A DNA stretch of 55,631 bases from Acidobacteriota bacterium (GTDB taxonomy: Bacteria > Acidobacteriota > Terriglobia > Bryobacterales > Bryobacteraceae). The notes under the pieces are model-generated. The model was not told the DNA's origin. It saw only the letters and a list, made by a program, of their open reading frames with translations, and ran no database searches. The position numbers and the translations under genes are program-made. Shown piece after piece: positions 1-55,631 of the stretch (its first letter is position 1; every line of letters starts with the position of its first letter). The DNA lies in NCBI GenBank assembly GCA_025350695.1, contig JANXXI010000168.1, forward strand, positions 1 through 55,631, in the 5' to 3' direction.

Positions 1-562
1 GGATGAGATTTTCATTGGAGGTAGAGGCTTTGCACAAAGCCTGTACTTTTCAGAATTGGCCGCCGATACACGCCGATTCACACGGATAAAAAAATTCTTA
101 TTGGGTTTGGTTCGGATTTAGGGATTTGGAGTTCGTTTTCGACGAGCCAAAGCCAGCACTTCTGCTTTATGCGCCCCGGCAATTTGGATCTAGCTCCTGA
201 ACGATGAGAGACACAGGGCATGCCGGCGCCGCTCGCCTCTTGTCGTCCGTTCTATCTTCTTGAGCACGATGTGCGGATCCGCGAACACAAGAACCGCAGT
301 GGTGAAATCGCTTCCGTGTTTTGCAAGATCGGTTCGATTTTTGACCGCGTTTCATTCAAACTCCATCGTGAATACAAGTGTATATACGATTGCCGTACGT
401 GCAAGCAGAACCGTTTGCAGAAGAGACAAGCGCCCTCGAATGGATACAGGCAAAACAGCTGGGGCAAAACGATTGCGTAAGCGAGTTAACTGCTTGGCCC
501 AGGGTCAGCGGCGCTAACAATGGCGATCCACTCCGAGGCGCCGATTTAGCGAGGCTCCGGTT
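1..562. other. Intergenic region, no supported gene
   Basis: Several short overlapping open frames occur here on both strands, but none has a recognisable domain, a good ribosome site or convincing codon use, so none is called. A small hairpin lies at 25-42 (7-bp stem, 4-nt loop) followed by a short T-rich stretch, possibly the weak terminator of a gene to the left. At about 61-100 there is a motif with repeated GATxCAC/CGGAT words, resembling one at 18025-18055. The rest shows no structure I can name. Confidence 0.5.
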
Positions 563-590
563 TTGCGCCGGTCATGCCTGCAACTATAAT
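563..590 (+). promoter_or_regulatory. Probable sigma-70-type promoter of the ACP/KAS III pair
   Basis: TTGCGC at 563-568 and a perfect TATAAT at 585-590 are separated by 16 nt. The predicted transcription start is near 597, leaving a leader of about 30 nt before the ATG at 628. The spacing and position fit a housekeeping promoter; this rests on sequence only. Confidence 0.5.
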
Positions 591-627
591 TGGCTATGCG
601 GGGCTTACTGGTAAGGTAAAAGTAGTT

Positions 628-864
628 ATGGACTTACAACAACAAATCAAAGAAGTCGTTCTCAGCGTTGCCACGGATAGCAAAGCTAATCCATCGCCAT
701 CGGAGGCGTTGTTCGAAACAGGCGTGCTGGATTCATTTGGATTGACGGATCTGGTAGCGGCGTTACAAAAAGAGTTCGGCGTTGTAATTCCAGATTCTGA
801 CCTGCGCCCAAAGAACTTTGCTTCGATCGAACAGATAGAAAAGTATCTGGAATCGCGGAAATAG
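628..864 (+). CDS. Acyl carrier protein
   Basis: A 78-residue carrier protein of the phosphopantetheine-binding family. The attachment serine is Ser36 in the motif LDSFGL, followed by the usual helix II (LVAALQKEFGV) and helix IV (SIEQIEKYL). Length matches free-standing ACPs. The ATG at 628 is chosen over one 54 nt upstream because the ACP fold begins at MDLQQQ. The next gene, a KAS III homologue, begins 5 nt after the stop, so the two are surely co-transcribed and the carrier probably delivers or receives its acyl group. The sequence is not a standard housekeeping AcpP and resembles carriers of specialised pathways; the pathway itself is unknown. Confidence 0.9.
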   Translation: MDLQQQIKEVVLSVATDSKANPSPSEALFETGVLDSFGLTDLVAALQKEFGVVIPDSDLRPKNFASIEQIEKYLESRK

Positions 865-869
865 CGCCA

Positions 870-1808
870 GTGGCCTTCATTCGAGCATTCGGATCATACG
901 TCCCTTCACTTGTAGCGGACAATACCGAAGTGGCCGCGCGTTGCGGTTGCGACCCCGAATGGATCCGAACGGCCAGCGGCATTGAGGAACGGCGGGTCGC
1001 TTCAGCGGAAGAAACGGTTGCGGAAATGGGGGCGCGCGCAGCTCTCGATTGTTTGCAGCGGGCCTGTGTGGAGGCATCTCGGATCGGTTTGATTCTGTTC
1101 TCCAGCGGCTCGACCGAACAGCGCTTTCCGGGCGCGGGGGTAGAAGCGGCGCTGAAGCTGGGACTAGCTGGGACACCCGTCATTGACTTGCCGATGGCCA
1201 GCGCCGGCTCCTTGTTCGCCATGGCGCTTGCCTCGCAATTGGCAGCGGTGTATGGAGAGGTGTTGGTTATAGCCTCCGAGAAGATGACGCCGGTTGTATG
1301 GCGTCAGCCAGTTGATCGCAATACTGCCATCCTATTTGGCGATGGGGCCGGAGCCGTACTGGTAAGTAGTGAAGCTGGAACCGCGGAAGTTTTGCGCGCA
1401 GTGCTTCATTCCGATGGAGAATTCGCAGCGGATTTGCGGTTGCCCTTCGAGGGCCCGTTACACATGAATGGTCCGGTGGTGATTCTGCAGGCTGCCAGAA
1501 AGATCCCGGCTGTGATAGCGGAGGCGTTACAGTGCAACGGTCTCGCCGCCACTGACGTGGAAAGCTACTTAATGCACCAGGCAAACAGCAATCTGATTGT
1601 TCGAGTCGCGCGAAGTTTAGGCGTGGCCCCTGATAAGTTTTACTCAAACATCGCTCGCTACGGAAACACGTCTTCCGCATCAATGTTGATTGCCGCTAAG
1701 GAGTGGAGCCAGGTGGCCGGATTCGGCGCCGGCCGTTACGTGGTATTTGCGGGATTCGGAGCTGGATTCCATTGGGGGGCGCTGGTGGTCCGTGGCATTT
1801 CCTTCTAA
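870..1808 (+). CDS. 3-oxoacyl-ACP synthase III homologue with active-site Ser
   Basis: A 312-residue thiolase-fold protein of the FabH/KAS III family, starting at GTG 5 nt behind the ACP gene. FabH enzymes use a Cys-His-Asn triad. His236 (in LMHQANSNLI) and Asn266 (in YGNTSSASM) are present, but the nucleophile position reads MASAGS, giving Ser111 instead of Cys. The glycine-rich GDGAGAVL and C-terminal FGAGFHWGA motifs are intact, so the fold is conserved. Ser-type KAS III homologues are known, for example DpsC of daunorubicin biosynthesis, where they act in starter-unit transfer. Acyl transfer or an unusual condensation in a small secondary pathway with the adjacent ACP is therefore more likely than housekeeping fatty-acid initiation. 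Confidence 0.85.
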   Translation: MAFIRAFGSYVPSLVADNTEVAARCGCDPEWIRTASGIEERRVASAEETVAEMGARAALDCLQRACVEASRIGLILFSSGSTEQRFPGAGVEAALKLGLAGTPVIDLPMASAGSLFAMALASQLAAVYGEVLVIASEKMTPVVWRQPVDRNTAILFGDGAGAVLVSSEAGTAEVLRAVLHSDGEFAADLRLPFEGPLHMNGPVVILQAARKIPAVIAEALQCNGLAATDVESYLMHQANSNLIVRVARSLGVAPDKFYSNIARYGNTSSASMLIAAKEWSQVAGFGAGRYVVFAGFGAGFHWGALVVRGISF

Positions 1809-1854
1809 GCGTGCGTGCCCGTTGGCGCTTAGGCGCAGCAGGTACAATCACTAC

Positions 1855-3996
1855 ATGCGTTTCCCGGCCGCCTTGCTCGTATTTCTCCTGACCCTCCTGT
1901 GTTTTTCTCAGGAGACCCAGGACCTCAACATTAAGGTCAATGTCAATTTGATCCAGGTGGATGTCACGGTCCTCGACAAATCCGGGCGGCACGTTGAGGG
2001 ACTCACCGCTGACGACTTCGAGGTATTTCGCGACGGAAAGCGCCAAGTCATCAAGAACGTTATCTTTGTTTCCCGGCCTCCCGTTAAGCCTGAACCGCCG
2101 GCGCCATCCGGGTTAACCGCGCCCTCCACTTTGCTCGCCTCCAGCTTGCCGGGCAAACAACTAAAAGCTCAGGATGTCCGCCGGACAATTGCGATCTACA
2201 TCGACGATCTCAGCATCAATTTCGCGAACCTTCTTCCCGTTCACGATGCGCTCCGCAAGTTTGTCGAAGAGCAAGTGCAACCGGGCGATCTTGTTGCCGT
2301 CTACGTTTCATCAGGCGGACTAGGACTGTTCCAGCAATTCACCACCGACAAGCGCGCCATCCTGGCCAGCATTGAACGCGTGCGCTATCGCAGCCTGAAT
2401 GGGGTTGACTCTTTGGCGCCGATTTCCACCAATCCAGCCGAAGAAGATCCGAATCCAAGCATTGCGCAACAGGCCCTTGAAATGCGTCTGCAAGAGGAAG
2501 TTAACATGCAATCACGGCAGGACATGTTGACCGCGGGCATGCTTTCCACAGCCAGTTTCATCGTACGCGGCCTGCGAGAATTGCCCGGGCGTAAATCCAT
2601 GGTGGTCTTCTCCGAAAGCATTCAATTGAACGACATTCCGAAGGCTTTTACGAATCCGAATGCAACCGCGATGTCGCCGGGCGGCATGGGCTCTGTTCGC
2701 GATCGGACTGTCGCGGCCTTGAACTCTTTGGTTGATCTGGCCAACCGGTCCGGAGTTACTTTCTACACGGTCGATCCGCGCGGTTTGCAGCCATTGGGAC
2801 TCACCGCCGCCGATCAGGTATCGGGCAGCGCTCGGGCTATGCAAGGCCGCCTACAGCAACGGGAAATGGATTTCTCCTCGTCGCAGGATGGCATGGCGAC
2901 GCTTGCCGAGGAAACGGGCGGACTATTCTTCCATAACACGAACGATCTTGGCCGCGCGATGGCCGAAGCAGCAAAGGACCAGGATGGTTACTATCTGATC
3001 GCCTTCAAACCGGACGATGTTACGTTTGAGAAGACCAGACAAGGCCAAGCGAAAACTCACAGGTTGTCTATTAAAGTCCGCAAGCCTGGGCTCAAGGTGC
3101 GCTTCCGCAAGAGCTTTTCAGGTGGTGTGGATTCCGACGTGGCGCCTGCCGCGTCCAATCCGATGCTGACCGCGATGCAGAGCCCGTTCCGTTCGCTAGA
3201 TATTCCGATGAAGTTGACGCCACTCTATTTGGAAGATGAAAAGGCGGGCTCCTTCATTCGCGCCTACCTGTTTGTGGACCCAAGCCGCTTTCAGTTTGTG
3301 GATGACCCGGCGGAGGCGGGCGACAACGATCAAAGCCCGTGGAAGAAAACCGTGGCCGATCAATTGCTGGTGCTCTATGACCAAAACGGCGCGGTGGTTG
3401 ATCGCGTGGCGCAAAGCCAGACGATTCGGCTGCGCAAGGCAGGGATGGAAAAAGCAATGAAAAATGGCATGGTGCAAATGATGGACATTCCAGTGAAGCG
3501 GCCCGGTCCATACCAGTTGCGCGCCGCGATGATGGACAACGCAACGAAGAAAACGGGATCCTCCGCGCAATTCATTTTCATTCCTGACCTGAAGAACAAG
3601 CAACTGGCGATGTCCGATGTAGGCGTTACCACGGAGGCGTTTCTGCAGGCTAAATCGGCCGATGGCAGTCCTGGATTGCGCGTGCTGCATGGAGGCGACA
3701 AGTTGGTTTATACCGCCTACATTTACAATGCGAAAGAGATGAAGGGCGGTGGCAAGCCCAACCTGGAAACGCAGGTGATCCTTTATCGCGACGGCAAAGT
3801 TGTGTTTACCGGAAAACGAACTACCTTTCAACCGGCTGGGTTCGTTGAAGGCAAGCAGCTGCCGCTGCGGGGCACCTTGCAGCTTGGATCGAACATTGCC
3901 CTGGGTGAGTATGCGGTGCAGGTTGCCGTGCGCGATCTTGAGGCGCCGAAGAAGCAGCAGTTCGCGGTGAGGGCTGCGGATTTTGAAGTACGGTAG
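1855..3996 (+). CDS. VWFA-related domain secreted protein
   Basis: A 713-residue exported protein. It starts at ATG 1855 because a signal peptide ([19 protein letters not shown]) begins there; the frame is open further upstream but overlaps the KAS III gene. After the signal comes a short beta region typical of these proteins ([20 protein letters not shown], then [13 protein letters not shown]), then a von Willebrand type A-like domain at about residues 100-370, in which [13 protein letters not shown] is the strand carrying the MIDAS-like Asp. This is the acidobacterial VWFA-related family. The C-terminal half (about 400-713) looks like beta-rich extracellular domains. The ligand is unknown. 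The S9 peptidase gene follows after 8 nt. Confidence 0.85.
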
Positions 3997-4004
3997 AAGA
4001 CACC

Positions 4005-6545
4005 ATGACCTTAACCATTCGAAGATCGACCCTACCTTTTTTTGTTGCCTTCGCCACAGGCGTCCTGTTGGGTCAGGGAACACTCGCCGACTACCAACGC
4101 GCCCAGGGATTGCAGGCGAAGGCTCGCAACCTGGTGGTGAACGTCCCCGGAGCAGTCACCTGGATTGATGCCACCAACCATTTCTGGTATCCGCGCACGG
4201 TGAAAGGTGGTACTGAATTCATGCTTGTGGATGCCGCCGCGGGGTCCAAGCAACTAGCCTTCGATCACGACAAACTGGCGGGTGCGATTTCCAAGGTGAC
4301 GGGCCAGACCCATAAGGGTTTGGCCTTGCCCTTCGCTCCAGTTCCGGTTGGACGTGGTAGTGGAGGGGGACGGCTTGGCGCCACTACTTCAACTGCTCCG
4401 CTTACCTTTCTCGACGGCCAGACATCCATTCAATTCGGCTTCGGTGGCTCGCTCTATAAGTGCGCGCTGACCAATTACGAATGCAAAAAAGAAGGGGCCA
4501 TCCCGCCATCGCCGGCCGGACGCGGCAATGCCGCCAATCCTGAAGGGCCCGGCGGCGACCCGGTTGATGGGCTTGAATATCAGCCGCCACCACCACAGAT
4601 TGGCAACGAGGGTATCCTTGGCCGAGGTCAGCGATCTTGCGCACCTCAGCCGGCGCGGCCTACAGAGGGTAACGTAAGGGAGACGCGTCTCGGAGTGGGC
4701 TCGCAATTTTCTGGTCAGCTTCCCCCTGACCCTCCGAATGTCTGCGTTTCCTTCGACGGAAAATGGGAAGCGTTCATTCAAAACTTCAATGTCTTCGTCA
4801 AGCCGGTAGGCAAGCAGAATGCGTTTCCGCTAAGCTACGACGGGTCTGAAGGTAATTACTATACGCTGCGCACGGTGGCGTGGTCACCCGATTCCAAAAA
4901 GTTGGCGGCCTATCACACGCGTCCAGGGTACGACCGCAGGGTGTCGTATATCGAAACGTCTCCCAGTGACCAGTTGCAGCCGAAACACACGACGATCTTT
5001 TATCGTAAGCCGGGCGATGCGCTCGATATCGCCTATCCCGTGCTGTTCGATCTGGAAAGCAGGGCGGCTATTGAAATCGATCAGGCGCTGTTTCCGAACC
5101 CTTATTCGCTGAGTTCGCCAGCATGGTGGAAGGATAGCCGGGGCTTCACGTTTGAATACAATCAGCGCGGCCATCAGGCTTACACCGTCATTGAAGTCGA
5201 TGCGCGCACCGCCAAGGCGCGGCCGTTGGTTGCCGAACAAACCAGGACTTTCTTTTACTACAACAACCTGGGACCGGGGCTTTCCGGCGGCAGGAAATAT
5301 CGACGCGACATAAACGACGGCAAGGAAATTATCTGGGCCTCGGAACGCGACGGTTGGGAACATCTCTATCTTTACGACGGCATAAGCGGCAAGGTCAAAA
5401 ACCAAATTACCAAGGGCAACTGGCTGGTGCGGAACGTCGATTTCGTGGACGACGAGAAGCGGCAAATATGGTTTGAAGCGGGCTGCATGGTTCCCGGTCA
5501 AGATCCGTATTTCACGCAGATGTACCGGATCAACTTCGACGGTACGGGCTTGACGAAACTGACCGGGGCCGACGGCACGCACACTGTCATCTTCTCGCCT
5601 GACCGCAAATACTATGTCGACACGTGGCAGCGTGTTGATCTTCCACCGGCTGCTCAACTGCGCCGCACCGCGGACCAAACGGTCATCATGGATCTGGAAA
5701 AAGGCGACGCGTCTGCTCTGCTGGCGGCAGGCTTCCGGTTCCCCGAAGTTTTCGTGGCCAAGGGCCGTGATGGCGAGACCGATATTTGGGGCGTCATTAT
5801 CCGGCCGATGAATTACGATCCGGCTAAGAAATATCCGGTGATCGAGAACATCTATGCTGGGCCGCAAGGCTCCTTCGTTCCTAAGACATTCAGCGCGGTA
5901 TCGGCCGATCAGGCGCTTGCCGAACTCGGCTTCATCGTCGTGCATATTGATGGCATGGGCACCAGCAACCGTTCAAAGGCGTTTCACGATGTGGCGTTCA
6001 AAAACCTTGGCGATGCCGGCTTTCCTGATCGCCTTTTGTGGCACAAAGCCGTGGCCGCGAAGTATCCTTCTTATGATATTTCCCGCGTGGGGATCTTCGG
6101 TACTTCGGCCGGCGGACAAAGCTCGCTGGGCGGCGTGTTGTTCTATCCGGAGTTTTACAAAGTGGTGGTGACCAACAGTGGTTGCCACGACAATCGGATG
6201 GATAAGATCTGGTGGAATGAGCAGTGGATGAGTTGGCCGCTGGGTCCGCATTATGCCGCATCGTCGAACGTCGATAACGCTCACCGGCTTAAGGGAAAAG
6301 CTCTGATCATTGTGGGTGAGATGGATAGCAACGTCGACCCGGCTTCGTCCATGCAGGTTGTGAATGCGCTGGTGAAAGCGCACAAACACTTTGACATGCT
6401 GTACATTCCGGGGCAAAATCACGGCGTTGGAATCCTGGCCAATGAGCACTACCGGGACGACTATTTCGTCCATAATCTTTTGGGTGTGGAACCACCGGAC
6501 TGGAACCGCGGGTTTCAGGACGGCATTGCGTTTACGCCCGATTAG
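4005..6545 (+). CDS. S9 family (DPP IV-like) serine peptidase
   Basis: An 846-residue exported prolyl-oligopeptidase-type peptidase. An N-terminal hydrophobic segment ([14 protein letters not shown]) is probably a signal peptide. The middle is a beta-propeller (for example [18 protein letters not shown] and [14 protein letters not shown]), and the C-terminal alpha/beta-hydrolase carries the triad Ser701 (GTSAGG), Asp774 (GEMDSN) and His806 (GQNHG). A Gly/Pro-rich insertion occupies about residues 110-235 and is not part of the usual family fold. The enzyme should cleave N-terminal dipeptides from short peptides in the periplasm or outside. It lies 8 nt behind the VWFA gene and 22 nt before the DUF885 gene, suggesting one operon. 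Confidence 0.92.
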
Positions 6546-6567
6546 CAGTTACACTCGCGTATCCAAT

Positions 6568-8454
6568 ATGAGAAACAGACTTTGCTTCGCCCTCTGTTTT
6601 CTGGCTGCCTGCGCAACCTGCCGGCCGGCGCTCAACGCTCAACCCAAATTCGCCAATTCGGACCTCGATTTGTCGGCCAGCCCCATGCGGCCGTTTATTG
6701 AAGCCTTCAGTGTTGACCGCGCGAACCTGCTGCGTTATTACGCGGTGCAGCTCGATCCGGGACGAAGTGAACGTATGCGGCGATACCTGACCGACTGGCG
6801 CGAGCGGTTGAAGGGAATCAATTTCGATGCCATGCCGCAGGACGGCAAAGTGGACTATGTGGTTTTTCGCAACTACCTTGAGCATGAACTGAAGAAACTG
6901 GATTTCGATGCCAAGTCACAAGCCGAAACCGCTCCCTACATGCCGTTTGCGGCAACCATTATCGGGCTCGAAGAAACCCGCAAAAAGACTACGCCGCTGA
7001 GAGCTCAGGATGCGGCCGCGAAACTGGCTGCCCTTGCTGCGGAGATAGAGAACGCCCGCAAAACGGTGGATCAGCAAATGCGTTCGGCCCCACAGGAAGG
7101 CGTACAGCAGCGAAAGGTGATCGGCGCCCGTGCGGCAAGCGATGTCACTGCACTGCGTGGCGTTCTTCGTTCCTGGTACTCCTTTTACGACAGCTACGAT
7201 CCCCTTTTCACGTGGTGGGCGAACGAAACGTATACGGCGGCTGACGCGGCGCTGCTGAGTTACTCGTCCTTTATTCGCGAGCGCGTCGGCGGATTACGTC
7301 CTCTTCCGGAGCCGGCAACCGGGCCAGCCGTTCAAGCGGGACGATCTGCCGGTGGCGGGCGCGGGGGAGCGGGCGCCGGACGCGGTGGACCGGTTCCAGG
7401 AACAGCCGGAGCGCGGGCCGGTTCCACCGACGACATTGTCGGCAATCCGATTGGGCGCGAATCTTTGATGAGCGAGTTAGCGTTCGAGATGATCCCCTAT
7501 ACTCCTGAGGAGCTCATCGCCATCGCCAACAAAGAGTTCGCCTGGTGCGAAGAGGAGATGAAGCGCGCCTCACGCGAAATGGGCTTTGGCGACGACTGGA
7601 AGAAGGCTCTCGAAAAGGTCAAGACGCTGTACGTGGAGCCGGGCAAGCAGCCCGAGTTGATTCGCCAACTGGCGCGCGAGGCCGAAAAGTTTCTCGACGA
7701 TCATAACCTGATTACCGTTCCTTCGGTGGCTCACGAAACCTGGCGGATGGAGATGATGCCGCCCGAACGGCAGTTGGTAAATCCCTTCTTCACCGGAGGC
7801 GAAACGATCAGCGTGTCCTACCCGGTTGCAGGCATGACTTACGAGCAAAAACTGATGAGCATGCGCGGCAACAATATTCACTTTTCCCGCGCCACCGTTT
7901 TCCATGAACTGATTCCCGGTCACGAACTGCAGGGCTACATGGCCTCGCACTTCCGGCCATACCGTTCCGACATTGGCGGCACGCCTTTTGTGACCGAAGG
8001 ATGGGCGCTTTATTGGGAACTGCTGTTGTACGAAATGAAATTCCAAAAGACGCCGGAAGATCGCGTGGGCGCATTGTTTTGGAGAATGCATCGCTGCGCC
8101 CGCATCATCTTCTCGTTGAACTTCCACTTGGGAAATATGACTCCCGCTGAAAGCATCGAGTTCCTGGTGGATCGCGTCGGTCACGAACGGGAAAACGCGG
8201 TTGGCGAAGTGCGCCGGTCCTTCGCCGGCGGCTACTCACCTTTGTATCAGGCGGCCTATTTGCTGGGGGGCATGCAGATGTTTGCGCTGCGGGAAGAACT
8301 GGTTGCGCCAGGCAAAATGACGGACCGGCAATTTCACGATGCGGTGCTAAGAGAGAACCGCATTCCCATCGAGATGCTCCGCGCGGCTCTGTCCGGCCAG
8401 AAGCTGACTCGGGAATATATGACGACTTGGAAATTCTACGGCAACCTGAAGTAA
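6568..8454 (+). CDS. DUF885 family putative zinc metallopeptidase
   Basis: A 628-residue exported protein starting at ATG 6568, where a signal peptide (MRNRLCFALCFLAACATC) begins; the same frame is open upstream but overlaps the peptidase gene. The DUF885 signature is present: FHELIPGHELQ, an HExxxxH-like zinc motif, followed by TEGWALYWE, which supplies further ligands in the family. The C-terminal half (about 300-628) is the conserved catalytic region. A Gly/Arg/Ala-rich linker at about 259-286 (GGGRGGAGAGRGG) interrupts the protein and is probably disordered. Context with an S9 peptidase suggests extracytoplasmic peptide degradation. DUF885 substrates are largely undefined. Confidence 0.88.
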   Translation: MRNRLCFALCFLAACATCRPALNAQPKFANSDLDLSASPMRPFIEAFSVDRANLLRYYAVQLDPGRSERMRRYLTDWRERLKGINFDAMPQDGKVDYVVFRNYLEHELKKLDFDAKSQAETAPYMPFAATIIGLEETRKKTTPLRAQDAAAKLAALAAEIENARKTVDQQMRSAPQEGVQQRKVIGARAASDVTALRGVLRSWYSFYDSYDPLFTWWANETYTAADAALLSYSSFIRERVGGLRPLPEPATGPAVQAGRSAGGGRGGAGAGRGGPVPGTAGARAGSTDDIVGNPIGRESLMSELAFEMIPYTPEELIAIANKEFAWCEEEMKRASREMGFGDDWKKALEKVKTLYVEPGKQPELIRQLAREAEKFLDDHNLITVPSVAHETWRMEMMPPERQLVNPFFTGGETISVSYPVAGMTYEQKLMSMRGNNIHFSRATVFHELIPGHELQGYMASHFRPYRSDIGGTPFVTEGWALYWELLLYEMKFQKTPEDRVGALFWRMHRCARIIFSLNFHLGNMTPAESIEFLVDRVGHERENAVGEVRRSFAGGYSPLYQAAYLLGGMQMFALREELVAPGKMTDRQFHDAVLRENRIPIEMLRAALSGQKLTREYMTTWKFYGNLK

Positions 8455-8470
8455 GGCCGAGCCATGCTTC

Positions 8471-8596
8471 GCGGGCGGACCTAAGGACGCCCTGCCCCGG
8501 TTCGCCAAGCTAAGTTGCATGGGCTACCGCTAACTTAACTCACTACGCTTCGAGCGATCACCGCTCCCTCAGCAGGGCGTCCTTGACACCGCCCGC
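8471..8596. repeat. Inverted-repeat element downstream of the DUF885 gene
   Basis: Arms at 8471-8494 and 8573-8596 pair over 24 bp with 4 central mismatches; the inner 12 bp (AAGGACGCCCTG against its complement) are perfect. A further short pair (TAAGTT/AACTTA) lies inside, and a CCTACG-ATG-CGTAGG hairpin follows at 8596-8610. The structure fills most of the gap before the next gene. It could be a dispersed REP-like element or a terminator-like fold; there is no T-run. Confidence 0.55.
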
Positions 8597-8703
8597 CTAC
8601 GATGCGTAGGCCCTACCTACCGCTATGATAGGATCAAGCGCTTTATCCTTTTCCCCTCTGGAGGCTGGCAATTCCCAATAAAACGTCCAAGTCGCGGCTT
8701 TAC

Positions 8704-11700
8704 ATGCCGACCCTGGTGGTTGTGGCCGTGCTCGTGCCGTTTTTCGGTTTCTACGTTGCCCGGGTGAATAAAGCCCACAATTATCTCCACACGCGTGGAT
8801 TCAAACTGTTGGATTTGGCCGGCAAGCAACTGGAATCGGAAATCGCAGGCATGAAAGCCACCATGGAGTCGGCGCACAAAGTGGCTTTGGTGGCGGAGAA
8901 TGACGGCCGCAAGAATCCGGAAAAAGAACTCCGCGCCTACCTTCGTAGATATCTGCACGATGCCGAAACGGATAGTATGGTCTTCCATCCGAGGGTAGGA
9001 AAGCACGGCAACGATTTCGGTGTTTCGCTGGCGTTACGTCCGGTGAAGCCCGCCGGATTGTTAATGGCCTGGGGCGAGCCAGGCGCAAAAGAAGACCACC
9101 TAAACGTCCACGTGCCATTCACAAATGTCGCCAGCCGTCTACTACCGGGCGGCGCCAGGGAATTTTTCGAGTTCATTGTGGTGGCCACCGACGATGGAAC
9201 TGTACTTGGGTCGGCGGGCGATAGCGATCTTCATTTCACGCAGCTCGATGCATTACTAAAACAAGCCAAGCCGGCCCAACCTCCAAGCCAGATGCCGGCC
9301 TTTCCGGGATCCAACTCGTCAACCCAGCCACCCAAGAGTCTCTCCACACCTGATGTTGCCAGCGGACAACAAAGGTTTATCACTCAGTTCAACGGCGATG
9401 AGTACGCGTTGTTTCTGGAACCAACGTCGATCCGGCTGCCCGTCGAACTGAACGAAAAGGCCGCAAAAACTAAAACTCCCCCTGAACCCGCCAAAGCCGC
9501 GCAGGTATTGATCGGCGGACTGGCGCGCGTATCGGTGCTGGAAGAGAAAGCGGCAACGATGCCAACGGGCAATTCGGTGGGTGTGTTCCTTTGCCTCATA
9601 GCGCTTCTCGTGCTGTGTTGGCCGCCGTTGAAACTGGCGACTATGAGCCCCAAGGAGCGCCTACGTTCCGGTTCAAGGACGGCCCTGGCGATGGCGGTGT
9701 TGGCTGCGATCGGGGCGCTGACCGGACTTTACCTTTCCTATGGGTTTCATCTCAGCCTTGCAGAGGAGGCGGAGGCAAGCCTGCGGGACCTCTCAAGCGA
9801 ACTAAGGACCAACTTCAATAATGAGGTTCAGGCGTCGGTAGGCATGCTCAAGGCCAGCACCACCGGTTATAAGCCTCCCGCAGGGGATCTTCAGACGTTC
9901 TCGTCAATCCCGTCAATTTTTGACGACCAGCAGCCAACCAAGTTTCTTAACGGGTACCCTTTCTTCTCGCACCTCTATGGCGTTAAACCCACGCTTGACG
10001 GCTACGTGCAGGAATGGAAGCTCTCGGCGGAGTGGCCGCCCACGCCGCTCATTGCTCTGACTCCATCCGGCATGGTGGCAGTTGATGTGTTGAAGCAGAA
10101 GAAACTTAAGATTGTCTCCGGTGGCGGAGTCGACGAGTTCGGTCTGCAAACAATTTCTTCCCCCACTACCGGCGAATATCTGACGATCGTAGCCGTGAAA
10201 GAGGCGCAGGGCGACGGGGTCCGGATGACTGCTACAAGGCTTATGTCGCTTAGGAATCCGGTCATACGGGAGGGCTATCATTTCGCGGTGGTGGATCGCG
10301 ATGGCGGGGTGCTGTACCACTCGGAATCATTCCGTAACGGGCGGGAAAACTTCCTGGATGAATGCCGCAATCCTGAAAACCTAAAGCCGCTATTAGGTGG
10401 GCAGACCCCCGATTCAGGGCGCGCGGTCCGGCTGGAGTACGGCGGCGGCGCCGGCATTCGGGCATGGGTTACCCCTTTGGCGATGAAGGGTGGCTTGAAG
10501 AAGCCCGGGATTGATGGTCTTGATTGGACACTGATAACGTACCGCGAAGCGGATGCCGACATGGAAACGGTTTTCCAGGCTGGCTTGATCCAACTGTCGC
10601 TGGTGGGAACCTTCTTAATTGCCGGCGGATCGTTCTTCCTGGCGGCGTTTGGACTATGGCGGGTGGCCGTTCCACTGGCGCGATCGCTTGAGTCGGAGCG
10701 GCGGTTTTGGCCGCGCCGCCGGGACAGACATCAGTATATATCGGAGATCGCGGTTATCTCCGTGGCCAGCTTGATTATCCTAGTGCTGATGGTGCTGATG
10801 ACGGCGGACTTGGGACACGGTCTCCGCGAATTCTTACCTGTATTATTGCTGCTGGTCTGGCTGGCCGGAGTCATCGCCTGGATAGCTTCGATGGGTAACA
10901 AAGGCGAGCGGCTATGTCGGCGGCCAGCGGCGTTGGTCAGGCTGGGCGTTGGAAATATGACGCTAACAGGCGTGTTCGCGTTGCGCTGCGCCCTGTTGAT
11001 CTTTTATTTCGTGGTGTGTGGGAATCTGGCCTCGTTTCCCTCAACGGTGCAGGCGCTGCATGTACTGAAGGAAGTTCGGACGAAGCGGGCAATCGATCAG
11101 CAACTTAAGGCTCGCGACCGGGCGGCGGATGAGGCGGCAAAAAGGATCGAAATCGCGGAGTTTGCCGGCAAGCGAAAGGAAGTAACTTACGATCTGGCGG
11201 CGCCGCGGGGCGAATCCCTTTCGCTTCAAGGCTGGTTGGCGCAGCCTCTGATGCACCTTGCGCTGCCCATCGTCAGCGCCAGGCAGCAGGGATGGCCGCA
11301 ATCCGTCGAGGGTTGGGATACGGCCAGCGCAGTTCGACCTTGGTTTCCATTTCCGGCCCGATGGCAGTTCCTATTCATGGGCCTATTTCTCCTCGGCATG
11401 TTGTATCAATGGGTCCACTTTGTCTTCGAGCGGTTCTTTGTGCACAGCTTCGAAGATCCGCGATGGCAAAATCCCCGCTCACCGGATGAACTGGCGATAA
11501 TGCTGAAGAACAGCCGGCGGCTGCTGGTCTTCACTCATCCGCAAGCCCACAGTACGGCGACCGTTCAACGGCTGGCCGATGAATTACGGAAGTCCGGCGA
11601 ATTGAAAGTCAACGGCGTGATTGACCTAACCGCGAAGCTTTCCCTCGACGACACCGCCTGGGCAGGGTTGGTGGCCGAAACCAAAGCCGCCGCTCCAGGT

Positions 11701-12609
11701 AGCGTGCTGATTGTGGATAACCTTGAGTTCCGGTTCGGCGACAAGCCTATCCGGATGCGCTCCTTGGAACTGATCGAACAAGTGAGCACGATGAATCCGG
11801 CGCATGTCTGTATTATCAGTTCACTGGATCCGGTGCTGAACATGGAATCGGCCACGGTCGAAAATCCCGAACACAAGCAGGAACTGGAGCGCTGGATTCG
11901 AGCGTTGGCTGGCTTTGAGCGGATTTCGTTCGACCACCCTTACGACCTGCAGGCGGAACGCGTGCGGCTGGCTGAGTTGCCTAAGAAGCACTATGTCGAC
12001 TGCCTGATGATCTTCAACCGGGAATTCGACCGGACCTACTATTTGCGCAGGTTGGTTCCCGGAATCATGGAAACGTTCGATCCGGCGCGTTGCCCGACCC
12101 CTTCGCATTTTGAAACATATATCGTCAACCGCACGCTGCAGATGGCCGACGGCCTCTACCGGATGATCTGGAACACGTTGACGACTGACGAGCGGCTGGT
12201 GCTGTACCAACTGGCCGCCGACGGATGGGTGAATCCGTTGAACCGTGTTGCCGTGGCGCACTTGGTCCGTAAGCGGCTGATCTTCTTTTCCGGTTCGGCG
12301 GGAGTTCTTAAGGAGCGCGGGGCACTGGAGGTGATGAACGAAAGCTTTCGGCGTTTTGTGCTGGCGGCGCAGGATCCGGTTGAGGTGGAAAGCTGGGAAT
12401 CCGATGATCAAGGCATATTATGGCGCGGGATGCGACTGGGTTTACTGACGGCCCTAGTGCTGGCCGCGGGGTGGGTTTCTTACATCCATCGTGAGTTGTT
12501 CGACGCCTCGGTCGGGTATCTCGCTGCTGCCAGCGGCGGTTCAGCGGCCGTGCTCAAGTGGGTGGTCGACATCGTGAAGAAGCCGGGAGAGAAGAAGGAC
12601 GCCAAGTAG
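8704..12609 (+). CDS. Large multi-pass membrane protein with two sensor-like domains and a degenerate P-loop-like domain
   Basis: A 1301-residue protein I do not recognise as a named family. Its layout is readable. An N-terminal anchor (LVVVAVLVPFFGFYVA) precedes an extracytoplasmic domain to about 290; two helices follow at 292-311 and 327-349. A second extracytoplasmic domain at 350-625 looks Cache/CHASE-like (YHFAVVDRDGGVLYHSE). Helices lie near 628-653, 678-703, 710-731, 758-780 and 886-908. The cytosolic part (about 909-1240) contains LLVFTHPQAHST, where a Walker A would sit, and VLIVDNLEF, resembling Walker B, then a winged-helix-like region. Two helices end the protein (1242-1261, 1269-1291). 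The start is uncertain: a GGAGG at 8660-8664 is well placed for an ATT at 8671 in the same frame, adding 11 basic/polar residues. The SPFH gene follows. Confidence 0.75.
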   Translation: MPTLVVVAVLVPFFGFYVARVNKAHNYLHTRGFKLLDLAGKQLESEIAGMKATMESAHKVALVAENDGRKNPEKELRAYLRRYLHDAETDSMVFHPRVGKHGNDFGVSLALRPVKPAGLLMAWGEPGAKEDHLNVHVPFTNVASRLLPGGAREFFEFIVVATDDGTVLGSAGDSDLHFTQLDALLKQAKPAQPPSQMPAFPGSNSSTQPPKSLSTPDVASGQQRFITQFNGDEYALFLEPTSIRLPVELNEKAAKTKTPPEPAKAAQVLIGGLARVSVLEEKAATMPTGNSVGVFLCLIALLVLCWPPLKLATMSPKERLRSGSRTALAMAVLAAIGALTGLYLSYGFHLSLAEEAEASLRDLSSELRTNFNNEVQASVGMLKASTTGYKPPAGDLQTFSSIPSIFDDQQPTKFLNGYPFFSHLYGVKPTLDGYVQEWKLSAEWPPTPLIALTPSGMVAVDVLKQKKLKIVSGGGVDEFGLQTISSPTTGEYLTIVAVKEAQGDGVRMTATRLMSLRNPVIREGYHFAVVDRDGGVLYHSESFRNGRENFLDECRNPENLKPLLGGQTPDSGRAVRLEYGGGAGIRAWVTPLAMKGGLKKPGIDGLDWTLITYREADADMETVFQAGLIQLSLVGTFLIAGGSFFLAAFGLWRVAVPLARSLESERRFWPRRRDRHQYISEIAVISVASLIILVLMVLMTADLGHGLREFLPVLLLLVWLAGVIAWIASMGNKGERLCRRPAALVRLGVGNMTLTGVFALRCALLIFYFVVCGNLASFPSTVQALHVLKEVRTKRAIDQQLKARDRAADEAAKRIEIAEFAGKRKEVTYDLAAPRGESLSLQGWLAQPLMHLALPIVSARQQGWPQSVEGWDTASAVRPWFPFPARWQFLFMGLFLLGMLYQWVHFVFERFFVHSFEDPRWQNPRSPDELAIMLKNSRRLLVFTHPQAHSTATVQRLADELRKSGELKVNGVIDLTAKLSLDDTAWAGLVAETKAAAPGSVLIVDNLEFRFGDKPIRMRSLELIEQVSTMNPAHVCIISSLDPVLNMESATVENPEHKQELERWIRALAGFERISFDHPYDLQAERVRLAELPKKHYVDCLMIFNREFDRTYYLRRLVPGIMETFDPARCPTPSHFETYIVNRTLQMADGLYRMIWNTLTTDERLVLYQLAADGWVNPLNRVAVAHLVRKRLIFFSGSAGVLKERGALEVMNESFRRFVLAAQDPVEVESWESDDQGILWRGMRLGLLTALVLAAGWVSYIHRELFDASVGYLAAASGGSAAVLKWVVDIVKKPGEKKDAK

Positions 12610-12943
12610 GAGTCAAACTGCCGGGCTCCCGTTGCGGGGATCGCTCCAAAGGAGCATTCTGCCACAGAATTTGTCTCTCTGGTTAAGAGCGTAGCAGGTG
12701 GGGCAAGGGGTTATTGGATTTTTGTTTCGCGAATCGTTGCAGCGGTGGGGGTTAGGGGATTTCAATTCTACGGGAGCGGTTTTTCTGGTGTGGCGTTTTT
12801 CGGGGCAGCGTAGGAGTTGGAAAGTGTCACGCGTCACCTTGCGAAGTTAACCCCTTTATCTCAACCGATTCTATTAGTGGTAAGATTCTCGCTGTACGAT
12901 TTCTTGACCTAGATTTCCCTGCCTAATTACAAGGAGTATCATC
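12610..12943. other. Intergenic region before the SPFH gene
   Basis: A 334-bp gap. A weak open frame on the minus strand (12613-12837) has no domain, signal or good ribosome site and is not called. Near the right end an AAGGAG ribosome site at 12931-12936 serves the TTG start of the SPFH gene at 12944. A TTGACC lies at 12904-12909, but no well-spaced -10 partner is evident. Nothing else is recognisable. Confidence 0.5.
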
Positions 12944-14752
12944 TTGAACGAAATAGCCGGATCCATGTGGCGCCTTTGGTGGCTAATCCCGATTTTGCTT
13001 TTCTTCGCCTTCTATCGCTGGACATTCCGCCTGCTGGGAATTGCCGTGATCCCGGAAGACTCCATCGGAATCGTCAACAGGAAGTTTGTGCTGTGGGGCT
13101 CGAACAAGTCGTTGCCCGACGGCAAGATCATCGCGCTTAAAGGCGAGGCCGGGTTTCAGGCTGACAGTCTGGCGCCTGGACTATACTTCGGCTACTGGCC
13201 ATGGCAGTACACCATCCTGCGGCAAAAGTTCACAACAGTGACGGAAGGCTATATCGGCGTGGTGGAGGCGCGCGATGGCACTCCGCTCAGCAATGGGCGG
13301 GTACTGGCGCGGCAAGTGGAGTGCGACGCGTTCCAGAATGCGCGCTCGTTCCTTGAAAACGGCGGCGAGCGTGGCCCGCAAATCAAAGTGATCCCTCCGG
13401 GAACTTACCGCATCAACACCGCCCTGTTCAGTGTTGCGCTGGAAAAGGTCACTGAAATTGAAGACAACATGGTTGGGATCGTCACTACTAAAGAAGGCCG
13501 GCCGCTGGCTACGGGCGACATCGCAGGCACGGAAGTGCCGAAGCACAACATGTTCCAAGACGGGCAAGCTTTTCTCGATGCCGGTGGATTCAAAGGTCTG
13601 CAGGAGCAGGTGATTCTTGCAGGCCGCTACTTCATCAATCCGCGACTGGCTACCGTGGAATCGCGGGAGATGACGTCCGTGCCCATTGCCAGCGCGGGTG
13701 TCGTCATCGCCTTTGTGGGGCTGCCTGGGGTGGACACCACGGGCGATACTTTTAAGCATGGCAATCTGGTGGGCCGCGGCCAAAAGGGCGTCTGGGCTGA
13801 CCCGCTCGATCCGGGTAAGTATCCGATCAACCCCTACACGCACAAAGTGGAGTGCGTGCCGACGGCGAACGTGGTGTTGAACTGGGCCACGGGGAAGACC
13901 GAAGCGCACAACCTGGACAAGAATCTTTCCACGATCACGGTTCGATCGTCGGACGGTTTCACGTTCAATCTTGACGTCAGCCAAATCATTCACATTCCGC
14001 GCAACGATGCGCCCAAGGTAATCGCGCGCTTCGGGAACATCGCGAACCTCGTAACGCAGGTTCTGGAACCGACCATCGGCAACTACTTCCGCAACACGGC
14101 GCAAGGGTCTGATGTGATCGATTTTTTACGCCAACGCAAGGAGCGGCAGGAGGATGCCAAGACACGCATTTCCGCGGCCCTGACGGAGTATAACGTGGTC
14201 GCGGTGGATACTCTGATCGGCGATATCACGCCGCCGGAAGCGCTGATGAAAACGCTGACAGACCGCAAGATTGCCGAACAGGAGAAGACGACGTTCGAGA
14301 CGCAGCGATTGGCGCAGGAGACACGCAAGAGCCTGGAACAGGCCAAGGCGCAGGCGGATACGCAAGCCCATGTGGTGGAGGCCGAGCGGTCAGTGGAAAT
14401 ATCCGAGTTTAAAGCAAAAGCGATTGTGAAGCAGGCGGCCGGCGAAGCGGAATCGAAGACTATCAATGCGAAGGCCGACGCTGAGGTGCTCACTGTTGTG
14501 GGCAACGCGACGGCTGAGCGGACCATGGCGGTTGGTACGGCTGAGGCGTCGGTCATCAAGCTGAAGACCGAGGCCGTGGGACAAGGCAATTACGCGGTGA
14601 TTGAAGTAGGACGCGCGCTGGCCGAAGCAAAGACTCCGCTGGTTCCGCAGATCATGGCGGGCGGAGGCGGCGATGGCGGCAGTTCGTTAGTCAACATACT
14701 GCTGGCCGGGCTGATCAAAGACGGGATAAAAAAGGATAACCCTTCAACATGA
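12944..14752 (+). CDS. SPFH/Band 7 (flotillin-like) membrane protein
   Basis: A 602-residue protein starting at TTG, justified by an ideal AAGGAG 7 nt upstream. One transmembrane helix (about residues 9-30) is followed by repeated beta-rich SPFH-type units (GIVTTKEGRPLATGDIAG and related segments) and a long Ala/Glu/Lys-rich coiled coil (about 430-560: QEKTTFETQRLAQETRKSLE). The tail is Gly-rich with a final hydrophobic stretch (SSLVNILLAGLIKDG). This matches flotillin-like scaffolds, which oligomerise on membranes, organise microdomains and often partner with other membrane proteins. The upstream neighbour is the 1301-residue membrane protein, a plausible client. The downstream gene overlaps it by 4 nt (ATGA). 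Confidence 0.88.
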   Translation: MNEIAGSMWRLWWLIPILLFFAFYRWTFRLLGIAVIPEDSIGIVNRKFVLWGSNKSLPDGKIIALKGEAGFQADSLAPGLYFGYWPWQYTILRQKFTTVTEGYIGVVEARDGTPLSNGRVLARQVECDAFQNARSFLENGGERGPQIKVIPPGTYRINTALFSVALEKVTEIEDNMVGIVTTKEGRPLATGDIAGTEVPKHNMFQDGQAFLDAGGFKGLQEQVILAGRYFINPRLATVESREMTSVPIASAGVVIAFVGLPGVDTTGDTFKHGNLVGRGQKGVWADPLDPGKYPINPYTHKVECVPTANVVLNWATGKTEAHNLDKNLSTITVRSSDGFTFNLDVSQIIHIPRNDAPKVIARFGNIANLVTQVLEPTIGNYFRNTAQGSDVIDFLRQRKERQEDAKTRISAALTEYNVVAVDTLIGDITPPEALMKTLTDRKIAEQEKTTFETQRLAQETRKSLEQAKAQADTQAHVVEAERSVEISEFKAKAIVKQAAGEAESKTINAKADAEVLTVVGNATAERTMAVGTAEASVIKLKTEAVGQGNYAVIEVGRALAEAKTPLVPQIMAGGGGDGGSSLVNILLAGLIKDGIKKDNPST

Positions 14753-15756
14753 ACAGACGTGTATTCCTGGGACTCTCGCCTCTGGGCGCCGTTTCATTGC
14801 TCGGCGCCGGACACGTCAATAAGCGTGAACGCATGCTTCAATGGCTGGGCGGCAAGACCGACCCGAACTACACGCCAGCCGCTTTCTTCCTCCATTTCGG
14901 CCCGGAATACCAGAGTGGTTCCGCCGCGGCCAAGCGCCACCTGGAGTTCTTCCGTCAGACGGACATGGATTTCGTGAAGATCCAGTTCGAGCAAACCTAC
15001 GAAAGGCAGGCATTCCTTGAAAAACCTTCTGACTGGTCGAAACTGGCGCTGCGGAAGATCGACTTTTACGAACCAGTGCTCGAAACCGTTCGTGACTTGG
15101 TCAAATCCACGAAGAAAGACGCCTTGATCTTGATGACCCTCTATTCGCCGTACATGTGCGCCGGTCATTGCGCCAGCGGACCCGTTTTGAAGCGGCACCT
15201 GGACGAAAATCCCGAAGCCGTAAAGCGCGGGATGGAAATTTTGACGGAAAGCCAGATGATCTTCGTGCGCGCCTGCATCAAGGCGGGTGTGGACGGCTTT
15301 TACATGTCCACGCAGGGCTCGGAGAAAGGGACCTTCGCCAATCCCAAGATCTTCGCCGCTTACGTAAAGCCCTTTGACCTTGTCGCGATGAGGGAAGTCA
15401 GCGTGGCATGTCCGTTCAACATCCTGCACGTGTGCGATTACGTTGCGCCTTACGCAAACTACGATGCGGTGCGGGATTATCCGGGACAAGTTGTGAACTG
15501 CAACACCAAGATGGCGGAGGGGGAACTGGAGCCGCAGGCGATCGCCAAATTCTTCAAGCGTCCTTACATGGGCGGCACGGACCGGCATGGCATACTTGCC
15601 AACGGAACGCCGGCGCAAGTTGAAGCTGAAATTAAACGCGTGGTGAAAAGCGCTGCTGGGCAATTCATACTTGGCGCCGATTGCACTGTGGCGGGGGAAA
15701 CTGACTGGAAGCGTCTGCGCCACGCTATCGCGGTTGCCCATCGCGTGGGAAATTGA
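14749..15756 (+). CDS. Tat-exported uroporphyrinogen decarboxylase-like protein
   Basis: A 335-residue protein whose ATG overlaps the SPFH stop (ATGA), implying coupled translation. The N-terminus MNRRVFLGLSPLGAVSLLG carries a twin-arginine-type signal. The body matches the URO-D superfamily barrel: the centre reads GVDGFYMSTQG, then FNILHVCDYV, and the C-terminus has FILGADCTVAGET, close to the family pattern FILGxxCTV. Superfamily members include true HemE and many methyltransferase-like or uncharacterised enzymes. Export makes a haem-pathway role unlikely, so this is probably a divergent secreted member of unknown substrate. A strong terminator follows at once. Confidence 0.75.
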   Translation: MNRRVFLGLSPLGAVSLLGAGHVNKRERMLQWLGGKTDPNYTPAAFFLHFGPEYQSGSAAAKRHLEFFRQTDMDFVKIQFEQTYERQAFLEKPSDWSKLALRKIDFYEPVLETVRDLVKSTKKDALILMTLYSPYMCAGHCASGPVLKRHLDENPEAVKRGMEILTESQMIFVRACIKAGVDGFYMSTQGSEKGTFANPKIFAAYVKPFDLVAMREVSVACPFNILHVCDYVAPYANYDAVRDYPGQVVNCNTKMAEGELEPQAIAKFFKRPYMGGTDRHGILANGTPAQVEAEIKRVVKSAAGQFILGADCTVAGETDWKRLRHAIAVAHRVGN

Positions 15757-15767
15757 TGTCCACATAG

Positions 15768-15803
15768 AAATAGCCCGTGTGATCGAAATCACACGGGCTA
15801 TTT
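15768..15803. terminator. Perfect bidirectional intrinsic terminator
   Basis: A 16-bp perfect inverted repeat (arms 15768-15783 and 15788-15803) with a CGAA tetraloop. The core stem is GC-rich (TAGCCCGTGTGAT). T-rich sequence follows on the plus side and an A-run precedes it, so it can end transcription from both the URO-D-like gene and the convergent WXXGXW gene. Confidence 0.92.
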
Positions 15804-15818
15804 GCTTTACTTAGTTAA

Positions 15819-16496
15819 TTAACGGCGTCCGCCGTGTTGTCCACGATCCTGCGGATAGGATCCACGATTGTCGCCACCACGGTATCCAGATCCGCTTTGT
15901 GCCGGAGCCGTTTGGCTCTGCCTCGGTGTTTCGACCCGATAGCTTTGCCGATGGGTCTCAACCCGGTAACTCTGTCTGGGCGCTTCAACTCTGTAACTCG
16001 GACGAGAGACTCCTTGATACCGGTTGTCGCGGTAATATCCACGGTCGAAATCCCGTCGTCCACCGCCCCAGAATCCGGCAAAATAACGACCGCTATTGTA
16101 TCGCGGAGCTGTCCAATAGCCACCAGCGTATGGCGGTAACATCCAGTAGCCTCGGACAAAGGAGTAGCGTCCACGACCCCAACCCCAATATCCATCGATC
16201 CAGCAATAATCAGGGCCCGGCATCGGGGAACGTTCGTAGGCGTAGCTCGGCATGGGGGGAGGTGGGGGCGCATCGTAGCCCTGGTCATAATCTCCGTTGT
16301 AGTTCGCGTCGCCGGCGTATTGCCCGTTGTCGTATTGACCGTTGCTGTATTGGCCGTTGTCGTATTGGCCGTTGTAGTTCGGGTCGCCTTGAGGGGGCGG
16401 ATTCTGTTGCGGGTATGGTTGGGGATACTGCTGCCCAAACAGGTTCGATCCGATTCCTCCGGCAATCACCAGCGTTGCTATCCAATTGCGTTTCAT
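15819..16496 (-). CDS. Secreted WXXGXW-repeat, Tyr/Gly-rich protein
   Basis: A 225-residue exported protein with signal peptide MKRNWIATLVIAGGIGSNLFG and a good ribosome site (GGAGGAA) just upstream. Residues 22-75 are Gln/Pro/Asn-rich with a five-residue repeat (NGQYD/NGQYS; 15-bp periodic DNA at about 16306-16380). The core at about 98-133 (YCWIDGYWGWGRGRY, then GYWMLPPYAGGYW) fits the WXXGXW/YXWGXW repeat family. A nine-residue repeat YRVE(A/T)xRQS follows at 168-194, and the tail is Gly/Arg-rich. A surface or periplasmic low-complexity protein is likely; function is unknown. Confidence 0.8.
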   Translation of the reverse strand: MKRNWIATLVIAGGIGSNLFGQQYPQPYPQQNPPPQGDPNYNGQYDNGQYSNGQYDNGQYAGDANYNGDYDQGYDAPPPPPMPSYAYERSPMPGPDYCWIDGYWGWGRGRYSFVRGYWMLPPYAGGYWTAPRYNSGRYFAGFWGGGRRDFDRGYYRDNRYQGVSRPSYRVEAPRQSYRVETHRQSYRVETPRQSQTAPAQSGSGYRGGDNRGSYPQDRGQHGGRR

Positions 16497-16677
16497 AATC
16501 TATTCCTCCCTCTCGAACCCGCTTTCTTGAGCGGCTCGTACACAACGGATTATTGCATGTCAGTGGCCATGACCTAACTGATTGAAAATACGTCGATCCT
16601 GACGCCGCAGGGCTGGCCCGACTGCACCGAACGGTGGTTTCCAGCCGCTTGTTGATCTGTGACACACTGGGACTGAA

Positions 16678-17415
16678 ATGATCTTGAAAGCTCTACCATT
16701 CTTATCCGCGATGCTCTGCGCCGTGGCCCCCGCCTCTGGCAAGATTCTCTTCAAGGCCGACTTCGAGACCGGGGACCTTAGCGAATGGAGCGCCACCGGA
16801 ACTCGCGGACAAAACGCCACGCCACGCAACGTGCAGGTTGTAACCGACATCGTCCATGCGGGGAAGTACGCCGGCAAGTTCACCATCCACGAAGACGATG
16901 TATTCAACGCCGGACAGCTGCGGGTGCAGGTGGGCGGGCCAAAAGTGACGGTGGAAGAGGGCTCCGACACCTACATGTCCTTCTACATGTACATGGCCGA
17001 GCCGCCCAAGGATCGCGACAATTTTTTCTATTGGGAAGGAACTCCGCCGCCCAGATATAACAACGTCATGACGTGGTGGGTACAACCGAAAGATGGCGGC
17101 GGAACGCTGATCAAGTACGGCACTGGGAACCTGGGGCGCAACGGAACCGAGTGGGAAGCGGATTTCACCATCGGCAAGTGGCACCAGTTGGCGATGCACA
17201 TTCACTGGTCCGAGGATAAGGACAAAGGCAATACACGGCTGTGGTTCGACGGAGTTCTGGTGCTGGATAAAAAGCTGAAGACCAAGGGGGCCGAGTCGAT
17301 CTATTTTTGCCAGCCCGGGATCCATCGCAGTCCGCACCGGCCGTCGGTGGACACTATCTACTTCGACGATTTCATCCTGGCCGACACGCTGGAAGAGGTG
17401 GTGCGGGTGAAGTAA
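16678..17415 (+). CDS. Secreted heparin lyase I-like (polysaccharide lyase) protein
   Basis: A 245-residue protein with an N-terminal signal (MILKALPFLSAMLCAVAPASG). The mature part has the start and end of a concanavalin-like jelly roll: LFKADFETGDLSEW at the beginning, and KWHQLAMHIHWSEDKDKGNTRLWFDGVLV, broken here as KWHQLAMHIHW and NTRLWFDGVLV, near residues 170-200. This pattern is shared with the heparinase I-like polysaccharide lyase family. It could bind or cleave an acidic polysaccharide; catalytic residues cannot be assigned from sequence alone. It stands alone, divergent from the WXXGXW gene (about 180 bp apart). Confidence 0.72.
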   Translation: MILKALPFLSAMLCAVAPASGKILFKADFETGDLSEWSATGTRGQNATPRNVQVVTDIVHAGKYAGKFTIHEDDVFNAGQLRVQVGGPKVTVEEGSDTYMSFYMYMAEPPKDRDNFFYWEGTPPPRYNNVMTWWVQPKDGGGTLIKYGTGNLGRNGTEWEADFTIGKWHQLAMHIHWSEDKDKGNTRLWFDGVLVLDKKLKTKGAESIYFCQPGIHRSPHRPSVDTIYFDDFILADTLEEVVRVK

Positions 17416-17424
17416 GAGGCTGTT

Positions 17425-17841
17425 TCAAGGCGTTGCGCCGGCCTTTAGCGCGGATGGGGCATTGGCGGGTGGCATGGTTTGCGGGGCCGGTTGTGCTATT
17501 GGGGCGGCGGTTGCTGGCTTGGGGGTAGCTACCTGCATCGTTTTTGATTCCCAGACAGGCGTTGTTTCGTCGTACAAGGCTTGGCCGGTGAGGAAGCGGA
17601 GGGTGGCGTTAATGAGGGCGGTGGTGGCAATGAAGCCGTGCTTTTTATAGCATCTCCAAGTGAGCCAGCAGACGAAGTCGTAGTTATCCTGGAGCAGGAC
17701 TGGGGTTTTTAGCGCTGGGTGGTTGGGGATGAGGACCATGGGCAGGGCGAGCGCGACGTTGCGGAAGTATTTGGCTTCGAGGGCGACCTCGAGCAGCAGT
17801 TCCGACTTGGGGGCGGGTTTGGGTTGTTTTTCTTTTGGCAT
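17425..17841 (-). CDS. Hypothetical protein, Ala/Pro-rich C-terminus
   Basis: A 138-residue protein I do not recognise. The first 95 residues are compact and well mixed (LLLEVALEAKYFRNVALALP, then NYDFVCWLTWRCYKKHG), suggesting a folded domain. The last 40 are Pro/Ala-rich and probably disordered. An AGGAATAAC stretch just before the ATG may be the ribosome site. It converges on the lyase-like gene with 9 bp between the stops. It has no signal peptide. Confidence 0.6.
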   Translation of the reverse strand: MPKEKQPKPAPKSELLLEVALEAKYFRNVALALPMVLIPNHPALKTPVLLQDNYDFVCWLTWRCYKKHGFIATTALINATLRFLTGQALYDETTPVWESKTMQVATPKPATAAPIAQPAPQTMPPANAPSALKAGATP

Positions 17842-18124
17842 TTTTGTTATTCCTACTTCTATTATTGCGGGGCGGCGGCTAATTTCCGGGTGGCGGGGGT
17901 GGGTTGGATTCGAGGGAAGTGGCGGCGGGTTATGGAGTTACGGGAAACTTGAATTGTCTGTGACCGGGTGGGGTGGATTGCATTGGAAGGCAGTGAAATT
18001 TCCGGTTCGTGGACGTTGGATTCCTGCGCTGATTCACGCTGATGCACGCGGATAACCTCAGATAATTCTTTAAGTAACTGATTAGAGATACGTTGCTTCC
18101 ATATTAATGGTGATTTCTTGGTGG
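17842..18124. other. Intergenic region upstream of the TIR operon
   Basis: The left part is G-rich with no supported gene. At 18025-18055 there is a repeated-word motif (GCTGATTCACGCTGATGCACGCGGAT within it, given here only in part as GATTCACGCTGATGCACG) resembling the one at 61-100. The right part becomes AT-rich and leads into the promoter at 18125-18153. Confidence 0.5.
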
Positions 18125-18153
18125 TTGCGATTTTGTGGTGGTATTTTTATAAA
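18125..18153 (+). promoter_or_regulatory. Probable promoter of the TIR/NACHT operon
   Basis: TTGCGA (18125-18130) and TATAAA (18148-18153) are 17 nt apart in a locally AT-rich stretch. The predicted start point is about 15 nt before the TIR ATG at 18174, so the message would have a very short leader. No clear ribosome site precedes that ATG. Confidence 0.5.
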
Positions 18154-18173
18154 GATCGTGATATGCTTTTCCC

Positions 18174-18656
18174 ATGAAACGGAATATCAGCTTCTTTGTC
18201 TCCTACCGGTCTACGGAGGATCCTCTTGTTCGCGTATTGGTTAGCAAACTCAAAATTCAGTTTGGTGCCAGTGCGAAGTACTGGCTGCGGGTGTGGCGGG
18301 ATCGGGATGACGTTCTGCTGGGCGAGGATTGGCACCAGGAAATTCTCAACGCCATCGAGGAGTGTGATTTTGGGCTGGCGCTGATTTCGCCGGATTACTT
18401 GAGCCGGGATTACATTAAGACCTTTGAGCTACCCAAGTACGTTGGTCCGACGGCGTCGAAGCCGCTTCTGCCGGTTCTATTGAAGCCGCTTTCGGCACGG
18501 CATGATTTGTTGGGGTTGAAGGCGACGCAGGTTTTTTCGGTGGACGGGAAGTCGTACCGGGATGCGGCGCATCGGGACCAGTTTGTGGAAGCGCTGTATG
18601 AGGCGATTGAGCGGCGGTTGGACCGGCACTTTGCTGGTGTGGCGGTGGCGAAATGA
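18174..18656 (+). CDS. Stand-alone TIR-domain protein
   Basis: A 160-residue protein that is almost entirely one TIR domain. Box 1 is ISFFVSYRSTEDP, followed by WRDRDDVLLGEDWHQEILNAI and the strand CDFGLALISPDYLSRDYI. The Glu in KTFELPKY is at about the place of the catalytic Glu of NADase TIR domains (family knowledge; not proven here). Bacterial TIR proteins in defence operons typically cleave NAD+ or make signalling nucleotides upon activation. The stop overlaps the ATG of the NACHT gene (ATGA at 18653-18656), so stoichiometric co-production is likely. The second gene contains a related TIR-like domain, suggesting duplication between the two genes. Confidence 0.9.
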   Translation: MKRNISFFVSYRSTEDPLVRVLVSKLKIQFGASAKYWLRVWRDRDDVLLGEDWHQEILNAIEECDFGLALISPDYLSRDYIKTFELPKYVGPTASKPLLPVLLKPLSARHDLLGLKATQVFSVDGKSYRDAAHRDQFVEALYEAIERRLDRHFAGVAVAK

Positions 18657-21600
18657 TTCTGAAGGGCAAGGCGTTGACGGAGGCGGCCACGCCATTGGCG
18701 AAGGCGTTGGGGGAGGAGGATGCTCGGCGTGTGTTGGGGTTGCTGGGGTTGCCTAACCTGGCGGGCCTGTTCAAGCTTTCCGATTGCATGAAGGCTGCCG
18801 GCTACAAGGATGTGAAGAGTTTTACCACTTTCCGTTTTCGGGTGAATGAGAAGGCCCGACAAGGCGGGATCGATCTTTCGCTGGATTCTGATTCGAAAAA
18901 ACAGAGCAGTCCGGAATTGCGGGAGGTTTGGTTTACTAGTGCTCCGGGGTCTGAGGCGGCGGCGGATTTTTCCAATCGGGAAACGGAGCGGGTGGAGGAG
19001 ATTGAGTTTATTGCTCCTCGGGCGATTGATATCTATTCCAAACGAAAGTTCAAGGTTCTTGTTTCCAGCGCGAAGACGGAAAAAGTTCTGGCAAGCAAGC
19101 TGATTGAAGCGCTGAATGAGCAGTTCAAGCCCTCCAGCAAATATGAATTGGAATTCTGGACAGATGACAACATCTTGCTGGGCGAGGATGTGGAGGAAGA
19201 AAAGCGGCGGGCTGTTGAGAGAAGCGACTTTGGGTTTTTCCTGGTCTCTCCGTCATTGTTGGGCGACAGGGAAATCCAAGATGAAGTGATGCCCTCCTTC
19301 GAACAGGATGCGCTGATTCCGATACTGTTGAAGCCCGTTAGCAAAAGGCATGATTTAGGACGGTTGCAAGGCCGGAAGATTTTTGATCTCGATGGCAAGT
19401 CTTATTCGATGTGTGCAAATAAAGATTTGTTTGCAGCAAGCCTGTATGAACAAATTGAAGCGGCATTGGATAAGGCCGGCGGCGGAATTAATTTTGATTC
19501 GCCAGAGACGTTAAAGAACTTCGTGAAACCACGGGGCATCGGCGTGGACTTCACCAGTTCGATATCCGCACTCGCCGCGGAACGCGATGGCGAAGATGCG
19601 CTGGCCGTGATGGAAGCGTGGCTGAAGCAGCCCGATGCGCCGATGTTTGCGCTGCTTGGCGAATACGGCATTGGTAAAACCACCGCTTTGATGAAATTGA
19701 CGCAAAATCTGAATGAGCTCCGCGAGAGGGACAAGCGGATCAGGCAACCAATCTACATCGACCTTCGCCACTACGGCGAGCCTGGCGTACCAACGTTGAA
19801 TCAGTTGCTTGCCGAGATCATTGAACGCAGCTTTCGCGCCGACAAGCGGCCCACCGCCGATCAGATTTTGCGGATGGTCCAGAAAGAGGGCGCGCTGATC
19901 ATCTTCGATGGGTTGGATGAAAAGCTGGTCCACTTGGAGCCGGGGCGGGGGAAGGATTTCATCCGCACGTTGTGGGGCGTGCTGCCTCCGGGTCGCAGTA
20001 ACGGGAAAATGATCATCTCCTGCCGATCGCACTATTTTCCGGATGTGGCGAGCCAGGCTTCCATGCTTACCGGCGAGCAGCGCGAGGGGATTGATCGCAG
20101 TAAGTTTCCGGCGTTTTGCCTGCTGCCGTTCAATGATGCGCAGATTCGGGAGTATTTGGAGAAGGTTGTCGGCGAGGCGCGGGTGGATGAGGTGATGGCG
20201 TTGATCCACTCCGTCCATAACCTGCTGGACCTGGCGACGCGGCCTTATTTGCTGGACTTTATCGCCAAGCACGTGGGCGAGTTGGAGCAGATGCGGGCGC
20301 GTGGGGAGACGGTGAATGCGGCTCGGCTGTATGAAATTGTGGTGCGGGAATGGTTGGCTCGGGATGATGGGAAGCATCAACTGCAGCCCACGCACAAGCG
20401 GCGGTTGATGGAGGAGTTGGCGGCGGCGTTGTGGCGATCGGGCGCGAAGGAGTGGGAGGCGGAAAAGCTAGAGGATTGGTTTGACGAGTTTTTGCTGGAC
20501 AATCCCAAAGTGCGGGTGGCGTATGAGGGTGTGAAGAATTCGGTGCTGAAGGAAGATTTGCGGACGGCCACTTTCGTCGTCCGGCCGGAGCGGAGCGAGA
20601 AACATTTCCGGTTTGCCCATACCTCGTTGCAGGAGTTTTTTCTGGCCAGCTTTTTGGTGCGGGCGTTGAAGGATGGCAAGGCGGAGGCGTGGGATATGCC
20701 GCTGGCTTCCATTGAGACTCTCGATTTTGTGGGGCAGCTGTTGCAGTTGGACGCAGACGGCTTGGTTGGGATGAATGCGGTTCTTGGGGGCGACAAAGTG
20801 GACGGCGCCCGGATGGCCTTGCGGTACTGGATGCGGGCGGTTGAGATGGGTTGGCCGCAGCCGGCGCCGGGTCCGGTGCGGCTGGCTGGGGCAGATTTGG
20901 AGGGGTGGCGGATTGTGGGCGTGCCGCTCACCGCCGCGGATTTGCGGGGTGCGCAGGTGAGTGGGGCGTATTTCAAGGATGTGGATTTAGCGGTTGCGAA
21001 TGCCGTGGGCATACAGGCGCGGGATGCGGTGTTTGTAAATGTACAGGGTGGGGGCTTGCGTGCGGTTGGTGGGGATCTCAGCGGGGCCAAGTGGCGCGGA
21101 GGTCTGCTAGGTGGCGCTGACTTTGAGCTGGCTGATGTGGCCGGATTTGAGTTTAGCGGCGTGGATGTGGCGAACGTGGCGCTACCAAAGTATTGGGATG
21201 AGGTTTGTTCGGCGGCTGGATTTGTGCCCAACCCCGTCGCTATTCCAGCATTGTTGCGGCGCCCGACCGGACACTCCAATCGGGTAAGGTCGTGCGCGTT
21301 TAGCCCGGACGGGGCACAGTTGGCCTCGGCTTCCGATGACAATACCGTCAAGCTGTGGGATGCCCACACCGGACAGTGCCTGCGCACTCTTAGCGGACAC
21401 TCCGGTTCTGTATTGTCGTGCGCGTTTAGTCCAGACGGGGCACAGCTGGCCTCGGCTTCCGCTGACAATACCGTCAAGCTGTGGGATGCCCACACCGGAC
21501 AGTGCCTGGGCACTCTCAGCGGACACTCCAGTCGGGTAATGTCGTGCGCGTTTAGTCCAGACGGGGCACAGCTGGCCTCGGCTTCCGCTGACAATACCGT

Positions 21601-21928
21601 CAGGCTGTGGGATGCCCACACCAGACAGTGCCTGCGCACTTTCAGCGGACACTCCAGTTTTGTAATATCGTGCGCGTTTGGTCCGGACGGGACACAGCTG
21701 GGCTCGGCTTCCTCTGATGCGAGCGTCAAGCTGTGGGATGCGGCGACGGGGGAGTGCGTGGCGACGTTGCATCATTTGCCGGAGGGGGCTACGGCTTCGT
21801 TCGCGCGGGATGCGTTGGTGCATACGACTGGGGAGGCGTGGCGGTGGCTGGGGTACCGGTGGACGGACCCTCGGACGGGGCGGTTGCGGTGGCTGCCGGC
21901 GGAGCATTTTGGGGCGTTGCCGGGGTGA
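18653..21928 (+). CDS. EAD/TIR-like/NACHT/pentapeptide/WD40 STAND ATPase (NLR-like)
   Basis: A 1091-residue multidomain protein. Residues 1-80 look like a small helical effector-associated domain (LTEAATPLAKALGEEDARRV). Residues 133-270 are TIR-like and homologous to the upstream TIR protein (LEFWTDDNILLGEDVEEEKR, HDLGRLQGRKIFDLDGKSY). NACHT follows: Walker A GEYGIGKTT at 336-344 and Walker B LIIFDGLDE around 415-422, then a winged-helix/helical part ending in FRFAHTSLQEFFLASF. Pentapeptide-type repeats lie at about 742-840, and four WD40 blades at 873-1040. The tail (GEAWRWLGYRWTDP) is typical of such proteins. STAND/NACHT proteins with TIR effectors act in phage defence by sensing a ligand through the repeats and triggering effectors. 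The sensor target is unknown. Confidence 0.9.
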   Translation: MILKGKALTEAATPLAKALGEEDARRVLGLLGLPNLAGLFKLSDCMKAAGYKDVKSFTTFRFRVNEKARQGGIDLSLDSDSKKQSSPELREVWFTSAPGSEAAADFSNRETERVEEIEFIAPRAIDIYSKRKFKVLVSSAKTEKVLASKLIEALNEQFKPSSKYELEFWTDDNILLGEDVEEEKRRAVERSDFGFFLVSPSLLGDREIQDEVMPSFEQDALIPILLKPVSKRHDLGRLQGRKIFDLDGKSYSMCANKDLFAASLYEQIEAALDKAGGGINFDSPETLKNFVKPRGIGVDFTSSISALAAERDGEDALAVMEAWLKQPDAPMFALLGEYGIGKTTALMKLTQNLNELRERDKRIRQPIYIDLRHYGEPGVPTLNQLLAEIIERSFRADKRPTADQILRMVQKEGALIIFDGLDEKLVHLEPGRGKDFIRTLWGVLPPGRSNGKMIISCRSHYFPDVASQASMLTGEQREGIDRSKFPAFCLLPFNDAQIREYLEKVVGEARVDEVMALIHSVHNLLDLATRPYLLDFIAKHVGELEQMRARGETVNAARLYEIVVREWLARDDGKHQLQPTHKRRLMEELAAALWRSGAKEWEAEKLEDWFDEFLLDNPKVRVAYEGVKNSVLKEDLRTATFVVRPERSEKHFRFAHTSLQEFFLASFLVRALKDGKAEAWDMPLASIETLDFVGQLLQLDADGLVGMNAVLGGDKVDGARMALRYWMRAVEMGWPQPAPGPVRLAGADLEGWRIVGVPLTAADLRGAQVSGAYFKDVDLAVANAVGIQARDAVFVNVQGGGLRAVGGDLSGAKWRGGLLGGADFELADVAGFEFSGVDVANVALPKYWDEVCSAAGFVPNPVAIPALLRRPTGHSNRVRSCAFSPDGAQLASASDDNTVKLWDAHTGQCLRTLSGHSGSVLSCAFSPDGAQLASASADNTVKLWDAHTGQCLGTLSGHSSRVMSCAFSPDGAQLASASADNTVRLWDAHTRQCLRTFSGHSSFVISCAFGPDGTQLGSASSDASVKLWDAATGECVATLHHLPEGATASFARDALVHTTGEAWRWLGYRWTDPRTGRLRWLPAEHFGALPG
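21269..21772 (+). repeat. Four tandem 126-bp WD40-encoding repeats
   Basis: Units begin at 21269, 21395, 21521 and 21647, exactly 126 bp apart, each encoding one 42-residue WD40 blade (GHS..V.SCAFSPDGAQLASAS.DNTVKLWDAHTGQCL). Units 1-3 are nearly identical in DNA, including synonymous sites; unit 4 has diverged more. Four blades are fewer than the usual seven of a closed propeller. Confidence 0.92.
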
Positions 21929-21930
21929 GG

Positions 21931-22040
21931 AAAAAAGGGGACTGACGGAACAGACAGCCTTTTTTCGCAAATTGTCCTTTAGAAAAATCGATCCCTTACT
22001 GTAGCCGAAAAAAGATGTCAGTTTCGTCAGTCCCCTTTTT
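21931..22040. repeat. 110-bp inverted-repeat element, copy A
   Basis: The ends form a perfect 16-bp inverted repeat (AAAAAGGGGACTGACG at 21932-21947, complement at 22025-22040), and pairing continues imperfectly inward over about 37 bp. Copy B lies at 24682-24792 and a left-end fragment at 22117-22140. It begins 2 bp after the NACHT stop, so it could also end transcription. GGGGACnGAC-type ends are typical of short elements associated with REP-type transposases, though no transposase is in the window. Confidence 0.85.
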
Positions 22041-22116
22041 ATTGGCGCAGCTCAGTTTTTCCTTACGACGTAGGTTTCGCGGATTATTTTCGCGCTGTAT
22101 GCGATGGCGGTGCGTA

Positions 22117-22140
22117 GAAAAATGGGGACAGACGGAACAC
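22117..22140. repeat. Fragment of the 110-bp inverted-repeat element
   Basis: Twenty-four bases (GAAAAATGGGGACAGACGG and the next five) match the left end of copies A and B but no right arm follows. It lies just beyond the 3' end of the DUF4159 gene. Confidence 0.65.
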
Positions 22141-22148
22141 CTGGCAAC

Positions 22149-23012
22149 CTAGTGGGTCATTGTGTAAACCACGAAGTTCACGCCAAGCCTAATGCCTAGG
22201 GAAGAAAACTTCTCGGGGTACTCGGGATTGTCGGCCAGTTGCCAGGAATCGCCCAGATCATTATTGAACGTCATCATGATCATCACGCGGCCGTTGTCGT
22301 CCTTGATGGCGCGCCAGCGGGGAATGCTGCCGTCGCCGCGGTATGTATTTCCGTTGCGCTGCATGGAGCGGAAGTTTCCTACTTGGTACTTCTCTTGGAG
22401 ATCGAACACGTTGTGGAAGATCGGATCGTCATCGGGTAAGTCGACAACCTTGCGATCGGGGAAAAGTTTTTGAAGGCCCACCATGAAGCCCTCCCATTCC
22501 TCGGTTCCGAAGTAACTATCGCAGAGCAGGAAGCCGCCGCGAAGCAGGTACTCGCGGATCTTGGCGGCTTGGGCATCGCTTAGATTCCAATTGGTGGGCA
22601 TGCCGACGTGAAGGTAGGGCCAGAAGAATATATCATCGCCTTCATCGGGGTTGACGGGCTGTTCGACCGAACGTACATCAATTCGAGTTAGTCGGCGGAT
22701 TGCCCCGGCAAAGGTACGATCGCCCCGCGGATAATCGACTGTCCAATTCGTTCCGCCCTGTTGCCAATTACCACCGCCGCGCCCACCCCTGCCGCCGCGG
22801 GAGCCAGATGGGTACATCAAACGGCCGAGAACGAACTCTGCTTTTGCTTGATAGTCGGCGGGGAGAGAGGACGCGCTGGCGGCTCCTTCCATCGGGATGA
22901 ATTCGCGAAAGGGTTTTTGTCCGAAGGCAAGTCCGAGAAACGTGAATACACAGCCGGTGACGCAAAGCCATGGGGCGATGGATAGGAGCCGGGGCTTCGT
23001 GCTTGAATTCAT
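22149..23012 (-). CDS. DUF4159 domain-containing exported protein
   Basis: A 287-residue protein with an N-terminal hydrophobic segment (APWLCVTGCVFTFLGLAFG), probably a signal or anchor. The DUF4159 pattern is clear: REYLLRGGFLLCDSYFGT in the middle and NNDLGDSWQLADNPEYPEKF ... LGVNFVVYTMTH at the end. A Gly/Arg-rich linker (residues 70-87, SRGGRGGRGGG) splits the N-terminal part. In many bacteria DUF4159 proteins occur with MoxR/VWFA systems; here the neighbour is a divergently transcribed CotH gene 112 bp away. Biochemical role unknown. Confidence 0.88.
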   Translation of the reverse strand: MNSSTKPRLLSIAPWLCVTGCVFTFLGLAFGQKPFREFIPMEGAASASSLPADYQAKAEFVLGRLMYPSGSRGGRGGRGGGNWQQGGTNWTVDYPRGDRTFAGAIRRLTRIDVRSVEQPVNPDEGDDIFFWPYLHVGMPTNWNLSDAQAAKIREYLLRGGFLLCDSYFGTEEWEGFMVGLQKLFPDRKVVDLPDDDPIFHNVFDLQEKYQVGNFRSMQRNGNTYRGDGSIPRWRAIKDDNGRVMIMMTFNNDLGDSWQLADNPEYPEKFSSLGIRLGVNFVVYTMTH

Positions 23013-23124
23013 TGGCGTTCCAATGTCCCATCTTAGGCGTTAGGCGGGGGGAACTAATGTAAAGATGTGTCAAATATGTTACTGAGGCGTGGACCCGGGT
23101 GGGCTGCGGGAGTATGCTTCCCCT

Positions 23125-24681
23125 ATGCATTCGTTTCTGTTTCACTTCCTGACCGTCGCAACTTGCGGTGTTTTGTTGGTTGCTCAGCCTCCTGATTTTG
23201 GTGGTCGCGGTGGACCTCGTGGCCCGGGTGGTCCGGGAGGTTTTGGCGGTCCCGGCGGGATGGGTCAGCGCACCAAGCTTCTGGAGAAGTTCGATAAAGA
23301 TGGCGATGGCTATCTGAACGCAGCAGAGCGCAAAGCGGCGCGCGAAAGTGTGGCGTCACAGCCGCGACGCGGGCGAGGTCCCGGTGGACCTGGCGGGTTC
23401 GGCGGGGGAAGAGGCACGACCATTCAAGGTAAGCCGGGGCCGAATATTAAGCCAGCCGATGTGAAGAACTATGGCAATGAATCCCTGTACGATCCGCACG
23501 TGTTGCGCACCATGTTTCTTGAATTTGAGAACGCGGATTGGGAAAAAGAGCTGGCCGACTTTTATCACACCGACGTGGATGTGCCGGCGAAGATGATGGT
23601 GGATGGGAGGACTTACAAAGATGTCGGCGTCCATTTCCGCGGCGCGACATCGTTCATGATGATACCGGAAGGATCTAAACGATCGTTGGATGTTTCGGTG
23701 AATTTCCTTGATTCTGAGCAGCGGCTGGGCGGGTATCGTTCGCTCAATTTGCTGAACGCGAGTGGCGACCCAACGTTTATGAGAACCGCGCTTTATCACT
23801 ACATCACTCGGCAATACACGGCGGCGCCGAAGGCCAATTGGATGCGGGTCGTAATCAACGGGGAGAGCTGGGGCATTTATGTGAACACGCAGCAGATTAA
23901 TTCGGAGCTGGGGAAGGAAGCGTTTAATTCGAGCAAAGGGGCGCGTTGGAAGGTAAGCGGGAGTCCACGTGGACGTGGAGGGCTGGCTTACCTGGGCGAC
24001 GATGCGGCGAAATACAAGTCAATCTACACGATTAAGAGCAAGGACAGCGATAAGTCGTGGGCGCACTTGATTAACTTATGCAAAGTGCTGAACCAGACTC
24101 CCGCGGATAAGTTGGAGAAGGCTCTGGAACCGATTTTGGATGTGGATGGCGCTTTGAAGTTTCTGGCGGCGGACAAGGCTCTGATTAACAATGACGGATT
24201 CTGGACGCGCGCCAGCGACTACAGTTTGTATGAAGACGATAAGGGCAAGTTTCACACTATTCCCTGGGATGCGAATGAGACGTTGCGTGAGATGGAGGGC
24301 CGGCGTGGCGGTGAGGGGGGCGGCGGTGTGAACCTGGACCCGTTTGAGGGAGCCGATGATCCCGACAAGGCGCTGCTTTTCCGCTTGCTGGCTGTGCCTG
24401 CATTGAAGGCGCGCTATTTGGGGTACATGCGCGATATCGCGGAGAAGTGGCTGGATTGGAAGACGCTTGGCCCCTTGGTGGCTGATTGGCAATCCGTGAT
24501 CGCAGCCGATGTTAGGGCGGATACGCGAAAAATCTTTTCGACCAATGCGTTTGGGAAGGCAGTGACGGAAGACGGTGTGGAACCAGGATCTGGTCCTACT
24601 GCGCCGCCCCACTTGAGCTTGAAGAGCTTTGCTGAGCAACGGCGTAAGTATCTACTGAGTTATCCAGGAATCAAGCGATAG
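23125..24681 (+). CDS. CotH kinase family protein with one EF-hand
   Basis: A 518-residue exported protein starting at ATG 23125, where the signal peptide begins (MHSFLFHFLTVATCGVLLVA). Residues 25-47 and 79-97 are Gly/Arg/Pro-rich. Between them is an EF-hand loop, DKDGDGYLNAAE (residues 57-68), likely to bind calcium. From about 120 on it is a CotH-type atypical kinase domain: LNASGDPTFMRTAL, NGESWGIYVNTQQ, LINNDGFWTRASDYSLYEDD and FHTIPWDANET are conserved family blocks. CotH proteins phosphorylate spore-coat or other extracellular proteins in some bacteria; here it is an exported enzyme of unknown target. Copy B of the 110-bp element starts immediately after the stop. Confidence 0.88.
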   Translation: MHSFLFHFLTVATCGVLLVAQPPDFGGRGGPRGPGGPGGFGGPGGMGQRTKLLEKFDKDGDGYLNAAERKAARESVASQPRRGRGPGGPGGFGGGRGTTIQGKPGPNIKPADVKNYGNESLYDPHVLRTMFLEFENADWEKELADFYHTDVDVPAKMMVDGRTYKDVGVHFRGATSFMMIPEGSKRSLDVSVNFLDSEQRLGGYRSLNLLNASGDPTFMRTALYHYITRQYTAAPKANWMRVVINGESWGIYVNTQQINSELGKEAFNSSKGARWKVSGSPRGRGGLAYLGDDAAKYKSIYTIKSKDSDKSWAHLINLCKVLNQTPADKLEKALEPILDVDGALKFLAADKALINNDGFWTRASDYSLYEDDKGKFHTIPWDANETLREMEGRRGGEGGGGVNLDPFEGADDPDKALLFRLLAVPALKARYLGYMRDIAEKWLDWKTLGPLVADWQSVIAADVRADTRKIFSTNAFGKAVTEDGVEPGSGPTAPPHLSLKSFAEQRRKYLLSYPGIKR

Positions 24682-24792
24682 GAAAAACGGGGACCGACGG
24701 AACAGACAGCTTTTTTTCGCAAATTACCTTTCAGAAAAATCAATCCCTTGCGGTGGCGAAAAAAGATGTCAGTTTCGTCAGTCCCCGTTTTC
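24682..24792. repeat. 110-bp inverted-repeat element, copy B
   Basis: Same structure and interior as copy A (21931-22040): outer arms GAAAACGGGGACCGACG against CGTCAGTCCCCGTTTTC with one mismatch, and a shared core including TTTTTTTCGCAAATTA and GATGTCAGTTTCGTCAGTC. It starts directly after the CotH stop codon and may also act as a terminator. Confidence 0.85.
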
Positions 24793-24812
24793 GATGCGCA
24801 TGTTAGTGCCTG

Positions 24813-26156
24813 TTAGACAGCTTCGGAAATACTCGTGAACGGGAAATCCTTCACCACAATCGGAGGGGCAATCATACCCTGCCCTTCGCCGCCACGCACA
24901 CGGACGGGCTTCCCCATGGCTATTGTGTTTTGCAGCATGCGCACTGGGCTTTCGTTGAAGCGGAAATTCATTGCCGGACCGGTTACCTTGCCGTCTTCGA
25001 TAAGGAACAAGCCGTCACGAGTTAGTCCCGTGTACTGCACCGTCTGTTGATTCACTGAGCGGATGTACCAGAACCTGGTTACTAACAAGCCGCGCTCCAC
25101 GCCGGCGATTAACTCGGCCTGCGACTTAGTGCCGCCATCGAGCACCAAGTTACTTGGAAACGGCGTGGACTCCTTGCCGGCTTTACGGGCGTAGTAACGA
25201 TCGTAATAGAGATTCTTTACCACGCCGGTTTCGATCCACGTAACGTTGCCCGCGGGCATGCCTGCCGCGCCACCGCGCCCACCCCCGCCCCAGGGTAGAA
25301 CGGAATAAAGTTTGTTGCGCGGATCGGTTCGTAGCGTGATGCCTTCCGGGAAAAGCTTTTCGCCTAGTAGCGTTCCGCCGCCCTTCTTACTTAGAAAACT
25401 GCGGCCCTCTTCGGCACTGCGGGCTAGCATGTTGAAACCCATCAACTGCACTAAGTCGCCGACGGCGGTTGGCTCCAAGACAACGGTGTACTTGCCCGGT
25501 TCCAGCCGTTTCGGGTTCTTCCACTTCAGGCATTTTTCGATGGCCGTCTTGCCCATCGCTTCGCCATCAATGTCTTCGATACGAACGGCGGGTTGGCTGG
25601 CCCACCCGGAACTGGACCCGTCTGAGTTTCTGATTGTCGTCGATAAGTGGGCATCCGTTGTGCGACCGTAGCCGAAGTTGCCTTTCTTATTGGCGATGGC
25701 GGAGCTTGTTGCCGCACGTTCGAAAAAGCCTGCCGCCACTAACCCCGATGCCTTTGCTCCTTCGACAATGGCACGCACGTGCGGAATCATCACCTGGTTG
25801 CGAGCGGTGGCGGTGGATTGAACGTAATTTTCGATGTCGGCGTATTTCTGCGGTTCAAGCGAGTCTTCGCGTTCCGGGTTGGGTGGGGAGAGTCGCGCCA
25901 ATGTCTCGGTACGCTTCACTGCTTCGCGTAGGGATACGTCGTCGAACTCATCAATTTGGGTATTGCCGATCTGCCCGTCCTTCACCGATGTGATGGACAT
26001 GAAATGCGAAACCGTAAAGCCAGATGTTGTGATGCCGTTCAACGCGAAGCGGATGGAGGCGCGTTCGGAGCTGCCAATACTGATGTCACACTCGGGAAAG
26101 GTGGAAAAAGAGAGGACCTTCCCGACCAGTTTTTGCGCTTGTTCTTTGGTGATCAT
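24813..26156 (-). CDS. TldE/PmbA-type protein
   Basis: A 447-residue member of the TldD/PmbA family lacking the metal-binding HExxxH, as expected for the TldE partner. Family blocks include GVVKNLYYDRYYARKAG, SQAELIAGVERGLLVTRFWY and GLFLIEDGKVTGPAMNFRFN near the C-terminus. TldD/TldE form a heterodimeric protease that trims peptides, for example in microcin maturation. It begins 11 nt after the TldD gene, on the same strand. A Gly/Arg-rich insertion (WGGGGRGGAAGMP) lies in the middle of the C-terminal half. No signal peptide is visible, although its partner carries a Tat-like one. Confidence 0.9.
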   Translation of the reverse strand: MITKEQAQKLVGKVLSFSTFPECDISIGSSERASIRFALNGITTSGFTVSHFMSITSVKDGQIGNTQIDEFDDVSLREAVKRTETLARLSPPNPEREDSLEPQKYADIENYVQSTATARNQVMIPHVRAIVEGAKASGLVAAGFFERAATSSAIANKKGNFGYGRTTDAHLSTTIRNSDGSSSGWASQPAVRIEDIDGEAMGKTAIEKCLKWKNPKRLEPGKYTVVLEPTAVGDLVQLMGFNMLARSAEEGRSFLSKKGGGTLLGEKLFPEGITLRTDPRNKLYSVLPWGGGGRGGAAGMPAGNVTWIETGVVKNLYYDRYYARKAGKESTPFPSNLVLDGGTKSQAELIAGVERGLLVTRFWYIRSVNQQTVQYTGLTRDGLFLIEDGKVTGPAMNFRFNESPVRMLQNTIAMGKPVRVRGGEGQGMIAPPIVVKDFPFTSISEAV

Positions 26157-26167
26157 GGCGTCTCCTG

Positions 26168-27739
26168 TTAGTCGGTCTGAATCACGTTAATTTGGCGGAA
26201 GCGTGCCGGCGAACAGCCATGACTTACTGAGTTACTCTGGGGCGGCTCACCCTTGCCGTCATTTGTCGCACCCCACTGCTGCCAGTAGGCCGGACCTGCG
26301 ATGGCGTCGCACGCCTGCCAGAAATCGGTAGTTCGTGATTGATAGGCAACCTGAGAAACCATACCGGCGCGCTTGCCTTTCTTGATGGCCCAAAATGCGT
26401 CGCCGCCGAATTGAAAATTGTAACGCTGCTGATCAATGGAGAAGCTGCCATCGCCGTCAATCAGGATGCCGTCTTCAATGTCGCCAATCAGATCGTCAAG
26501 GCTGGTTGTCGCTTTGCCTGGTTCCAGCCAAACGTTGGGCATGCGTTGAAAAGGCACGCTGGACCAATCGTCGGCGAAACAGCAGCCGCGCGATTCCTTC
26601 TCGCCAATTAGGTGGGCTTGATCCCGAATGGTCTGATAGTGCTTAAAGATCCCCTTTTCGATGATCGGGAACTTGGTTGCCTTCACCCCATCGTCGTCAT
26701 AACCGATGGTTGCCAATCCACGAGCGGTGGTGCGATCACCCCATACATTAACGATGTCGCTGCCGATTCGAGCCTTGCCCAATTTATCGGTGGTGAGGAA
26801 GCTAGTGCCGGCATAATTCGCTTCGTAACCTAACGCCCGGTCAAGCTCTGTGGAATGGCCGAGGCTTTCGTGAATCGTTAGCCATAAATGGTTCGGCAGC
26901 AGCACCAGGTCCTTCTTGCCGGCAGTTACGGGAGGCGCCGCCAAATGCTCGATCACCTCTTCACGGACGCGGGCGGCATTCTCAACCAGATTCATTATTG
27001 GCACATACTCGTAGCCCGCTGTAACAGGAGGCGGCACGTAACGGCGTGACTTAGAGAGCGCTTTGGCGACATCCACCGCAGTGGCATTTACTTGGGCCGA
27101 GGTTTGTAAGTTGAGCTGCTGAATTGAGCTGCCTTCGGACGAAGCGAAGTACTTATCTTCGGAGGCAAATGACAAACTACAACCGGCCGAAAAGACACGC
27201 TTATCCTTCTTTGCCGCCGCCGCAGCAGTGCGGATCAGCTCTAGCCTTTCTTCGATCGGGACAGAGAACGGGTCCTTTTCGAACGGCGTTTGCCAACGGT
27301 CACGGTATGCTTTCACTGGCGCAAGTTGCACCGGGCGCTGCTTCAAAACGGCATTGGCGCGGGCCACTGTGACGGCTTCGCCAGTGATACGCGCGATTTC
27401 AGCCTTCGTGACTATGGGCGACGCGGCGAAGCCCCAGCATCCATCGGCAATGACGCGCACTCCAAAACCGAAGGAGCCTCCATCGGCAATGTTAGGAACC
27501 TCAAGGGTCTTGCCGGTGCCGCGTTCTGGATTCAAGCGTATAGTAACGAATTGGCGGCGATAGCGGATTATGCGTATGTCGCAGTAAGTGGCTTTAAGCT
27601 TCTTTGCCTCAGCGAGCGCGACTCCCCCAAGTGATTCCAGTTCTTGGTTCGGCCTCTTTGAGTCCGCTGGCGCGGCGAAAAGGCGCTCGGCGAACGCGGT
27701 CGCTGTGCTGGATTGGATAAATTTACGGCGGGACAACAT
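26168..27739 (-). CDS. TldD-type metallopeptidase with Tat-like signal
   Basis: A 523-residue protein. The start at 27739 is chosen because the twin-arginine signal MLSRRKFIQSSTATAFAE begins there; a longer frame would overlap the upstream tannase gene. The zinc motif HESLGH (His290, Glu291, His295) is the TldD HExxxH. Flanking blocks LELGGVALAEAKKLKATYCDIR-like (here LGGVALAEAKKLKATYCD), WGDRTTARGLATIGYDDDGV and VWLEPGKATTSLDDLIGDI are typical. It should form the active subunit of a TldD/TldE peptidase with the next gene. Tat signals are unusual for TldD of the E. coli type, which is cytoplasmic. Confidence 0.92.
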   Translation of the reverse strand: MLSRRKFIQSSTATAFAERLFAAPADSKRPNQELESLGGVALAEAKKLKATYCDIRIIRYRRQFVTIRLNPERGTGKTLEVPNIADGGSFGFGVRVIADGCWGFAASPIVTKAEIARITGEAVTVARANAVLKQRPVQLAPVKAYRDRWQTPFEKDPFSVPIEERLELIRTAAAAAKKDKRVFSAGCSLSFASEDKYFASSEGSSIQQLNLQTSAQVNATAVDVAKALSKSRRYVPPPVTAGYEYVPIMNLVENAARVREEVIEHLAAPPVTAGKKDLVLLPNHLWLTIHESLGHSTELDRALGYEANYAGTSFLTTDKLGKARIGSDIVNVWGDRTTARGLATIGYDDDGVKATKFPIIEKGIFKHYQTIRDQAHLIGEKESRGCCFADDWSSVPFQRMPNVWLEPGKATTSLDDLIGDIEDGILIDGDGSFSIDQQRYNFQFGGDAFWAIKKGKRAGMVSQVAYQSRTTDFWQACDAIAGPAYWQQWGATNDGKGEPPQSNSVSHGCSPARFRQINVIQTD

Positions 27740-27782
27740 TAAGTTAAAGGCTCCAATTTGTTGAGTATCGCACGGGTCAGCG

Positions 27783-29264
27783 CTATTGGGGAAGGCATGT
27801 GAAACTAGCCGCGTCATCTATGTTCCCGGCGCCTTTATACTTCGCTACGCCGGGATAGCGGCACAAAGGACGCGAGCGCACCACTTTGCCCGCTTGATCC
27901 CTTCGAACGGCGGCTAGCGTTTCGGGACGAACGCCCTGTTCCACCCAAGCTTGCAGGGCTTGAAACGGCGCTTGAGGAGGCGCTCCTTCGCCGCCGCCAC
28001 AATGACCAACACCAGGGGCAAGGTAAAGCCGCATGACGTCGTCGATTTTCGCGCCCAGCTTTTCTCGTACTCGTTCGTAATATTCAATTGTGCCTTGCGG
28101 ATAAATCAACGGATCTGCCCAACCATGCCACACGAGCAGCTTGCCGCCACGCTTTTGAAACCCCATTATATCCGCATCGTCCGTACCAATTACAGTGTTG
28201 AACTCTTCCACTGACTGATCAAAGACCTGCTCATACATTGCTTGCTTGGTGCTGGTCCATTCAAAATTCGGATTTTGCGTTAGGAAATACTTCCACCAAT
28301 CAAGCGTGATGCCCGATGGTTTGCCTGTAATCGGTTCGCCACCGGTGGCGCTTAAGCCTTGAAAGGGCGCACCGCGTGGTAGGCCGTACCAAAGAAATCC
28401 ACCTTCCTCCCGCTTTGGCCCATCCCAGATTTTGCGAATAATGCGCGCGTCGGCCTCGCTGAACTCTCCGCAGGCGGTTGGTTTCCCTATTAAAGCCGCG
28501 GGGTTGAATGAACAACGGCGCGGATCGGCGATCACTCCATCGGCCGCGCCATCATCTTTGTCGCATGCCGATACGGCGGCTGCCTGCGCCGCTTGGAACT
28601 TACAGGCCGGTAAATAATGATTGGCTCCGAGCATGGCTAGTTGCCCCCACATCTGGGCGACGTGCAGTTTTGCCCAGTTGATGGCCGGAGCGCCGGCAAG
28701 CACTCCGTCATAATCCCCAGGGTACCGTTGCACTTCCATCAAGCCTTGCCGGCCGCCGGTGGAACAGCCGTTGAAGTAAGAGTAAGTGGGTCCTCTTTCG
28801 TAAAACTGCACGGTAAGTAACTTGCCGATGACGGTCATTTCATGGATGCTGGCGTGGGCAAAATTGCGGATAGCTAACCAATCCAGACGTCCGCTCGAAT
28901 CGAGCGCGAAACTACCTCCTGTCGTAGAGTGCCCGGCATCGGTTGCCACGGCGACGAAGCCGGCAGCGAGCGCCGGAGCCAATCGTCGCGCGTCGCCCGC
29001 TGTGAAACCGCCTCCACCCACGCCTTGAAACCGGCCGTTCCAGTTGTTCAGCGGCAGCCCGACGAATACACGAACCTGATCTTTGGCTGGAGGATGGGTT
29101 ACAACTACTGTTACGCGGCAGACTCCGGCGTCCACTTTTTTCGATTCAATTAAGACGATCGCCCCTGGGAGCTTCGGTCCGGATAGCCCCTCGCAGTAGC
29201 GGACGGCTTGCGCATACACACTCGTGTCGAAAAAAGCCAGGACTAGTAGAAGAAGGAGACGCAT
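27783..29264 (-). CDS. Tannase/feruloyl esterase family protein
   Basis: A 493-residue exported hydrolase with signal peptide MRLLLLLVLAFFDTSVYA. The nucleophile elbow is FNGCSTGGRQG with Ser168 beside Cys167, and the C-terminal part has HGWADPLIYPQG (Asp) and GVGHCGGGEG (His). This is the CS-D-HC arrangement of the family, where two cysteines pair next to the triad. Substrates of the family are gallate or feruloyl esters of plant polyphenols or polysaccharides. It is first in a likely minus-strand operon with TldD and TldE (43 bp gap). The divergent AraC-type gene begins 41 bp away and may control it. Confidence 0.92.
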   Translation of the reverse strand: MRLLLLLVLAFFDTSVYAQAVRYCEGLSGPKLPGAIVLIESKKVDAGVCRVTVVVTHPPAKDQVRVFVGLPLNNWNGRFQGVGGGGFTAGDARRLAPALAAGFVAVATDAGHSTTGGSFALDSSGRLDWLAIRNFAHASIHEMTVIGKLLTVQFYERGPTYSYFNGCSTGGRQGLMEVQRYPGDYDGVLAGAPAINWAKLHVAQMWGQLAMLGANHYLPACKFQAAQAAAVSACDKDDGAADGVIADPRRCSFNPAALIGKPTACGEFSEADARIIRKIWDGPKREEGGFLWYGLPRGAPFQGLSATGGEPITGKPSGITLDWWKYFLTQNPNFEWTSTKQAMYEQVFDQSVEEFNTVIGTDDADIMGFQKRGGKLLVWHGWADPLIYPQGTIEYYERVREKLGAKIDDVMRLYLAPGVGHCGGGEGAPPQAPFQALQAWVEQGVRPETLAAVRRDQAGKVVRSRPLCRYPGVAKYKGAGNIDDAASFTCLPQ

Positions 29265-29304
29265 GGATTTCTACAACCTTATCATTGTGCGATCTTGGAG
29301 GTAG

Positions 29305-30186
29305 ATGGGCCACGCACCCCAACTCGCCTCACGTTTGATCCGCTCAGACCAGCACGATGACGGAGTCAATTGCTGGGCGATGCAGCACTTCGCCTCAGCT
29401 GTACCGCTGACTGGGCTGGTTCACTCTTACTGTGACTATTCGGAGCAGACCCGCGGCTTTTCAACCCGGCGGGAACTGCCTCATCCAGAAGGAGTGCTGA
29501 TCTTCAACCTCGGTAGTGACGTTGCGATCACTGGGGGCAATGGCCGCGACCTTCGGCTTCGACCCGGGCAGGCATTCCTAGCGGGCATTCATCTTAGACC
29601 GGCGCTGTCCAGTTCGCCTGGATTTCAGGCCGGCGTTCAGGTGGAACTGCCGATATCCACGCTGCGCCGAATTTTGGGCGAGTCGATGGAGGCATTCGTC
29701 GATGAAGTTGCGCCGCTTGAAGGGGCGCTCAATGCGGTCGGGGAACAATTGCTGAACGCTGCAACGGTGGAGGAGCGAATTGGTCTGTTGGACACGGCCT
29801 TTAGCCAGAGCCTTGCTGTGGCGAAGCCGATCGATCCTCGGCAAAGAGCAGCGCTTCGTATGTTACGCCTTCGGCCGGAGCTCGACATCGCCGAAATCGC
29901 TCAGCAAGTTGGCTGGAGCCGAAAGCATCTTGCCGATCGAGTTCGCGATGTAACCGGCGTGGGCCCGCGCAGCTTCCGCCGCTTGGTTCGGTTTCAGGCT
30001 TTAACGCGTGCCTTGACCCGATCGTTCACGAAAGTGGGTCAAGTGGATTGGGCGGCGACGGCGGTGGAACATGGGTACTGTGATCAATCCCATATGATCC
30101 GCGAGTTCCGTGAATTTGTCGGCATGACTCCATCTACTTTTCTTGCCCGGCTTCTCAAAAATGGCGGCGGTCTTGTAGAGGATTAG
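29305..30186 (+). CDS. AraC-family transcriptional regulator
   Basis: A 293-residue regulator with a strong GGAGG ribosome site just before the ATG. The N-terminal 190 residues are a beta-rich sensor region (LRLRPGQAFLAGIHLRPAL). The C-terminal part has two helix-turn-helix units: LDIAEIAQQVGWSRKHLADR and VDWAATAVEHGYCDQSHMIR, followed by FREFVGMTPSTFLAR, the AraC signature. It is divergent from the tannase gene and shares a 40-bp intergenic region with it, making the tannase/TldD/TldE genes its most obvious target. No effector can be inferred. Confidence 0.88.
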   Translation: MGHAPQLASRLIRSDQHDDGVNCWAMQHFASAVPLTGLVHSYCDYSEQTRGFSTRRELPHPEGVLIFNLGSDVAITGGNGRDLRLRPGQAFLAGIHLRPALSSSPGFQAGVQVELPISTLRRILGESMEAFVDEVAPLEGALNAVGEQLLNAATVEERIGLLDTAFSQSLAVAKPIDPRQRAALRMLRLRPELDIAEIAQQVGWSRKHLADRVRDVTGVGPRSFRRLVRFQALTRALTRSFTKVGQVDWAATAVEHGYCDQSHMIREFREFVGMTPSTFLARLLKNGGGLVED

Positions 30187-30246
30187 GCACAACACTATTC
30201 ACTTAAGTTTCTAGCGTGACTGGTGTCCAAACGGCAGTTTGAGCTA

Positions 30247-30328
30247 GCCCCCCGATGAAAATCGGGGGATTCTTCTGAATCCCAACAATGGACCTGGTTC
30301 GAGGAATCCCCCGATTCCATCGGGGGCC
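30247..30328. repeat. Paired hairpin inverted repeat
   Basis: Two arms (30247-30275 and 30301-30328) are reverse complements over about 28 bp with one indel and a few mismatches. Each arm is itself a small hairpin, CCCCCGAT...ATCGGGGG. The 25-nt space between is TGAATCCCAACAATGGACCT plus a few bases. The layout resembles a BIME/REP doublet or a terminator of the AraC gene. Confidence 0.65.
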
Positions 30329-30392
30329 AGTTGAGACTAGACAGGTTCGTTTCATCCAATACGACAGTGGTGAATTCGGTTATCTTGTTTAC

Positions 30393-30836
30393 ATGCCATC
30401 GAAACCACAACTAATTCCTTGTCTTCGCTATGACAATGCCCCGGCAGCGATTGACTTTCTTTGCAAGGCCTTTGGATTTAGGAAGCATGTAGTCTATGCC
30501 GATCCTAATGACCCCACCATCGTCCACCACGCACAGCTTGTGCTGGGCGAGGCGATGATTATGTTGGGCTCAGCCCGTCGTGACCCCAAGATGGAGAAAT
30601 ACCACTTGCGCACGGCGAAGGAAGCAGGTGGCGTGACTGTTTGCATTTGCGCAGTGCTTGAGGACAGCACGATCGAGGCGCACTTTGCTCAAGCACAAGC
30701 AGGCGGAGCGGAGATTGTCACTGAACTTCATGCGAACGAAGGTTATCCAGGCCGATCTTACAATGCCCGGGATTTGGAAGGGAATAACTGGGATTTTGGG
30801 ACGTACGACCCTTGGGCCGTGGAGGGAGCAGGCTAA
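30393..30836 (+). CDS. VOC-family (glyoxalase/bleomycin resistance-like) protein
   Basis: A 147-residue cytosolic protein. The start at ATG 30393 (MPSKPQLIPCLRYDNAP) gives a complete VOC fold; a longer frame back to 30288 would run into the hairpin repeat. The family blocks are LRYDNAPAAIDFLCKAFGF, then HHAQLVLGEAMIMLG, and the C-terminal GYPGRSYNARDLEGNNWDFG, whose RDLEGN part matches the last VOC strand with its metal-site Glu. The substrate is unknown. It converges on the CoA-transferase gene with a 3-bp gap. Confidence 0.85.
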   Translation: MPSKPQLIPCLRYDNAPAAIDFLCKAFGFRKHVVYADPNDPTIVHHAQLVLGEAMIMLGSARRDPKMEKYHLRTAKEAGGVTVCICAVLEDSTIEAHFAQAQAGGAEIVTELHANEGYPGRSYNARDLEGNNWDFGTYDPWAVEGAG

Positions 30837-30839
30837 TGG

Positions 30840-32042
30840 TTACGGCGCGCCAATCGCCCCGGCGCTGCGCAGTTCCCTAAGTGCATCGCTCGTTAACCCG
30901 AGCACATCGAACAAGACTTGATCCGTTTGCTGGCCCAGCGTAGGCGTGGCTTCTCCAATTCGTCCTGGTGTTGCGGAGAATTTCATAGGCAGCCCGGTTA
31001 CCCGCACTGGTCCAGCCAACTGATGTTGGCGCTCCGGAAACAACTCGCGCTGCTGCGAATGCTGGTCGGTGAGCACCTCCTCAAAATTGCGCACCAATGC
31101 CACGGGAACGCCTCCGCGCTGCAGGGTCTGTACCCAGTGCGCCGCTGGTTTTTCACGGAAACTCGCTGCCAATTGCTGCTCCAAAATCTCGCGATGCTTA
31201 ACGCGCAGAGGGTTTGAACCGAAGCGCTCGTCCGCAGCCAAATCATGGCGGCCGATGGCTTGGCAGAAAGCAAGCCATAACTTTTCACTCGCTACGGCCA
31301 GGACAATTTCGCGATCGGCGCAAGCAAAGGCGCGATACGGAACAATAGTGGCAAAGGCCGTTCCCATGGGCTTCGGAATCGTGCCCGATCCAAGGAATCC
31401 GGCGTAATTAGAGGCCATGGCCGAGACCAACGAATCGAGCATGCTGACATCGACAAACTGGCCACACCCCGTTTTGTGCCGCGCCTCGATGGCCATCAGC
31501 GCTCCGGTCAACGCAAACATGCCTGCGGTAATGTCAGCCACCGAATGGCCGCAGCGCGCTATTTCGCCATCGGGGGTACCAGTGACCGATATCAACCCTG
31601 AAGAAGCTTGGACGATGAGGTCCATTGCGGGTTCCATTCGTCTCGGCCCGGTTTGGCCATAACCGGAAATGGAAACGTAGATTAGGCGGGGATTGGCGGC
31701 GACTAGATTTTCGTAGCCCAGGTTGAGGCGGGACATCGTACCAGGGCGGAAGTTTTCCACCAGGATGTCGGCCTTGGCGGCCAGGCGGCGGCAGAGTTCC
31801 AAGCCCTCGAGAGATTTAAGGTTAACGGTGATGCTCTGCTTACCACTGTTGAGGCCGATGAAGAAACTGGCGTCGGGGCCTTGAAATGGCGGCCCCCAGG
31901 CGCGGCCAATGTCGCCGCCATCAGGACTCTCCACCTTGATTACGCGTGCTCCGTATGCGGCCATCAACATAGTGCAATAGGGGCCCGCTAGAGCGTGGGA
32001 AAAGTCGAGTACTGTGAGGCCGTCAAGTGGTGGAAGGGACAC
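30840..32042 (-). CDS. Class III (CaiB/BaiF) CoA-transferase
   Basis: A 400-residue cytosolic enzyme. Family motifs are strong: LDFSHALAGPYCTMLMAAYGARVIKVE (shown here as LAGPYCTMLMAAYGARVIKV), LVENFRPGTMSRLNLGYE, and the catalytic Asp in AMDLIVQASSGLISVTG. Members move CoA between acyl groups, for example formyl-CoA/oxalate, carnitine or succinyl-CoA/hydroxyacid pairs. Nothing in the sequence or neighbourhood fixes the substrate. It starts 24 nt after the stop of the upstream 1140-residue protein, so both are probably in one transcript. Confidence 0.93.
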   Translation of the reverse strand: MSLPPLDGLTVLDFSHALAGPYCTMLMAAYGARVIKVESPDGGDIGRAWGPPFQGPDASFFIGLNSGKQSITVNLKSLEGLELCRRLAAKADILVENFRPGTMSRLNLGYENLVAANPRLIYVSISGYGQTGPRRMEPAMDLIVQASSGLISVTGTPDGEIARCGHSVADITAGMFALTGALMAIEARHKTGCGQFVDVSMLDSLVSAMASNYAGFLGSGTIPKPMGTAFATIVPYRAFACADREIVLAVASEKLWLAFCQAIGRHDLAADERFGSNPLRVKHREILEQQLAASFREKPAAHWVQTLQRGGVPVALVRNFEEVLTDQHSQQRELFPERQHQLAGPVRVTGLPMKFSATPGRIGEATPTLGQQTDQVLFDVLGLTSDALRELRSAGAIGAP

Positions 32043-32066
32043 TTTTTTATTAGACTCTACTACGGC

Positions 32067-35000
32067 TCAATTCGTCATGGGGTCTGCGCCGATCGTCCCC
32101 ACTAGGCTTCCCAGGTATTCCGGGGACTTAATATATTTCAGCCGCTCCTGCGCCTCTGCAAGCCGTCCAGCGAGATCCGGTTGGTTTGCGCAAACCGCTT
32201 CAAGCGCCACCACGTGACGGCGCCAAAGCGCTATGTCACTGCGTTGTTTCACCCGCAATCGCTCCTGGTACCAGTCACTGGCCAGCAACATCTCTCTTTG
32301 GAACAGGCATCGAATTTTCGGGCTCGTAACGTCTTCACCGTTGTAGTGGCCATGCGCCATAAAGTGCAGGAGAGCCTTCACTGGGGGGCAAGCCTGCTCA
32401 ACGCTCTCATCCTCGAAATAGAGCAGGGCAACCCGCCGCTGTGCGTCTACCATGGCGTCAATGCCGGCGACGAACTGCGCAACGTCTTGTTTTTCGGGGC
32501 GTAAAAGCGCGTCAGGGAATACGGCATCTGGCGTTTCAAATAGCCGCCCCAGGAAGTGTTCGGAAAATTGTTCAGTAATACGGTAGCCAAGCCTGCTTGC
32601 GCGCACCTTGCGGCCTTCCCAATCAAAGTCCTCCACCTTTTCCAAATAGCCGGCATCGATTAGAAATTTCGGATCGCGCTCCACCACCTTCATGCGGCAC
32701 CAAATCTCGGGCACCAGCATGCTGATGTCGTGATCCACGCGATAGTTCGGCCCAACATGCCCCGCAACCGAGGTGAATCCCTCATAGCCGGTGAGGATGG
32801 CGTCCACTACGGCATTGTTCACATCAATCACCGGGGGCAGCGCGTTGAATGGACCCTTGGTCAAGGCCCCTTCGCTTCCGAATCCAGTCGTAGACGGAGA
32901 CTTGCCGGTGAGGCTGCAAATAAAATCCATGAAGAGCTCAGGCAGTTCCTGGTAATGAATGGGGCTGTACACGGCAAGCGGCGGCAATCCAATTTCAGGT
33001 TGCGCGGGATTAGAGCGGCGTCCGGCCAACACCGAGTTCACCGGAAAGGGTACGGCTTGGCCCGCGGGTACGTCGCGATCAAGGTGCGCTCCGATATCGG
33101 CCAGATAAGTTTCCCGGGGGTTCAGCAGGTCGGGCCGCTTCTGCTGGTAGCGGGGGTTCTTCGACGGCTTTCCATCCACGACGCGTGGGAAGGCCGAACA
33201 AACTGCATAGCCCTTGCCTCGTCCGAGGAAATCATGCAGAAGTTTTTGCATGGGTGAGGAGAATTTGTCAAACACCACCACGTGATCGACAAGCGTTTGT
33301 ACCTGGTCGATGTTCAACGGTTCGTAGTTGGAGAGGAATGTGCCAGGCGAGGCTATGTCGGCTTCGGCTGGTTGATCGAAGCCGGGTTCGATGGCATCAT
33401 CCGGGCGTTGGAATAACAGGGCTTCACAGTTGGCTAGAAGCTTCACGGACGGGTGAAGTTCACGCGGATCAAGACCGCTTAAGGCCTCGCGCGGGACTAC
33501 GGCCGACACAGTGATGTCGTCTTCCACTTGCACCTTCTCGGCGGGATGGAAATCAGGACGAAGTTTGTAGATGCGCCATGAACCGTCCGGTTCGTGGCCC
33601 ACGCGAAGATAGTTGGCCACCAGTTGATGGTTGTTATATTTCAACTCATGCCCTTGGAACCCATTCACGCGGTCCACGGTGAAATACTGGCGCCAGTTGT
33701 CGCCCCAATCCTGGCGGTAGTAGCGCTTCACGGTAAACACCAGTTGCCTGATAATCGGCGGAATTGTGCGCAGCCATTCGTTGTAGGCATCCACGTATTC
33801 GTGAGACGGCGTCAACAATTGGATCACTGAGCCGAGGGAACGTTCGACGCTAAGAATCGGACGCGCGTCACGAGGCTTGGGCGCAACGCGTTTCCTAATT
33901 TGCGAATAATCTTTTTCGAGGATCGCAGCCACCTGATCCATATCGCTTTGATAGTCCCGAACAAAGACTGGGCCCTTCAGCAACACGCTGGCGATAGACT
34001 TCGAAATTTCCGACTTGCCTCCGCCCGACACGGTTGAAGGTTTGTGAATCAGAGTGCCGTCGGCCCTTGTGCCAACCAGCCGCCAAGCTGTGCCCGACAT
34101 CTGTTTTTCAAGGCGCAACCGATACCCTGATGGAAGTATGTACACGTCGCCCGCGCGCAAAGTTAGACGCCGCTCCTCGCCTTCCTGCTTCCAGCAAATG
34201 TAACCTTGCTGGACGTAGAACTCCGAGGATTCCGGCACGTAGAACACATTCGGATAGCGCCGGTCTAACGCGTAGCCTTCTGGTTTCGGTTCCACCAAAT
34301 CCCCAAGCAGGCGCATCGCGCCGTCGAACGTCGCCTTCTTTAGAGGCACTGTGCGATCGGCGTAAAAATCCTGTCCCAGAACATAGCTGGGGAAAGCTAT
34401 CGCGCCGCCGGCGTGTTCCTCCTCTGAGAATCCGAAGAGGTTCGCCGCAAAGCTGATCTGCGTCTTCACCTCCTTCTTGCAGTAGCCATAGTAACTATCG
34501 GCGATGATGGTCACCATCAGGCCACGTTTGTCGCGGCAGGTGACTTTGAATGCGCCTCCGTTGTTGTATAGTTCGTCCGGGTCAGTCCAGCACATCTTGT
34601 CGCGGCGTTGGCGGGCGCTTGCCTGCTCGAACCGTGGAAGCCCAAGGTCACGCTTCTTGACGCCAATCAGATGTGGCGCAAGAATCACGCAACCGGTGTG
34701 ACCCGTCCAGTGTTTGGAATCAAGCGCGGCATCATTCTCCGCAAGATACGGATCCCCCGCGTTACCAAAGATTCCTTCAATAAAATCCAGATTGCTGACC
34801 AAACTTCCGGGAGCAAAAAAGCGGAGCTCCATTGTCTTCCACGGCTCGGCTCCGGCGGCGGGGCTGACTAAAGGCCGCAACAATAGCGACACCCAAAGCC
34901 GTGCTTCGTCTGGTTGATCGGCGGTGAACGGTAGCCGCAACACATCATCGGGAGGATTGAAGGCGCGCGCCAGCAGTCCGGCAAAGGCTTGCCGCGGAAC

Positions 35001-35489
35001 AGCGATTTTGTCCGCCGGTATGGGGAAGCCCCCCTCGACTACATGAAAAATCCCTTGTGTAGTGCGGCGGTCGCTTCGCGGATTGTGCAGTACCCCCTGC
35101 TCCACACGATACGATTCAAGGTAGGCGGCGGAGAAGCGGTCACCGGTTGGCGGTAGCGACATCTGGCGCGCCAAACCCACGCGGTCCAGCACAAAACTAT
35201 TGAGCGGAAGTTGTGGCGCGCCATCCGGGCAGGTCTCGCGCAGAACATCGTTCAGATAAGTTTCTATGCGCCGGTCGGCCGGACAAAAGTGGCTGCCCAG
35301 CATTTTGTCCTTCACGAGGTAATTGCGAAGCAGAGGGCGCGTCAGCTCAAGAAAGTAGGGGTCGGCGGTGGCCACGCTTACCGGTTGACCTAGCGCGGCA
35401 AGTTTCAGGTTGATGTACCGTATCAGACTCTCCTTCTGATCGGAGGGAGTGGAGGCGGCGGTGTCTAGTGGATATTTCGTTTCGCTCAT
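32067..35489 (-). CDS. Probable pyrophosphate-type phosphoenolpyruvate carboxykinase
   Basis: A 1140-residue soluble protein. Its size and several blocks agree with the large PPi-dependent PEPCKs of Entamoeba and Propionibacterium: an N-terminal INLKLAALG segment, HFCPADRRIETYLND, IIADSYYGYCKKEVKTQISF and a P-loop-like TVSGGGKSEISKS (Lys492). Those enzymes interconvert PEP + CO2 + Pi with oxaloacetate + PPi. The assignment is from memory of the family, not a search, so it may be another large enzyme sharing these blocks. No transmembrane segment or signal. The 95-bp repeat at 35497-35592 abuts its start codon, and no ribosome site is visible there. Confidence 0.6.
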   Translation of the reverse strand: MSETKYPLDTAASTPSDQKESLIRYINLKLAALGQPVSVATADPYFLELTRPLLRNYLVKDKMLGSHFCPADRRIETYLNDVLRETCPDGAPQLPLNSFVLDRVGLARQMSLPPTGDRFSAAYLESYRVEQGVLHNPRSDRRTTQGIFHVVEGGFPIPADKIAVPRQAFAGLLARAFNPPDDVLRLPFTADQPDEARLWVSLLLRPLVSPAAGAEPWKTMELRFFAPGSLVSNLDFIEGIFGNAGDPYLAENDAALDSKHWTGHTGCVILAPHLIGVKKRDLGLPRFEQASARQRRDKMCWTDPDELYNNGGAFKVTCRDKRGLMVTIIADSYYGYCKKEVKTQISFAANLFGFSEEEHAGGAIAFPSYVLGQDFYADRTVPLKKATFDGAMRLLGDLVEPKPEGYALDRRYPNVFYVPESSEFYVQQGYICWKQEGEERRLTLRAGDVYILPSGYRLRLEKQMSGTAWRLVGTRADGTLIHKPSTVSGGGKSEISKSIASVLLKGPVFVRDYQSDMDQVAAILEKDYSQIRKRVAPKPRDARPILSVERSLGSVIQLLTPSHEYVDAYNEWLRTIPPIIRQLVFTVKRYYRQDWGDNWRQYFTVDRVNGFQGHELKYNNHQLVANYLRVGHEPDGSWRIYKLRPDFHPAEKVQVEDDITVSAVVPREALSGLDPRELHPSVKLLANCEALLFQRPDDAIEPGFDQPAEADIASPGTFLSNYEPLNIDQVQTLVDHVVVFDKFSSPMQKLLHDFLGRGKGYAVCSAFPRVVDGKPSKNPRYQQKRPDLLNPRETYLADIGAHLDRDVPAGQAVPFPVNSVLAGRRSNPAQPEIGLPPLAVYSPIHYQELPELFMDFICSLTGKSPSTTGFGSEGALTKGPFNALPPVIDVNNAVVDAILTGYEGFTSVAGHVGPNYRVDHDISMLVPEIWCRMKVVERDPKFLIDAGYLEKVEDFDWEGRKVRASRLGYRITEQFSEHFLGRLFETPDAVFPDALLRPEKQDVAQFVAGIDAMVDAQRRVALLYFEDESVEQACPPVKALLHFMAHGHYNGEDVTSPKIRCLFQREMLLASDWYQERLRVKQRSDIALWRRHVVALEAVCANQPDLAGRLAEAQERLKYIKSPEYLGSLVGTIGADPMTN

Positions 35490-35496
35490 GAGAAGT

Positions 35497-35592
35497 TGGT
35501 GGTTTTTTCGAAGTGGTCGAAGCCGCGATTCAACATGGGCGCTACTTCAATTAGCTTGACTACAAGGATACAACGAGGCAGGCCGTCTGCCG
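35497..35592 (+). repeat. 95-bp direct repeat, copy 1
   Basis: About 90% identical to 40766-40860 in the same orientation; the core CGCGATTCAACATGGGCGCT and GGATACAACGAGGC are exact. It begins 8 bp from the start codon of the PEPCK-like gene. One frame reads [14 protein letters not shown] then stop, like a protein tail. The repeat pair bounds a 5.2-kb accessory segment. Confidence 0.85.
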
Positions 35593-35824
35593 GGTATCAA
35601 GATCACTTTATAGGGCGTAGGTCGGATTTTAGCGCGCTCCCAGCATCCGCCGCCCATCTCAAAAATCCCCTTTCAAACCGTGGGTGCGGTTTCTGGCGCG
35701 GGGATTTCAGGGAATGGCGCACGCTTAATACCTGCGAACTTGAATCACCATCGATTTTATGCCCACTTGGAACCGCCCAGTCAGCAACTTACGTCCGGTC
35801 CACTTCGGAAACCCTTGAGGCTGA
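35593..35824. other. Intergenic region before the hypothetical gene
   Basis: No gene is supported. The last 90 bp (from CGAACTTGAATC at 35735) are conserved, at the same distance from an ATG, at 40202-40291, so this leader travels with the following gene family. Confidence 0.5.
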
Positions 35825-36256
35825 ATGAAAGAATTTGATTACGGGCGACGTAACAGCCGCCCTTCTCTACTTCAAACTAAGGAGTCCGAAGCCCATATCA
35901 AACAAGCTGTTCTGCTGACTGAAGACGACCGACAAGAATGGCAAGCCCTCATTTCCGCGTATGAGTACGAACTCCGCCCCGCTACCCCCGTTGAGCGCAC
36001 TCTTTTCGACATGCTAGTCCTCGCCGCGTGGGACATTCAACGGGCCAATCGACTCGAAGCAGCGATGGCCAACAACGGAATCGACCCGGTACTTTCCAGC
36101 GAGCCAGACGCGAAACAGCTCGACCGCATCGGCACCTACCGCGCCGAGCGGACTTCCCATAAGTCTCACAAGGAGTTACGAGCCCTGATCGCCGCCCGGC
36201 GACCTCTGACAGTAGTTGTGAAAAACGAACCCAAATTTGTGGAGGCCAATCGGTAG
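35825..36256 (+). CDS. Hypothetical protein of a family with a broken copy in this window
   Basis: A 143-residue soluble protein without signal or known catalytic motif. The central part, YEYELRPATPVERTLFDMLVLAAWDIQRAN split as YEYELRPATPVERTLFDMLV and LAAWDIQRAN, is helical; TYRAERTSHKSHKELRALIA follows near the C-terminus. I believe such proteins occur in many copies in acidobacterial genomes (memory, unverified). A degenerate copy with the same 90-bp leader lies at 40202-40403. It sits just inside the left 95-bp repeat. Confidence 0.65.
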   Translation: MKEFDYGRRNSRPSLLQTKESEAHIKQAVLLTEDDRQEWQALISAYEYELRPATPVERTLFDMLVLAAWDIQRANRLEAAMANNGIDPVLSSEPDAKQLDRIGTYRAERTSHKSHKELRALIAARRPLTVVVKNEPKFVEANR

Positions 36257-36430
36257 GGCAGCACCCGGCCGGGGCGTCCACCGGAGCAGCCAGCGCCCGT
36301 CGCGCTTTCCGCCAACTTCATTTTGAAAACGAAGCCAATTCGGCGCAGGTGCGGAATCATGACCACATTTTGTGAAATCTGTGGGACACGTTGTAGGTAT
36401 TAAAGCAAGCCCTAAAGTAGGGCAGAGGGG

Positions 36431-36475
36431 TAGGAATAATCCTAGTTGACTATGCCCCCCCCTTATCACTTATTC
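36431..36475 (+). promoter_or_regulatory. Probable promoter with an upstream palindromic box
   Basis: TTGACT (36446-36451) and TATTCT (36470-36475) are 18 nt apart. Directly upstream is TAGGA-ATAA-TCCTA (36431-36444), a 5-bp inverted repeat that could bind an activator. It would drive the two secreted-protein genes that follow, with a leader of about 70 nt. The rest of the 36257-36551 gap shows nothing else. Confidence 0.45.
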
Positions 36476-36551
36476 TCAGGCATCAGTCGGAGCCGAAAAA
36501 CGGAGCTAATTAAGAAATATGATTCAAATATATTCAGCAATGGGATAGCGA

Positions 36552-37253
36552 ATGCACTGCTCAAAACGCTTAATTCGCCACTTTTTCGCAGCCGCTCTGT
36601 CGCTCGGGCTTCTGGCAGCCCAATCCCCACAGGCCAACAACTCCGTCAAGATCAAGGACGAAGAAGGCAAGAACGTACCCAATCCCACCGTCCAACTCCT
36701 CCACACCACCGACGATTCCAAATCGAAAAAGGGCGACGGAGACGGCAACGGCGATTTCGCACCCGCCAATCTGGCCGACGGCGACTACAAAGTCTGCATC
36801 AACATGCCCGGCACTATGTTCATAAATCCCTGCCTGTGGAAAAACAATCCACCCACCGTCAACGTAAAGAACGGCAAGCTCCCCGGAAATTTCAGCGTCA
36901 CCGCCGAACGCGGCGTCACATACAAAATCCACGTTAACGATCAGTTCGGAAACCTGATCCCCGGCCCCGGCCAGCCGCAAACCAACGCCCTCCGGTCCCA
37001 AATCACCAGTGAATCCAAGTTCCCGTTCCCCATGCGGCTCGTCCGCCGCAACGCCCGCGGCCTCGATTACGAACTAACCGTTCCCTTCGATTCCGACATA
37101 AACCTTTCGCTAAGAGGCGCACCCGTCGTCGTATCCATCAACAACGGCGCCAAGGTGGACGCCTCCAAAACCGGCGCCGCCGCCTCGCTCCGTGTGCCCA
37201 AGGGAACAACTCCCAACGTGCTGCGGGTGGATGTGCACGATGTGGCCAAGTAA
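36552..37253 (+). CDS. Hypothetical secreted protein
   Basis: A 233-residue exported protein with a signal peptide (MHCSKRLIRHFFAAALSLGLLAA). The first mature domain (about 28-118) resembles a carboxypeptidase-regulatory/SpaA-like beta sandwich (VKIKDEEGKNVPNPTVQLL). A second beta-rich part follows (residues 120-233). There is no catalytic motif. The next gene begins 31 nt downstream, so they are probably co-transcribed and both products are secreted. Confidence 0.75.
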   Translation: MHCSKRLIRHFFAAALSLGLLAAQSPQANNSVKIKDEEGKNVPNPTVQLLHTTDDSKSKKGDGDGNGDFAPANLADGDYKVCINMPGTMFINPCLWKNNPPTVNVKNGKLPGNFSVTAERGVTYKIHVNDQFGNLIPGPGQPQTNALRSQITSESKFPFPMRLVRRNARGLDYELTVPFDSDINLSLRGAPVVVSINNGAKVDASKTGAAASLRVPKGTTPNVLRVDVHDVAK

Positions 37254-37284
37254 CGCCATGGCAACTCAAGGAAAACCATTCACC

Positions 37285-38886
37285 ATGCAAAAAACAAAGG
37301 GATTGCTAATCATCGCGCTCGCCGCCTTAGCCGCCGTCCACGCCCAAACCGGCGTTACAGCCACCACCGTCCCCGTCTTTGTCGAAGACTTCGAGGTCTA
37401 CAGCAGCTACACCTTCGTGAAGCCGGGAACCAGCACCGCCACGAATACCAATCTATACGCCGAAGGCAATTACACCATCATTGCCAACCCCATTTACAGC
37501 CATAATCTGTACGCCAGCTTCCCGGACCACAGCGGCACAGGCAAGATGTTGGTCGCCAACGGCAAACCCGCCACCGCAGGTCTGCCCGATAACGTCTGGT
37601 CCCGCAAAATTTCCGGCCTAACCAGAGGCGCAAGCTACAAAGCAAAGTTTTACGCCACTAGTGTATATGCAGCCAATCCCGCTCAACTCCAATTCCGCGT
37701 AAACACCACGACTCTTACCGGAACTCTCACCCTGCAAGCGGGCACTACTGGCGTCTGGGAATCGCTCGAAGTCACCTTCACCGCCCCAGCCTCGGAGTTC
37801 ATCCTCACCATCCGCGACCTCAACACCGGAGCCGGCGGTAACGATTTCGCCATCGACGACATCAGCATTTCCGACGCCGCCAACGCCGCTACCGTCTACT
37901 TCCTTGAAAACTTCGAATACGAAAGCGGCTACGATTTCGTGCAGCCAGGTGTTTCCCAAGCCAACCCCAACGGCAATCTGACGCCCGAAGGCAACTACAC
38001 CATCGATACCAGCGCCAGCAACAGTCACAACCTGTTCAACTCCTTCCCCGACCACACTTCAGGCAGCGGAAAAATGATGATCGTCAACGGAGCTACCGAC
38101 GCCGCTCACCAGTACATCTGGTCGCGGCAAGTTAAGGATCTCGACACAACCAAATCCTACTCACTCCAGGCCTTCGCCGCCTCAGCCTATTCCAGCGGAG
38201 CCCAGGCAAGCTTGGAATTCCGGGTAAAGCAAAACGGAGCCTGGACGCCCCTGCCCGGCGTCGTCAACGTACAAGCTGCCGCCCCAACCACGCAGGACGG
38301 ATGGACCACCATCGCGGCAACTTTCACGCCTACTTCCTCCACCGTCATTTTCGGCATTTTCGACACCAGCACCGCCGCCGGTGGAAACGATTTCGTGCTG
38401 GACGACATCCAACTGTGCAAGGGTGCCTGCGCCAACGTGTCGGTCAACAGCATATCGCCCATTTCCGGTACCGGCTTGCCGCAGAAGTTCACCTACGTGT
38501 TCAAGGGCGCGACCTCCATCGCCAGCGGGCATCTGCTGTTGAATACCAGCCCTACTGAAAATAATGCCGGTTGTGCGGTGGAGTTCGTCCGGGCAACCAA
38601 CCTGTTCCGAATGGTATATGTACCCAGCCAAAGCGGCGCCGCGCAGTCGTCGGGAACGCTCGTTACGGATCAGTGCACTTTGAAACTGGCAACGTCCACG
38701 ATCCAAGCCAGTGGCAATACTCTAACCGTGGCTATTGACGTCACCTTTGCGAACCCGGCAACAACATCCAATGGCCCTCTCGGGCAGCTGTTCAACTATG
38801 TCCAACTGGTAAGCACCACAGGACAGACTCTGCCCGATTGGTACCCTCAGGATACACAGGAACTGGCGGCCCAACCTTTCCAGTGA
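37285..38886 (+). CDS. Secreted protein with two duplicated beta domains and an acidobacterial C-terminal repeat domain
   Basis: A 533-residue exported protein starting at ATG 37285, where the signal peptide MQKTKGLLIIALAALAAVHA begins behind AAGGAAAA. Two homologous domains follow: residues about 27-200 (EDFEVYSSYTFVKPGTST, LYAEGNYTI, ASFPDHSGTGKML) and 203-375 (ENFEYESGYDFVQPGVS, LTPEGNYTI, NSFPDHTSGSGKMM). Each ends in a GGNDFAIDDI/GGNDFVLDDI strand, like a carbohydrate-binding jelly roll. The last 150 residues (VNSISPISGTGLPQKFTYVF onward) resemble a repeat domain common in acidobacterial surface proteins. Binding of extracellular polysaccharide is a guess. Confidence 0.78.
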   Translation: MQKTKGLLIIALAALAAVHAQTGVTATTVPVFVEDFEVYSSYTFVKPGTSTATNTNLYAEGNYTIIANPIYSHNLYASFPDHSGTGKMLVANGKPATAGLPDNVWSRKISGLTRGASYKAKFYATSVYAANPAQLQFRVNTTTLTGTLTLQAGTTGVWESLEVTFTAPASEFILTIRDLNTGAGGNDFAIDDISISDAANAATVYFLENFEYESGYDFVQPGVSQANPNGNLTPEGNYTIDTSASNSHNLFNSFPDHTSGSGKMMIVNGATDAAHQYIWSRQVKDLDTTKSYSLQAFAASAYSSGAQASLEFRVKQNGAWTPLPGVVNVQAAAPTTQDGWTTIAATFTPTSSTVIFGIFDTSTAAGGNDFVLDDIQLCKGACANVSVNSISPISGTGLPQKFTYVFKGATSIASGHLLLNTSPTENNAGCAVEFVRATNLFRMVYVPSQSGAAQSSGTLVTDQCTLKLATSTIQASGNTLTVAIDVTFANPATTSNGPLGQLFNYVQLVSTTGQTLPDWYPQDTQELAAQPFQ

Positions 38887-39371
38887 CTCAGACTCTGGAC
38901 GAGGCATTATCTTATGGAACTTCGCCCGGAGGAATCCCATTCCTAAACCCATTGAGGATGAGTTGGGATCCACGATCAGTCAACTATCAGTGGTTTGCCG
39001 CGTCGGGTACATCTTGCAATAATGCGGTCCGGCTGGTTAGTTGGCCTTTAAACAACTTGCCAGGCTACATCAGCAATGGTTGTAGAGACTTGTCCGACGC
39101 GAGAAGCGATGGTGCGGTTTGCCACCAAAGCGCCGTCGTGACTTATCCCGCCAGTGCTGACATATTCGTGCCTGTAGGTTTTGTCCCATCACAACGCTTC
39201 CACGACCCGAATCATCAGTTTCGCCATTCAGAGGATATTTCGCTTCAAATAACTGCACTTAGTTCGTATGGCCCATTAATGTGTGGTAACGTTGGGTCCC
39301 AATCGCTAAGGGATCCTGATCCCCAGTCAGCCCTATTTGTACAACTTGTGGAGTTTCTAAATGTTTTGTAA
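38838..39371 (+). CDS. Hypothetical Cys-containing protein, doubtful
   Basis: An open frame of 177 codons that begins inside the last 49 bp of the preceding gene (a later start at about 38958 is also possible) and overlaps the next gene by 11 bp. It has no signal peptide and no recognised domain; five or six cysteines are spread through it. Local base composition is poorer in GC than the neighbours. Tight coupling to the next gene supports translation, but it may equally be a decayed or chance frame. Confidence 0.35.
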   Translation: MVPSGYTGTGGPTFPVTQTLDEALSYGTSPGGIPFLNPLRMSWDPRSVNYQWFAASGTSCNNAVRLVSWPLNNLPGYISNGCRDLSDARSDGAVCHQSAVVTYPASADIFVPVGFVPSQRFHDPNHQFRHSEDISLQITALSSYGPLMCGNVGSQSLRDPDPQSALFVQLVEFLNVL

Positions 39372-40119
39372 ACTTTATAATAAGCCGCGTTTCACCGTAT
39401 TCGTCATCCTCGCATCTATCCGATGTAATGCTCAGGACCCCAACCTTATGAGCCCTAACCTTACAGATATTCTTAGGAAACCAGAGGAGTACCAACGAAC
39501 CTTTGTTGCGGATTACCTTAATTCCCCATCTTGCAATGTTGAGGGGTATCCTCGGACTTCTGACAATTGCGACGACTTCAGACTACTCATGAATAGCAAA
39601 AATTGGGTGCTTCCTATGGCGGAACATCAAATCAAAGAGTGGTTAATAGATCCTGACGCAAATAAGCAGCCCATCTGGAGAGTCACAAATACAATAGTTT
39701 TTGCCGGCACAATTGAAGCTCTTGAATTCGTAGCACGAGTATTCGCCAACACACCCGACTCAAGTAAATGGATTGAGGCCGGAATTACGTCAAAATTTGG
39801 ATGGAGAGACCCAAACTTCATAACAAAGTTCTACTATGCTCTCGAATCTAAAAACCCACTCATTCGACAAGTTGCTCAGGAAGTGATTCCTGCTAGATTG
39901 AAGGACATTGAAGGGGCAACTTTACACATTTGGGGGGCGGCATTGGTAGAGCGCTACCATGGCCAGCCGACCACACTTCAACTTCTCAAAGATCCGCTTG
40001 TCGATATCGGAAGGGTACACAGCGGTATTCATCCAGAGGAACTCAGGAAAACTCTCGCGAGCTATGCGAAGCAAGCCTATGAACGCAAAGAAGCTAATCG
40101 GGACAAAAAACCACGATAA
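39361..40119 (+). CDS. Hypothetical exported protein in low-GC DNA
   Basis: A 252-residue protein with a probable signal segment (MFCKLYNKPRFTVFVILASIRCNAQ, cleavage near residue 25). The mature part is mainly helical (IEALEFVARVFANTPDSSKW, NPLIRQVAQEVIPARL) and ends in a highly charged tail (YERKEANRDKKPR), loosely like a HEAT-type helical repeat. No family recognised. GC is visibly lower than in the surrounding genes, and it lies inside the repeat-bounded segment, so recent acquisition is likely. Confidence 0.6.
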   Translation: MFCKLYNKPRFTVFVILASIRCNAQDPNLMSPNLTDILRKPEEYQRTFVADYLNSPSCNVEGYPRTSDNCDDFRLLMNSKNWVLPMAEHQIKEWLIDPDANKQPIWRVTNTIVFAGTIEALEFVARVFANTPDSSKWIEAGITSKFGWRDPNFITKFYYALESKNPLIRQVAQEVIPARLKDIEGATLHIWGAALVERYHGQPTTLQLLKDPLVDIGRVHSGIHPEELRKTLASYAKQAYERKEANRDKKPR

Positions 40120-40201
40120 ACCTATGGATGGTAATCGCAAACCGCATCGTCGTGGGTTACACACCGGATCTGGCGAAGCGGGAATAGATCTGGGCGTCTG
40201 G

Positions 40202-40403
40202 CGAACTTGAATCCCAACCGGTTTCGTGCTCTCTTCGACACGCCCCGTCATCAACTTACCTCCACCCCGCTTCCGCAACCCCTGCCGCTCCATGAAACAA
40301 TTTGACCACGGGCGGCGATTCCAATTCGGAATCAGCCGCCTCTCTATTTCAACGTTAAGAAACTCGAAACCATGGCCGCGCGCAAAACGAAGCCAATAGA
40401 TCA
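40202..40403 (+). pseudogene. Degenerate copy of the hypothetical gene at 35825
   Basis: From CGAACTTGAATC at 40202 this matches 35735 onward. The ATG lies exactly 90 bp later in both copies, and the peptide begins MKQFDHGRR against MKEFDYGRR. After about 10 codons the frame diverges and stops early, at TAG near 40401, so the rest of the 143-residue protein is missing. Confidence 0.7.
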
Positions 40404-40472
40404 ATGCGTCTTCTCGGACGCACCACGATTTTGATGTATCCGCCAAGGCCCCCTTATGAAAATGACGGGTTC

Positions 40473-40772
40473 ATGGAGACAATCAGGCGGGCTCTTTGAG
40501 CCTCACGGACAAAACTGGCCTCGTGGACTTTGCGCACGGCTTGAACGGCTTGGTGTGGAATTAATCTCCACCGGCGGCACGGCAAAAAGCGATTCAAGAC
40601 GCGGGTATTCCAGTGAAGGATGTTGCCGAAGTGACGGGCTTTCCTGAGATGTTGGATGGCCGCGTAAAGACCATTCATCCACGCGTGGCGAGGGGATTTC
40701 TTGCCATACGTGGGAAGGCCGAGCATATGGTTGCCATCGCGGCGCATGGAATCAGCCTATCGACATGGTGGT
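40473..40772 (+). pseudogene. purH: Frameshifted N-terminal fragment of purH
   Basis: Three reading-frame pieces reconstruct the start of the bifunctional AICAR transformylase/IMP cyclohydrolase: METIRRAL, then SLTDKTGLVDFAHGLN, then [33 protein letters not shown] and [20 protein letters not shown], ending at PIDMVV after another one-base shift. About 100 codons of the IMP-cyclohydrolase (MGS-like) domain are present, with at least three frameshifts, and the remainder of the roughly 520-residue enzyme is absent. It stops exactly where the second 95-bp repeat begins. Confidence 0.88.
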
Positions 40773-40860
40773 TTTTCGAGGTGGTCGGAAGCCGCGATTC
40801 AACATGGGCGCTACTTCAATTGGTTTGACTACTAGGATACAACGAGGCGGGCCGTGTGCC
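40766..40860 (+). repeat. 95-bp direct repeat, copy 2
   Basis: Direct copy of 35497-35592 with a few substitutions and two compensating indels. It begins at the DMVV codons of the purH relic and ends 10 bp before the stop of the N-formylglutamate amidohydrolase gene. Confidence 0.85.
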
Positions 40861-40869
40861 GCTAGCAGT

Positions 40870-41601
40870 TCACGTCCGCTCTACCTGTCGCAGAGCCCGC
40901 GCGAAACGAACAGCCCAGCTACGCTGGTTAGCCGCGTCGGCGATCTCGTCCTGCCGGAATTCCACCTGGATGTGCGGCAATCCGCGGCGCAAGGCATGGT
41001 ACGGAGTACTGTAATCAACCTTCGGATCCAGATCGTAGGGTTGATTATCTCCTACAACAACGTCACCGCTCTGACGCAGAGCGGCAAGCACGATTTCGGT
41101 AAGGCTACGGTCCAGATAGCTGGATAGCGCAATTTGCCAGGGCCTTGACTCTTTTCCAAGCATCGGCGTCATGGAATGTATGGAGACCACCGTAGATTCG
41201 GCGCCCTTCGCTTCGCGTTGCAACAGCACGGATTCCACCGCGTCGTGATACGGATGGAACCAGAGCCTGATACGGGCCGCCTTGGCCGCTTCATTAAGAT
41301 GCAGGTTGCCGGGTATGACCGTTCCGTCGCTGGTCTCAGGGATGAGATCCGAAGCGTGAAGCTGGCGGTTGCAGTCGATGACCAATCTGGATACGCCGGA
41401 GAGGACGGCGGGGGCATCTAAAATATCCGAAAGCTCTTCCGTTACGCCAGCCGCGCCAATGTCCCACGCAATATGCCGCGCGAGTTCAGACTCAGGCAAT
41501 CCTAAATTCCGCAATTCCTCCGGAACAGCATTGCTCGCGTGATCGCAGAAGAGCAGGAAGCGGCTCTTCCCGTCGGCGCGGAGAATGCGAGGCTCCATCA
41601 T
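40870..41601 (-). CDS. N-formylglutamate amidohydrolase family protein
   Basis: A 243-residue cytosolic hydrolase of the FGase family. The conserved blocks are FLLFCDHASNAVPEEL, AWDIGAAGV, SRLVIDCNRQL, VVSIHSMTPML, and the C-terminal HIQVEFRQDEIADA. The His in CDHASN and others bind zinc in the family. Classic members hydrolyse N-formylglutamate to glutamate and formate, but relatives cleave other N-acyl-glutamates. Here no histidine-degradation genes are near. It is the last gene of the ATP-grasp/alpha-E/transglutaminase cluster, 7 nt behind the transglutaminase-like gene, suggesting it acts on an amide made or recycled by that system. Confidence 0.88.
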   Translation of the reverse strand: MMEPRILRADGKSRFLLFCDHASNAVPEELRNLGLPESELARHIAWDIGAAGVTEELSDILDAPAVLSGVSRLVIDCNRQLHASDLIPETSDGTVIPGNLHLNEAAKAARIRLWFHPYHDAVESVLLQREAKGAESTVVSIHSMTPMLGKESRPWQIALSSYLDRSLTEIVLAALRQSGDVVVGDNQPYDLDPKVDYSTPYHALRRGLPHIQVEFRQDEIADAANQRSWAVRFARALRQVERT

Positions 41602-41608
41602 TGTCTTC

Positions 41609-42478
41609 TCATCTCTCCGTTTCCGAAACCGTCACGGTCACGTCCATGCCAAGGAAGTCTTCCGCGGCTCCATCATAAGTGCCCCATAGAGGTAGGACTT
41701 GCGAGGCATCCCAAGCGACGGCGACGCGAATTAGATTCCGGTTCCCGATGATGTTGTTCGTGGGATCGAAGTCAATCCAGCCTGCACCAGGAAGATAGGC
41801 TTGCATCCAGGCATGGGTAGCTCCTCCACCCGCCAAACCAGAACTGTTGGGAACGAATATATATCCGCTGACAAATCGGGCCGCGACACCCAGTGACCGG
41901 GTTGCTTCTATCATAAGGACCGCAAAATCCCTGCAACTTCCTTTCTTGCTCTTCAAAGTCTGCGAGGGAGTTTGCACGCCTTTTTCCACGCGGCGGGTGT
42001 ACCGGAACTGGTCTCTAATCCCATTGGTTAAGGCGCGGAGCATTTTCATCGTTGCGGTAGTGCTTGAGGCATCGAGAAACTGTAATGCCCATTCACTCAC
42101 CTCCGGGTCTATTAAGTAAGAATGCGGCAACGCGCGCCCTAGATTGGCAAAATCTTCATCTGAATAATGGAATGGGTATGTTCGTGCGTATTCCTCAAGT
42201 GGGTACTCCGGCACGGAATTCTCGAAATGCTCCAGTGTTACCGTACTGTCGAATCGAAGTTCCGTGGTGGAGCCCTCAAACGTAGCCACAGCCACGGAGT
42301 TATCGAAAGGATCGTGCAGCCACCGCAATAAAACCGGCTGGGGTGTGATGACCAAACTGGTCTCTAGCAGCCGTAAATCGTGACTCGCGCGAGGACGGAA
42401 CAACATGCGATGTTCGCCTAGGCCAACCGGCGAGGCGTAACGGTAAGTTGTAGCATGTTTAACCGTGAGAAACGACAT
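41609..42478 (-). CDS. Transglutaminase-like cysteine peptidase/amidase (first type)
   Basis: A 289-residue protein with an N-terminal beta domain typical of bacterial transglutaminase-like proteins (VKHATTYRYASPVGLGEHRM, RPRASHDL) and a C-terminal core with the complete triad: Cys182 in KKGSCRDFAVLMI, His in GGGATHAWMQAYLPG, and Asp in WIDFDPTNNI. Members usually hydrolyse or transfer amides. Its start overlaps the stop of the upstream paralogue by one base (TGATG). Co-occurrence with ATP-grasp and alpha-E proteins is typical of predicted peptide-modification loci. Confidence 0.93.
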   Translation of the reverse strand: MSFLTVKHATTYRYASPVGLGEHRMLFRPRASHDLRLLETSLVITPQPVLLRWLHDPFDNSVAVATFEGSTTELRFDSTVTLEHFENSVPEYPLEEYARTYPFHYSDEDFANLGRALPHSYLIDPEVSEWALQFLDASSTTATMKMLRALTNGIRDQFRYTRRVEKGVQTPSQTLKSKKGSCRDFAVLMIEATRSLGVAARFVSGYIFVPNSSGLAGGGATHAWMQAYLPGAGWIDFDPTNNIIGNRNLIRVAVAWDASQVLPLWGTYDGAAEDFLGMDVTVTVSETER

Positions 42479-43314
42479 CAGGAGGCTGATCCGCCAGCGG
42501 CTTCGCTACTTTGGATTTCATCGGTCCACACCCTGAAACTTTCCAAAGTGTTGGGACCAAAAGTTGTCGCAATGGCGACGTCGGCCGCATCACGGCCTCG
42601 CGCCATTAGGATGCGCCCTATGCGCGGAGTGTTGTTACGGGGGTCAAAGCGATGCCAACGACCGTCGATCCAGGCCTCAAACCAAGCCGCGAAATCACCC
42701 GGAGGGTACGGCAGTGGAGTGCCTAAATCGCTAAGATAACCAGTGCAATAGCGTGCCGGAATATTCATGCAGCGGCAGAATGCGATAGCCAGATGCGCAT
42801 AGTCCCGGCAGACACCGGTCCCTTCGTTGAAAGCCTCAGAGGCGCTTCTGCTGGCGCGGGCGTTCTGGTAGTTGAAAACAATATGGTTGTGAACGTAGTT
42901 ACAGATCGCCTGCACCCGCGGGTAGCCGGGAGTCGTGCCGCTAAAGAGGCCCCACGCGGTGTGCGATAACAAATCGGTCTCGCAATAGCGGCTTCCCAGC
43001 AGGAATACAAGGGTTTCCGCGGGCAGATCTTCCACAGCGTCCTGAGTATTAGCGGACAAAACTTCATCCGGCTCGCCGCTGTCTCTGACAGTGGCGTTAG
43101 CCCTAAGACACAGCCGGCCCGCGGGAGCGAGGATTCGATGGCACTGATTTCCAAACCCGTCACGGTAGCGGCTTATGGGAATTGAAGGTTCGGTCCTCAA
43201 CTGATCAGGGACGATTAGATCGGACGCACGGGAATCGTGCACATTCAGGACCAGTATGATCGGCGTGGGCTGGGGGAAAGTATATATAATTTCGTAACCA
43301 GTTCTAAACAGCAT
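42478..43314 (-). CDS. Transglutaminase-like protein (second type) lacking the usual catalytic His
   Basis: A 278-residue paralogue. Cys169 (TGVCRDYAHLAI) and the Asp of HRFDPRNN (Asp224) are present, but the HAW motif reads FAAW, with Ala209 in the place of the His. The C-terminal NTPRIGRILMARGRDAADVA block is characteristic of this subfamily, in which I recall Ser also occurs at that position. It may be inactive, use another base, or act as a partner of the active paralogue encoded just downstream. Confidence 0.88.
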   Translation of the reverse strand: MLFRTGYEIIYTFPQPTPIILVLNVHDSRASDLIVPDQLRTEPSIPISRYRDGFGNQCHRILAPAGRLCLRANATVRDSGEPDEVLSANTQDAVEDLPAETLVFLLGSRYCETDLLSHTAWGLFSGTTPGYPRVQAICNYVHNHIVFNYQNARASRSASEAFNEGTGVCRDYAHLAIAFCRCMNIPARYCTGYLSDLGTPLPYPPGDFAAWFEAWIDGRWHRFDPRNNTPRIGRILMARGRDAADVAIATTFGPNTLESFRVWTDEIQSSEAAGGSAS

Positions 43315-43420
43315 TAAATTACCTTATTGATCAATTTTTTCTTCTCTAAGTTTAACAGGGCCATCCATCGGACACCGTCCAATTCTGAGAGAGCCTTATG
43401 TATGCCGAAGTTGTTTCAGA

Positions 43421-46090
43421 TCATCCGCAAACGCTCATGTCGCTGGAACGCCCACCAGCCGCGGGCACGTAACTGTGAAGGACGTAATCCATCACCATCC
43501 GGTTCGCGTTGAAACGCCAGCCCAACGTGCGAATCGTTCGCTTCATGCGTTTAATCCACCCGCGAGGCAGACCGTCCCTGTCCCGCGTGTAAAACAGCGG
43601 AATCACTTCCTCGCGCAGCACTTTGTAAAGGTCCTCGGCATCGCGTGAATCATGTACATGCTCCGAGGAGTTGGTGCGGCCCGTGCCAATCGCGAAGCCA
43701 TTCAGTCCGTCGTAGGCCTCCGCCCACCAACCGTCCAGCACGGAAAGATTCAATCCGCCGTTTAGTACTACCTTTTGTCCGCTTGTTCCGGAAGCTTCTA
43801 GCGGCCGGCGCGGATTGTTCAGCCAAACGTCTACTCCTTGCACCAGCAACCTTCCCACGTTAATGTCGTAATCCTCAATGAAAGCGATTTTGTCCGCGAA
43901 AAGAGTTTGCCTCATTAGATTTGCGATTTCCTGAAGCACGCGCTTTCCTGGCTCATCGTGAGGGTGCGCCTTGCCGGAAAAAATAAACTGCACCGGACGG
44001 TTCAGGTCATTGACCACGGAGATTACTTGTTCCAAGTCGCGCAAAATCAAATTGGCGCGCTTGTAGGTGGCAAATCGCCGGGCGAAGCCAATCGTCAACG
44101 CATCGGGGCTGAAAATACGACTCAAATGTTGTTTGGTCGCGGCAGATTCGCTGCGATTGTTAGCCTGCTCGACGGAACGGGAACGGGTAAATTCGATCAA
44201 ACGCGCTTTCTGCGCCAAATGCGTTTCCCACAACTCGCCGTCATCCACATTCTCAATACCCTCCCAAGTCTCCGCTTCGCCACTTCGCCGACTCCAATCG
44301 GCTCCAAGATGCCGGTCATAAAGGCGAAACATTTGCGGAGCCAGCCAGGTAGGTACATGCACGCCGTTCGTGATGTGACCGATGGGGACACTTTCTTCAC
44401 GCTTGCCGGGGTACAATCCGGCCCACATACTTCGGGAAACTTCGCCGTGCAGCGCCGAAACGGCATTGGTTCGCCGCGCATATTTCAGACCCAATACCGT
44501 CATGCAAAACTCTTCGTGGTGATTGCCCGGATTCTCCCGTCCAAGCGCCATAAGGCCCTCGTGCGACAATCCAAGCGCGTCCCGTAAGGGCCCCAGATGT
44601 TCTTCCATCAAGTCCGGTGAAAAACGGTCATGACCCGCAGGCACCGGGGTGTGCGTGGTAAATACGACTTCGCGTGAAATGTGCGGCGTGGTCTGGTCAA
44701 AACTCAAGCCTTCCTCTTCCATCCGGCTCCGCGTCGCTTCCAGCGCCACAAACGCGCTGTGACCTTCATTCAAATGCAAAACACTTGGAGTGATGCCCAT
44801 CGCCTTCAACGCCCGGAACCCACCCACGCCAAGAAGCAATTCCTGACGGATGCGCACACGCCCATCGCCGCCATAAAGACGCGAAGTGAGCTCGCGGTCT
44901 TCGGGCGCATTTCCTTCCACGTTCGTGTCAAGCAGCAACAGGTCAATGCGACCCACTTTCGTCCGCCATACTTTCGCCCGGATGCAGCCCGTTCTGGTAA
45001 ACACCTCCACCGTAACCGGCGCCCCGTCTTTGCCAATTGCTATTTCCAGTGGCAGTTGGTTGATGTCGGTAACCAAATACTCTTCGCGCTGCCAACCATT
45101 GCCGTCCAGTCTCTGCCGGAAGTAACCCTGGCCGTAGAAAAGCCCAACGCCGACCAGGGGAATCCCCAAATCGGAGGCGCTCTTCACGTGATCGCCGGCC
45201 AGAACGCCTAGCCCACCCGAATAGATTGGCAGTGACTCGTGCAATCCGAATTCCAAGGAAAAATAGGCGACGGGCCGGGGACGAAGCACGCCAGCATGGG
45301 TGTCGCCCCAGGTTCGATCCGCCTTCAGATATTCCTGTTGGCGCCGATAGGCGTAATTAATGCGGCCATGCAGCACCATCTGCATGGCCCGGCGCTCCAG
45401 TTCCTTGAAAGGAATCTCCGATAGCAACGAAATGGGATTGTGGTTGAGAGCTCTCCAACGCGCCGAATCGAGGTCGCGGAACAGCGTGGTGGACTCCTGA
45501 TCCCAACTCCACCAGAGATTCCGCGCCAAACTCCAGAGCTTTTCCTGCGTTGGCGCGATGAAGCGGTCAAGCGTACGGGCTTCGCTGATAATCGGAGCTA
45601 GTTGGGAAGCGGCTTCGACCAACATCCGCACCTCATCTTCCCTGAAACTCCGTCGTTCAATCGTCTGCACAACCAACACGCCTTGCAGCACTCCGCGATC
45701 AATCAGCGGTACTCCAAGAAACGATTGATAGGCGTCCTCGCCGGCTTCCCGGAAATACTTGAACCTTGGATGCTTCTTTACATCCTCCACCGAAACAGGC
45801 ATCATCTGCTCTGCGGTGAATCCGGCAAGGCCTTCGTTCAAGGCCATCCGCACGGACCCCACGGATTCGCGTCGCAAACCCAAAGTCGCCGCCAGTACCA
45901 GGTTGGCGCGGTCGGGTTCCAACAAATAGGCGGAGCAGACATCGGTATTGAACCGCCGGGCAATCAGCGCCACGACGTTCGTCAGCGTTTCAGCCGGCTG
46001 GTTGCCTTCCTGCACAACGTTTTCGATCTCTTCAATTGTCAAAAAGTGTGTCGACCCACTGTCCGTTACGTTCATAAGATCTGTATCCAT
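43421..46090 (-). CDS. Alpha-glucan phosphorylase (GT35) with N-terminal GAF domain
   Basis: An 889-residue fusion. Residues about 20-170 form a GAF domain close to that of PtsP (EI-Ntr): LNEGLAGFTAEQMMPVSVED, HPRFKYFREAGEDAYQSFLG, LQGVLVVQTIERRSF. The rest is a short-type alpha-glucan phosphorylase: the N-terminal NLWWSWDQEST region (DUF3417), PVAYFSLEFGLHESLPIYSGG, VVFTTHTPVPAGHDRF, and the pyridoxal-phosphate lysine Lys773 in GTSGQKVVLNGG with GWWAEAY after it. The enzyme splits alpha-1,4-glucan with phosphate to glucose-1-phosphate. A GAF fusion is unusual for this family and suggests small-molecule control. Flanking gaps of about 105 bp separate it from both neighbours in the cluster. 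Confidence 0.93.
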   Translation of the reverse strand: MDTDLMNVTDSGSTHFLTIEEIENVVQEGNQPAETLTNVVALIARRFNTDVCSAYLLEPDRANLVLAATLGLRRESVGSVRMALNEGLAGFTAEQMMPVSVEDVKKHPRFKYFREAGEDAYQSFLGVPLIDRGVLQGVLVVQTIERRSFREDEVRMLVEAASQLAPIISEARTLDRFIAPTQEKLWSLARNLWWSWDQESTTLFRDLDSARWRALNHNPISLLSEIPFKELERRAMQMVLHGRINYAYRRQQEYLKADRTWGDTHAGVLRPRPVAYFSLEFGLHESLPIYSGGLGVLAGDHVKSASDLGIPLVGVGLFYGQGYFRQRLDGNGWQREEYLVTDINQLPLEIAIGKDGAPVTVEVFTRTGCIRAKVWRTKVGRIDLLLLDTNVEGNAPEDRELTSRLYGGDGRVRIRQELLLGVGGFRALKAMGITPSVLHLNEGHSAFVALEATRSRMEEEGLSFDQTTPHISREVVFTTHTPVPAGHDRFSPDLMEEHLGPLRDALGLSHEGLMALGRENPGNHHEEFCMTVLGLKYARRTNAVSALHGEVSRSMWAGLYPGKREESVPIGHITNGVHVPTWLAPQMFRLYDRHLGADWSRRSGEAETWEGIENVDDGELWETHLAQKARLIEFTRSRSVEQANNRSESAATKQHLSRIFSPDALTIGFARRFATYKRANLILRDLEQVISVVNDLNRPVQFIFSGKAHPHDEPGKRVLQEIANLMRQTLFADKIAFIEDYDINVGRLLVQGVDVWLNNPRRPLEASGTSGQKVVLNGGLNLSVLDGWWAEAYDGLNGFAIGTGRTNSSEHVHDSRDAEDLYKVLREEVIPLFYTRDRDGLPRGWIKRMKRTIRTLGWRFNANRMVMDYVLHSYVPAAGGRSSDMSVCG

Positions 46091-46199
46091 TAACCTTCTC
46101 CCTTAAACGGATATATTGGCGCCGTTCAACTTTCGTGGTTGTTCGATCTACTAAAAGGCGCGCAAAGCGGGGCGCGCTCCTCGCGGAAAGTTCTTAGCG

Positions 46200-47195
46200 C
46201 TACGTGGATGTCTGGCTCTGGCTTTGACTCTGCGACGCGCGGGCGATAAATTCCGTCCGGACAGAGTCATCAATCTCATTCATCTTGTGCTGCAGGGCAT
46301 CCAGGTATTCGTGCAGCCCCCCCTTGATGATCGTGTCAGTGGATGTGTAGTCCAGTTCAGAAAGTAGTTGGCCCATTAATTGTTCAGAACGGTATTGGTA
46401 ATAGCCTCTAGCCGTTCCGGAGATTGTGTGGATAGATTCATTGGCGCAACAAATGCAATAGTGCACAGCGCGCGGAAAGTCCCGATCCATCACCAGAAAG
46501 TCGACGACGTCTCGCGGCGTGATGCGGCCGTACTTTTTGCGATACATTTCGAAGCCGCTGACAGATTTCAAAACGGCGGCCCAATGTATATCATCGTAGG
46601 GCGTTCCAACCTCCTTCGAGGAAGGAAGCAGCATGAAATATTTGACGTCCAATATGCGGGAAGTCTTATCGGCTCTTTCCAGTTTTCGGCCCAATTCCAG
46701 GAAATGCCACGGTTCGTTATGCGTCATAGTGGCGTCTGTAACCCCTTGGAAAAGGTGGCAGCCCATGCGAATTTCGCGAAGGGAATCAAGAAGACGCTCA
46801 GGCTCCGGCATGGAGCGCTGCGATTGGATCTGCAGATACATAGCGTTGATCTGCGCCCACATCTCAGAGGAAATGGTTTCGCGAACCGAGCGTGCATTCT
46901 CGCGGGCGCTTCGCAAGCAGGAGCTAATGGAACTGGGGTTTTCGGTGTCGTAAGCCAGAAATTCAATGACCCGAGCCTGTGTTGCCACGCCGTAACGTTT
47001 CTGGAAACTTTCCGTATCGCCGCTCGTGTCTATCAGAGGCTGCCACTGATGCGCCGGATCAAGCGGCAAGTCCAGTTGCAAGTTCAAATTCACGCCGATG
47101 TACCGGGCTACGTTTTCCGCGCGTTCAATGTAGCGCCCCATCCAGTAAACTGCGTCCGCCACTCGACTCAAAAGAGGGTTTGTTTCACTCATCAT
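46200..47195 (-). CDS. Alpha-E domain protein
   Basis: A 331-residue, almost all-helical protein with the alpha-E signature at the start (LLSRVADAVYWMGRYIERAENVAR split as RVADAVYWMGRYIERAENVA) and HNEPWHFLELGRKLERADKT in the middle; both carry conserved Glu/Arg pairs. Alpha-E proteins are uncharacterised but nearly always accompany the circularly permuted ATP-grasp partner, as here, where its ATG overlaps that gene's stop (ATGA). A binding or catalytic partner role in amide-bond formation has been predicted from genome context. Confidence 0.93.
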   Translation of the reverse strand: MMSETNPLLSRVADAVYWMGRYIERAENVARYIGVNLNLQLDLPLDPAHQWQPLIDTSGDTESFQKRYGVATQARVIEFLAYDTENPSSISSCLRSARENARSVRETISSEMWAQINAMYLQIQSQRSMPEPERLLDSLREIRMGCHLFQGVTDATMTHNEPWHFLELGRKLERADKTSRILDVKYFMLLPSSKEVGTPYDDIHWAAVLKSVSGFEMYRKKYGRITPRDVVDFLVMDRDFPRAVHYCICCANESIHTISGTARGYYQYRSEQLMGQLLSELDYTSTDTIIKGGLHEYLDALQHKMNEIDDSVRTEFIARASQSQSQSQTST

Positions 47196-48661
47196 GCCGC
47201 GTCACCGTCTCGGCTACCGTTTAAGGATTCCGCCAGAACCCAAGTGTCCTTGCTGCCGCCGCCCTGCGAGGAGTTCACAACCAGCGAATTCTTTCGCAGT
47301 GCGACCCGCGTCAGGCCCCCCGGAAGAACATGGATATCTTTGCCATAAAGAATGTATGGCCGTAGATCGACATGCCGCCCTTCTAGGTGATCGCCGATTA
47401 AGGTAGGGACACGCGACAAGGCCAGCGTCGGCTGTGCAATATATTCCCTGGGATGCGCTTGAATCCTTCTTGCGAATTCCTCCTGTTCAGCCACCGTGGA
47501 GTGGGGCCCAATCAACATGCCGTAGCCTCCTGCCTCATTGGCGGCCTTGACAACCAGCTTGTCCAGATTAGCGAGCACGTGCTGCCGGTCGGCGTCGCGC
47601 CAACATAGATATGTGGGCACGTTAGGCAAAATTGCATCCTCGCCCAGGTAATAGCGGATCATCTGCGGCACGTACGCGTAGACCACTTTGTCGTCGGCTA
47701 CTCCGTTACCAGGCGCATTGGCTAACGCCACGCGCCCAGCCCGATACGCTTGCACTAATCCCGGCACCCCCAGCATGGAGTCCTTGCGGAACGCTTGCGG
47801 ATCCAGGAAATCGTCGTCGATGCGGCGGTAAATCACGTCCACTTTCCGCCGGCCCTTCGTTGTCAGCATCCACACCGCATCGCTCTCCACTACCAAATCG
47901 CGGCCCTCCACTAATGGAATCCCCATCTTCTGGGCTAGAAAACTATGTTCAAAGTACGCCGAGTTAAAGATTCCAGGCGTCAGCAAGACAACTACCGGCT
48001 TGCCTTCGGCTCCTGCCGGCGCGATATCCTCCAGAGTTTGCAGCAGATTGCTGGGATAATCGTCAACCGGCCTAACGCGCAATCCTTCGAAGACCTGCGG
48101 GAAGGTTCGCTTCATCAAATCCCGGTTTTCCAACACGTAGGAGACTCCGGAGGGGACCCGCAGATTATCTTCGAGGACGTAAATCTTGCCGTCACCGTGC
48201 CGCACCAAATCCGTTCCGGTAATGTGACACCAAACGCCTAGTGGTGGATTGAGACCCACGCACTGTGGCCGGTAGAAAACCGCCGACCGAATGACCTCAT
48301 CGGGCACGATTTTGTCTTTGACAATTTTCTGGTCGTGATAAATATCATCAATGAAGAGATTCAGCGCTCGAATGCGCTGCTTGAGCCCGATTTCAATCCA
48401 GTTCCATTCCTCCGAACGCACGATTCGCGGAATCAAATCGAATGGGAAGATTCTTTCAGTCCCACCGGTGTCACCGTAAACGTTGAAGGTGATCCCCATC
48501 TGGACCAGACGGCGTTCGGCGGCACGTTGAAATCTTTGCAGTTGCCCGTCCTCCAGCGCACCGATGGTATCGAGCAACAACTTCGCCTCTGGCCGCGCCA
48601 CACCGGATTCATCGAACATCTCATCGTGAAATCCCTGCAGTGCGTAATCTTCAAGTTGCAT
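47192..48661 (-). CDS. Circularly permuted ATP-grasp ligase (type 2)
   Basis: A 489-residue member of the CP-ATPgrasp/DUF404-DUF407 family. Conserved blocks include GITFNVYGDTGGTERIFPFD, then CHITGTDLVRHGDGKIYVLE, EDNLRVPSGVSYVLENRDLM, FRKDSMLGVPGLVQAYRAGR, VKAANEAGGYGMLIGP and SSQGGGSKDTWV at the C-terminus. Such enzymes are predicted to join a carboxylate to an amine using ATP. It is the first gene of the minus-strand cluster (ATP-grasp, alpha-E, phosphorylase, two transglutaminase-like, FGase), so its upstream region (48662-48870) must hold the promoter, shared divergently with the TonB-receptor-like gene. Confidence 0.94.
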   Translation of the reverse strand: MQLEDYALQGFHDEMFDESGVARPEAKLLLDTIGALEDGQLQRFQRAAERRLVQMGITFNVYGDTGGTERIFPFDLIPRIVRSEEWNWIEIGLKQRIRALNLFIDDIYHDQKIVKDKIVPDEVIRSAVFYRPQCVGLNPPLGVWCHITGTDLVRHGDGKIYVLEDNLRVPSGVSYVLENRDLMKRTFPQVFEGLRVRPVDDYPSNLLQTLEDIAPAGAEGKPVVVLLTPGIFNSAYFEHSFLAQKMGIPLVEGRDLVVESDAVWMLTTKGRRKVDVIYRRIDDDFLDPQAFRKDSMLGVPGLVQAYRAGRVALANAPGNGVADDKVVYAYVPQMIRYYLGEDAILPNVPTYLCWRDADRQHVLANLDKLVVKAANEAGGYGMLIGPHSTVAEQEEFARRIQAHPREYIAQPTLALSRVPTLIGDHLEGRHVDLRPYILYGKDIHVLPGGLTRVALRKNSLVVNSSQGGGSKDTWVLAESLNGSRDGDAA

Positions 48662-48870
48662 GGAATCTCCTGACTGGAGCCCTCGTTAGGGCAAAGTTTT
48701 CCTGTGTCTTAATTCTCGCCTATATCCGGCGCCAGGAAGTATCGAAAGATGCTATGGGGGGCATAACCCAAATATCTAAGGGCGGTCATAGGTCCTTGCC
48801 TGAAATCGGCATATGCCAGCATCTCCTCGACTTCATCCATGATATGATTTCTGCCGGGGGGATTCCAGGT

Positions 48871-51800
48871 ATGTCAAGAACGCCGGCATTATTTCTTGGG
48901 ACTGCACTGATCGCATTCGGCTCGTTAGTAAACGCGCAGACGGTCACCGGCTCAGTCACAGGTTCAGTGGTTGACGCCGCGGGCGCGGTTGTATCCGGCG
49001 CGCAGGTGAAGCTAACCAACAACGTTTCGCGACAATCGCGAGATTTCACCACCAGCGCAACCGGCGCCTTTGAATTTACGGGACTATTTCCTGGAGCCTA
49101 CAGCGTGAGGGTTACGCAATCCGGCTTCAAAGCCTTCGAACAGCAGAATGTAACCGTCAGTTCGCAGGAACGCGTCGACTTGCACGCAATCAAGCTAACC
49201 ATCGGCGACGTTGCAACCTCAATTGAAGTAGAAGCCGAAGTGGCCCACGTAGCCACCAGCAGTTCGGACCGGTCGCAGAACGTCAATCAACAAATGATCA
49301 GCGATACGCCTGTGCGTGGCCGCGATTTTATGGCAGTGCTGAAAACTTTGCCCGGCGTGCAGGACCTGGGCAATCACGATTCGCGCGGCTGGGGCGGCAA
49401 CACGCCGACAATCAATGGCGGGCAAATGGGACAAGTGCTGGTTACCCTGGACGGCATTGTCAGTCAGGATAGCGGCGCTCCAAGCATCAATGGCTACATT
49501 GCGCCCAGCATCGATGCGGTGGGCGAAGTGAAGTTGCTGGTTTCCAATTACAACGCCGAATACGGAGCGCGTAACGGAGGACAACTCAATATCACGATCA
49601 AGGGCGGATCGAGCCAATTTCACGGAACTGCTTATTACGACTGGCGTCACGAGACACTGGATGCCAACGAATTTTTCAACAACAGATTGGGTGTCGCCAA
49701 ACCTCGGTATCGTTTTCAGAACCCAGGCGGCACCATTGGCGGCCCCCTGCTGATCCCAGGCGTTCGATTCAATAAAGACCGCAATCGCCTGTTCTTTTTC
49801 TTCTCCTACGACTACCTTGCGAATAAGGGGCTGGCCGGGCCGAACCGATACACGATGCCCACCGCCCTCGAACGCACCGGCGATTTTTCGCAGTCTGTGA
49901 ATCCAAATGGAACTGCAATTCTGATTCGCGATCCGAATACGGGTGCGGCTTGCAGCACTGCGGGCGCGGCTGGGTGCTTTCCGGGAAACAAGGTTCCGCC
50001 AAGCCGTATCAGCAACATTGGCCTCGCGTTTCTGAATCGTTTCCCTCTGCCAAATTTCCCGGATACGACTGGCCAGCGGCAATATAACTTCCAGTTCCAA
50101 GGTACGAACACCCAACCGCGCGAAGACAAAATCCTGCGAGTTGATTACAACGCTTCGTCAAAGGACACGATGTTTGTCCGCCTTCTGCAGGACTATCAGG
50201 ATCAATCGGGCTACGGCGCGATTCTGGGAGCGCTGGGCGATGGATGGGGGCAGTTTCCGCATAGCTATCACATTCCCTCGGCAGGTGCGGCCATGACCTA
50301 CGTACATACTTTCCGGCCCAACTTGATCAACGAAATGACGTTGGGCATCAACCGCGCTCACCAAGGCAACAGCCCTACCGAGACCGCTTTGTTTTCCGCC
50401 AGCCAACTCCCGCTGAAGGATGCGAGCGGCAATGCGATCAAGCTACCGAATCTGTTTGGAGCAAATACGCTCAACCTGTTGCCGCAAGTGAATTTTGGAT
50501 TACCCTCCGGCTTCAGCGCGCAGTCATCGCCAACTGGTATCCCGGGTCTCCCCTCTTTCGGGTTCGATAGCCGCTGGCCGTTCGACGGCACCGATGAAGC
50601 TCACAACGTCGTCGATAACGTAACCTGGATCAAAGGCCCGCACACGCTAAAGGCGGGATTATATTTTGAAACATCGGCGCGTAATGTAAGTTCCTATACT
50701 ACTTACAACACAGCCGGCACTTACTATTTCGGCTCCGATTTGGGAAGTCCAGTGGACACCGGCAATCCCTTCTCTAATGCGCTCACCGGAAACGCCTACG
50801 GCTATGGGGAAGACAATCGCCGGAACATCGAACATGCCCGCTATAAACAGGTGGAGTGGTTCGTGCAAGACACCTGGAAATTATCCAGACGCGTGACTTT
50901 GGATTACGGCCTGCGCTTTCAATTCCTGGGCACAATTCGCTCCGCCAGCGCCACTCTGGGCGTCTTCGATACCAAAGCTTATAGCGATTCCAAAGCCGGA
51001 CAATTACTGTTTCCGTATTGCACCGTTCCCGTCGGCGGCGCCGTAAGTTGCCCAACGGCCAATAAAGCTTCCATCAATCCATCCACTGGGAAAGTCTATC
51101 CGTATGCCCTGCAAGGTACTTTCGATCCAGCATCCTTCGCCACGGGAAGCCTACCTTTCTCGGGCATCATTCAAAAGGACCGCCAGTTATTCAATAATCC
51201 GCCAATCCAGATTGCTCCGCGCATCGGGCTTGCTTGGGATGTGTTCGGGGATGGCAAAACTGCATTGCGCACTGGCTTCGGCATTTTCTACGGCCGGGCA
51301 TTCGGCGTGGCGACGATTGGAGCAACCGGGCAAGGCGTAGGTCCGCTGGCTGCCCCTCCCGGCTATCAAGCGCCGCTGATCCTGAATACATCCATCAACA
51401 GCTTGATCGGCGCCCCAGTGGTTTACACGCCGCAGGCGACAACTGGCGGATCACTTGATTACAAGCCGCCGTCAACTTACAACTGGTCCTTTGGTATTCA
51501 GCGCGATTTGGGCAAGGGTTTCATCCTTGATGCTACATATGTCGGCAACGTGGCTCATAATCAATTCAACCAGGGCCGCATTGACTTCAACGCCGTGAAG
51601 CCTTACACGACCTGGTCGCCAACTGGCGGCGTAAATTCGAAGTATCTGGACCCCACCAGCGGCAACGGCGGCACAGCCGGATTCTATTCCACCAACCTGA
51701 TTCGCTCTTTGGCCGGAGGTTATCGCGGATGGGGCGCCATTCAGGGTTATACGCAGGACGGCGCATCGAATTACAATGCGCTGCAACTCGCCATCAACCG

Positions 51801-52593
51801 CCGCTTCTCTAAGCGCTTCCAACTGGGAGCCAACTATACGTGGTCGAAAACCTTGACTTACAATCGCAATCAATGGGTGGATGATAAGCTGCTGAAAAAT
51901 GTCACCAGCAACCGGCCGCATGCGGTGAATGTGAATTGGGGTTACGACGTTCCGGGCATAATGAAGTTATGGAACAACCCTGTTGCCAAGCATGTCTTTG
52001 ATGGTTGGCACTGGTCGGGCGTCGGCACGTTCTTCTATGGACAGGCCCTGGCGGTGAGTTGCGGAGCGAACGGTGCGCCCATTGGCTACTGGACAGGAAC
52101 ACCTACCGGTGGCTTCCCGTTCCGCTGCCAACAGAATGGCAGTTTGTTGCTCGCCGATGGCGCTACGCCATCGTCAGTTTACACCGGAGTCAATGCCAGT
52201 TTGGCGGCGGTTGATCCGCGACTATGGTATCCCTTTAATGCCGCCAGTTTCGTGCTTCCATCGGCTACTTCTTATGGCATTGGAAACGCCCAGCCTACGA
52301 TGACTTATGGACCCGGCGTCATGAACTTCGATTTCGGCTTGCAGAAGGACATCAACATCAGCGTGCGGGAACGCAACACAACTCTGAGCTTTAAGGTGGA
52401 AGCATTCAACGTGTTTAACCACTTCAATCCAGGCAATCCGAGTACAGGTCTCGCAATTAATTGCGCTGCCGTGGGTGGGCAGTGTACGAATCCAACGAGC
52501 TTGTCAGCGTACACGTCCACAACGTTTGGCTCCATCACGTCAACCCCAGTGCAGGCCCGTCACGTCTCGGTCACCGTGCGGATCCGGTTCTAA
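48871..52593 (+). CDS. TonB-dependent receptor-like outer-membrane protein
   Basis: A 1240-residue outer-membrane protein. The start at ATG 48871 gives a clean signal peptide (SRTPALFLGTALIAFGSLVNA); the frame runs open further upstream. Residues about 24-105 are a carboxypeptidase-regulatory beta domain (VTGSVTGSVVDAAGAVVSGA, FTGLFPGAYSVRVTQSGFKA). A plug follows (TPVRGRDFMAVLKTLPGVQD, YNAEYGARNGGQLNITIKGG), and a very long beta-barrel ends in the aromatic residue of RHVSVTVRIRF. This is the OAR-like receptor class abundant in acidobacteria. The ligand is unknown; the PQQ dehydrogenase downstream (36 bp) may degrade the imported compound. Confidence 0.92.
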   Translation: MSRTPALFLGTALIAFGSLVNAQTVTGSVTGSVVDAAGAVVSGAQVKLTNNVSRQSRDFTTSATGAFEFTGLFPGAYSVRVTQSGFKAFEQQNVTVSSQERVDLHAIKLTIGDVATSIEVEAEVAHVATSSSDRSQNVNQQMISDTPVRGRDFMAVLKTLPGVQDLGNHDSRGWGGNTPTINGGQMGQVLVTLDGIVSQDSGAPSINGYIAPSIDAVGEVKLLVSNYNAEYGARNGGQLNITIKGGSSQFHGTAYYDWRHETLDANEFFNNRLGVAKPRYRFQNPGGTIGGPLLIPGVRFNKDRNRLFFFFSYDYLANKGLAGPNRYTMPTALERTGDFSQSVNPNGTAILIRDPNTGAACSTAGAAGCFPGNKVPPSRISNIGLAFLNRFPLPNFPDTTGQRQYNFQFQGTNTQPREDKILRVDYNASSKDTMFVRLLQDYQDQSGYGAILGALGDGWGQFPHSYHIPSAGAAMTYVHTFRPNLINEMTLGINRAHQGNSPTETALFSASQLPLKDASGNAIKLPNLFGANTLNLLPQVNFGLPSGFSAQSSPTGIPGLPSFGFDSRWPFDGTDEAHNVVDNVTWIKGPHTLKAGLYFETSARNVSSYTTYNTAGTYYFGSDLGSPVDTGNPFSNALTGNAYGYGEDNRRNIEHARYKQVEWFVQDTWKLSRRVTLDYGLRFQFLGTIRSASATLGVFDTKAYSDSKAGQLLFPYCTVPVGGAVSCPTANKASINPSTGKVYPYALQGTFDPASFATGSLPFSGIIQKDRQLFNNPPIQIAPRIGLAWDVFGDGKTALRTGFGIFYGRAFGVATIGATGQGVGPLAAPPGYQAPLILNTSINSLIGAPVVYTPQATTGGSLDYKPPSTYNWSFGIQRDLGKGFILDATYVGNVAHNQFNQGRIDFNAVKPYTTWSPTGGVNSKYLDPTSGNGGTAGFYSTNLIRSLAGGYRGWGAIQGYTQDGASNYNALQLAINRRFSKRFQLGANYTWSKTLTYNRNQWVDDKLLKNVTSNRPHAVNVNWGYDVPGIMKLWNNPVAKHVFDGWHWSGVGTFFYGQALAVSCGANGAPIGYWTGTPTGGFPFRCQQNGSLLLADGATPSSVYTGVNASLAAVDPRLWYPFNAASFVLPSATSYGIGNAQPTMTYGPGVMNFDFGLQKDINISVRERNTTLSFKVEAFNVFNHFNPGNPSTGLAINCAAVGGQCTNPTSLSAYTSTTFGSITSTPVQARHVSVTVRIRF

Positions 52594-52629
52594 GATCACT
52601 CTCAACATCCACTCCATTCGGAGTAGGAT

Positions 52630-54585
52630 ATGGTGATGACCTTGAAACTGATTCCGCTGGCGGCCCTGTGCGCCGTGAAGCTTGTTGCGCAAAACGAACA
52701 AGCTGGGAAGGCTACATTCGAAGGCCGCTGCGCCTCTTGCCATGGGGACGATGGCAACGGAGGCGAGTTCGCCGCGGGTATCGTCGTAAGAATCGCGCTT
52801 CGGAGTAACGACGAAGTGATGTCCACCATTAGGAACGGACTGCCCACGCGCGGCATGCCTTCGTTTTCCTTGGGCGACGCCGAATTGAAGGACCTCGTCG
52901 GGCATTTGCGCACGTTGAAGCCGCCGCGGCGTGGCGCTATGCGCGCAGTTCAGGTTTCCGTCAAGACTATCGATGGCCGCACGTTGAAGGGCGTATCCGT
53001 GAATCGCACGGCGACCGATATGCAACTGCGCACGGCAGACGGCAAAATCGCGCTGCTGCGCAACGAAGGCGAGAAGTTTCGCATAGTTACTTCGCAGGCC
53101 GATTGGCCTAGTTACGACGGGCAACTGAATGGCAATCGCTTCAGCGCTTTGAAGCAAATCACGCCGGGGAACGCCGCGAAGTTGGCGCCCAAATGGATTT
53201 ACTCGCTGGTTAACGTTCCGGTGCTTGAAGGCACGCCTCTAGTTGTAGAAGGCGTAATGTACATCACCGCGGCCAATCAATGTTATGCGCTAGACGCCGG
53301 CACTGGGCGGGAAATCTGGCGGTTTGAAAGGCCTGCTACGAAGGGCCTGGAAGGTAAAGTGAATCGTGGGGCCGCTGTATCCGGTGGCCGCATTTTCATG
53401 GGAACGGACAATGCCCACCTAATTGCGTTGGACCGCTATACGGGCGCGCTATTGTGGGAGGCCACCATGGCTGACCACAAGCAAAACTACTTCGGTACGT
53501 CAGCTCCGCTTGTAGTCGGGAACTTAGTCGTGGCCGGTATTGGTGGCGGTGATAGCGGCGTGCGCGGTTTCCTCTCGGCGTACGACGTGGCTACCGGCAA
53601 GGAGGCCTGGCGCTTCTGGACTATCCCAGCCAAGGGTGAGCCCGGCTCAGAAACTTGGAATGGAAAGGACTTCGCACATCCTGGTGGAGCCACCTGGTTC
53701 ACCGGTAGTTACGATCCGGACATGAACCAAGTGCTGTGGCAGGTCGGAAACCCGGGGCCCGATCACAACGGCGATAATCGGGAAGGCGATAATCTTTATT
53801 CCGACTCCGTCATTGCGCTAGACTCTGCAACCGGCAAGCTGAAGTGGCACTACCAGTTCACTCCGCACGACGTCTGGGATTGGGACGCGCAAGAGCCGCT
53901 GTTAGTGGTAAACGCTAATTGGGAAGGCAAGCCGCGTAAGCTTCTGCTCCAAGCGAATCGCAATGGATTTTTCTACGTGATCGACCGGACGAACGGCAAG
54001 GTTCTGTTGGCAAAACCGTTCGTCAACAAGCTAACCTGGGCCAGTGGCATTGATGCAAATGGCAGGCCGATTCGCACTCCCGATCAGGAGCCTACAGAGA
54101 AGGGCACGAAGACCTGCCCGGCTGTGTTAGGCGGCACTAACTGGTGGTCGGCGTCCTTCGACCCAGGAACCAATCTCTTCTATGTACAGACAATTGAGAG
54201 TTGCGGCATCTATCGCAAAGGCCCCGTGGCGTGGGAGGCGGGGCGCGGCTTCATGGGCGGCAGTTCCCGAAATGCGCCTTCCGACCCACCGGAGCGGATT
54301 CTGCGCGCCATCGACATCAATACGGGGAAAATCGCTTGGGAAATGGCGCAAGTCGGTTCCGGCGAGTCGCGCTCCGGAACCCTTGCGACGGCGGGCGGTG
54401 TGGTTGTCTTCGGCGAGGATAGTGGCGCGTTGATGGTGGCTGACAGTAAGTCGGGCAAACCACTCTGGAGTTTTCAGACTAACCAGTCACTGAGGGCATC
54501 GCCGATGACGTACATGTTTGACGGCAAGCAATACTTAGCAATTGCTTCGGGCACAAACGTTTTGGCGTTTGCGTTAGGCGAGTAG
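52630..54585 (+). CDS. PQQ-dependent quinoprotein dehydrogenase with cytochrome c domain
   Basis: A 651-residue exported enzyme. After a signal peptide (MVMTLKLIPLAALCAVKLVAQ) comes a cytochrome c domain with CASCHGDDGNGG (Cys34, Cys37, His38). From about residue 150 there is an eight-bladed quinoprotein propeller: W-motifs such as ALDAGTGREIWRFERP, ALDRYTGALLWEATM, ALDSATGKLKWHYQF and DVWDWDAQEPLLV with the Asp-rich active-site region. It oxidises alcohols or sugars with PQQ and passes electrons to its own haem. A second ATG at 52636 is possible; both fit the AGGA site. It is probably co-transcribed with the receptor gene. Confidence 0.92.
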   Translation: MVMTLKLIPLAALCAVKLVAQNEQAGKATFEGRCASCHGDDGNGGEFAAGIVVRIALRSNDEVMSTIRNGLPTRGMPSFSLGDAELKDLVGHLRTLKPPRRGAMRAVQVSVKTIDGRTLKGVSVNRTATDMQLRTADGKIALLRNEGEKFRIVTSQADWPSYDGQLNGNRFSALKQITPGNAAKLAPKWIYSLVNVPVLEGTPLVVEGVMYITAANQCYALDAGTGREIWRFERPATKGLEGKVNRGAAVSGGRIFMGTDNAHLIALDRYTGALLWEATMADHKQNYFGTSAPLVVGNLVVAGIGGGDSGVRGFLSAYDVATGKEAWRFWTIPAKGEPGSETWNGKDFAHPGGATWFTGSYDPDMNQVLWQVGNPGPDHNGDNREGDNLYSDSVIALDSATGKLKWHYQFTPHDVWDWDAQEPLLVVNANWEGKPRKLLLQANRNGFFYVIDRTNGKVLLAKPFVNKLTWASGIDANGRPIRTPDQEPTEKGTKTCPAVLGGTNWWSASFDPGTNLFYVQTIESCGIYRKGPVAWEAGRGFMGGSSRNAPSDPPERILRAIDINTGKIAWEMAQVGSGESRSGTLATAGGVVVFGEDSGALMVADSKSGKPLWSFQTNQSLRASPMTYMFDGKQYLAIASGTNVLAFALGE

Positions 54586-54712
54586 CCTCGCCAGCAGCTG
54601 TTCATAATGCCAAGAAGGGTGGACACGCGTCTGCGGCAAAAGTTGGAGACAAAACCGAAATCGCCGGACCATATCACCACTGTTCGCGCGGAGTATCGGT
54701 ATGACCGCCAAA

Positions 54713-54757
54713 TATGTACATATTCAAGTTGCTTATGTACGCCCACTGATGTACACT
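54713..54757 (+). promoter_or_regulatory. Toxin-antitoxin promoter with ATGTAC operator repeats
   Basis: Three ATGTAC words lie at 54714-54719, 54735-54740 and 54749-54754. They overlap a promoter made of TTGCTT (54729-54734) and TACACT (54752-54757), 17 nt apart. The -10 ends only 6 nt before the antitoxin ATG, so the message is nearly leaderless. Repeats across a promoter are what an autoregulated antitoxin would bind. Confidence 0.6.
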
Positions 54758-54763
54758 TAAGTC

Positions 54764-55009
54764 ATGTCAGCAACAGCCTTAAGAAAAACCCTCTTTCAAA
54801 CCCTGGACAAGGTTGTCAGCGGGGAACCAGCTGAGTTCACGTATAAGGGCAAGACCCTGAGGATTTCCACGGTCACAAACACTTCAAAGCTCTCAAAATC
54901 CGTCAAACGGGGCATTTTGTTGGTGAATCCGGATTCCATAGTGGAATCGGATACCAAGCTGATGGATGAATTGGAAGAAGGCTGGCAGAGGGATGATGAA
55001 CGCCTGTGA
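54764..55009 (+). CDS. Phd/YefM-like antitoxin
   Basis: An 81-residue protein. The N-terminal part (ATALRKTLFQTLDKVVSGEP, EFTYKGKTLRIS) follows the Phd/YefM DNA-binding fold, in which a short helix pair is followed by a beta hairpin. The charged C-terminus (LMDELEEGWQRDDERL) is the likely toxin-binding tail. Its stop overlaps the GTG start of the PIN toxin (GTGA). It should neutralise the toxin and repress the promoter upstream. Confidence 0.82.
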   Translation: MSATALRKTLFQTLDKVVSGEPAEFTYKGKTLRISTVTNTSKLSKSVKRGILLVNPDSIVESDTKLMDELEEGWQRDDERL

Positions 55010-55389
55010 GCGTGGCGTACTTGGATACCCACGTCGCAATCTATTTGGCCGACGGCATGGTGGACGAGTTCAGTAAAGAAGCGAAACGACAGATCGAAGC
55101 CAATGACCTGCTAATTTCGCCTATGGTGTACATCGAATTCGACTATATGTACAGGCGTGAGCGAATTTCGATGCCCGCTAAAAAGCTCTTCAATATTCTC
55201 AACACCGATTTCGGCGTGCAGCAGTGCCAAATTCCTTTCGCCCGGGTAGCTGCCGAAGCCGTGGACTTTCGTTGGACCGACGATCCGTTTGATCGAATCA
55301 TAACGGCGCAAGCGATGGCTAACCACAATGCTTCCCTAATCACGAAGGATCGGAATATTCGAAAACATTACAAAGCAGCCGCCTGGTGA
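55006..55389 (+). CDS. VapC-like PIN-domain ribonuclease toxin
   Basis: A 127-residue PIN protein. The acidic residues are in place: Asp7 (YLDTHVAIYL), Glu44 (YIEFDYMY), Asp96 (DDPFDRIITAQA) and Asp115 (LITKDRNIRKHY). These bind the metal ions of the nuclease. VapC toxins usually cut tRNA or rRNA when the antitoxin is degraded. The GTG start overlaps the antitoxin stop, giving coupled translation. Confidence 0.9.
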   Translation: MSVAYLDTHVAIYLADGMVDEFSKEAKRQIEANDLLISPMVYIEFDYMYRRERISMPAKKLFNILNTDFGVQQCQIPFARVAAEAVDFRWTDDPFDRIITAQAMANHNASLITKDRNIRKHYKAAAW

Positions 55390-55447
55390 CAGCCTGGCGG
55401 AGAGCAGACGTTATTTACCTTGTTGGTTGAGTTCAGTTGAGTTCCTT

Positions 55448-55631
55448 TCATTTGCCGCGCACTGGTGCATCCGATTCCAAATGCACCTGAATCGCCTTCA
55501 CCGTCGCCGCATTCCCAGCCTCGAAGAAGTGGCGCATGGCAACCGACTCCTCATCCGCCCCGAAGCCCATGCTAGCCACGCGTAGATGCGTGCGCCCGTT
55601 CCCGAGATCCGTCATCGTAATCACAGTCCAG
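55448..55631 (-). CDS. SRPBCC/AHSA1-type protein, C-terminal part (cut by window edge)
   Basis: The last 60 residues of a protein that continues beyond the right edge of the window. The read is WTVITMTDLGNGRTHLRVAS, MGFGADEESVAMRHFFEAGN and AATVKAIQVHLES to a stop at 55448. The Thr/Arg-rich strand followed by a long C-terminal helix is the end of the START-like/AHSA1 fold, a hydrophobic-cavity ligand-binding protein. It converges on the VapC gene. Confidence 0.75.
   Translation of the reverse strand, partial: WTVITMTDLGNGRTHLRVASMGFGADEESVAMRHFFEAGNAATVKAIQVHLESDAPVRGK

Follow-up and report, generated by a model that had tools for sequence, protein, structure and literature searches.

What a GAF domain of the nitrogen-PTS type does at the head of a family GT35 phosphorylase is the question raised by one gene in the window, the 55,631-nucleotide stretch of an Acidobacteriota contig (JANXXI010000168.1) analysed in this study. 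The gene encodes a protein of 889 aa. A preliminary description had placed it at 43421-46090; the location is correct, and translation of the window assigned the reading frame to the minus strand, read from 46090 down to 43421. The plus-strand translation of the same interval is interrupted by stops. Both sequence blocks that had been quoted from the GAF are present in the corrected translation. We infer that the fused protein is probably an isozyme of glycogen/alpha-glucan phosphorylase with a built-in sensor that gates the enzyme by ligand. The parts of the gene are listed in Table 1.

Table 1. Parts of the fused gene, with positions in the window.
Feature	Residues	Positions	Strand	Basis
Whole gene, GAF-DUF3417-GT35 fusion	889 aa	43421..46090	-	ORF, Pfam, NCBIfam
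PtsP-type GAF domain	17-173	45572..46042	-	Pfam, NCBIfam, PDB sequence search, fold, tree, residue conservation
Linker LDRFIAPTQ (9 residues)	174-182	45545..45571	-	Conservation in 69 proteins
DUF3417, N-terminal helical part of TIGR02094-type phosphorylase	183-287	45230..45544	-	Pfam
GT35 catalytic core, TIGR02094	274-875	43466..45271	-	NCBIfam; fold match
RRFATYKR motif	671-678	44057..44080	-	Identical in all 69 fused proteins
Lys773, matched in alignment to K646, the PLP lysine of E. coli MalP	773	43772..43774	-	K in 69/69 fused proteins

The domain composition was established with family models and a predicted structure. Pfam recognised a GAF (residues 33-165, E 6e-17), DUF3417 (residues 183-287, E 1e-26) and Phosphorylase (E 1.5e-24) in the 889-aa protein, and the NCBIfam model TIGR02094 scored 827 bits at residues 274-875, above its cut-off of 191.7. 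The PtsP model NF008283 matched residues 20-189 with 122 bits; this match covers only model positions 6-175 of 748 and, with a cut-off of 583, does not indicate a full PtsP. No PEP-utiliser family, the hallmark of the EI phosphotransfer domains, was found in the protein by Pfam. AlphaFold modelled the full-length protein with a mean pLDDT of 86.4 and a pTM of 0.80; the GAF and the enzyme lie mostly above 75 pLDDT, and the joint at residues 174-179 lies below 50. The fusion is a real, conserved architecture that unites two known families.

The GAF of the fused protein is of the PtsP type, as had been proposed at the outset; sequence, fold, tree and residue conservation agree on this point. The top PDB matches found with phmmer were two PtsP GAFs, 3ci6 and 3trc. 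A structural search with the full-length model was uninformative on the GAF, and the domain was therefore folded separately (pLDDT 85.2). Compared with solved folds, this GAF-only model was closest to the same two PtsP GAFs (Z 25.6 for 3ci6 and 24.6 for 3trc), with the third structure at 20.3. Three other fused proteins scored 98-115 bits against the PtsP model, and four other acidobacterial GAFs scored 69-75.

Two GAF trees were calculated. The first contained 10 fused proteins, 6 proteobacterial PtsP and 18 other acidobacterial GAFs (the partial GAF L174_b was dropped), and placed the fused and PtsP GAFs on a common branch (support 97/90, starred). The second added 15 PtsP GAFs from the phylum of genome G435, in which the relatives used as PtsP are GAF+EI proteins in 20/20 cases; it used 10 of the 69 fused proteins and 10 of the 18 other acidobacterial GAFs, and left out five of the 20 G435-phylum rows (L202, L209, L210, L212 and L213). 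Here, PtsP and fused GAFs were grouped with support of 100/100 (starred), the fused GAFs among themselves with 100/99 (starred), and the fused GAFs with those of the G435 phylum with 92/84 (not starred), in a tree whose bootstrap is not fully settled; the fused row L044 forms a long branch in the GAF trees. Given the 100/100 and 92/84 groupings, the fused GAF seems to be nested among the PtsP GAFs, its precise position being moderately supported. A group of small acidobacterial GAF proteins of about 200-270 aa (for example G000:C363 and C31, which are L161 and L162) falls outside the PtsP clade in both trees; the four that were scored against the PtsP model lie in the range of 69-75 bits.

Residue conservation points in the same direction. 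In the 26 PtsP GAFs compared, 41 positions reach a conservation of at least 80%; of these, 31 are retained by at least 90% of the 69 fused proteins, and the 17 that are invariant in PtsP are all retained by at least 97%. A GAF-GT35 fusion that is common and lacks the PtsP residues, which the preliminary description had set against its own proposal, is thus not what was found. Ten PtsP-conserved positions that are rare in other GAFs are retained in the fused proteins (V51, S53, T69, G71, L72, H107, S123, G126, R147 and F149); the PtsP-specific polar positions among them, S53, T69, H107, S123 and R147, stand at 99%. Ten of the 41 PtsP-conserved columns fall below 90% in the fused group, and seven are found in fewer than half of its members; the poorly kept columns include V77 and E119, which in the fused proteins are mostly I and D.

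These residues bear on what the domain may sense. Glutamine is the leading candidate by descent from PtsP and is our best single guess, although a tentative one. L88, part of an EGL motif, is L in 69/69 fused proteins and is only one candidate counterpart of the site changed by L83Q in C. crescentus PtsP, a mutation reported to abolish the glutamine response. It is also possible, with a chance well short of even, that the GAF senses another ligand, such as a cyclic nucleotide, 2-oxoglutarate, a sugar phosphate or an adenylate, and that the enzyme would be gated by energy or carbon status. Such a change would fit a set of residues that are conserved in the fused proteins but infrequent or lacking in the 6 proteobacterial PtsP GAFs (T35, R46, F47, E58, P59, R61, R109, F113, Q136, T143 and R172, of which R109 and F113 also occur often in other GAFs), and among PDB structures with a related GAF fold are a complex with cAMP (5w10, Z 19.0) and the NifA GAF (8jrc, Foldseek E 1.3e-8; taken from the Foldseek listing and absent among the 50 rows listed in the Z-scored comparison). 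The retention of every PtsP-invariant position speaks against it.

The phosphorylase part resembles known enzymes closely. From about residue 178, the fused model aligns with solved phosphorylases; the best match was the glycogen phosphorylase of Segatella copri (20yr, Z 48.6; 9l6i, Z 43.9, with 38% identity and an rmsd of 2.0 over 694 residues), followed by E. coli MalP (Z 33), and the E. coli phosphorylase structure 9s8k was among the fold matches listed. The RRFATYKR motif presumably has a phosphate/PLP-binding role. Judged from sequence, the catalytic signature residues of the fused GT35 are intact, and phosphorolysis of alpha-1,4-glucan is predicted. In a quick GT35 tree of 50 rows, calculated without the fused row L118 and the fragment L026, 11 fused GT35s formed one clade (100, starred) apart from unfused acidobacterial and other GT35s, which is consistent with a single origin of the fusion.

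Among the 69 fused proteins, mean pairwise identity was 0.765 in the GAF, 0.857 in the linker, 0.736 in DUF3417 and 0.807 in the catalytic core. By this measure, the constraint on the GAF is about equal to that on the enzyme, and the linker is conserved above either domain, with residue 181 alone varying freely.

Unfused GT35s are also present in all four carriers checked (G000, G014, G015 and G022), and no GAF was found in the unfused GT35 paralogs examined. The fused and unfused proteins differ at both ends. At most 14 residues follow residue 877 in the 69 fused proteins, compared with 135-149 residues after the core in 18/18 unfused paralogs (L005-L022); L023 has 81. Before the core, 16 of the same 18 paralogs have 12-42 residues. 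L016 and L018 have longer tails, from which an extra N-terminal domain was suspected; Pfam found none there. The C-terminal extension is common among DUF3417-bearing paralogs and does not define them, as GT35s of about 590 aa also lack it. The fused protein thus carries its putative N-terminal sensor where the paralogs have a C-terminal extension.

This exchange would suit a GAF that serves mainly as a dimerisation or localisation module in place of the lost extension, with no control by a ligand, and so would the absence of a recognised N-terminal domain in the unfused paralogs. A purely structural GAF is expected to drift, however, and the five PtsP-specific polar positions have hardly changed; we give this explanation roughly one chance in a handful or slightly better. 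A ligand-gated isozyme is the likely function of the fused protein.

Genome searches were performed to investigate the distribution of the fusion. It was found in four of 41 genomes (the window's own and 40 relatives; G000, G014, G015 and G022) and in at least six of 396 genomes drawn from the phylum (its own and five others), in four families (f1, f4, f18 and f49). The latter count, based on matches to residues 1-240 with E no higher than 1e-22, is a lower bound because at most 7 candidates were scored per genome; all six matches run from the GAF into DUF3417. Scanning a genome collection of 84,980 species with a GAF alignment revealed at least 421 relatives, of which the best 80 were kept. 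All of these 80 begin in the GAF and 79 extend well beyond the joint; L073 ends with its contig at residue 190. The reading frame is at least 870 aa in 64 of the 80, with 72-81% identity (L124 stops at residue 871, where its locus ends), and contig ends or frameshifts truncate the remaining frames.

The 80 loci come from 80 different bins, all metagenome-assembled according to their record titles, a circumstance that might suggest an assembly chimera or a functionless chance fusion. Recurrence across 80 bins, from the GAF through the joint and in long frames, refutes this explanation, to which we assign practically no probability. Acidobacteriota is the filed phylum of 79 of the 80. The other, L056, is filed as a deltaproteobacterium, and a search of 297 genomes from the phylum of its host genome revealed no other fusion; it lies on a 4,270-base contig, and the genome also carries a true PtsP over the cut-off. 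L056 represents either misbinning or recent transfer. The fusion is therefore a conserved acidobacterial family, though sparse in the phylum sample. Outside this family, GT35 normally has no GAF, as the preliminary description had held: besides the paralogs examined, none of the plasmid matches starts before residue 156 among the 30 listed of 67 records.

The PTS genes of the carriers were also examined. An EI N-terminal PEP-utiliser domain was not found in seven of the nine carriers examined (it is present in G054 and G199), nor an EIIA-Ntr-type domain in eight of the nine; the putative sensor would thus operate outside a PTS in most carriers. The PtsP cut-off was reached in none of 31 genomes (the window's own and relatives) and, with three candidates scored per genome, in none of 297 genomes of the phylum; the EI-type matches listed for the latter begin at model position 146 or later, i.e., after the GAF. 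With the PTS missing from most carriers, the former selective context of the GAF is gone, which adds to the case for a changed ligand. Strong matches to a glycogen-synthase-type GT5 (E <1e-70) were found in seven of nine carriers, and weak matches only in the other two. A PTS_EIIA_2 domain (G124:C12:145603-146001, in L041) was observed in a 610-aa frame at a distance of a few kb from the fused gene; this genome has no EI.

A ligand-gated phosphorylase is proposed by analogy, because glutamine lowers the autophosphorylation of PtsP and the GAF is needed for it: in a study of EI-Ntr (PMC4848567), mutation of the GAF is described as abolishing the effect of glutamine. In the fused protein, the GAF would bind a metabolite, and its occupancy would be relayed via the linker LDRFIAPTQ, the likely transmitter, to the N-terminal region of the phosphorylase; glycogen phosphorolysis to glucose-1-phosphate would then be turned up or down. 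The weaker step is that the metabolite would be glutamine and that nitrogen status would act on the enzyme without the PTS phosphorelay. Many GAFs have no known ligand. A glutamine-gated phosphorylase, in which the PtsP nitrogen sensor has left the phosphorelay and controls glycogen mobilisation, mostly in PTS-less cells and beside an ungated isozyme, is no firmer than a conjecture that we would expect to fail more often than hold. If it is true, the release of sugar in carriers may be coupled directly to a nitrogen signal, and carbon-nitrogen coupling could be tested in one purified protein. It would also mean that a PtsP GAF is able to control a catalytic fold unrelated to its own partner and without phosphotransfer. 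Acidobacteriota are abundant in soil, and their carbon storage would gain a regulatory handle.

Several known systems are comparable in part. PtsP (enzyme I-Ntr) has a GAF of the same clade, with the nearest fold and the same invariant residues, but the fused protein has no EI and its partner is a GT35, mostly in carriers that themselves show no EI. The TIGR02094 phosphorylases of the DUF3417 type, such as that of Segatella copri, share DUF3417, the GT35 core, the PLP lysine and the fold; unlike them, the fused protein has an N-terminal GAF and lacks the C-terminal extension of about 140 residues. In animal phosphorylases, the N-terminal region carries the Ser14/AMP control. The control element would be at the same end of the fold in the fused protein, where model residue 178 corresponds approximately to residue 26-30 of the human liver enzyme, but it is a whole GAF rather than a phosphorylated tail and an AMP site. 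In E. coli, glycogen phosphorylase is regulated by the PTS protein HPr, according to part of a review of prokaryotic alpha-glucan enzymes (PMC11046441), and the word "GAF" occurs 0 times in that part. A PTS-derived signal would act on glycogen phosphorylase in both cases; in E. coli it comes through the binding of a separate phosphocarrier, whereas here a sensor domain of PTS lineage is fused to the enzyme. No description of the GAF-GT35 fusion was found in the literature searched, which included few subscription articles; the architecture may also be present, unremarked, in domain databases.

The neighbourhood had been cited in the preliminary description as a further link to nitrogen, with glutamate/amide-related genes on either side. 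In the window, the collinear minus-strand genes at 40870-48661 encode a circularly permuted ATP-grasp protein, an alpha-E protein, the fused protein, two transglutaminase-like proteins and an N-formylglutamate amidohydrolase family protein (FGase, PF05013). Parts of this cassette recur near the fused gene in only four of 85 other loci within the available flanks (L039, L118, L057 and L047), at identities of 25-78% and in differing arrangements. For example, the fused gene is followed immediately by ATP-grasp and alpha-E genes (78% and 67%) in L118, and by transglutaminase and FGase genes (77%, 76% and 69%) in L039. Gene clustering revealed no conserved neighbour: the best clusters besides the fused gene itself occurred in 8/85 loci, counted after removal of the duplicated contigs L037, L040 and L041 and with flank lengths that vary among loci. 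The argument for nitrogen from the neighbours therefore fails. A downstream gene was found in 69 of 77 loci, in 38 of them on the same strand and in 22 of those 38 within 150 bases; these genes belong to many families.

Some other genes were observed near the fused gene. A second GT35 of about 550-600 aa, with 37-48% identity, is encoded on the opposite strand in L040 (11746-13515), L090, L103, L109, L110 and L117; it is broken in L103, and in L090 it adjoins a galactokinase gene. In a few loci (L099, 8339-11740; L094, 6112-9510), the fused gene is followed by a gene for a protein of about 1133 aa; the two genes overlap in L099, and the L099 copy of the protein had no Pfam match. In seven to eight loci (L065, L077 and others), radical SAM/SPASM, PqqD-like and further genes are located several kb from the fused gene, in the upstream part.
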